This document shows, one piece after another, positions 1-28,105 of a DNA stretch of 28,105 nt; within the stretch, counting starts at the first letter, position 1; each line of letters starts with the position of its first letter. The position numbers were made by a program, and so were the translations under genes. The stretch is from a virus. The stretch is taken from IMG/VR virus record IMGVR_UViG_3300024475_000024, positions 1-28,105 of that record, one strand, 5' to 3'. Below the pieces are notes generated by a model. It worked only from the letters and a program-made list of their open reading frames with translations. It made no database searches and was not told the DNA's origin.

Positions 1-915
1 AGCATTCAGTGTGCCTACAGATGTGTTGCCTAATGATGCAGCACCAGTAGTTGTAATAGTAGAACTGCCTGTGTCAATGTTACCAAAGCCACTAGTAATA
101 GAACCTGCGTTTAATGCACCTACAGTAACAAGATTAGGTATAGAATTAAGTGTTGATTCAAAGTAATTCTCAAAGTCAGTCATAGCAACTTGTTTCATTA
201 CAGTGCTATCATTTAGAATTAGTTTGTCAATTGAGTTAATAGTAACACCACTAGCAGATACATTTCCATCCAGAATATTTAACTCTGTTGTGGTGATTGT
301 TGCACCGTCTAGGATATTAATTTCTGATGCAGTAGCAGTTACCCCATCAAGAATGTTTAGTTCTGCAGTTGTAACGGTAGCACCATCAAGGATACCAAGT
401 TCTGTTTGGTCTACACTAGACAGGCCAATGTTAAGAGTAGTGCCAGCAGTAATACTACCAGACACATCTAATGTACCGTTAAGGTCTACAAGAGGTGCAG
501 CAATCTGTAGTTCTGTATCTGCTACAATATCTAGTTGACCATCAGCAGATGAATTGATGTACAAATCGGCATCACGGAACTGCACCTTCTTTGCAAGAAG
601 GAATGTAGTATCTTCATCAAAGCCATCAATGTATGCGTTACCATCAATGTATAGATTTTTAAACTGTGCGCCAACAGACCCCAAGTCAAGTGTGTTACTT
701 GTTAATGGAGTGATTTGTGTACTTGTTACGTTAAGATCACCGGCAGGTCCAATCTCAAGAACTCGTGCGCCACCGGCAGCAGTACCATCGTGAGTGTGTC
801 CTGTTGACGCACTAAACGCTGATTCGATTGCGTTGAACTCATCGTTAAAGTCATTAGCATTAATAATATTATTTGCTACAATATTATTAGCTGCTTGTCT
901 AGTATAACCTGCCAT
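1..915 (-). CDS. Tail fibre protein, N-terminal part (cut by window edge)
   Basis: Translating the minus strand from the ATG at 915 gives 305 residues open to the window edge, so the gene is incomplete at its C-terminus. It starts MAGYTRQAAN. Residues 171-222 hold four tandem copies of a roughly 14-residue unit of the form TELNILDGATVT, a repeat typical of fibre or appendage proteins of marine phages. Residues 75-120 (LDLGSVGAQFKNLYI and following) resemble the fibre-shaft segment that also occurs in the glycine-rich fibre at 11831-13960. It follows the hub gene by six bases, so it is probably co-transcribed with it and attached to the tail. The receptor-binding end is not visible. Fibre function is inferred from repeat type and position. 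Confidence 0.8.
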   Translation of the reverse strand, partial: MAGYTRQAANNIVANNIINANDFNDEFNAIESAFSASTGHTHDGTAAGGARVLEIGPAGDLNVTSTQITPLTSNTLDLGSVGAQFKNLYIDGNAYIDGFDEDTTFLLAKKVQFRDADLYINSSADGQLDIVADTELQIAAPLVDLNGTLDVSGSITAGTTLNIGLSSVDQTELGILDGATVTTAELNILDGVTATASEINILDGATITTTELNILDGNVSASGVTINSIDKLILNDSTVMKQVAMTDFENYFESTLNSIPNLVTVGALNAGSITSGFGNIDTGSSTITTTGAASLGNTSVGTLNA

Positions 916-921
916 AATGTT

Positions 922-2463
922 TTACCTTCTTCCGTTTACTGCATACTCTATTACAACAGCGTCCAATGAAAATGGTGGATTTACATCATTTGATGTTAAT
1001 GAAATAGATGCGTTGTATCCTGAACCAATAATCTGTGTCTCTAGAATATTATCCACGTTACCTGAACCATATGTAGCTGAACCATATACAGCAGTAGGCG
1101 AACCAAATCTAAAAAAGTTACTAGTATTATTTGCTAATGGGATTGCATTAGGTTGAATAACACCAGTATTAAATCTATCAAAGTCTAATACTAATTGAAA
1201 GTCTACTTCAACTGAACCTGTAGGGTCTGTATACAGGTGTGCCTTATAAAATGTCTTACGTAGTCTAGGGTCTTGAAAAGTTAAAAACGGACTATCAAAT
1301 ACTGCATTAATATTTTGACCATCAAAGCTACTACCTTGCTCTAGTCTATAAACATAGCCATCATCATTAGCAAAGTAAATACGTTCTTCGTCACCTACAT
1401 ACTCACTGAAACTTACACGAGCATTAATACCACGTGTTTCTGCCCAAGCAAACTGGCTTTCACCTATTTGTGCGCCTAGTATTCCAAGACTAGCTTGATC
1501 TGATACACCAGTAGAATATCCGCAGATTCTGTATTGACTTTTGTTTCTTACGATTAATGAACAAAATCCACTAACACTATTTACAAAAGAAGTTATCTGA
1601 GACTGAATAGACTTAGATAGAACAGCCAAGTTAAAGTCACCGATTCTATCAGTCGCAGCTAATGTACGTAAGCCATCTGGCCCCAGAAATATTACGTCAC
1701 CACCAACTTCTTGTACTGTATCTGGTTGAATAGCACCCAAATCTTCTGAGACAGAAACAAGAACAAAATCAGCAGCACTGAAACCTGATATTCTTTTAAT
1801 CTTAGTTTGACTAAAAATAATAAGCTGTTCACGAAATACTACTAAATCAGTAATAGTGTCTGCGATATTAATTACACCGCCGCCTAAAGCAACAGAAAAT
1901 TCATTGTCTTCATATGGAGCAGAGAAGAATAGGTTCTGTCCATTAGCAACAAACAAGTGATTAGCAAACGGTATTACAAAGTCACAACCAGTAAAGTCCC
2001 CACTTAAACCTGTAAGCTGTGTTAGGGTAGAAGCATTATCGTCAAAGATAAAAGGTTTACTTGCACCGTCTACGATAAATAGTTTTTCGTTGCCATCAAA
2101 ATCATACTTAGCAAAACGTACGATGTTAGAGCCACTAAGAGTAATGCCTGCACTAGAGTATGCAACATTATTTGTAATTTGTGTCCAGCCACTGCCTGAT
2201 GATCTGTATAATTCATTACCTCTAGCAGCATATATACGCCCATTATAATATGTAATGCCACGAATAATACCTGAACCTGCAAGTGCATTTGTATCGTGTT
2301 TTACGTAGCCTTGTATCTTTCTGTAACCACCTTCTACTGAGGGTTCAAAGTTACGTAATACTCTAGCACTACCGGGTTTGTTAATGCCTTGTTGTAAAGG
2401 ACTAAGGTTAGTAATAAGACCTTCACTAAACTCTATCGGATATGTAAGCCATGAATCAGGCAT
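922..2463 (-). CDS. Tail hub/nozzle protein (P22 gp10-like or T7 gp12-like)
   Basis: The product is 513 residues, close to the size of P22 gp10 (packaged-DNA stabilisation hub, about 470). Its layout is similar: an N-terminal segment with a conserved G-SARVLRNFEP stretch, then a beta-rich body with repeated hydrophobic strands (IRGITYYNGRIYAARGNELY, NEKLFIVDGASKPFIF, NHLFVANGQNLFF, LIIFSQTKIKRISG) that suggests a propeller. It probably forms part of the short tail that closes the portal channel. The adaptor-like gene lies just upstream, as in podovirus head-completion modules. The 61-base gap before it carries a promoter matching the capsid promoter, and AGGAAAT precedes the ATG. A T7 gp12-type nozzle is the main alternative. 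The family is inferred by pattern only. Confidence 0.65.
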   Translation of the reverse strand: MPDSWLTYPIEFSEGLITNLSPLQQGINKPGSARVLRNFEPSVEGGYRKIQGYVKHDTNALAGSGIIRGITYYNGRIYAARGNELYRSSGSGWTQITNNVAYSSAGITLSGSNIVRFAKYDFDGNEKLFIVDGASKPFIFDDNASTLTQLTGLSGDFTGCDFVIPFANHLFVANGQNLFFSAPYEDNEFSVALGGGVINIADTITDLVVFREQLIIFSQTKIKRISGFSAADFVLVSVSEDLGAIQPDTVQEVGGDVIFLGPDGLRTLAATDRIGDFNLAVLSKSIQSQITSFVNSVSGFCSLIVRNKSQYRICGYSTGVSDQASLGILGAQIGESQFAWAETRGINARVSFSEYVGDEERIYFANDDGYVYRLEQGSSFDGQNINAVFDSPFLTFQDPRLRKTFYKAHLYTDPTGSVEVDFQLVLDFDRFNTGVIQPNAIPLANNTSNFFRFGSPTAVYGSATYGSGNVDNILETQIIGSGYNASISLTSNDVNPPFSLDAVVIEYAVNGRR

Positions 2464-2479
2464 TCTCTTTATTTCCTAT

Positions 2480-2513
2480 ACTATAGTTTTACATATTTAA
2501 CTTGGTTTGTCAA
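2480..2513 (-). promoter_or_regulatory. Candidate promoter of the hub/fibre genes
   Basis: On the minus strand TTGACA (2508-2513) is followed after 16 bases by TAAAAC (2486-2491) and directly by TATAGT (2480-2485). The same arrangement precedes the capsid gene, including an 11-base match of the form GTAWAACTATA. A start site near 2479-2481 would give a leader of 16-18 bases that begins almost at the AGGAAAT ribosome site of the hub gene. It could be read by host sigma70 polymerase (TAAAAC as -10). A phage single-subunit polymerase is less likely but possible, because the ACTATAG ending resembles T7-type promoters. Confidence 0.65.
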
Positions 2514-2524
2514 GTCTTAAATGC

Positions 2525-3238
2525 TTACACCTTCACGATAAAGCTAGTCTGACCGCCTAATGCAGTAGAACGAACATAGTCGTAACGGTTAATAAGAACA
2601 GAACGCATGTTCTTAATACCTTCCTGAAACTTTTCTTTAGCAATTAAGGAGTCTTGCGAGTTACCCCTGAATAAGTAGGCATAGTGCATAGCACCGTCAG
2701 TGATAACATGCATAAACCTTTCAGGAATAGTCGGTACATCTGTAGCATTTAGTAGGTCAACAGGTATGCGGTAGTATTCATACACTACAGTATATGCTTT
2801 GTCTGGTGGTGGAACCATGCCATACTCTTCAGAGGGGGACTGGAACACGTACCGTGGCATAGTAGATGAAGTATTACTTACATCATACTCGTAGCCAATG
2901 TAATTATTAAGGTAGTCTTCATAAGCAATCACATTAAGTTTCTTAGTCGTATTACCTAGAGTAGTATCCTCTTTAATACGAAACGTGTTAAAGTTAATTA
3001 GCTTTGCATCATATGGAAAGGAGTACCTAGTAATATTAGGAGTTAGAATGTCTTCCTCTTCTACGTGATTGAAAGGCCAGTTGTATTCGTACTGGTTGAT
3101 ATCACGAATAGCAGCATTGACTGCATCTTTTGCTTGGTAATAAAAACCGGAGGCAGTACTAAAATTAGCAGATGTAAGTTCCACCTCATTCAGCCTACGA
3201 TTAACTTGGTTTACTAATCCTAAAAAATCATATGCCAT
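2525..3238 (-). CDS. Head-tail adaptor / tail tube protein A-like
   Basis: This 237-residue protein begins MAYDFLGLVNQVNRRLNEVEL. It has a mainly helical N-terminus, a central strand-rich part (TRYSFPYDAKLINFNTFRI, AYTVVYEYYRIPVDL) and a helical C-terminus. Size, composition and position directly upstream of the hub/nozzle gene fit the adaptor proteins that join portal to tail in short-tailed phages (T7 gp11 or P22 gp4 type). The start codon overlaps the stop of the preceding 107-residue gene by one base (TAATG), so the two are translationally coupled. A 61-base gap with a promoter follows it. I could not confirm family membership by search; order and size support the call. Confidence 0.55.
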   Translation of the reverse strand: MAYDFLGLVNQVNRRLNEVELTSANFSTASGFYYQAKDAVNAAIRDINQYEYNWPFNHVEEEDILTPNITRYSFPYDAKLINFNTFRIKEDTTLGNTTKKLNVIAYEDYLNNYIGYEYDVSNTSSTMPRYVFQSPSEEYGMVPPPDKAYTVVYEYYRIPVDLLNATDVPTIPERFMHVITDGAMHYAYLFRGNSQDSLIAKEKFQEGIKNMRSVLINRYDYVRSTALGGQTSFIVKV

Positions 3239-3561
3239 TACTTTTCTCTCACTTTAAGTTTGATGCTACGCTCTGCAATATTGCCTGTATTGTCAGAGAT
3301 TTGACAAAAGAGTGTATACTGTACATTATTTGTTCCATCAGCTAAGAAAATAGTAGCTGTCTTATTGTCACTACTAATAGTTTGTGCAGTACTACGTAGA
3401 GTATTGACTGTTCCAGTAGGAGAGATAACAGTTTTTATACCACTAGCATTATTAACAGACCATACAACACTACTAATAGTGCCTGCACCAAGAAACCTTG
3501 ACCAGTCTACACTATAATCTAGTACTTCATCTGGGTCTTTGTTAGGCCAACGAAAAGACAT
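3238..3561 (-). CDS. Small conserved phage structural protein
   Basis: The product is 107 residues and begins MSFRWPNKDPDEVLDYSVDW. The rest reads as alternating beta strands (ISSVVWSVNNASG, TATIFLADGTNNVQYTLFCQI, ERSIKLKVREK), the look of one immunoglobulin-like or fibre-attachment domain. Proteins with this opening recur in marine phages, as far as I recall, without a known function. It sits between the repeat protein at 3571-4695 and the adaptor gene and overlaps the adaptor start by one base. An AGGAG-type ribosome site lies before its ATG. A virion role is inferred from the neighbourhood. Confidence 0.7.
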   Translation of the reverse strand: MSFRWPNKDPDEVLDYSVDWSRFLGAGTISSVVWSVNNASGIKTVISPTGTVNTLRSTAQTISSDNKTATIFLADGTNNVQYTLFCQISDNTGNIAERSIKLKVREK

Positions 3562-3570
3562 TCTTCACTC

Positions 3571-4695
3571 CTATGCTGCAACTTTAACTGTGCGATCAAA
3601 TGTTGTTAAACTTCTTTCAATACTAATCTTACGTGCATCCACACTTACTATATTAGTTCTATCTGCAGAAGTAGTTCTACGCTCAATGTATACTGTTCTA
3701 GGTCTTGCATAATTATCTCGTTGCGCTGTGTAATTAAATGCACTAGAAGAAGCACGAACTGTTGCAATACCCGCAAGATTACTAAACACATTACGCACTA
3801 AATTAACCTGTACAAGAGTAGACGTTATTCCTTGTACATTAGCAGACCCCGTAGCAGTTAGTGACGAACTACTTGTAATACTTGCTGTGCCAGATATATT
3901 ACCAGCTATAGTTTTTACAGAAATTACAAATCCTGTAATACTTGCTACACCATTTACAGTACTTAAACCGCCGCCTACAAAACTACCCTGTGCTGGCGTT
4001 AATGTAGCACTGCCCGATATATTTGAAGTGACTGTTTTAATTACATCGGCATTACTTGTTGTGGTTGCAACACCTGCAACAGAAGATGACGCATTTGATA
4101 TAACAACAGGATTTGCTGTTATGTTAGCTAAACCCGTTACAGCAGCGGTTAATTCCTGTACTCTTACACTTGATGCTGTTACACTAGCTACACCAAATAT
4201 AATTGTTTCAGCATTGAGTAATCCAAAACCTGTAGCAGAAGACGTACCAAATGCAGTGACTGCAGCGGCACCAATACGTCTTGCTGTAGCTGTACCTGTT
4301 TGACTACCAGCACCGAATAGTGTCGCTTCAGCCGTAAATGAAACAGAAACGGTAGCTGTTGCATTACCTACACCCGTTACGGTAGCGGCTGAGTCTTTTA
4401 TTTTTACAGGTGTGGCTGATGCACTAGCTACACCTGTTACGTTAACAGTGGAGTCTTGTACTTTTATACTTGTTGCTGTGGCATTAGCTACGCCAGTTAC
4501 ACTTGTTTCAACAGTAAGTACGCCAGAACTTGTTGCTGTGGTAGTACCAGAACCTAGTACGTTTGCTTCAGCATCGATTACTTTTAAAACTGTAGCTGTT
4601 GCATTGCCAGAACCAGAAACACTCGCTGAAACACCAAAAGTTCCTTGCGGTAGTGAGGATATAGCAACTTCACTTATTGCTGCATATGATAGCAT
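3571..4695 (-). CDS. Repeat-rich fibre-like structural protein
   Basis: The 374-residue product is built almost entirely of imperfect 22-24-residue repeats with a core like VTGVANATAT followed by a hydrophobic segment (SIKVQDS, PVKIKDS, SSVRVQEL). I count roughly a dozen. Composition is dominated by Ala, Thr, Ser, Val and Gly, consistent with a beta-helical or beta-sandwich shaft. The last 50 residues differ: they carry repeated R-T-V-x-x-x-R-x-T-T-x-x-R patterns (TVYIERRTTSADRTNIV, ERSLTTFDRTVKVAA), also seen at C-termini of other marine phage virion proteins. The repeats are visible in DNA with a period of about 72 bases, so copy number could vary. The only strong ribosome site (AAGGA) is about 12 bases from the ATG. 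Exact role unknown. Confidence 0.7.
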   Translation of the reverse strand: MLSYAAISEVAISSLPQGTFGVSASVSGSGNATATVLKVIDAEANVLGSGTTTATSSGVLTVETSVTGVANATATSIKVQDSTVNVTGVASASATPVKIKDSAATVTGVGNATATVSVSFTAEATLFGAGSQTGTATARRIGAAAVTAFGTSSATGFGLLNAETIIFGVASVTASSVRVQELTAAVTGLANITANPVVISNASSSVAGVATTTSNADVIKTVTSNISGSATLTPAQGSFVGGGLSTVNGVASITGFVISVKTIAGNISGTASITSSSSLTATGSANVQGITSTLVQVNLVRNVFSNLAGIATVRASSSAFNYTAQRDNYARPRTVYIERRTTSADRTNIVSVDARKISIERSLTTFDRTVKVAA

Positions 4696-4740
4696 AACTG
4701 TTAACTGTCCTTTTTAAAAGCTACGTAAAGTTTTTAACTT

Positions 4741-4971
4741 TTACTGTGCAGCCTTCCCTGCGGCAATAGCTGCGTTAAGAGGAGACATATCTTCTGTTGT
4801 CCAAAAATCTTTAGTGACCATAATTTCTAAATGATCTACGTTACGTTGCAACACAGTTTCGTCATTAGCATAATCATCAGGCGCAGCGATAACGGCGTTG
4901 ATTAAGTTTACGCTATCCATACACGCACTGTAATGCTGTGCAATTTTTTCAGCAGTAGGTGTGTCAGTCAT
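4741..4971 (-). CDS. Small conserved phage protein
   Basis: The 76-residue, largely helical protein begins MTDTPTAEKIAQHYSACMDS and ends with the conserved-looking stretch HLEIMVTKDFWTTEDMSPLN. AAGGA lies upstream of the ATG, separated by a run of A. It sits in the tail/fibre block between the 101-residue protein at 4997-5302 and the repeat protein. Similar short proteins with the KDFWTTEDM-type ending occur in other phage structural regions, as far as I recall, and may be chaperones or minor virion proteins. No catalytic motif or membrane segment is seen. Function unknown. Confidence 0.65.
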   Translation of the reverse strand: MTDTPTAEKIAQHYSACMDSVNLINAVIAAPDDYANDETVLQRNVDHLEIMVTKDFWTTEDMSPLNAAIAAGKAAQ

Positions 4972-4996
4972 TTTTTTTCCTTAAAATTTAAACTTA

Positions 4997-5302
4997 TTAG
5001 CTCCAAGAATCAAACCAAGTAGATACTGCAGCGGTAACTTCATCAGTAGTCATGTCAACTAAGTCACCGTCACTGTTTTCTTTCTGCATAGCGTACCGAC
5101 CATGAATGTTAAGGACACGAGTGGTAAGCCCTGCTTTGTCTAGTACCGTTACTGTTTCTGGCACTTTGAACTCACGAGGTGCATCATTGGTCCAACCTAC
5201 CATAGTAAAGTTATCTGGATCATAATAGTATCCACCATCCTTTACCCATAGCGGTATGGTCATACCTTGTGGCCCTGCATCTAGTTTGTACTCAACAATC
5301 AT
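4997..5302 (-). CDS. Small uncharacterised phage protein
   Basis: This 101-residue soluble protein begins MIVEYKLDAGPQGMTIPLWV and is acidic and strand-rich in its first half (GGYYYDPDNFTMVGWTND), ending in a helix with ...AAVSTWFDSWS. It overlaps the end of the coiled-coil gene at 5292-6110 by 11 bases, indicating coupled translation. It lies within the appendage genes, so a virion-assembly role is possible. I recognise no domain. The start is supported by the overlap and by the absence of a better in-frame ATG. Confidence 0.6.
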   Translation of the reverse strand: MIVEYKLDAGPQGMTIPLWVKDGGYYYDPDNFTMVGWTNDAPREFKVPETVTVLDKAGLTTRVLNIHGRYAMQKENSDGDLVDMTTDEVTAAVSTWFDSWS

Positions 5303-6110
5303 CTTTGCTCTCCAGTTTTAACATGTAGTCTTTATTTACAAAGTCACTCTTACCAAATAAACGCTCTGCTGTTTTATCTACATTAGCACGATACTTATCT
5401 GCCATTTGGTCTAAGAAATCTTCTAAATGATTTGAGTGTAGCAAAACCCCCTTACCAATTTGTTCCGCTGAGTGTTGAACATAGCCAGAGACCTCTGTTA
5501 ATGCGACCTGTGGATGTACGCCATGCTGTTGTAGATATTCTATTGTAGCTGTCTGCGCACGACCACCATCAAGTAGGTTACGGTACATTAGTTCAAAGCC
5601 TCTACGAACATGATGCCGTTTTTCTTCAGCTTCAAAGGCTTCTTCGTCCCACTCATCAATCCCGTTTGCTGCTTTAATGTTATTGTACTGGTCAATGAGT
5701 GTGGCAACATCCTTAAACGAACCGTTAATTTTGTTTTCCATTGTAGATAAGCTTACACTTTTTTGACGATACTCAGCTTCTGCTACAGGGTCAACATTAC
5801 CTTCTAGTTCTTGCATCTCTTTAACAGTCTTAGCGTGGCTAACCTGCGCTTCTGCTAATGCCATCTTACGCTTTTCAATCTCTGCCATCACCTGACGCAT
5901 CATACGCATTGGTGACTGACCGTTAAGCATAGTCAATGTCATTAAACCTAACGTAGTTTGACTATTATTGCGGTCAAAGGCTCTAGTCTTTTCTTCTATT
6001 TCTGGAAGAAATTGATTCACCTTCGCTACAGCAGCACTGTTTATTTTATTTGCCGCTACTGTCGTAAGACTAAATGTTATGTTATCTTTTTTTATTATTT
6101 CTTGTCTCAT
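5292..6110 (-). CDS. Coiled-coil phage protein in the tail block
   Basis: The 272-residue product is predominantly helical and charged. Residues about 75-135 form a strong heptad-like region (MRQVMAEIEKRKMALAEAQVS and following, up to SLSTMENKINGSF). A second helical part covers residues 145-260. There is no signal peptide or membrane segment. The protein lies directly after the twin propeller genes (one base between it and the upstream stop) and overlaps the next gene by 11 bases. Coiled-coil proteins in this position could be internal virion, ejection or tail-assembly proteins; none of these is proven. It lacks the length of a tape measure. Confidence 0.6.
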   Translation of the reverse strand: MRQEIIKKDNITFSLTTVAANKINSAAVAKVNQFLPEIEEKTRAFDRNNSQTTLGLMTLTMLNGQSPMRMMRQVMAEIEKRKMALAEAQVSHAKTVKEMQELEGNVDPVAEAEYRQKSVSLSTMENKINGSFKDVATLIDQYNNIKAANGIDEWDEEAFEAEEKRHHVRRGFELMYRNLLDGGRAQTATIEYLQQHGVHPQVALTEVSGYVQHSAEQIGKGVLLHSNHLEDFLDQMADKYRANVDKTAERLFGKSDFVNKDYMLKLESKDDC

Positions 6111-6111
6111 A

Positions 6112-7089
6112 TCAATTTCCTGAACATGCAGACCCGTTTTGAGTTGCTTCTGCGGTAACAGCTAAGTTACCAAAATTTGTAGCATTTCCTGTGGTATCAA
6201 TAGTAATATATTGAAGTTTATTAGTGCCTGAAACATAATAACCACCACCAAAAACACCCCTAGTATCGTTAGCACAAGCTGACAAAGTAGTAGAACCTGT
6301 TACTAAGTCTCCAAAGTCTGTAGCATTACCCAGTGTTGCTATTGTAATATAATCTATAGTATTGGTGCTTCCAGCACCGCCACCAAAAACACCTCTAGAC
6401 CCGTTAGAACAAGCAGCTAATTGGTCTCTTGCTAAAGTAAGGTCTCCAAAGTCTGTAGCATTACCTGTAGTGGATATGGTAATGTAGTCAATAGTATTAG
6501 TAAGAACATGACCACTTGCAGCCCCACCACCAAATACACCTCTTGATGAACTTGAGCAACCAGCTAGGAAATATCTAGCTACTGTTAAGTCTCCAAAGTC
6601 TTGTGCATTGCCTGTTGATGCTATAGTAATATATTGCATGATATCACTTATTGAACTATTACCAGCAAATACACCTTTAATTCCGTCTGAACATGCACCA
6701 CTTCGTCTCATACTACTAGCGAAATCTCCAAAGTCTTGTGCATTACCTGTAGTTGCTATTGTTACATAATCAATAGATACGTCTGCAGGAGTACCAGCAC
6801 CGCCACCAAAAACACCTCTAGACCCATTAGAACAAGCGGCCCTATCATAGGTTAATACAACTAAATCTCCAAAGTCTGCAGCATTTCCTGTTGATGGTAT
6901 AGAAATATAATCAATATTATTTACTGTAGATATACTAGGCCATGTTCCTCTAGCCCTACCTATATCAAATAAACCTCTATCCCCACGGGGAGGTGGTGTG
7001 TTATCACCACCTACAGCAGTACCATTAAAGGTCACAGTTCCTGTGGCATTGCTGATATCGTTTGTTTGGTGATTAAAAGTTAGTGCCAT
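6112..7089 (-). CDS. Six-repeat beta-propeller-like appendage protein (copy B)
   Basis: The 325-residue protein starts with a short strand-rich anchor (MALTFNHQTNDISNATGTVT). Six repeats of about 45-55 residues follow. Each runs RGVFGGG, a variable loop, NTIDYITIATTGNATDFGDL, then a helix or loop ending ACSNG. Six such blades suggest a closed six-bladed propeller. The adjacent upstream gene at 7091-8053 has the same plan, so the pair arose by tandem duplication. The genes are one base apart. A role in host recognition or as a virion surface protein is inferred from the fibre neighbourhood. The RGVFGGG repeat occurs in other marine phages without known biochemistry. Confidence 0.7.
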   Translation of the reverse strand: MALTFNHQTNDISNATGTVTFNGTAVGGDNTPPPRGDRGLFDIGRARGTWPSISTVNNIDYISIPSTGNAADFGDLVVLTYDRAACSNGSRGVFGGGAGTPADVSIDYVTIATTGNAQDFGDFASSMRRSGACSDGIKGVFAGNSSISDIMQYITIASTGNAQDFGDLTVARYFLAGCSSSSRGVFGGGAASGHVLTNTIDYITISTTGNATDFGDLTLARDQLAACSNGSRGVFGGGAGSTNTIDYITIATLGNATDFGDLVTGSTTLSACANDTRGVFGGGYYVSGTNKLQYITIDTTGNATNFGNLAVTAEATQNGSACSGN

Positions 7090-7090
7090 A

Positions 7091-8053
7091 TTATGTTCCT
7101 GAACATGACCCCATACCTAGTTTACTAACTGTCAAATCGCCAAAGTCTGCGGCATTCCCTGTAATGTCTATAGTTACATACTGAATGACGTTAGTATATC
7201 CAGTTGTATAGCCACCAGCAAAAACACCTCTAACGCCACTAGAGCAAGCATCTGGCCCATAGTCAATGCCAGCGATAAGGTCTCCAAAATCAGTCGCATT
7301 ACCTGTTGTGTCTATGGTCACATAATCAATAACATTAGACGCACTTCCGCCGCCGAATAGTCCTCTAGTATTATTAGAGCAACTTGCTACATAGTGACGA
7401 GCAGTAGTTAAATTACCGAAATCTGCGGCGTTTCCAGTTGTGGCAATGGTTACATAGTCAATTACATCTTGAACAGCAGTACCCGTGTTACCTCCAGCAA
7501 ACAATCCCCTAACGCCACTAGAACAAGCAGACAATCCATCGCGGGCTACAGTTAAATCACCAAAATCTGTGGCATTACCTGTAGTGTCGATAGTTACATA
7601 GTCAATAACATTGCTTTGAATTCCTGCATTACCCGCACCAAATAAACCTCTTGTGTTAGAAGAACAAGAACCTAATTGTTGACGAGCAACAGTTAAGTCA
7701 CCAAAATCTGTACCATTACCTGTATTAGCAATGGTTATGTATTCAATGACGTTTTGAACACCACCAGCACTCCCTCCACCAAACAAACCTCTTGTGCCGT
7801 TTGAACACGCACCTACATTCAATTTACTAACCGTTAAATCTCCAAAGTCTGTGGCATTGCCTGTGTTGGCTATCGTAATGTAGTCAATGACGTTAGTGTT
7901 GCTAAAGTTTGCAAGCTGGCCTCCAGCAAATACGCCCCTGCTACCATAAAAGATAATTGGAGAGTTATCACCACCAACAGCCACACCGTTTATAGTAATA
8001 GTGCCTGTAAAATTGATAATATCATTCGTTTGATGATTTATGGTAAGAGACAT
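7091..8053 (-). CDS. Six-repeat beta-propeller-like appendage protein (copy A)
   Basis: The 320-residue product shares its anchor (SLTINHQTNDIINFTGTITI) and six-repeat body with the next gene at 6112-7089. Blades begin RGVFAGG, RGLFGGG, RGLFGAG, RGLFAGG, RGLFGGG and RGVFAGG, and each contains a NVIDYVTIDTTGNATDFGDL-type segment. The repeat ends at the very C-terminus, so there is no extra domain after the propeller. The loops between RG(V/L)FxGG and the IDYxTI strand vary most, both between blades and between the two paralogues, which would suit a binding surface. It lies after a 100-residue conserved gene and among fibres. The structural role is inferred. Confidence 0.7.
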   Translation of the reverse strand: MSLTINHQTNDIINFTGTITINGVAVGGDNSPIIFYGSRGVFAGGQLANFSNTNVIDYITIANTGNATDFGDLTVSKLNVGACSNGTRGLFGGGSAGGVQNVIEYITIANTGNGTDFGDLTVARQQLGSCSSNTRGLFGAGNAGIQSNVIDYVTIDTTGNATDFGDLTVARDGLSACSSGVRGLFAGGNTGTAVQDVIDYVTIATTGNAADFGNLTTARHYVASCSNNTRGLFGGGSASNVIDYVTIDTTGNATDFGDLIAGIDYGPDACSSGVRGVFAGGYTTGYTNVIQYVTIDITGNAADFGDLTVSKLGMGSCSGT

Positions 8054-8062
8054 ATACTACAC

Positions 8063-8365
8063 CTATACGGCTGTCGAGCCTGACATATCAGCTTGTGCCA
8101 TTACCCACGAATAGCATTTATCTAGAAAAGCATCGCCGCTTGATGCGTTGATATCGTCTAGGTTTGCGTGATAGCGTTTGAAATCTACCTCACGAGTGTC
8201 ATCGGTTGGTGATGCTGTGGCGTAAGCTGACAGGTCAATCATCACTTGAAACTTTGGGTCTCCACGTTGACGAGAGATTGCTGCCGTTACGATACGGTAG
8301 TATGCGTTGTTAAATGCAATGCCATATTGACTTGCACCTTCTGCGATATTATTTTGAATTGCCAT
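8063..8365 (-). CDS. Small conserved phage protein between fibre genes
   Basis: This 100-residue protein begins MAIQNNIAEGASQYGIAFNN and has an aromatic and acidic central part (KFQVMIDLSAYATASPTDD, REVDFKRYHANLDDI) with a helical end. AAGGAGC precedes the ATG. It sits between the 1139-residue fibre and the twin propeller genes, where fibre-assembly chaperones or small attachment proteins are common. I know of no defined family function. No membrane segment or enzyme motif is seen. Confidence 0.65.
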   Translation of the reverse strand: MAIQNNIAEGASQYGIAFNNAYYRIVTAAISRQRGDPKFQVMIDLSAYATASPTDDTREVDFKRYHANLDDINASSGDAFLDKCYSWVMAQADMSGSTAV

Positions 8366-8389
8366 TTTATTTTGCTCCTTTATTAAGCG

Positions 8390-11300
8390 TTAAGGCATAT
8401 AAACTTCAGCGCACTGGATTGGTGCAGCCCATTTGATTGTGGTTAAGCTAGCGCCTGTAACTTCAATTTTTAAACCACCAAGCGTTGTATCTGCTGACAA
8501 AGCAAGACCCCAGTTAGGCTGATTGTCTATAACAGTGATTACAGAATTTACTAGTACTGTTGTTGAAGCCCCACCAGCTTCTTGCCGAATAAGACCAGAT
8601 ATTTCAAAAGCGGCGCAATCAGTTCCTGACCCTGCACTCTCACGAGCTACAACCATACCTTTAAAACTCATTGCAACTCTATCTCTCAGGTTTATTTGGT
8701 TTAAAGCTGTAGCTGTACTGTTATCAGTAGTCATAACAGTTTGAGTGTTATTAGTAGTTTTACAACGGAGAGTAGTTATTGAATATTGACTATCCTGAGC
8801 GTTATCTACATAACCATTACCAAACGAAATTTGTCCCGAACGTGTAGACGTAGCCGAATAACCAATAGCAGAACTATAAGCAACATCTCCATACAATGCA
8901 GTTCTAGTACCAGAACCTGAGCCTATAGCCGTATTGTTTGAGCCTAAAGCCTGACTTTGATAACCAACAGCGGTTGACCTAATACCTGAAGTTCCACCAG
9001 CACTACTATTTGGCCCTAATGAAGTTGATTGTTGAGTTGCAATAGCAACAAAGCCTATAGCAACTCCGTAGTTACTAAGTGACTTAGCCCTAGTTCCCAT
9101 TGCAATACTATTAATACCTTGTGCGCCGTAGCTTGAAGTATTATTAACCATAGCCGCAGCAAAGCTGTCTGCTCCGCTAGCATAAGACCCGCCAAGCGAC
9201 ATTGCTCCTGAACCAGTAGCAGTAACAGAGCCACCAAAGCCTGAGTTATGGCCTATTGCTGTACTATAGGTAGACCCCGCAATTACGCCATTATTGCCAA
9301 TTGCTATAGCTCTTTCAGCAGTAGCATTAGCATTTAAGCCTATAGCTAAGTTATAGTTTGCAGTTGCTTGTGCGCCTTGACCTACTGCAAGAGAACCTGT
9401 TCCTGTAGAATCAGTAGCTTTACCTAATGCAAGAGAGCCTGTTCCTGTAGCTACCGCTTCTAATCCAATTGCGGCACCACCGTTTGAGGCAATTGTGTCT
9501 TGACCAATAGCAATAGATACACCATCAGATGCTTTTGCTCGTTGACTCATAGCTATAGTATTCGCACCAATCGCACCATAGCTTGCTGTGTTGTTAGCTA
9601 TTGCTGCGGCAAAAGAATTTGTGCCAGAAGCATATGAATCTGTACAAGCATGTGAAGAAGAACCAACTGACACTGCCTTGTAACCACTTGCCATTGCTTG
9701 TGTGCCACTAGCAACCGAACTATCGCCAATAGCAATTGCATTAGCACCAGTTGCACTTGGTTGTGCAGTTGGGCTGCTTTCATTAGCGGCGTATAGGTCT
9801 GCACCACCACCCCCAGCATCTGCTAACTCAATAATTCCAGTAGACGAGTTGTAGGTCATTACTTGACCATTACTAGCCCCAGATTGAAGTCCCGGTAAAC
9901 GTAAACTTGTGTTACTTGCGTTGCCGATAGTTATTTCGTTAGATACTGTTGCAGAAGAAGGTGTTGCATCGCTGCCAATAACAATATTATTAGACCCAGT
10001 TGTAGCCTGCACCCCGGCGCTTGCGTAGCCAGCACTATGGCCTATAAAAACGTTGCTGCTACCTGATGTAATTTTTGTTCCGGCATCTTTACCTAACAGT
10101 ACATTACTATTACCGCTGGTTATATCGTACCCCGCCGAGTTCCCTAAAGCGATGTTATAGGTTCCGGTATTAGAGGATGTTGTATTACTTCCTCTAAGCG
10201 CAAGCCAACCCATAGCTATGTTGCTTGAGGAATCTGAAGCGCGTCTTAACCCAGCAGAGTAACCCAAAAGAATATTATAACCACCTGTTGTAATAGTACT
10301 TCCCGCTTGTTCGCCAACAAGGAAATTATATGAACCTGTTGTTAGAGACAAACCACCACGCGCTATAAGGGCATTATATGAACCTGTTGTTACATCGCCT
10401 CCTCCTAAAAGAACATTATATGTACCTGACGTAAGGCTGTCACCCGTCTGCCAATAGCCAACCATAGTGTTGCTGGTTCCCGTAATAGTACTCGTACCAA
10501 CTTGATGACCAATAATGGTATTTTTAGTCCCAGTGGTCAAAGCATAACCAGCAGCTTGTCCAACTATAGTATTTTCAGCCCCTGTTGCATTTTCACCAGC
10601 GCGGTAGCCAAAGAAGGTATTAGAGGATGCGGTTGTAATTTTTGTTCCGGCATCTGTACCAACTATAGTATTTTTGTCTCCAGTAGTTATATCATTACCA
10701 GAATTAAAACCTAAAAGTACGTTGTAATAAGCTCCACCTGCACTGCTATCAAGCACCGCACCTGCGCCCGTACCCCCAATAAGATTAGAGTTACCGAAGA
10801 GTGATGTAGCACCACTGCTTTGTGCTACCCAATCATAGTCAGTGCCAGTCCAGCTTAAGACTTCACTTGATGCTGCGGTTGATGTATTTAGATGCGTGTC
10901 AACGTCACTGTCGCCGTACGCTGTTGCACCTGTAGCAATACCATTTAACTTTGTGTGGTCAGCATCGGTGAACACGTTGCTGTCTGTAGCTGCTTCAACG
11001 GCAGCCCTAATCTCAGCATTGGTTTGATCTGCAGTAGCTCCAGCTTCAATACCGTCTAGCTTGGCTCCGTCTGTAGCAACATCACGACCATCGACTGTGC
11101 CTGTAGCTGTCACATTTCCTGTAACATCAATACCAGCAGAAAAATTAGTATTACCTACAAAGTTATGTATTGCATTTGTATAATAAACATTAGTGTTAGT
11201 GTTGTATAATGAAGCATCAATGTTCCATCCACCTATGTCAAGGTCACTATTAGTCAGAGTAAAGCCAGTGCCTGATACAGTTCCTGCACCAGTAATATTA

Positions 11301-11809
11301 TTAGCGCCCATTGCAATAGCGCCACTCATTGTACCGCCGGTTCGTGGCAATGCTGCATCTGCGGTTGTGCCTTGAGCAGCAGTGGCATAATCAGTGGATG
11401 CTGTTGTTGCAGCCGTGCCTAAACCCAGTGTTGTTCTGGCAGCGGAAGCTGTTGCGTCATCAACTAGCGTTGCACCATAAGCACTAATAGTTGTGTTAGC
11501 AGGTAGTGATAGCGTCTTAATATCCGCATCTACTTCGCTATCCATTAAAGCGCCAGCAGCAGTAACATTAGTTGTGTCTGTTACATCTGCTCCAGCTTCT
11601 ATGCCATCTAACTTAGCACCGTCAACAGATACATCACGACCATCGAAAGTTGAGTTGGTTGTAACCGCACCAGTTAACGCACCACCTGAGAGAGGTAGCT
11701 TTGCGTCTAGCTGCGTTTGTACATTAGATGTTACACCATCAGTATAGTTTAACTCTGTTGAAGTAGCAGTTAAATCAGCAATTTGATCTACTTTAATTTT
11801 TTGCGACAT
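8390..11809 (-). CDS. Long tail fibre with YadA-like head repeats
   Basis: This is the largest gene in the window (1139 residues). Residues 1-75 carry a fibre N-terminus with TSTELNYTDGVTSNV and a LPLSGGALTG segment. A DGRDVxxDGAKLDGIEAGA unit occurs twice (about 56-74 and 240-258). Residues 360-615 contain repeats like NTIVGTDAGTKITTASSNTF, the TGxxNxxxGxxAG type. Residues 690-1000 contain left-handed roll repeats (AIAIGDSSVASGTQAMASG), as in the heads of trimeric YadA adhesins. The final 140 residues form a compact non-repetitive domain with ...CKTTNNTQTVMTTDNSTATA. No self-cleaving S74 chaperone is visible. It probably forms a trimeric fibre that contacts the host surface. Residues 725-769 and 875-920 are a diverged internal duplication. 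Confidence 0.85.
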   Translation of the reverse strand: MSQKIKVDQIADLTATSTELNYTDGVTSNVQTQLDAKLPLSGGALTGAVTTNSTFDGRDVSVDGAKLDGIEAGADVTDTTNVTAAGALMDSEVDADIKTLSLPANTTISAYGATLVDDATASAARTTLGLGTAATTASTDYATAAQGTTADAALPRTGGTMSGAIAMGANNITGAGTVSGTGFTLTNSDLDIGGWNIDASLYNTNTNVYYTNAIHNFVGNTNFSAGIDVTGNVTATGTVDGRDVATDGAKLDGIEAGATADQTNAEIRAAVEAATDSNVFTDADHTKLNGIATGATAYGDSDVDTHLNTSTAASSEVLSWTGTDYDWVAQSSGATSLFGNSNLIGGTGAGAVLDSSAGGAYYNVLLGFNSGNDITTGDKNTIVGTDAGTKITTASSNTFFGYRAGENATGAENTIVGQAAGYALTTGTKNTIIGHQVGTSTITGTSNTMVGYWQTGDSLTSGTYNVLLGGGDVTTGSYNALIARGGLSLTTGSYNFLVGEQAGSTITTGGYNILLGYSAGLRRASDSSSNIAMGWLALRGSNTTSSNTGTYNIALGNSAGYDITSGNSNVLLGKDAGTKITSGSSNVFIGHSAGYASAGVQATTGSNNIVIGSDATPSSATVSNEITIGNASNTSLRLPGLQSGASNGQVMTYNSSTGIIELADAGGGGADLYAANESSPTAQPSATGANAIAIGDSSVASGTQAMASGYKAVSVGSSSHACTDSYASGTNSFAAAIANNTASYGAIGANTIAMSQRAKASDGVSIAIGQDTIASNGGAAIGLEAVATGTGSLALGKATDSTGTGSLAVGQGAQATANYNLAIGLNANATAERAIAIGNNGVIAGSTYSTAIGHNSGFGGSVTATGSGAMSLGGSYASGADSFAAAMVNNTSSYGAQGINSIAMGTRAKSLSNYGVAIGFVAIATQQSTSLGPNSSAGGTSGIRSTAVGYQSQALGSNNTAIGSGSGTRTALYGDVAYSSAIGYSATSTRSGQISFGNGYVDNAQDSQYSITTLRCKTTNNTQTVMTTDNSTATALNQINLRDRVAMSFKGMVVARESAGSGTDCAAFEISGLIRQEAGGASTTVLVNSVITVIDNQPNWGLALSADTTLGGLKIEVTGASLTTIKWAAPIQCAEVYMP

Positions 11810-11830
11810 ACCTATTCCTAACTAACATAA

Positions 11831-13960
11831 CTAAACTGCATAGCGAATGATCACAATACCAGAACCACCAGCCCCCAAGCCGCCAGCGCCACCGCCACCG
11901 CCCGTATTAGCCGTACCACTTACACCGCCACCAGAGCCACCAGACCGACCTGCACCGCCACCACCAGCGCCACCTGCACCAGCAGTTCCTGTTTCAGTGC
12001 CGCCACCGCCACCTCCTGCACGGGTAACACTAGTGCCAGTAATTGATGAAGCTACACCAGCACCGCCATCGCCGCCATTAGCTGAACTATTTGCCGGTGA
12101 TACACCTACAGCACCAGCACCGCCTCCACCACCGCCCGGATAATTAGGCGGACCATAAGGCCCACCGGTACCACCCGCATATCCTTGATTTGCTGTTCCA
12201 GCAGCCCCAGCTACAGTGCTTCGTCCACTACCACCGCCTGAACCGCCAACATTAGGAATTGAAGGGGAGCCGCCACCAGTAGCACTACCACCACCACCGC
12301 CGCCGATTGCAGTGATTGAACCAAAAACAGAATCGCCACCGTTACTTCCCGAAACTGATTGTGAAGCTGCGGCTGCACCTCCAGCGCCGATTGTTACTGT
12401 GTAGTTCCCACTTGAAACACTTAAAGGTGATTCAGCACTAGCGCCGCCGCCGGAAGATTCCCCTGCGACAGACGATCTATATCCACCTGCGCCGCCACCG
12501 CCGTTAGCACCATATCCGCCTTGACCGCCGCCACCGCCGCCTCCAACAACAAGATATTCAACTGTCCCGCTGCCCGTAACAGCAAATGTACCAGAACTTG
12601 TAAATGTGTGAATTTTATATCCGCCACTTTCTACAACAGTATCTCCACCAGTAGCTGTCAATCCGCCGGGCAAAGTAATTGTTGCAGTTGCAGTAGACAC
12701 ACTATTTACACCATCAGTTCCTGTAATTACTAAAGTAAAAGTGCCAGCGTTTGCGGAATTTGTTGAAGGCGTTATAGTAAATACATTATTAGATTGGCTA
12801 ATTGTAGCAATACTACCCAGTCCACTTGTTGAAGAACTAAAAGTTACAGGAAGTCCTTCGGGGTCGCTAGAACTCATTGTAATTACTGTCGGTGTTCCAT
12901 CAGTCGCTAGAGTATAAGCAGCGTTTAGACCGGATATAGTTGGTGCTTCATTAGTGCCAGCAAACACATACCATGCAGTGCCGTTGTAAATATAAAGCTT
13001 ATTGTTACTCGTTACATACCCCGTTGTTCCAGCGGCAGGACTACTAGGCAAATCTGTTGGATTAGTCACTACTGTAGTTGACGGTGTTACATCATTTGAA
13101 TCTGCTGCGGTTTCAATTTCTGATGAAGTAACAGCACCACCGCTACTTGTAACTGTTTTCATTTCACCGCCACTAGTGAACACAACACCCACTGGATTAG
13201 GTGTCCCAGTTGTTGATTTAGGTACAACAGCAACGGCACCACTTGTAGCGTCAACACTAAAAGTAGCACCACCCAAATCTATTGTGTTGCCGCTTAGATA
13301 AAGGTCTTTAAATCTTTTGCTGCTAGTGCCTAAGTCACGAGTTATGTCTGCGTCAGGAATAATGTCTTGATCAACAGCCGAAAGATCAACGGAACCGCCG
13401 CCACCGCTACCACTACCGCCTATTAATCTTGCAAATACATTTGCCCCAGTAAAAGGTGCGGTAGTAAAAGTTAAAGTTGTGCCAGATACTGTGTAATCAG
13501 TCGTAGGTCTCTGGATCAAACCATTAATAGTAACCAAAAGATCATCAGCATCAGTTGGAGCAGTAGTCACTGTAAAAGCAGTTGTAGTATTGTCCCCTGT
13601 AAAACTGTCTGTTGTAATATTTGCAGGACCGCCGGTTAGATTGCCGTTAGCATCTAAAAAAGCCATTTTTTCTGCAGGAACTGTACAAAAAACATCACGG
13701 CTACCAACACCCCAGTTAACTGCCGCATCACTATTACTAGATTGTAGAATAGTTGTACGAGCAAGGGTAGTGCCACTAGCCGTATATGTTCCAATACCTA
13801 CTTCAAAATCAACATTATCTGTAGCAACATAATATGTTGTATTACCATCGCCGATGGTATTAAAAGATTCAAATCCAGAAACTGCACCCGCTAGGGTATA
13901 ACTACCCGTACCAGTTGTCGTGGTTGTTTCTTTAATCCTATCAGCAATAACGAGAGCCAT
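11831..13960 (-). CDS. Tail fibre with Ig/cadherin-like and glycine-rich domains
   Basis: The 709-residue product has several parts. Residues 1-100 match the widespread fibre anchor with IADRIKETTTTTGTGSYTLA and DNVDFEVGIGTYTASG, ending near VFCTVPAEK. Residues 115-180 form a beta domain. A shaft follows with RDLGTSSKRFKDLYLSG. Residues 337-430 look like a cadherin/Ig-type domain (TNEAPTISGLNAAYTLATDG to TITL). Residues 447-709 are a glycine-rich domain opening with HTFTSSGTF and VEYLVVGGGGGGG and closing with GSGIVIIRY, like the Gly_rich_2 family. Glycine-rich sheets or polyglycine-II bundles are known in phage adhesins, so host binding is likely. The DNA here is a GC-rich CCACCG-type low-complexity tract. 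Confidence 0.8.
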   Translation of the reverse strand: MALVIADRIKETTTTTGTGSYTLAGAVSGFESFNTIGDGNTTYYVATDNVDFEVGIGTYTASGTTLARTTILQSSNSDAAVNWGVGSRDVFCTVPAEKMAFLDANGNLTGGPANITTDSFTGDNTTTAFTVTTAPTDADDLLVTINGLIQRPTTDYTVSGTTLTFTTAPFTGANVFARLIGGSGSGGGGSVDLSAVDQDIIPDADITRDLGTSSKRFKDLYLSGNTIDLGGATFSVDATSGAVAVVPKSTTGTPNPVGVVFTSGGEMKTVTSSGGAVTSSEIETAADSNDVTPSTTVVTNPTDLPSSPAAGTTGYVTSNNKLYIYNGTAWYVFAGTNEAPTISGLNAAYTLATDGTPTVITMSSSDPEGLPVTFSSSTSGLGSIATISQSNNVFTITPSTNSANAGTFTLVITGTDGVNSVSTATATITLPGGLTATGGDTVVESGGYKIHTFTSSGTFAVTGSGTVEYLVVGGGGGGGQGGYGANGGGGAGGYRSSVAGESSGGGASAESPLSVSSGNYTVTIGAGGAAAASQSVSGSNGGDSVFGSITAIGGGGGGSATGGGSPSIPNVGGSGGGSGRSTVAGAAGTANQGYAGGTGGPYGPPNYPGGGGGGAGAVGVSPANSSANGGDGGAGVASSITGTSVTRAGGGGGGTETGTAGAGGAGGGGAGRSGGSGGGVSGTANTGGGGGAGGLGAGGSGIVIIRYAV

Positions 13961-13961
13961 A

Positions 13962-14348
13962 TTAAGCCTCTGTTATGGTAATACTATTTGTTGCAAACCG
14001 TAGTGTGTCACCATCAGCAATCGTCTTAGATGCTGTCAATGCTCCATAATACAGTAAGTTACCTGCTATTGAAGCATCGTGGATACCAAAATGAGTAACC
14101 GTACCCCATGAACCACCAGAAGCAGTAAATTCAGTAGCTGAAGTTGGGCCGCTGGCAGAACCACTAGTTGCTGAACCGAAAGATGCAGTCAAACGAGCGT
14201 AGCCATTACCTGTTACTTCTGTACCGGAATCTGTTTCACCGGGGTTAGAAGTATACAATGAGATGTAAACTGTTGGAGAAGACAATGCTGCCGTACCAAG
14301 TACATGGTCAAGGATAGCGTTCTCCAAGTAATCAGATTTTGCAGACAT
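13962..14348 (-). CDS. Conserved small virion/fibre-associated protein
   Basis: This 128-residue protein begins MSAKSDYLENAILDHVLGTA, then PTVYISLYTSNPGETDSGTE, GNGYARLTASF, and a WGTVTHFGIHDA segment near residue 82-93, ending with GDTLRFATNSITI. This whole pattern (YLEN-LLDHV, LYTSNPG, GYARL, GTVTHFGI) is common in phages next to fibre genes and is often labelled a tail or minor structural protein. A TAGGAG ribosome site precedes the ATG. It is the first gene after the terminator that follows the capsid gene, so it marks the start of the appendage block. Exact function unknown. Confidence 0.75.
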   Translation of the reverse strand: MSAKSDYLENAILDHVLGTAALSSPTVYISLYTSNPGETDSGTEVTGNGYARLTASFGSATSGSASGPTSATEFTASGGSWGTVTHFGIHDASIAGNLLYYGALTASKTIADGDTLRFATNSITITEA

Positions 14349-14363
14349 TTTTTATTCTCCTAT

Positions 14364-14408
14364 TAAAACAAAAGAGTAAGAGAGCAGTTTCCCACTCTCT
14401 TACTTTTA
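14364..14408 (-). terminator. Rho-independent terminator after the capsid gene
   Basis: A perfect 10-bp stem (AGTAAGAGAG at 14375-14384 pairing with CTCTCTTACT at 14395-14404) encloses a 10-base loop. A and T flanks can extend the stem to about 13 bp. Read on the minus strand, it is followed by CTTTTGTTTT, a typical U-rich tail. It lies between the stop of the capsid gene (14416) and the next start (14348), and probably limits read-through so that capsid mRNA exceeds fibre mRNA. Confidence 0.85.
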
Positions 14409-14415
14409 CCTATTA

Positions 14416-15474
14416 CTAGGCGAGGTTGTACACGGCGTTAACAAGAGCCTCTGGACGCAAGATTTTGCGACCATAGAGATGCATACCACGTACGATGTCA
14501 GCAAAGCTGTCAGGGTCACGGTAAGTCTCAGTCTTGTTAATCTGCTCTGCAGTAGCAACAGCAGAATCATGTCCACCAACAATCACACCCATGTTAGTAG
14601 CATTGGTGCCGCCAGTTGTGGCAGGACCAGTACCAAGTACAGGAAGGTTGTTAGACATGTACACACGGAAACCGTGTAGGTTGTTCAGAACCAGACCGTT
14701 CTGCAGACCTGAACCACCGAAGTCTGCATTCAGAAGACGTGAATCCTCATCCTTCAGAATCTCCAGCATTACAGGATCAATCACGAGCCATCGACCACGA
14801 GTGTCAACATTCTGTTGATCGAGGATACGAGCCATACGTGCAATGATTTGCAGTGGGTTAGCAGTACCAGTAGCAGAAGGTACACCTGAAGTGCCTGCAC
14901 GTGGAATGATGCCAATTGACTGTGCAGCAAGACCCGCATTAAAGTCAGACGCATCCAACTTATTAGCGGCAAGAAGTTCGTCAGAACCTGCAGCAGCGTT
15001 AGCCTTAGTACCATTCACAGTTGTGTTCACAGTGTCTGCGTTTGAATGCAGAGCAGCCTGCTTGTAACCTGACAAGTAACCAAGAACGTCTTGGTCAAAC
15101 TGGTCAGCCAACCGGTATGCAGCACGATCTGATGACAACTGCTGGAAGTTCACATGTGAGTGTGCTTCTTCAATGTCATCGACCTTGAATGCAAAGTAGT
15201 TAGCCTTGTCAATGGTCAGCGAGAAGTCATCGTCAGCAATCGCCTGTGGAACAATGGTTGTACCACGGAGATATGCATTAACTGAAATCTCTGGTTCTTT
15301 GATGATTTTAACGGAATCACCCATGTTGGCGATTTCGCCAAAGTAGTCTGAGTTAGTAATCCCCTCACAAACAGCGGCCTTGCGGAAAGCAAGTTGCACC
15401 TGTTTGGAGTAAATTACTGGTGAGAAGTTGCCGTTTGGAAGGTTATTCCATCCGACTGCGCTACCAAATGCCAT
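14416..15474 (-). CDS. Major capsid protein
   Basis: The 352-residue product begins MAFGSAVGWNNLPNGNFSPV and contains features of marine-phage HK97-fold capsid proteins: a helical IYSKQVQLAFRKAAV segment, a GDSVKIIKEPEISVNAYLRG strand pair, and an IDKANYFAFKVDDIEEAHSH segment before a long helix rich in LADQFDQDVLGYL. The C-terminus has a LNNLHGFRVYMSNNLPV strand, typical of the A-domain. It lies directly after the scaffold gene and is the only head gene with its own promoter, a structured leader and a strong terminator, as expected for the most abundant virion protein. TAGGAG precedes the ATG. Size fits the 320-430 residue range of this fold. Confidence 0.9.
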   Translation of the reverse strand: MAFGSAVGWNNLPNGNFSPVIYSKQVQLAFRKAAVCEGITNSDYFGEIANMGDSVKIIKEPEISVNAYLRGTTIVPQAIADDDFSLTIDKANYFAFKVDDIEEAHSHVNFQQLSSDRAAYRLADQFDQDVLGYLSGYKQAALHSNADTVNTTVNGTKANAAAGSDELLAANKLDASDFNAGLAAQSIGIIPRAGTSGVPSATGTANPLQIIARMARILDQQNVDTRGRWLVIDPVMLEILKDEDSRLLNADFGGSGLQNGLVLNNLHGFRVYMSNNLPVLGTGPATTGGTNATNMGVIVGGHDSAVATAEQINKTETYRDPDSFADIVRGMHLYGRKILRPEALVNAVYNLA

Positions 15475-15557
15475 GTTAATTTCTCCTATTAAGCATTAGT
15501 TACAGATGCAAACTAAACAATCTTCGCAGAGGCTGATACATTTTTGGGTGTGTATCT

Positions 15558-15665
15558 TAGTTAGGTGGCCGCCCAACTAGTCAACAGGCCAAAACAATCA
15601 GGTAATCTTAGATTTTATTGTCGTTTGCGGATTGTTGTGTAAGCAAGTAGCTATCCTGCTTACAC
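15558..15665 (-). promoter_or_regulatory. Structured 5' leader of the capsid mRNA (two stem-loops)
   Basis: The roughly 200-base leader between the capsid promoter and its ATG holds two inverted repeats. The first, GTGTAAGCA (15637-15645) with TGCTTACAC (15657-15665), is a perfect 9-bp stem with an 11-base loop, only about eight bases from the expected 5' end. The second (15558-15579) pairs TAGTTGGG with CCTAACTA, using one G-U pair, around a six-base loop. A stem at the extreme 5' end commonly protects mRNA from decay, so stabilisation of capsid mRNA is the likeliest role. Neither stem has a U-tail. Confidence 0.6.
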
Positions 15666-15673
15666 TACATGTG

Positions 15674-15707
15674 ACTATAGTTATACTTAGAAACAACTAT
15701 TTGTCAA
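15674..15707 (-). promoter_or_regulatory. Capsid gene promoter
   Basis: On the minus strand TTGACA (15702-15707) is followed after 16 bases by TATAAC (15680-15685) and directly by TATAGT (15674-15679). The hub promoter at 2480-2513 has the same spacing and the same GTAWAACTATA block. It lies in the 240-base gap between scaffold and capsid genes, the largest gap inside the structural block. The expected start site is near 15673. Confidence 0.75.
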
Positions 15708-15714
15708 CTCTTTT

Positions 15715-16581
15715 TTATCTAGCAGAGCCAGATACATCGTAGACGAACTTGCCGCTACGAATTGCTTCCATGATTTCATCCGACTTAGCCTCGTATTCTT
15801 GAGGTGACATCTTCTGAACCGTAGATTCTTTTAAGTACGTACCAGCTTCACTATCCTGTGGCTTGTTACGTGTATTTTTTGTTGACACAGACTTAGCTGC
15901 ATCTTTATCTGACTTAGACTTTTTAGTAGTAATGCCCATGTCAGATTTGTACAGATCAATTGCTCGTGCCGCTGACCGTGCATCATTGTCATTGTCGTAC
16001 AATGCATCTTGCACCCACTTAGGCTGTTCTTCCGCCCAATCGTGGAAGCTGTCGCTGTCACGGATTTCATCAAAGTCAGGATGCATCCGCATTAGTTCAG
16101 CTTCAGCTTTTTCTTTCTTGGCACTGTACTGCATCTCATCAACTGCTTTAAAGCGTTCCTCAAGCGCAGTGGCTTGCTCACGTGCTTTCTTCATTGCAAT
16201 TGTTTCAACGATGGCTGCTACATCTGGGTAGTCTGCTGCCCACTGCTCAATGTCTTCATCTGACTTAGGCAGCTTCATTTCTTTTTTAGTGGCTTGTTCT
16301 AGCTGCTTTCGCATTGCATCTAGTTCAGCTTTAAACTCTTCAGCTTGCTTTTGTTGATGTCGGCGTAGATCAGAGTAACGCTTCTTAAATGTTTTTTCTT
16401 CTGCCGTATCTGGTTCAGCTTCTTCTGGTTCAGGTTTTTCTTTACCAGCTTTCTGCTGTTCAATCATCTCCGCAAGTTCGTCTTCTTCACGTTGACGTTT
16501 TTCTTCGTTAGTGTATTTACGATTAGCAAATGCAACTTTCTTTTCTGTTTGCATTTCTTCTGCCATAATTGTATCGTTCAT
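15715..16581 (-). CDS. Capsid assembly scaffold protein
   Basis: The 288-residue product is highly charged, Lys/Glu-rich and helical. It has a coiled-coil centre (EEKTFKKRYSDLRRHQQKQ and following, residues about 60-95) and a basic, disorder-prone region (TKKSKSDKDAAKSVSTKNT) before a C-terminal helix. This composition, with a position between portal and major capsid genes, is characteristic of phage scaffolds that organise capsid protein and are then lost. I place the start at the ATG at 16581, because AAAGGAAA lies just upstream of it. An in-frame GTG at 16617 would add 12 residues but has no ribosome site. No protease motif is evident. Confidence 0.85.
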   Translation of the reverse strand: MNDTIMAEEMQTEKKVAFANRKYTNEEKRQREEDELAEMIEQQKAGKEKPEPEEAEPDTAEEKTFKKRYSDLRRHQQKQAEEFKAELDAMRKQLEQATKKEMKLPKSDEDIEQWAADYPDVAAIVETIAMKKAREQATALEERFKAVDEMQYSAKKEKAEAELMRMHPDFDEIRDSDSFHDWAEEQPKWVQDALYDNDNDARSAARAIDLYKSDMGITTKKSKSDKDAAKSVSTKNTRNKPQDSEAGTYLKESTVQKMSPQEYEAKSDEIMEAIRSGKFVYDVSGSAR

Positions 16582-16657
16582 GTTTGTATTTCCTTTTGTT
16601 GGGGCCACTGTAGCCACACTGTCGGGCGTGGGGAGTGAGTAGCCAACTGATTGCGGA

Positions 16658-18274
16658 TTATTTTTTAGAAGCTAATCCGCTTTGCTTCATTTCTTTGGCT
16701 AGGCCACCTTTATTAAAATCAAATCCACCTCCGTAGTCACCACTAAGTCCAGAAGCACCACCTGCATCACTTGTTGAACTTTCATCTCTCCCGCCATCCG
16801 CTGCTCCGGGTTCACTACCACCTTGATCACTATAAGACTCTTCCACATCTTCACCACTATATCCTGCGTATACACCGGAAGGTGCTTTCCGACCATCATC
16901 CGATGTGTAATCAGGAGTATGATCTTTATAATCCATAATTTCAGCAAATTTATTATAATTATTTTTAGCTTTATCACTTAATTTAGAATAAGACTCTTTA
17001 CCTACTTTACCACCTCGCCAACCAGATTCATTACCGGCAGCAAATGCCTCTTTAAAATCAGAAAAAGAAGAATAATTAAAAGTACCTGATTCATTTTTAC
17101 TTTGATCGCCTGTTCTTGGGTCTACGGCAATACCATTTTTATCAAAAAAACCTCCAGAATTAGGATCAAGATCGCCTTTTTGAAACCCTACATATCCTGT
17201 AATTCTAGTACCTAAAGACGCTTGTAATTGATCTCTAGCTGTTTGTTGTGCATTCATCAGTGAATCATCAGGCTCTGTTCCAAAAATATTTAAAGCTGTA
17301 TCAGGAAATAAGCCTTTAATAAATGAGCCACCCGGAATAACATTTAACAAATCAAAACCACGATTACCTGTTATTGCATACCTGTCTTTAGTTGACGTTA
17401 CTCCCGTTTTAATTTCTTCTGGAGAATAACCCGCAATCTTTTCACCTGTTAATAGCGATGTTCCGCCACCAGAATCTTGTCTATCTCCACCATCACCCTG
17501 TTCTGTTACAGTTGAAGTTTCCGTTGTTACAGGTGCTACTTCTTCTTCTTCACCTTTTAGTTTATACCCTTCAGGTACAGTTGCAGGATTACCTGCTAAA
17601 TCTAATAGCTGTCCTGTCTGTTTATTCTTTTTGAGTACTAAAGTTTGACCAGCTTCATTTACATAAGTAACTGTTTCATACTCAACTCCCTCTGGTCCAA
17701 AACCTACTGTTCCTTGGAATGTAGGCATAGTTTGTGGAACATTAAGAACTGGAGTAAAAGCTTGTTGTGGTGGTTTGTACGCAGTTACTGGTGCTGCTGG
17801 TGCAGATGCTGCTGCAACGGGAGCAGGTGCTACACCGGTAGTTGTAGCTGGGGGTTGAACGTACCCACCGATACCAGTAAATCCGGGCATCTGTACTGCA
17901 CCACCAACTGCAAACTCTTGAACTTCATTATACTCGTCTTCTTCTTCAATGTCAAGGTCATCTATAGTAAAAGGTAAATCATCTGGCATAGTCGCTTCGT
18001 CAGAGTTACCCATCTGACCCATAGCTTCCATGCGCTTCAAGCCCATCTTAGCTTCTTGGCGCATTTCCATAAGCTTCTCAAGACCAAAATAACGCACAAC
18101 ATCTGCAGGAAAAACAAATTCACCCTCACTCAATTGAGCAGGAATGTCATCACGAACTTCTTCTCGTGTAGAACCCGGTGGTACTTCATTACCTGACACC
18201 TCATCTACCATGCCGCCCTCATCCATGAGGCCACCATCAGCAAAAAGTTCCATTTGTTTTGCCATACTTTCCAT
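16658..18274 (-). CDS. Conserved acidic virion-locus protein (unknown function)
   Basis: The 538-residue protein has a conserved N-terminus (residues about 9-110) with MELFADGGLMDEGG, GNEVPPGSTREEVRDDIPAQ and LSEGEFVFPADVVRYFGLEK. This signature recurs in many marine phages beside the portal gene. It is followed by an acidic stretch, a Pro/Ala linker (PPATTTGVAPAPVAAASAP, about 141-165) and a long Gly/Ser/Asp-rich tail that looks disordered. No enzyme motif or membrane segment is present. The location between portal and scaffold suggests a head-associated or maturation role, for example an internal or decoration protein, but that is inference. The start could also be the ATG nine bases downstream. 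Confidence 0.7.
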   Translation of the reverse strand: MESMAKQMELFADGGLMDEGGMVDEVSGNEVPPGSTREEVRDDIPAQLSEGEFVFPADVVRYFGLEKLMEMRQEAKMGLKRMEAMGQMGNSDEATMPDDLPFTIDDLDIEEEDEYNEVQEFAVGGAVQMPGFTGIGGYVQPPATTTGVAPAPVAAASAPAAPVTAYKPPQQAFTPVLNVPQTMPTFQGTVGFGPEGVEYETVTYVNEAGQTLVLKKNKQTGQLLDLAGNPATVPEGYKLKGEEEEVAPVTTETSTVTEQGDGGDRQDSGGGTSLLTGEKIAGYSPEEIKTGVTSTKDRYAITGNRGFDLLNVIPGGSFIKGLFPDTALNIFGTEPDDSLMNAQQTARDQLQASLGTRITGYVGFQKGDLDPNSGGFFDKNGIAVDPRTGDQSKNESGTFNYSSFSDFKEAFAAGNESGWRGGKVGKESYSKLSDKAKNNYNKFAEIMDYKDHTPDYTSDDGRKAPSGVYAGYSGEDVEESYSDQGGSEPGAADGGRDESSTSDAGGASGLSGDYGGGFDFNKGGLAKEMKQSGLASKK

Positions 18275-18278
18275 AGTA

Positions 18279-18494
18279 CTACCCTTCAGCTTTTCCTACG
18301 TCTTCACGTAAACGTCTAATTTTACGCAGCACTTCTACTGCGCCTTGTGCTTTATGTACGGATACAATGTTATCCGACTGTTCTAGTATCTTATGTTGTT
18401 GCTCAATAAGCGTATCAATATACTTACTGAAGTGGTCCCATTGGCGGCTGTTGCTGACCAGCCCCTTCAGCTTGCTGAATATTTCCTTGTCCAT
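18279..18494 (-). CDS. Small coiled protein overlapping the portal gene
   Basis: This 71-residue, Lys/Gln-rich helical protein begins MDKEIFSKLKGLVSNSRQWD and overlaps the last 71 bases of the portal gene in another frame. AAGGA lies about 10 bases before the ATG at 18494. The body (YIDTLIEQQHKILEQSDNIV) looks like an oligomerising helix. It ends four bases before the next gene. Small helical proteins right after the portal gene are common in marine phages and may aid portal assembly or packaging. Function is unknown. Confidence 0.7.
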   Translation of the reverse strand: MDKEIFSKLKGLVSNSRQWDHFSKYIDTLIEQQHKILEQSDNIVSVHKAQGAVEVLRKIRRLREDVGKAEG

Positions 18495-20556
18495 TCGCAC
18501 TAAATCCTTGTTCCCCCGGCACAGGAGCCTGTCCTACGCCGATTGAGCCACCACCTGCACCAGAGGTATCCATTGCATCAGCACCCGCTGGTGCGCCTTC
18601 CTGCGGCCCTGCTGGACCTTGGAAGCCTTTCATAATCTCTGCTTGTAGTGCGGCTTCGTCCATATTGTTGGTAACTTTGTCGGGGTCTAAGTCCATTGAC
18701 TTTGCAATCTCACGGATTACGTACTGGAACTTAGCAAAGGGTGCTAATGCTGGGCTGCTTGCAATCTGCAAGAATTGCATTAGACGTTGGCTACGTACTT
18801 CGTTAGCCATTAGGCTTTCTGTACCACGAGCCTTAACTTCTAGGTCGCCCTTAATCTCAGGATCAAAGTCGAACTGCATGTTAAAACGGAACAGACCTTC
18901 ACCCAAAGGACGCAGTAGATAGTCATCTACGTTCTTAATAACTGTTTTAGTGCTACCCTGTGCAGCACCCATAAGCATAGAGATGCCAGAAGCTGTACGG
19001 CCTACGCCTGATACACCTGTCTGTCCGTGTGCAAATGAGGGGAAGCCAGTGCTTTCATCTGCAAGCACACGAGCCTTATCAAACAGCATCATGTTCTCTT
19101 GTGACACGTTAGGAAACTTTGTACCAAAGATAGCCTGTCCCGGTGCGCCACCTTGTCTACGGAAAATCTTACCCGGATATAGTGACAAGTCCTGTCCCGG
19201 CACTAGGTTTGTTTCATCTACCTCAACGATCAAGTTGCCAGACAGTACAGCATTGTCTACTGCCATACGCATAAAGCCATTCATCAGGGTCTGTGTATCG
19301 TCCATGTTCTCTGCAATACCTACACCAAAGAACGAGTATGGGTTCAACTCATATGGTGCAGCAGAGTAAGGAATTTTAGATGGCTTGAATGGATTAAGTA
19401 CCATCCGCATTAGCTTGCCATTACATACCCACACGTTAGCTTGCAGTTCGTCAAACTCCTGCAGTTCTTTTGGAATGTCAATCTCTTGCTCTTGAAGCAA
19501 CTCAACATCAACCATGCCCCAATATTCAAGAACCTCAAAACGGTCAATGCCATGCTCTGGTGCATAGTCAGACAAATCATCTTCCCAGTATTTCTTGGTA
19601 TAGTTTTCACCCATAGAAATAACTTCATCAATAACTTGACTACGGAAGTAGGGACGCTTCTTGAGATTACGTAATTGCGTACGTGACATCTTGTGGCGTT
19701 CTACCACATACTGTGCTTCGTCCATATTGTTTGCATCTGGGTCTGGATAGAAGTTCCATACAGATACGTGATTTACCTGTGGGATTGTTTTAAAGAGTGG
19801 GTCATAATTACCCTCATCGTCCCAGTTAGGATATTCTTTATCAACAGCAAACGGTCCCTTCATTACACCTGTACCAAAGAGTGCCATCTCAAATGCTGCA
19901 TTACGTAGATGCTTAGTAGCACCTGACTCTTCTAGTTGGTCATGGATTTTCTTTTGCATCTTCTTAGCAGCAATTAAAGCTGGGCTAAATGAAATAGCTG
20001 TAGGTGTTTTGCCCGGACCTTCTTTTAGTTTATCTTGGATAGGCTCAAGATTATTAGTCATAACACCTAGCTTTTCCTGCAGCGTTTGTGCTGTAGCCCC
20101 CGGTGCTAAGTCTTGACCGTCACCAGCAAAACCATATGGGCTGGTCATGCTGTTATCGCCACGCATTTCCTCTGGCTCTTGGGGGTCAAAGTGTACGTCA
20201 GCTACTACACCTTCTGGTAATTCAGTAGGCTCAATAGATAAAGGAAAACGCTGGTTAGCAAACAACACATCAACGATCTGTCCGTAAGCTGCCAGCGTTT
20301 TAGTTTTTGTGACTTTAATAAAGACACGAGATTTTTCTGCTTCTGTAAATTGAACTTCAGGACTATACAAACCACGGTAATTGCGGTAGGCACGAAGCCA
20401 GCGTTCCTCGTCCTGATAACGATAATCTTCGGAACGGTTATAACGCTCCATAATAAATGGTATGATGCTGCTTACTCCAGTATCAGAGATAGAAGTATCA
20501 TCACTGTCTTCTAGTGCGATAGCATCGTCTTCAATCATAATTTCATCATCAGCCAT
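18424..20556 (-). CDS. Portal protein (P22-type)
   Basis: The 710-residue product, about the size of P22 gp1, has an acidic N-terminus. A helical region includes YNRSEDYRYQDEERWLRAYR and KVTKTKTLAAYGQIVDVLFA. The central wing and stem parts contain HVSVWNFYPDPDANNMDEAQ, PYSAAPYELNPYSFFGVGIA and a helix with ENMDDTQTLMNGFMRMAVDN. The C-terminal third includes the SGVGRTASGISMLMGAAQGS loop typical of these portals and a Pro/Gly/Gln-rich end. It forms the dodecameric ring through which TerL pumps DNA. AAGGAAAA lies before the ATG at 20556; an in-frame ATG at 20577 inside the terminase end is less likely. It follows TerL by 10 bases. Confidence 0.9.
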   Translation of the reverse strand: MADDEIMIEDDAIALEDSDDTSISDTGVSSIIPFIMERYNRSEDYRYQDEERWLRAYRNYRGLYSPEVQFTEAEKSRVFIKVTKTKTLAAYGQIVDVLFANQRFPLSIEPTELPEGVVADVHFDPQEPEEMRGDNSMTSPYGFAGDGQDLAPGATAQTLQEKLGVMTNNLEPIQDKLKEGPGKTPTAISFSPALIAAKKMQKKIHDQLEESGATKHLRNAAFEMALFGTGVMKGPFAVDKEYPNWDDEGNYDPLFKTIPQVNHVSVWNFYPDPDANNMDEAQYVVERHKMSRTQLRNLKKRPYFRSQVIDEVISMGENYTKKYWEDDLSDYAPEHGIDRFEVLEYWGMVDVELLQEQEIDIPKELQEFDELQANVWVCNGKLMRMVLNPFKPSKIPYSAAPYELNPYSFFGVGIAENMDDTQTLMNGFMRMAVDNAVLSGNLIVEVDETNLVPGQDLSLYPGKIFRRQGGAPGQAIFGTKFPNVSQENMMLFDKARVLADESTGFPSFAHGQTGVSGVGRTASGISMLMGAAQGSTKTVIKNVDDYLLRPLGEGLFRFNMQFDFDPEIKGDLEVKARGTESLMANEVRSQRLMQFLQIASSPALAPFAKFQYVIREIAKSMDLDPDKVTNNMDEAALQAEIMKGFQGPAGPQEGAPAGADAMDTSGAGGGSIGVGQAPVPGEQGFSANGQGNIQQAEGAGQQQPPMGPLQ

Positions 20557-20566
20557 ATTATTTTCC

Positions 20567-22135
20567 TTAATATCCAAATGTACTGTCTGCTACACGCATA
20601 CCCGTTGAAGGTTTTCCTGCAGGATCATAGTCCCAAATACTAAACCTTGGTCTCGACATTATACCATACCTTAACGCATCATACAAGTGATCTTCCGAAT
20701 TAGTGTCAATATCTTCGGGGTTCTTTTTGTCCAACGGTATGGCGGGAAGTTGGGCCGTGAGGTTTGTGCAGTTATTAAAGAAAACAAGTCTAGGTTCCTC
20801 CGTAAATTCATCTATCTGCAATCGTCTATGTACTTCGTTTTTACCTGATACACGACTACCTTTACTTCTATCTGATGGTCTCCAACGACAGCCTTTACTA
20901 ATCATTTGCTCCGCAAGAGAAGGGCCAGTATCACCACGCTTATGCCACAAACTGCTATCCAAAACACCATACTTAATAGTTCCATCACCTGCTTCTGCTT
21001 CCAGAATCATATCTGCCAAATCTGTGGCAAGGACTTTAGAAACGTATAATTCTCTATATACGATAAGTTGCTCATTAGGCGCAACGGCAAACCACACAAC
21101 ACCAGACTTGCTACCGTAGCCATAATCGCATGCACGAAACTTAACCCAATTATTAGGAATATCGAAAGGCTCAATAACATGAACATTCCGATCAAACTCA
21201 GTAAAGGCAGCCCCCTCTTTAATGTCCCAGTCGCCTTCAAGAAGTTGCCTTCGTTGTTGCTCTGGCATGGAGAGAAGCATTGCTTCGTAATCACCTGATT
21301 CCGCAAGGTACGGGTTATCAGAAAGTCTTGCTGGAATAAATCTTCTTTTGAATAAAGCCTTTCCAGCTTTGCTATGTCCTGCTGGGTATCGGAGTACATC
21401 TCCGGTTTCAATATCTGTTGCATCAAATGACCTGTTATATGGAGCAGGGTCAATGAATAATTTCTTGACCCAATGATGACCTCTACCGCCGGGGTTGGTC
21501 GTAGCCCGCATGTATATAGGCAAGTCAGGTGCGGTAGAACGTAATCGTGAACGCATATAATTCCAAGCGTACGGTGTACTCCACTGGGTCAATTCGTCAA
21601 AACCAATCCAGCTAAATGCCAAACCCTGATAACGTAACACATCGTCATCTCTGTCTAGGTATGACATCCACAATCTTGCACCCGATGGTGCAGTCCATTG
21701 CATCTTTCTTTCTGACCATTTAATCCCCGGCCAGATTTTAGGGTAGAGTTCCTGTGACTTAAATACAAGTTCTCTTAATTCTTCTGTGGTATGACGCAGT
21801 AACAATCCACTGAATGCTGGATGCCCCATATACCGTAGCGGGTCTGCAAGCATAGCGTATGACTTACCACCACCTGCTGATCCACCGTAAAGTACTTCAC
21901 GTTCCGCTGCCGCTAGAAAGTCTGTCTGTGGGCCGGGGTTAGGTTTAAACAGTACGTTAGCATGTTCTTCAATTGCACTGCTGTCGTACTCACGTGATAC
22001 TACTTCTTTAATCTCAACCGTTGGCTTTTGCGCCTGTTCTTTGGTTGTGGATTTCTTCCGCTTTGGCGATTGCCTTTTCCGCATATTCTGCCCACTTGCG
22101 GAGGCTTGCAGCTTTGTTCTTACGCTGTCGTTCAT
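20567..22135 (-). CDS. terL: Terminase large subunit
   Basis: The 522-residue packaging motor has its ATPase and nuclease motifs intact. Walker A is GGSAGGGKS (residues 84-92, Lys91). Walker B is FSWIGFDE (174-181, Asp180/Glu181). A coupling motif RATTNPGG lies at 210-217. In the nuclease domain, acidic residues fall in ACDYGY (Asp337), YGVLDSS (Asp393) and EDHLYDALRY (Asp482, Asp486). The layout fits the Terminase_6-type large subunits of P22-like and marine phages. It cuts and translocates DNA into the prohead via the portal, whose gene is next. The start overlaps the preceding gene by about 120 bases; AAGG lies before this ATG. An ATG at 22084 is an alternative that would remove 17 residues. 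Confidence 0.93.
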   Translation of the reverse strand: MNDSVRTKLQASASGQNMRKRQSPKRKKSTTKEQAQKPTVEIKEVVSREYDSSAIEEHANVLFKPNPGPQTDFLAAAEREVLYGGSAGGGKSYAMLADPLRYMGHPAFSGLLLRHTTEELRELVFKSQELYPKIWPGIKWSERKMQWTAPSGARLWMSYLDRDDDVLRYQGLAFSWIGFDELTQWSTPYAWNYMRSRLRSTAPDLPIYMRATTNPGGRGHHWVKKLFIDPAPYNRSFDATDIETGDVLRYPAGHSKAGKALFKRRFIPARLSDNPYLAESGDYEAMLLSMPEQQRRQLLEGDWDIKEGAAFTEFDRNVHVIEPFDIPNNWVKFRACDYGYGSKSGVVWFAVAPNEQLIVYRELYVSKVLATDLADMILEAEAGDGTIKYGVLDSSLWHKRGDTGPSLAEQMISKGCRWRPSDRSKGSRVSGKNEVHRRLQIDEFTEEPRLVFFNNCTNLTAQLPAIPLDKKNPEDIDTNSEDHLYDALRYGIMSRPRFSIWDYDPAGKPSTGMRVADSTFGY

Positions 22136-22415
22136 TAGCTAACCTTTTCCTTAAACCTACGTGCGAGATATATCTGCCAGTCTGTGTACTCAACCAGTTA
22201 GCTACCTCACGATAGCTGTATTGATTTACGTGTGATCTAGCTTTCTCTAGCAAATCCAATTCAATTGGGATAGGTTGTAGAAGGTCGGGGTCTTCATCAT
22301 CCTGTTTATATCCGAAGGGTACAGTACGTGCAATACGTGGAATAGGCACCCATTCGTTTTCTTCTTTAATGTCTGTTGGCTGTGGAAGTTTCCATTTGCC
22401 TATGCTTCTAGTCAT
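22014..22415 (-). CDS. HTH-containing packaging-locus protein
   Basis: The 133-residue protein has a conserved N-terminal stretch (ENEWVPIPRIARTVPFGYKQ, residues 20-38) and a helix-turn-helix-like segment (YSYREVANWLSTQTGRYIS, about 67-85, then a recognition-like helix HVGLRKRLANE). A basic helix follows. It lies between the TerS-like gene, which it overlaps by eight bases, and TerL, which starts inside its last 120 bases. It could bind DNA as a packaging-site or regulatory protein, perhaps as a second small-terminase component. This is inferred from motif and place; the family function is not known to me. Confidence 0.7.
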   Translation of the reverse strand: MTRSIGKWKLPQPTDIKEENEWVPIPRIARTVPFGYKQDDEDPDLLQPIPIELDLLEKARSHVNQYSYREVANWLSTQTGRYISHVGLRKRLANERQRKNKAASLRKWAEYAEKAIAKAEEIHNQRTGAKANG

Positions 22416-22782
22416 CGTCTTCCACTACAGCTTTAGGTGGCATAAGCATAACGCCGCCACTTGCTTCTACCTGCATCTTCTCAGTCTTCACTAGACCTGT
22501 GCGATCAAGCAGTTCTTTAGCTGCAGACATCTTATCACGAATACCTAGTTCAGTTGGGTCAAGTAGACCACCTACCATAGCCATAGCTGCACGTGGCGCA
22601 TTACGTGCCATATACATTTGAGTAGCATCAAGAATCTCTTCTTTGATACCTTTAACAATTTCAGCAGTATTAGAAGTGTCAGCATAACCAGCCAGTTTTT
22701 TTGCCTGTACAATATCGCCGCCTGCTTCATCAAACAGTACGTCTAACAGTTTTTGCTGCTTTTCAGTTAGCTGTCTAGCCAT
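22408..22782 (-). CDS. Probable terminase small subunit
   Basis: This 124-residue protein begins with an HTH-like N-terminus (LTEKQQKLLDVLFDEAGGDI, then AKKLAGYADTSNTAEIVKGI), typical of small terminase subunits that recognise the packaging start. A helical middle (residues 45-100) with NAPRAAMAMVGGLLDPTELG and a LLDRTGLVKTEKMQVEASGG C-terminal segment follows; this ending recurs in marine phage TerS candidates. It sits just upstream of the HTH protein and TerL. GGAG precedes the ATG, which adjoins the lysozyme stop. The partner would be TerL. The HTH gene at 22014-22415 is a competing TerS candidate. Confidence 0.65.
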   Translation of the reverse strand: MARQLTEKQQKLLDVLFDEAGGDIVQAKKLAGYADTSNTAEIVKGIKEEILDATQMYMARNAPRAAMAMVGGLLDPTELGIRDKMSAAKELLDRTGLVKTEKMQVEASGGVMLMPPKAVVEDDD

Positions 22783-23268
22783 TTAAAATTCTCCGTTATG
22801 CATTGCGTTGGCTAATTTCACTGAACGTGATTTTACCTGATTTGCCCACCTGCTGTCAAGCATTTCTTTTGCTGCAGTAGGATAATCTTCTTCATGGATA
22901 GCGTTCCACATCTTAACAAACTTACACAAGCGTGGCACACCCATATTAAATGCCATGTCCATAAGAATAAGTTGACGTACACTGTCTAGCCTGTCTACGC
23001 AAGGGTGCGCATTTAACAGTTCCTCTTCGACAATCTGTACGTCATTCGTTGCTAGATAGACTGCATCTGCTTCTGTAATGCCATACTCGTAAATATGGTC
23101 AATAGTAGGAATGTCTAGATCATCTAGTTCTTCCTTAGTGATGCCACGGTCTTCTAGGTTTCGTCCGATACCGATGGTATCAATTCCTAGTGTATCCTTG
23201 TACACCTGTAGTTCTAATCCCTCGTGAGCAATTAGCTTTTCAATAAAATGTTCTCTACGATACTTCAT
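22783..23268 (-). CDS. Phage lysozyme (GH24 endolysin)
   Basis: The 161-residue enzyme is the size of T4 lysozyme (164) and carries its catalytic triad with the same spacing: Glu16 in LIAHEGLELQVYKDTLG, Asp25 and Thr31 in IDTIGIGRN. The C-terminal lobe has the MDMAFNMGVPRLCKFVKMWN helix region and a SRWANQVKSRSVKLANAM motif equivalent to the SRWYNQ-RAKR region of T4. It should cleave the MurNAc-GlcNAc bond of peptidoglycan. There is no signal peptide, so release through a holin is expected; holin-like genes lie immediately upstream. It overlaps the previous gene by four bases (ATGA). Confidence 0.93.
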   Translation of the reverse strand: MKYRREHFIEKLIAHEGLELQVYKDTLGIDTIGIGRNLEDRGITKEELDDLDIPTIDHIYEYGITEADAVYLATNDVQIVEEELLNAHPCVDRLDSVRQLILMDMAFNMGVPRLCKFVKMWNAIHEEDYPTAAKEMLDSRWANQVKSRSVKLANAMHNGEF

Positions 23269-23510
23269 TTGCTTGAACGTGATTCCGTAATTCGATGGTT
23301 AGATTGACCGGGGTGTTTACCTTCGTGGTTCATCCACACAGCAAAGGCACCTGTCATAGCACCAGTTACTACAGACACTAATCCTGCTTGTGCAGCAGAT
23401 GGATCAGTCAAAGACATGAACCACTCAACCACTCGCCAACTCATCAGTGTCATAATGAGCATCATAAAACGTGGAAGCAGTTTCCACTCTAATATCTTTT
23501 CTGCAGCCAT
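23265..23510 (-). CDS. Small two-helix membrane protein in lysis cassette
   Basis: The 81-residue product has two probable membrane helices (about residues 12-32, LLPRFMMLIMTLMSWRVVEW, and 40-60, AGLVSVVTGAMTGAFAVWM) followed by a short polar, His/Arg-rich tail. It sits between the 3TM-type holin gene and the lysozyme and shares bases with both (one with the holin gene, four with lysozyme). It is likely a second holin, antiholin or related lysis-timing protein. The exact role cannot be fixed from sequence. Similar short membrane proteins are common at this position in marine phages. Confidence 0.7.
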   Translation of the reverse strand: MAAEKILEWKLLPRFMMLIMTLMSWRVVEWFMSLTDPSAAQAGLVSVVTGAMTGAFAVWMNHEGKHPGQSNHRITESRSSK

Positions 23511-23893
23511 TATTTTTTACCAAAGAATTTTGTAGCTGAACGTACGCCAAAAGAAGCGGCAACGATAACTCCAAGTGAGTACTGATACCACTCAGGCATT
23601 TCATTGAGTCTCGCAAATCCATTAGCTACTACATCTTCCATACCCGGCACAAATGCTAGAATAAGCGGGATACTAAATAGAATAGTCAGCCACTCGTCTT
23701 TCCACGAGTTAGCTGATCCTCTAGCCATTTCTAAGTCCCAGTCGATTTCACCAGTAGCTTTTTTCTGCATTACTACAGCTTCAGCTTGAGCCTTTGCTAC
23801 CTTAGTCTGTGCATTAGCTTTAGTCTGTTCTACCTTGCCTGACATCCATGTGCCAGCTATTTCTGCAATTGGTCCGATTAATAAATTAAGCAT
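23510..23893 (-). CDS. Holin (GTA-type 3TM family)
   Basis: The 127-residue protein has a weakly hydrophobic amphipathic N-terminal helix, an Ala/Lys/Gln-rich coiled segment (TKANAQTKVAKAQAEAVVMQ, residues 24-43) and a SWKDEWLTILFSIPLILAF membrane helix (63-81). A second membrane helix follows, YSLGVIVAASFGVRSATKF (105-123). The pattern WKDEW, PxxxxFxP, PEWYQYxLGVIVAASFG is that of the GTA_holin_3TM family. It should open the inner membrane for the downstream lysozyme. It shares one base with its upstream neighbour (23893-24144) and one with the downstream small membrane protein gene, so expression is coupled. Confidence 0.85.
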   Translation of the reverse strand: MLNLLIGPIAEIAGTWMSGKVEQTKANAQTKVAKAQAEAVVMQKKATGEIDWDLEMARGSANSWKDEWLTILFSIPLILAFVPGMEDVVANGFARLNEMPEWYQYSLGVIVAASFGVRSATKFFGKK

Positions 23894-24144
23894 TAGACCC
23901 CCCGTCTGAACTGTGCGGTTTTCTTTGATATCTTTTCAGGCTGCCTGACGTGTTGCTTACCAGCACGAGTTCCTGCTCTTTTAGCGGCGGTGGTAGCGGC
24001 GTATTCCGAAGGCGATAAGGCTTTAATCGCTGATGCCGGAAGATAACGCTCTCCTGTTTGTTTGGAGGGTTTGCCACTTTTAGTTCTCCAGTCCTGATTA
24101 GTCCAGTTAGATAAACTTTGTTGTGATGGTTTGCGTATAGACAT
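23893..24144 (-). CDS. Small basic conserved phage protein
   Basis: This 83-residue, strongly basic protein begins MSIRKPSQQSLSNWTNQDWR and continues KSGKPSKQTGERYLPASAIK, LSPSEYAATTAAKRAGTRAG. This pattern recurs in marine phages as an uncharacterised protein. Its charge suggests nucleic-acid contact, which is inferred. There is no ribosome site before the ATG. Instead a promoter -10 box ends six bases upstream, so the transcript probably starts on the ATG itself (leaderless). It ends on the first base of the holin gene, so lysis genes may be read from this promoter. Confidence 0.7.
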   Translation of the reverse strand: MSIRKPSQQSLSNWTNQDWRTKSGKPSKQTGERYLPASAIKALSPSEYAATTAAKRAGTRAGKQHVRQPEKISKKTAQFRRGV

Positions 24145-24150
24145 AGATAA

Positions 24151-24179
24151 GTTATACCACTTCTATTTTATTTTGTCAA
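24151..24179 (-). promoter_or_regulatory. Promoter upstream of the lysis cassette
   Basis: On the minus strand TTGACA (24174-24179) is followed after 17 bases by TATAAC (24151-24156), in the 38-base gap between two genes. The -10 sequence is identical to that of the capsid promoter. The predicted start site coincides with the ATG at 24144. It would serve the basic protein, holin, second membrane protein, lysozyme and perhaps packaging genes. Confidence 0.65.
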
Positions 24180-24182
24180 GTG

Positions 24183-24662
24183 CTATTTAGGTAAAAATAC
24201 AAAGGCTAAGAATATTAAACCTAATGCTGCACCCACTACCATACTAACTAATCCTGTCATTTTTATATTATCTAGCATTTCTTCATGTGCAAGTTGGGCT
24301 TCTCTTCTAGCTTTTGCTGCTGCTTCTTTAGCCTCTTGTATTCTTTTAGCGCGTTCATCTACAATGCTTCGCCATGTATCAGGCCCGAAACGTAAATTTA
24401 CCATCATAGCAATTTCTTGCATTTTTTCTTGAGCTATTTTAGCGTCAATCATTTCCTGTGCTACATTCTGAATACCGAACTGATCTGTTAAGCCAGTACC
24501 AGATTTCTTAGCACGTTTTTGTTGTACTTGTTTCTCGCCCTCAAAGAGATTATCTATATGCCCAGCAATTTCACTGATATCTTTGGCTGTACCTATAGCA
24601 CTCTTAATTCCGTCTACCGCACTCTTTACGAGAGCGATACCTGCTAGGGTCTCTGCGATCAT
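24183..24662 (-). CDS. Coiled-coil protein with C-terminal membrane anchor
   Basis: The 159-residue protein has an N-terminal helical region (residues 1-40) and a polar middle with GTGLTDQFGIQNVAQEMIDA. An Ala/Lys/Glu-rich coiled helix covers about 98-133 (ERAKRIQEAKEAAAKARREA), followed by one strong membrane helix (about 136-157, GLVSMVVGAALGLIFLAFVF) near the end. It is a tail-anchored membrane protein that probably faces the cytoplasm, or a virion protein inserted in the membrane during ejection. Similar proteins occur in other marine phages with unknown function. It is separated from the lysis genes by a promoter, so it may not belong to the lysis set. Confidence 0.7.
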   Translation of the reverse strand: MIAETLAGIALVKSAVDGIKSAIGTAKDISEIAGHIDNLFEGEKQVQQKRAKKSGTGLTDQFGIQNVAQEMIDAKIAQEKMQEIAMMVNLRFGPDTWRSIVDERAKRIQEAKEAAAKARREAQLAHEEMLDNIKMTGLVSMVVGAALGLIFLAFVFLPK

Positions 24663-24674
24663 GTTGGTTGGTTC

Positions 24675-24854
24675 CTATTTAGGTTCTGGTCTGCATACTG
24701 CCGTTATAGTCAGTCTTTTGCCATCTCCTACTGGAACAGATTGTTGTCGGGACAATCTCTCAGCAAAGTAAAGGCACCTATCTACGTCTTCAAACTTTTG
24801 TGTTTTATCTATTACAGTTGCACCTAAGTATACGTACAACACAAAGACAATCAC
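24675..24854 (-). CDS. Short GTG-start protein with hydrophobic N-terminus and Cys pair
   Basis: A 59-codon reading frame starts with GTG at 24854, overlapping the previous stop as GTGA, and ends at 24675, just before the next gene. The peptide begins with a hydrophobic segment (VIVFVLYVYLGATVI), then KFEDVDRCLYFAERLSRQ and a basic ending with ITAVCRPEPK. The two cysteines are 26 residues apart. Similar short proteins with an N-terminal hydrophobic stretch and Cys pair are known from marine phages, as far as I recall, and suggest an exported or membrane-tethered protein. The gene at 26800-27018 has the same plan. Function is unknown. Confidence 0.65.
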   Translation of the reverse strand: MIVFVLYVYLGATVIDKTQKFEDVDRCLYFAERLSRQQSVPVGDGKRLTITAVCRPEPK

Positions 24855-25210
24855 CTGTAGCCGCCACCAGCAGCCTTGTACTCACGTGCTAACATCTGCG
24901 CTTTACGTGCTGACCACTGACCGGGCTTACCGCCTTTGCTGCCAGCTTTAATCTTTTCAAATAATCTTTTTCTCAGTGCGGGCTTAGTATAGTTGCCAGC
25001 TTCATTAACTCTACTCTTGCTCTTCGCTTTAGACTTCGCCGGTTTGCTAGCTTTTCTAACTGCCCCACCTTTCTTATACTCTTGCTTTTTCTCCACGTTT
25101 GTAATTGTTCCTTTGTTGGCTGATGCATAGAAGATTTGCTCACCCTTATTCTCCCCGTACTTTTTTGTCATCGCAGATTTAATCTTAGAGCCTTTAGTTG
25201 TGAGGGGCAT
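24851..25210 (-). CDS. DUF5872-like small basic protein
   Basis: From the ATG at 25210, preceded by an excellent AGGAG/AAGGAG site, the product is 119 residues. The first part has TTKGSKIKSAMTKKYGENKG and IFYASANKGTI, seen in marine phage small proteins. A Lys/Ser/Ala-rich linker follows. The C-terminus reads YTKPALRKRLFEKIKAGSKG then KPGQWSARKAQMLAREYKAA, the pattern I associate with the DUF5872 family, which also occurs in giant viruses. Strong positive charge suggests nucleic-acid or virion contact. An in-frame ATG at 25255 is possible but lies inside the upstream gene. It overlaps the next start by four bases. Confidence 0.75.
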   Translation of the reverse strand: MPLTTKGSKIKSAMTKKYGENKGEQIFYASANKGTITNVEKKQEYKKGGAVRKASKPAKSKAKSKSRVNEAGNYTKPALRKRLFEKIKAGSKGGKPGQWSARKAQMLAREYKAAGGGYR

Positions 25211-25223
25211 ATCTCCTTTTCTC

Positions 25224-25598
25224 CTAGCTACCACGAGATGGGTTATAGTATTCACGCACAGATATAAACATTTCTAAAGATGCACTAGCACCGTTAAACG
25301 CTGATATTTTATCACCTGCATGTAAGTGTAGTCTATCTGAAGTTATAATATTATATACATCTTTACCCGTAATCGACTTATCATTAATAATATGATGATA
25401 TGTATTTGTATCTGCATGATACCACTGCACTGTAATGTTTTGTACTGCAGTAGCACCATTACTTATATGCAAGAAGTCTATGGTAGCGTCATGGAATGGT
25501 GGAACAGTATACAGTGTATCCGCACTAGCACCCCCTGCTGTTGCAGTAACAGTTAAGGCTGCTGTAGCTGTAGTATAGTTATTGCGATCAATAGCCAT
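25224..25598 (-). CDS. Small beta-rich phage protein, possibly virion component
   Basis: The 124-residue product begins MAIDRNNYTTATAALTVTAT. It is made of alternating beta strands (TLYTVPPFHDATIDFLHISN, VQNITVQWYHADTNTYHHII, DRLHLHAGDKISAFNGASAS) with a short C-terminal tail. This single beta-sandwich pattern is found in small proteins of marine phages, some of which are head-decoration or neck proteins. No signal peptide or catalytic motif is seen. It shares one base with the end of the previous gene and is coupled to it (TAATG). A structural role is plausible but unproven. Confidence 0.65.
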   Translation of the reverse strand: MAIDRNNYTTATAALTVTATAGGASADTLYTVPPFHDATIDFLHISNGATAVQNITVQWYHADTNTYHHIINDKSITGKDVYNIITSDRLHLHAGDKISAFNGASASLEMFISVREYYNPSRGS

Positions 25599-25717
25599 TA
25601 CTTATTCCAGTCCAGTACAGTCCGGTGCTTCTTCCAGAACCAATTACCAATACGAGTAAAGGGCTTTCCAATAGCAAGTAAAGTCATACCTAAATAATAC
25701 ACACAAGTTTTACGCAT
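25598..25717 (-). CDS. Very short membrane-associated protein
   Basis: I choose the ATG at 25717, which overlaps the end of the HNH-like gene by eight bases. It gives a 39-residue peptide MRKTCVYYLGMTLLAIGKPF followed by TRIGNWFWKKHRTVLDWNK. It has a hydrophobic, aromatic stretch and a basic Trp-rich end, suiting a small membrane-surface peptide. Short proteins with GNWFWKKH-like ends are known from other marine phages, as far as I recall. A longer reading upstream would run inside the HNH-like coding region and looks spurious. Function unknown. Confidence 0.55.
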   Translation of the reverse strand: MRKTCVYYLGMTLLAIGKPFTRIGNWFWKKHRTVLDWNK

Positions 25718-26153
25718 AGGGATTACGTTTGCCAGCAGTTTTTGTGCGTGGGTAAGAACGGTTTTGACTAGCTGTTTTAGTTGTGAGATTACCAGCACGA
25801 TTATCCTTTGGATTTCCATTTTTATGTGCAACATCTTTTCCTGTAATATTTTGACCATTATTTTTCGCTATCCTACGTGCCGCATTTCTACTAGCACGAT
25901 TTTGTTTCTGTTCCGAACTGCTATGATAATTAGCATATTCACTGGCATAGTCACGAACTACACCACCTATCGCCATCTTACGCTGGCTTCTGGCTTTCTT
26001 TTTTGCCTTATCCGTTAGATTACCATAATGATACAGCTTCACACTAGTTTTAGTATGTGTTTTATTACTATGTAAGGAACCATCGGGCATTTTATGGTAC
26101 GCACCACTCCAGACAGTTCCATCTCGTGTGTAATGTTTTACACCTTTAGCCAT
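25710..26153 (-). CDS. HNH-like endonuclease domain fused to a phage N-terminal domain
   Basis: The 147-residue protein has an N-terminal part (1-55) beginning MAKGVKHYTRDGTVWSGAYH. A basic linker follows, then a C-terminal HNH-like domain (about 80-135): ASRNAARRIAK, then GKDVAHKNGNPKDNRAGNL with His110, Asn118 and Asn122, and TASQNRS with Asn131. This is the core of free-standing phage HNH nucleases, in which the leading Asp-His is replaced by Ala-His. It may nick DNA, for example in packaging, mobility or host-DNA attack, or may be a degenerate domain used for binding. The start overlaps the previous stop by one base. Confidence 0.7.
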   Translation of the reverse strand: MAKGVKHYTRDGTVWSGAYHKMPDGSLHSNKTHTKTSVKLYHYGNLTDKAKKKARSQRKMAIGGVVRDYASEYANYHSSSEQKQNRASRNAARRIAKNNGQNITGKDVAHKNGNPKDNRAGNLTTKTASQNRSYPRTKTAGKRNPYA

Positions 26154-26512
26154 TAGTACTTACTCTTTACCATACCACCTGTAGCGTATTTATGATCCTT
26201 TTTATTAGCCATACCACCGCCCATCATTTCAGCTTTCTTTGACTTCTTCATTTCAGCCATGCCTACACCGATAGAGATTACAGGTACTTTCTTAGTGGCA
26301 TCACCACCTTTGTTATAATTACCTTCGCCACGAGAACCTAGTGAAAAAGAACGATCAACACTTGATAGCCTATCCAACCGCTTCTGTGCAGCTTTACGTA
26401 CTGGTTCAGGTGTCTTAGGGTCTGCAACCATTTTAGTCAACTCACCCATATTTGCACTTTCAACTTTACGCATTGGTGACGATTTAGGTGTCGCCATTTT
26501 ATCTTTAGCCAT
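26153..26512 (-). CDS. Small basic phage protein, unknown
   Basis: The 119-residue protein is Lys-, Met- and Gly-rich, beginning MAKDKMATPKSSPMRKVESA. A helical region PEPVRKAAQKRLDRLSSVDR precedes a Gly-rich low-complexity part (GMAEMKKSKKAEMMGGGMAN) and a short GGMVKSKY end. No domain is recognised. AAGGAAA lies before the ATG. The preceding gene ends 12 bases upstream and the next overlaps by one base. Such basic, low-complexity small proteins are common in marine phage accessory blocks and could bind DNA or the virion. Function unknown. Confidence 0.6.
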   Translation of the reverse strand: MAKDKMATPKSSPMRKVESANMGELTKMVADPKTPEPVRKAAQKRLDRLSSVDRSFSLGSRGEGNYNKGGDATKKVPVISIGVGMAEMKKSKKAEMMGGGMANKKDHKYATGGMVKSKY

Positions 26513-26524
26513 TATTTATTTCCT

Positions 26525-26803
26525 TTACCACTTAACTTTATCAGCCCAATAAGCCGCACTCATTTTGCCCTTGGCAATATTCTTACCATGACGTGCCTTA
26601 AATGATGCACGTTTCTTTTTCATTTTATCTGACTCACCAGCTTTGGGCTTACCTGCTGTACTGGCACCCTGCTCACCAAAACGGATCAATTTAATCTTCT
26701 CACCTTCTTTGGCAAGCACTGCATGTGATTTAGTTGGGTGATTAGGTGTACGCTTGGGCTTGTTGTAGCCAGCAAACTTCTCACCACGATATTCGATTGT
26801 CAT
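26525..26803 (-). CDS. DUF6321-like small basic protein
   Basis: From the ATG at 26803, which overlaps the previous stop as ATGA and has AAGGA upstream, the product is 92 residues. It carries PKRTPNHPTKSHAVLAKEG, KLIRFGEQGAS and the C-terminus SFKARHGKNIAKGKMSAAYW followed by ADKVKW. This combination is what I recall for the DUF6321 family of marine phages. The strong basic charge and conserved end suggest a virion or nucleic-acid-binding role, but none is known. A longer start at 26851 would lie within the preceding gene and is less likely. Confidence 0.75.
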   Translation of the reverse strand: MTIEYRGEKFAGYNKPKRTPNHPTKSHAVLAKEGEKIKLIRFGEQGASTAGKPKAGESDKMKKKRASFKARHGKNIAKGKMSAAYWADKVKW

Positions 26804-27018
26804 GTCTTCAATCCTTCTGGTATTGTAAGTGGTAGTTGAGTTGTCAGGCACGTAGCTGACCAGTCTACTATTTCTCCACTAGCTATTCTAGGTCTATGCA
26901 TCTCACGTACAATCTCTAAAGTAGGACATTCAACTACATTACGTGCGTAAGACTTTAGTTCTCCATCCGGCAGTACGATCACGGAGAAGAATACAAAAAA
27001 GGTATAAAGTTCCATCAC
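26800..27018 (-). CDS. Small protein with hydrophobic N-terminus and Cys pair
   Basis: The 72-residue product begins with a hydrophobic segment (LYTFFVFFSVIVL) that looks like a signal anchor. A polar body with NVVECPTLEIVREMHRPRI and WSATCLTTQLPL follows. The two cysteines lie 25 residues apart, as in the peptide at 24675-24854 (26). The start is GTG at 27018, overlapping the previous stop as GTGA, or the ATG one codon later; AAGGA serves either. It is probably membrane-tethered with its Cys pair outside. Function unknown. Confidence 0.6.
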   Translation of the reverse strand: MMELYTFFVFFSVIVLPDGELKSYARNVVECPTLEIVREMHRPRIASGEIVDWSATCLTTQLPLTIPEGLKT

Positions 27019-27236
27019 TCATTTCCTTCACTCCACCCTTCTAAACGCATATAATCCTCTGTCTCTTTTAGAGTAAAGGTACGTGGGGTAAACTTAGCCT
27101 CCAATGCACTGCGCACGTAGAATACGTCACTGTGAGGAATATGAAGACGGTCTAATGAATTGGTACGGATGGCATCATAGAATGCATCAAGTACATTATC
27201 TGTGTATAGTTTTACGGATTTCTTTGTCAATGTCAA
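27015..27236 (-). CDS. Small conserved protein, first gene of the leftward operon
   Basis: The 73-residue product reads KKSVKLYTDNVLDAFYDAIR, LDRLHIPHSDVFYVRSALEA and KETEDYMRLEGWSEGNE, a compact helical protein. The only in-frame starts are TTG at 27236 or TTG at 27230; there is no ATG before the body and only weak ribosome-site similarity. Those TTG codons coincide with TTGACA boxes of a candidate promoter, so the exact N-terminus is uncertain. It overlaps the next gene by four bases. It is the first gene downstream of the strong promoter at 27403-27431. Function unknown. Confidence 0.6.
   Translation of the reverse strand: MTLTKKSVKLYTDNVLDAFYDAIRTNSLDRLHIPHSDVFYVRSALEAKFTPRTFTLKETEDYMRLEGWSEGNE
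27203..27236 (-). promoter_or_regulatory. Third match to the phage promoter motif
   Basis: TTGACA (27231-27236), 16 bases, TAAAAC (27209-27214), then TATACA (27203-27208) on the minus strand share the GTAWAACTATA block and the exact spacing of the capsid and hub promoters. However, it falls inside the first codons of the 27015-27236 gene, so it is either an internal promoter or a chance match. Confidence 0.4.
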
Positions 27237-27260
27237 GAACTTTCTTAAAAATATACGGAT

Positions 27261-27383
27261 ATATCACTTATGTGTTAGTTAAGTGTACAGTTAAGTGTAT
27301 TAACAAAGAAAATGTAATAGTAGTTAAGTGTACATATAAGTGTTATTATAGTTTTATTAAGGAACAGTTAAGTGTATCACTTA
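27261..27383. repeat. Phased TAAGTG repeat cluster (operator- or iteron-like)
   Basis: TAAGTG occurs at 27280, 27292, 27325, 27337 and 27369, and inverted (CACTTA) at 27265 and 27378. Four copies share a longer core GTTAAGTGTA (27278, 27290, 27323, 27367). Within groups the copies are 12 bases apart; groups start 45 and 44 bases apart. The last forms a dyad, TAAGTG-TAT-CACTTA (27369-27383). A further near-match in the opposite orientation lies at 27991-28000. The cluster is just downstream of the consensus promoter, so binding by a repressor or activator is the likeliest role. A replication origin with iterons is the alternative. Confidence 0.7.
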
Positions 27384-27402
27384 TATGTTCTAGTTATATA
27401 TA

Positions 27403-27431
27403 ATTATACCAGATTTTGTCAAGCCTGTCAA
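27403..27431 (-). promoter_or_regulatory. Full-consensus sigma70-type promoter for the leftward operon
   Basis: On the minus strand TTGACA (27426-27431) is separated by exactly 17 bases from TATAAT (27403-27408), a complete match to the bacterial consensus. A second TTGACA (27417-27422) lies inside the spacer. The start site would be near 27396, giving a leader of about 160 bases that contains the TAAGTG repeats before the first gene. Confidence 0.85.
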
Positions 27432-27722
27432 TACACATTATTTGTCTGGTACTACTCTTTTTTATTTTATGGGTCCAGATTAGATGTAATCACCGCAACT
27501 GGTCCCTATGCCCCTATAAATATGCCTATTTTTTAGGCAACTGTGCAATACTTGTGCATATATGTATGTCAGTTACCCTTGTGGTTAACAGTCAATTTCC
27601 CTGATCTGTGTATTTCTGTGTATATACGTACTACGGGTACGGGGGTGGCTCCTGCCCTAACCCCTTGAAATGACAGTATTTTCTATCTGCCAGCGAAAAA
27701 AAGCATATTTTCTGCCAGTTTC

Positions 27723-27742
27723 AGCCCTCAATAGCCCTCAAA
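27723..27742. repeat. Tandem 10-base repeat
   Basis: AGCCCTCAAT (27723-27732) is followed directly by AGCCCTCAAA (27733-27742). TCTGCCAG also occurs twice close by, near 27685-27720. The repeats are short and could be chance. Confidence 0.4.
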
Positions 27743-27769
27743 TAGCTGCTAAGTCCTTGTTTTTATTGA

Positions 27770-27800
27770 GGTGTCAACTGATAGTGTATCAGTTACCACC
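27770..27800. repeat. Imperfect dyad in the control region
   Basis: AACTGAT (27776-27782) and ATCAGTT (27788-27794) form a 7-bp stem around a five-base loop. GGTG (27770-27773) and CACC (27797-27800) add four outer pairs across a two-base mismatch. The size suits an operator for a dimeric regulator or an RNA hairpin; no U-tail follows. Imperfect copies of a TACCACC-CCAACAAA sequence lie at 27794-27811 and 27867-27883. Confidence 0.45.
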
Positions 27801-28105
27801 ACCCAACAAAGAAAAAAGCCAGTGTTTTCAAAAACATAGACCCATATCAAGTGGCGGTGCATATACTACCACCCCAACAAAAGCAGCCCATACTTATATA
27901 ATATAAATAAAAAAATCACTAACTCATTGAAAACAAACAATAAACCAAAAAAGTGAATCGAACCTGAATTTTTATTTATCAACAAAAACAATCACTTAAC
28001 TTTTAACTTACTGAAATCATTGATGAAATTAATTGTTTACTTATCCGATAAAAAAGATTAGTCTTTAAAAATCGAAGCAAGGCAAACAGCCAAGCCAAGA
28101 TAGAC

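Follow-up and report, generated by a model that had tools for sequence, protein, structure and literature searches.

Sequence evidence for a conserved, group-specific bipartite promoter in HMO-2011-type phages

The window, i.e., the whole stretch of 28,105 nt analyzed in this study, contains three copies of the element TTGACA-N16-TAWAACTATA, which, judged from sequence comparison, is a real and conserved bipartite promoter that is specific to one phage group, the HMO-2011-type phages. We consider it probable that this element is the promoter of a small regulon and that the host RNA polymerase reads it by means of the housekeeping sigma70. The window corresponds to the structural half of an HMO-2011-type phage, with Puniceispirillum phage HMO-2011 and the Roseobacter phages CRP-1 and CRP-345 as its best relatives. 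Such phages are a dominant marine viral group (PMC9038755). In HMO-2011, the plus strand carries the replication genes and the minus strand the structural genes, and because of this layout the promoters described here are called ‘late’ and would act late.

The motif and its distribution

The three copies and the open reading frames (ORFs) to which they belong are organized as follows.

2482..2513, minus strand: predicted tail/hub promoter, 18 nt before the ORF at 922-2463 (exact match; equivalent position in 3 IMG/VR contigs, where 17-19 nt separate it from the homologue)
922..2463, minus strand: tail/hub ORF downstream of this promoter copy (ORF call; homologues in scan contigs; the function name is that of the preliminary description)
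15676..15707, minus strand: predicted coat-gene promoter, TTGACA-N16-TATAACTATA, with a G preceding the -10 box (exact match; orthologous sites in relatives)
14416..15474, minus strand: coat protein ORF (tblastn against annotated coat proteins, 80-82% identity to HMO-2011 and CRP-345)
27205..27236, minus strand: predicted promoter on the start codon of the gp71 homologue, TTGACA-N16-TAAAACTATA, with a G preceding the -10 box (exact match; 152/155 gp71 loci)
27015..27236, minus strand: ORF homologous to HMO-2011 gp71 (homology and family alignment; 73 aa from the TTG of the -35 box)

All three copies are exact and lie on the minus strand, against a chance expectation of 0.00 in the window (100 dinucleotide shuffles). 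The 11-base block GTAWAACTATA is likewise present exactly three times, each time with TTGACA upstream at the motif spacing, and allowing up to one mismatch gives six matches compared to 2.15 expected. The preliminary description had proposed a shared phage promoter motif, with TTGACA, equal spacing and this block common to the capsid and hub sites, and the exact matches confirm this proposal. The third match that it placed at 27203-27236 is an exact motif at 27205-27236, located on the gp71 start codon and not before a gene. A scan of related genomes could have shown no enrichment; instead, the motif was found to be enriched and conserved there.

Among 80 metagenomic (IMG/VR) coat loci, 73 carry TTGACn-N16-TANAACTA 178-264 nt upstream of the start codon, with a spacer of 16 in every case. 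Of the remaining seven, five have TTGACA-N17-TATAACTG and two are truncated at the contig end. A C at -7 is present at every coat and gp71 site that matches the pattern, as well as in the five spacer-17 coat loci. The base following TATA varies among the 57 distinct coat sites (T 24, G 22, C 6, A 3; two sites have no TATA).

A search of 19 named phages, allowing up to two mismatches to the motif, revealed exact copies in HMO-2011, CRP-1, CRP-345, CRP-2, and CRP-603, located upstream of the coat gene or at the start of gp71; all five phages have an orthologue of the coat promoter. Near copies are present in CRP-207, CRP-13, and CRP-9, and HTVC115P, HTVC103P, and phiM6 have two-mismatch matches only. 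No match within two mismatches was found in CRP-212, CRP-235, CRP-738, CRP-3, HTVC033P, MQM1, and CHOED; a looser scan gave one TTGACA-N17-TATAACTA in HTVC033P. The ten motif-bearing genomes have TATAAC, TAAAAC or TACAAC 37 times after TTGACA (spacing 15-18), 26 of them at spacing 16, and TATAAT six times, compared to eight occurrences of TATAAT, all at spacing 17, and two of TATAAC (spacing 15-18) in the eight other genomes. Phages of host strain FZCC0040 are found on both sides of this divide (CRP-207 versus CRP-3, CRP-212, and CRP-235). They also differ before the coat gene, with TACAACTATA and N16 in CRP-207 and other boxes or spacers in CRP-3, CRP-212, and CRP-235. Since the host strain is the same, the host alone does not set the promoter form.

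An unbiased exact scan of a viral contig collection returned at least 120 contigs, and 118 of the 120 listed encode HMO-2011-type proteins. The canonical control of equal shape, TTGACA-N17-TAWAATTATA, gave such proteins in 26 of 120 listed contigs, and for the unchanged -10 block at spacer 17 the figure was 73 of 120; each of the three scans returned at least 120 contigs, and it is their make-up that is compared, not their totals. The listed contigs of the exact scan contain 126 sites, of which 122 fall to four genes: coat (78), gp71 (38), tail/hub (3), and gp13 (3), with four sites unassigned. As a 32-base signature that is nearly exclusive to the group, the motif would provide a first map of the transcription units of HMO-2011-type phages.

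Of the 120 listed sites of the spacer-17 block, 55 precede gp13. In six phages, a looser scan located a plus-strand relative of the motif that has a spacer of 17 or 16 and sits at the 3′ end of the gene for the DNA polymerase.

HMO-2011 10304, CRP-1 12503, CRP-345 13358, CRP-207 11260, CRP-2 12686, CRP-603 12610, plus strand: relatives of the motif as predicted gp13 promoters

The -35 box of this predicted gp13 promoter falls within the final codons of that polymerase gene, a second overlap of promoter and code beside that at gp71.

Leader RNA of the coat gene

The coat motif is followed by a covarying RNA, for which two features were delineated.

15472..15675, minus strand: structured 5′ leader of the coat mRNA, 204 nt, reaching to the coat start codon (covariation, 13 sequences; fold z-score -2.66)
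15637..15665, minus strand: 5′ hairpin of the leader, beginning 10 nt past the promoter motif (12 pairs, 7 of them changed on both sides)

The alignment comprises the 13 well-aligning leaders out of 78 with the promoter. The fold combines the 5′ hairpin with a branched core, and 16 of its 37 pairs are changed on both sides. Its covariation score is 0.384 versus 0.182 in shuffles, none of 500 shuffles reaching the observed value, and drops to 0.05-0.11 when the fold is slid. Searching 942 kb of named phages with the leader model recovered the coat leader in all nine motif-bearing phages, with E-values including 7.2e-30 (HMO-2011), 0.026 (CRP-207), and 0.74 (CRP-603), and the motif-less phages yielded nothing up to E 1. 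The search in coat loci took in 37 of 80 and matched 23. Rfam returned no match at E 1 for the whole window, and chance-like matches only for the leader. We regard the coat leader as a strong candidate for a novel structured RNA of phage origin. As it starts just past the coat motif, it also gives independent, indirect support for a transcription start at the motif, and the coat promoter would feed this leader.

Short conserved blocks (ACC, GCC, CACC) can also be aligned upstream of the coat gene in motif-less phages and in phiM6; these are missed by the leader model.

The gp71 start codon and the upstream promoter

The gp71 promoter is conserved by constraint at the DNA level within the coding sequence. 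Of 155 gp71 loci, 152 have the motif positioned on the start codon; five of an initial 160, with a match beginning at or next to the contig edge, had been dropped (L316, L322, L323, L364, L418). The three misses form one lineage and have the motif immediately downstream of the gp71 stop codon. In both the gp71 and the coat profiles, most spacer positions are less informative than the boxes, and some of the conserved columns are set by the anchoring pattern; counts of misses are the fair measure.

The gp71 homologue likely starts at codon 3 of the ORF. An ATG lies 6, 9 or 12 nt from the first -35 base in 49, 10, and 2 of the 81 distinct gp71 windows, respectively, and 20 have no ATG at these distances. 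The start codon has moved by 3 or 6 nt in some lineages, with a spacer that is still 16 nt (152/155, a length required by the search pattern). The promoter bases within gp71 double as codons for V/I-K/Q-L-Y. The Leu codon of the promoter is CTA in 78 of the 81 distinct windows; elsewhere in these ORFs, Leu is encoded by CTA in 106 of 616 cases. The distinct HMO-2011-like gp71 sequences are invariant for GTA and CTA (64/64 each), as they are for a few other codons, e.g., ACA at codon 12; these counts come from related sequences and are not independent events. At this start codon, a protein code and a predicted promoter are conserved in the same bases across more than 100 loci.

A scan for promoter boxes identified further elements upstream of gp71.

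27399..27431, minus strand: predicted upstream canonical promoter P1, TTGACA-N17-TATAAT-TATA
27389-27422, minus strand: TTGACA-N18-TATAACTA, overlapping P1

P1 is of the TANNAT type in 60 of 61 distinct HMO-2011-like loci. In the CRP-207 branch it is mostly TATAAC with a different discriminator, often TGCG (C only in 45 of 55 loci, both in 3, T only in 2, no match in 5). We therefore dropped the idea that late promoters can always be told from early ones by a C at -7; it is true in the HMO-2011 branch, but the P1 of the CRP-207 branch is mostly of the C type.

In the proposed mechanism, P1 would let gp71 be transcribed, while the motif acts as a second promoter, P2, which in most lineages lies on or just behind the start or the end of gp71 and would give transcripts that skip the gp71 start codon. 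Such a handover from P1 to P2 fails in CRP-9, CRP-13, and the Manatee Spring phage, in which the motif precedes gp71 (an exact copy about 400 nt upstream in the latter), and the notion that P2 always excludes gp71 was rejected.

Between P1 and gp71, at 27262-27390, there are several copies of TTAAGTGT- and ACACTTAA-like repeats, also in inverted orientation, and similar strings occur at the same place in HMO-2011, CRP-1, and CRP-345. These are possible operator or origin repeats.

Recognition of the motif and the proposed regulon

The regulon would comprise four sites. One coincides with the start codon of gp71, two precede the coat and the tail/hub gene, respectively, and the fourth lies between the DNA polymerase gene and gp13. 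Four operons of an abundant ocean phage group would share a bipartite promoter that hardly varies. Such repetition of one invariant element before phage operons is shared with the late promoters of T4 and the phi promoters of T7. T4 late promoters (TATAAATA, gp55) have no -35 element, and T7 phi promoters are contiguous and need a single-subunit polymerase. The motif, in contrast, has a TTGAC -35 element (73/80 coat and 152/155 gp71 loci) and is bipartite. The word ‘promoter’ occurs 0 times in the main text of PMC9038755, PMC6918029, and PMC8528129, genome papers from a literature search that took in few subscription journals.

The preliminary description had set two readings against each other, host sigma70 and a phage-encoded polymerase or sigma factor. 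The host RNA polymerase with sigma70 is the most likely reader, and the element looks like a promoter for it that is kept in an unusually strict form belonging to this phage group. This reading is better supported because the element consists of two boxes, the -35 box being perfect, around a spacer whose sequence varies, and because no single-subunit polymerase was found in 17 relatives. Region 4 of sigma70 would contact TTGACA and region 2 TANAAC, at a spacing within the range of about 16-18 that is typical of sigma70. The T at -7 (TATAAT), another sigma70-type feature, is replaced by C. PMC8407463 reports that more than 60% of alphaproteobacterial sigma70 promoters have no -7T, that A, C, G, and T are about equally frequent at this position with a modal spacer of 17, and that CarD stimulated several promoters without -7T in vitro. 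A C at -7, which fits the A/C/G of CarD-stimulated promoters, is therefore ordinary in Alphaproteobacteria, and host sigma70, probably with CarD, would need nothing new. The motif resembles these promoters in being bipartite, with a TTG-type -35 and a C allowed at -7, but has both the C and the spacer of 16 fixed, which is stricter than host practice (PMC8407463). It also agrees with the Caulobacter RpoD consensus TTGaCgS / GCTANAWC in that TANAWC fits TANAAC and TTGAC fits the phage -35 box, but it has no GC before TANAAC and has an extra TATA behind it (PMC8144410). In seven host-type genomes (2.0-3.4 Mb each), the total of TTGACA-N15-18-TANAAY is no higher than that of the reversed pattern; this comparison shows no host preference and does not bear on the base at -7. 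With its perfect -35 box, a spacer of 16, the C at -7 and a TATA discriminator, the motif is far stricter in form than promoters of this kind generally, and host sigma70 with CarD leaves the fixed C, the spacer of 16, and the TATA unexplained.

Recognition of the element by a phage RNA polymerase of the T7 single-subunit type, or by a sigma factor of the phage, is extremely improbable. The block does extend past the -10 box, and the ACTATAG ending noted earlier is present at the capsid and hub sites, two of the three in the window, but it is not conserved in the coat sites of relatives, of which just 22 of the 57 distinct ones have the TATAG start region of T7-type promoters. The element is furthermore bipartite with a variable spacer, and the single-subunit polymerase domain PF00940 was detected in 0 of 17 relatives, with T7 as a positive control (E 9.9e-110); a T7-like polymerase was accordingly rejected. 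A sigma-like gene, for which the preliminary description had suggested looking elsewhere, did not emerge either: Sigma70 region 4 is found in no motif-bearing relative, which led us to reject a phage sigma factor of known type. A match below the cut-off (E 2.3e-5) was seen in the motif-less CRP-212 only (L168; 52190-52291, minus strand), in a 224-residue open frame near the genome end. It is also highly unlikely that the block serves as the binding site of a phage repressor or regulator, an operator superimposed on ordinary promoters. Integrases occur in some phages of the group (PMC9038755 and this analysis), so that repressors are expected. Against this, the window has no exact block without TTGACA at the fixed distance, the TAAAAC form of the block is not palindromic, and the -35 box and spacing are as conserved as the block; spacing and the lack of isolated blocks led to its rejection.

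A phage accessory factor could retune the host sigma70 holoenzyme to this promoter class, for which gp71 is the best candidate; we regard this as a tentative and rather unlikely reading. Equally doubtful, gp71 may be a new factor of 70-90 residues, unlike known families, that locks the holoenzyme onto TTGACA-N16-TANAAC-TATA, and the promoter on its start codon would turn gp71 off once the late programme starts. In a presence profile of the 74 HMO-2011 genes (gp54 and gp73 left out; blastp, 72/74 proteins, 18 genomes), gp71 and gp64 are the only proteins present in all 10 motif-bearing and 0 of 8 other genomes, and tblastn of the gp71 homologue against 50,697 phage records hit 10 records, all of motif-bearing phages. 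The group-exclusiveness of the motif (118 of 120 listed contigs) is in line with such a factor, and CRP-9 and CRP-13 keep gp71 and a form of the motif despite a foreign replication module (PMC8528129). Conversely, gp64 and the whole late module track the motif too, and the P1 of the CRP-207 branch is itself of the C type (45/55), so that the host polymerase would need to read it unaided. Comparison of gp71 with Pfam, PHROGs, and PDB sequences gave no match or weak, inconsistent ones, with no convincing DNA- or RNA-polymerase-binding family. A first structure model was poor (pLDDT 58.5) and a second fair (80.4); no PDB fold was matched at E 0.001, and a second look gave at most Z 2.6. In a viral structure library, S4T7R2 (E 4.8e-4) and A0A6J5NMS2 (E 0.0078) match best; no function is named for either. 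Finally, gp71 is strictly confined to motif-bearing phages according to blastp and tblastn, but not according to a profile search, which revealed short, diverged gp71-like ORFs in four of the eight motif-less phages.

CRP-212 48965-49222 (L168), CRP-3 47147-47404 (L177), CRP-738 47320-47580 (L174), CRP-235 47438-47680 (L171): gp71-like short ORFs

These four ORFs are without the N-terminal part, and TTGACC followed by TAYAA[TC] is located before their start codon, not on it.

Follow-up and report, generated by a model that had tools for sequence, protein, structure and literature searches.

Palindromic sites behind the late promoter of HMO-2011-type marine podoviruses: a probable operator array

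Introduction

Which function may be assigned to a tight cluster of short repeats that is located directly downstream of a perfect sigma-70 promoter at the head of a viral late operon? The question was raised by a virus record of 28,105 bases, analyzed here in its full length and called the window, in which all main genes are on the minus strand. An earlier note on this DNA had described the cluster as a phased TAAGTG array and had suggested either a cooperative operator that switches the late operon or an iteron-type origin of replication.

The TerL protein encoded in the window showed 90% identity to its counterpart in Puniceispirillum phage HMO-2011 and 83 to 84% identity to those in the RCA phages CRP-1 and CRP-345, and HMO-2011 could be aligned with the final 1.7 kb of the window. 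Judged from these similarities, the window represents the late arm, read leftward, of a marine podovirus of the HMO-2011 type. An HNH endonuclease-like gene was located within its structural operon at positions 25710 to 26153. Phages of the HMO-2011 type have been described as a dominant group with a broad distribution in the ocean (PMC9038755). In the genome papers on this group that were consulted, the original HMO-2011 description not among them, the word “promoter” is absent, so that the array and the gene timing appear to be undescribed there.

Results

The late promoter and the cluster downstream of it

The promoter, which had been claimed to be perfect, agreed with the consensus at all 12 positions (Table 1) and was the single 12/12 match on the minus strand of the window. 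A promoter of the TTGAC-N-TATAAT type was present at the same position in 73 of 78 leaders, the window included, and some of the leaders without it were cut contigs. The late promoter of HMO-2011 was likewise a perfect TTGACA-N17-TATAAT. The transcription start was estimated to be at position 27396, which is the basis of the + numbering of the sites.

Seven sites between positions 27387 and 27265 followed downstream of the promoter. The hexamer TAAGTG was present in five copies on the plus strand (27280, 27292, 27325, 27337, and 27369) and in two on the minus strand (27265 and 27378), in agreement with the five direct and two inverted copies counted before, and the distances of 12 bases within the groups and of 45 and 44 bases between them were also confirmed. 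The promoter-proximal dyad, proposed at +13 to +27, was found close to this position, at about +14 to +28 when counted from the estimated start. The 10-mer GTTAAGTGTA occurred in four exact copies in the 28-kb window, all of them inside the array and none in the rest of the window. In 2000 random 3-kb sequences with the local dinucleotide content, the maximum of TAAGTG/CACTTA per 120 bp was 4, reached once, compared to the 7 copies observed in 119 bp, and GTTAAGTGTA was found once in 43 samples and never more often, compared to the four copies observed. This indicates that several copies of one sequence are clustered at the promoter above the level expected by chance.

Looping to an inverted near-copy at position 27991, a further idea of the earlier note, found no support, because matches with two mismatches numbered 36 in the window versus 44.7 expected by chance and position 27991 was not conserved in the relatives. 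The repeats in the window may also be read as TTAA-N8-TTAA. A CtrA site, TTAA-N7-TTAA, was rejected as an explanation since it contains a seven-base spacer, while the spacer was N8 in the window and the centers were 12 to 15 bp apart in the relatives.

Table 1. Features of the late promoter region in the window
Feature	Position	Strand	Remarks
Sigma-70 consensus promoter, TTGACA-N17-TATAAT, extended −10 TG	27403..27431	−	12/12 match; first hexamer from 27431, second hexamer ending at 27403; reads leftward into the late/structural operon
Conserved palindrome TGCCTAAAAAATAGGCA, terminator-like, upstream of the promoter	27523..27539	−	GCCTA-N4-7-TAGGC in 23 of 39 non-redundant leaders
Operator doublet 1	27365..27387	−	Predicted sites CATATAAGTG (27387-27378) and CACTTAACTG (27374-27365)
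Operator doublet 2	27321..27342	−	Predicted sites CACTTATATG (27342-27333) and CACTTAACTA (27330-27321)
Operator group 3	27265..27297	−	Predicted sites CACTTAACTG (27297-27288), CACTTAACTA (27285-27276), and CACATAAGTG (27274-27265)
First late-operon gene	27015..27236	−	Open reading frame, 73 codons from TTG at 27236 (71 from TTG at 27230); candidate autoregulator

Repeat unit and spacing in related leaders

A search with the first late gene yielded 80 related loci, which were reduced to 39 non-redundant leaders (class A) by removal of near-duplicates. The motif CANT-N2-ANTG was present in these leaders in 72 copies versus 2.5 in shuffled sequences and CANT-N3-ANTG in 66 versus 2.4, giving a total of 138 copies where about 5 were expected. 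The other spacers tested, from 0 to 8 bases, were at the chance level or below, with the exception of N8 (8 versus 2.5). As deduced from this comparison, the repeat unit is the palindrome CANT-N2/3-ANTG, mostly arranged in doublets. The array as such was thereby retained, while the palindrome displaced the direct TAAGTG repeat as its unit.

Most N3 sites were symmetric, CACT-NNN-AGTG, with no clear orientation bias; most N2 sites were CACTTAA[A/C]TG, and these were oriented with transcription in a ratio of 53:2. The distances between the site centers were concentrated at 12 to 15, 32 to 36, 44 to 48, and 58 to 64 bp with almost none in between, which corresponds to a layout mainly of doublets with centers 12 to 15 bp apart that are repeated every 46 to 48 bp or so. 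In 20 of the 39 relatives, a distance of 28 nt separated the first base of TATAAT from the center of the first site. Repeats and phasing were thus kept in related phages. In the complete genome of HMO-2011, the strict pattern formed clusters at two places only, the late leader and a repeat within the coding sequence of a structural gene, and the clustering was alike in CRP-1. Distinct from the palindromes, an element TTCTTTG[CT]TAA or similar was situated between site groups 2 and 3 (about 27300 to 27310 in the window) in 28 of the 39 class A leaders.

Site words of other branches

With the first-gene homologues of CRP-13 and CRP-603 as queries, 160 further loci were obtained. Dyad symmetry was again present, with other words: leaders of class B, the CRP-9/13 branch, contained TACT-N3-AGTA (65 versus 1.6 expected), and those of class C, the CRP-2/603 branch, palindromes of the AACATTAATGTT type. 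A class D group (L331, L343, and L329) used the word AGTTAAACT. The counts per leader separated the classes, and the class words were largely without crossover; some leaders of the B and C sets matched none of the three words. The position of the array was kept across the branches while the site word differed.

Sites were also found at other promoters. In 8 of 14 leaders of the CRP-2 branch and its neighbors, the spacer between the −35 and −10 motifs of a second promoter contained either the palindrome or AGTTAAACT, and such a spacer is a classic position for a repressor. CRP-13 possessed a second TACT-N3-AGTA array at 3426 to 3523, behind a promoter-like sequence and ahead of an early gene or operon, and the late end of the cobavirus CRP-5 contained three TACT-N2/3-AGTA sites, upstream of the late genes.

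Candidates for the cognate factor

CRP-1, CRP-2, CRP-9, and CRP-13 were all isolated on one strain, FZCC0023, yet their site words differ. The cognate factor is therefore probably phage-encoded, and a host-encoded factor was rejected on the same grounds. A search for such a DNA-binding protein by protein family covered ten late proteins encoded in the window and 20 proteins, mostly early ones, of HMO-2011 and CRP-1, and none of these was assignable as a repressor. Comparison of gene content with the motif classes removed several candidates. The DUF932 protein gp08 was present in 10 of 10 class A records tested, but G027 with its class D leader had it as well; the tyrosine integrase was absent from the class B records, which nevertheless have arrays; the L5-gp82-like gp02 was patchy in class A; and HTH_39 (PF14090) was found only in class C-like phages and two cobaviruses, being absent from the tested records of classes A and B.

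The product of the first late gene, 73 to 85 amino acids long, may be the factor and control its own operon, a refinement that we regard as rather unlikely on the present evidence. A homologue of this gene directly followed the leader in HMO-2011, CRP-1, 345, 2, 603, 207, 9, and 13, and it was present in every motif class, always as the first gene after the leader. The loci G027 (L331) and G029 (L343) are informative here as a case of natural recombination. G027 has an A-like early module with an HMO-like DNA polymerase (67%) and a DUF932 gene, and in G029 the early module is C-like, the polymerase is less closely related (56%), and the DUF932 gene is missing; their leaders were 95% alike with the same site word, and their first-gene proteins were near-identical. 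The site word therefore follows the late module, in which the first gene lies, although co-inheritance of neighboring genes would be expected anyway. Against the first-gene product stand also CRP-5, with B-like sites but no recognizable first-gene homologue, and the predicted fold. The window protein had no match in Pfam or PHROGs, and the model of the first-gene product consisted of four short helices in a small helical fold without a ribbon (pLDDT 86, pTM 0.72), which gave no convincing match in the PDB and none to a known DNA-binding protein. A ribbon-helix-helix protein, a further guess for this product, was discarded since the model was helical with no beta-ribbon. In the window, a TTG start at position 27230 takes the place where the relatives have ATG.

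Discussion

We consider it probable that the cluster is a multi-site operator array through which a DNA-binding protein of the phage regulates the late operon. For an operator array at this promoter, good support comes from the palindromy of the sites and from the position, the promoter, and the site spacing, which dozens of relatives have in common. From the observed sites, their palindromy, spacing, and conservation, and the class words, we infer protein binding, repression, cooperativity, and timing; of the cooperative operator switching the late operon that had been suggested before, the operator array at the late promoter thus stands, while “cooperative” and “switch” belong to the presumed part. 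A phage-encoded protein, probably dimeric, would bind to up to seven ten-base palindromic sites that are located at about +9 to +132 of the leader transcribed from a strong host-type late promoter. Occupied sites would stop RNA polymerase at promoter escape or in early elongation, so that the structural genes stay silent at early times of infection or during lysogeny, and release of the sites would lead to late expression. Most likely, the regulator would repress late transcription or serve as its timing switch. Such a repressor may plausibly have a role in lysogeny since many phages of the HMO-2011 group carry an integrase (PMC9038755) and CRP-3 integrates into the tRNA-Met gene of its host (PMC6918029), and HMO-2011-type phages may be partly temperate. 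The tyrosine integrase gp09 of HMO-2011 (L090, 5377 to 6255) has MDLRRT instead of the usual HDLRRT, and its catalytic histidine looks replaced. Two features fit the operator explanation less well: in the window no site overlaps the promoter core, the first one being at about +9, and the 53:2 bias of the N2 sites is not explained by a purely symmetric dimer site.

This bias and the location of the sites within the transcribed leader would also agree with an action of the repeats in the leader RNA, by antitermination, attenuation, or an RNA-binding protein, and lambda-like late control, which operates through the leader downstream of a constitutive promoter, provides a precedent. An N2 site, however, would form a hairpin with a loop of two bases, many of the halves mismatch (CACT/AATG), the leader folded only slightly better than shuffled sequences (z, −1.6), and it had no match in Rfam. 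The class C palindrome is also present in the spacer of the second promoter, upstream of that start, and such features of the branches fit DNA operators better than RNA elements. An RNA function is thus quite unlikely.

Even less probable is an iteron-type replication origin. The array is AT-rich (GC content, 0.25) and about 1 kb from the minimum of the cumulative G-C curve of HMO-2011 at 54249, but the skew follows gene direction and does not discriminate an origin. The sites are positioned relative to, and downstream of, a conserved promoter, they are short palindromes in doublets, the second array of CRP-13 precedes another operon, and no initiator gene was recognized beside the array among the flanking genes examined, in a window that ends 674 bp upstream of the promoter. 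These points weigh, if weakly, against the origin that the earlier note had offered as an alternative. Recognition sites for terminase or packaging near the genome end would agree with the location of the array in the terminal 1 to 2 kb of several linear records and with cobavirus ICBM2, where a related stretch located upstream borders on the direct terminal repeat. The annotated repeat of ICBM2 (40749 to 40907) is, however, separated by about 500 bp from the first late gene, which lies downstream of it and ends at 40241, the site words differ between phages with 60 to 90% identical TerL proteins, and packaging needs no promoter-anchored layout, which makes this explanation the most improbable one.

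Relation to known systems

Operators of the lambda OL/OR type are palindromes that lie close together at a strong promoter of the host type. The array resembles them in its clustered palindromes at such a promoter and in the class C site between −35 and −10; unlike them, it is located at the late operon and consists of six or seven short sites, all of them beyond the transcription start, and no CI-like protein was found among the proteins examined. The Omega/ParB(pSM19035) arrays consist of contiguous WATCACW heptads (PMC9499535). Short half-sites about 6 to 7 bp apart, in alternating orientation and near promoters, are a common property, but the doublets of the array are about 32 to 34 bp apart from center to center, no partition genes were seen, and the adjoining small protein has no predicted beta-ribbon.

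The stoperators of Cluster A mycobacteriophages, bound by proteins of the L5 gp71 type, are asymmetric sites of 13 to 14 bp that are distributed genome-wide and bound by a monomer (PMC9283540, PMC6550527), and repression from them depends on orientation (PMC9283540). The array shares with them the many sites in transcribed regions and the divergence of site words between related phages, which parallels that of immunity specificities, and the orientation bias of its N2 sites, though not its N3 sites, recalls theirs. Its sites are nevertheless palindromes of about 10 bp in one tight cluster, the single non-coding one in HMO-2011, and no L5-type repressor was found among the proteins examined. 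Because stoperator sites are asymmetric and scattered, membership in this group is not claimed.

As a direct handle, the late-promoter array predicts a regulator, a transcription start, and a lytic/lysogenic switch, and the site classes may predict phages that exclude each other. It is conceivable, though doubtful, that the array represents a direction-sensitive, promoter-downstream type used by a new family of small regulators, with site words that radiated into immunity-like classes among phages sharing a host. If true, this family would control the late operon of a dominant marine phage group, and the word classes would correspond to immunity groups.

Further elements upstream of the late promoter

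Palindromes of the TTTGTGATCACAAA type were present in the right-end non-coding region of CRP-1 (L086), CRP-345 (L089), CRP-603 (L087), and CRP-2 (L092) and may form another family of operator-like sites ahead of the late promoter in the RCA phages. At positions 27580 to 27665 of the window, a conserved block GTTAACCAC...ACAGATCAG...TACGTATATACACAG adjoined a G/C-rich run. This block, which is possibly an origin, a terminus, or a rightward promoter region, was retained in HMO-2011, CRP-1, 345, 2, and 603, and in the cobavirus ICBM2 a G-rich stretch was located at the direct terminal repeat.
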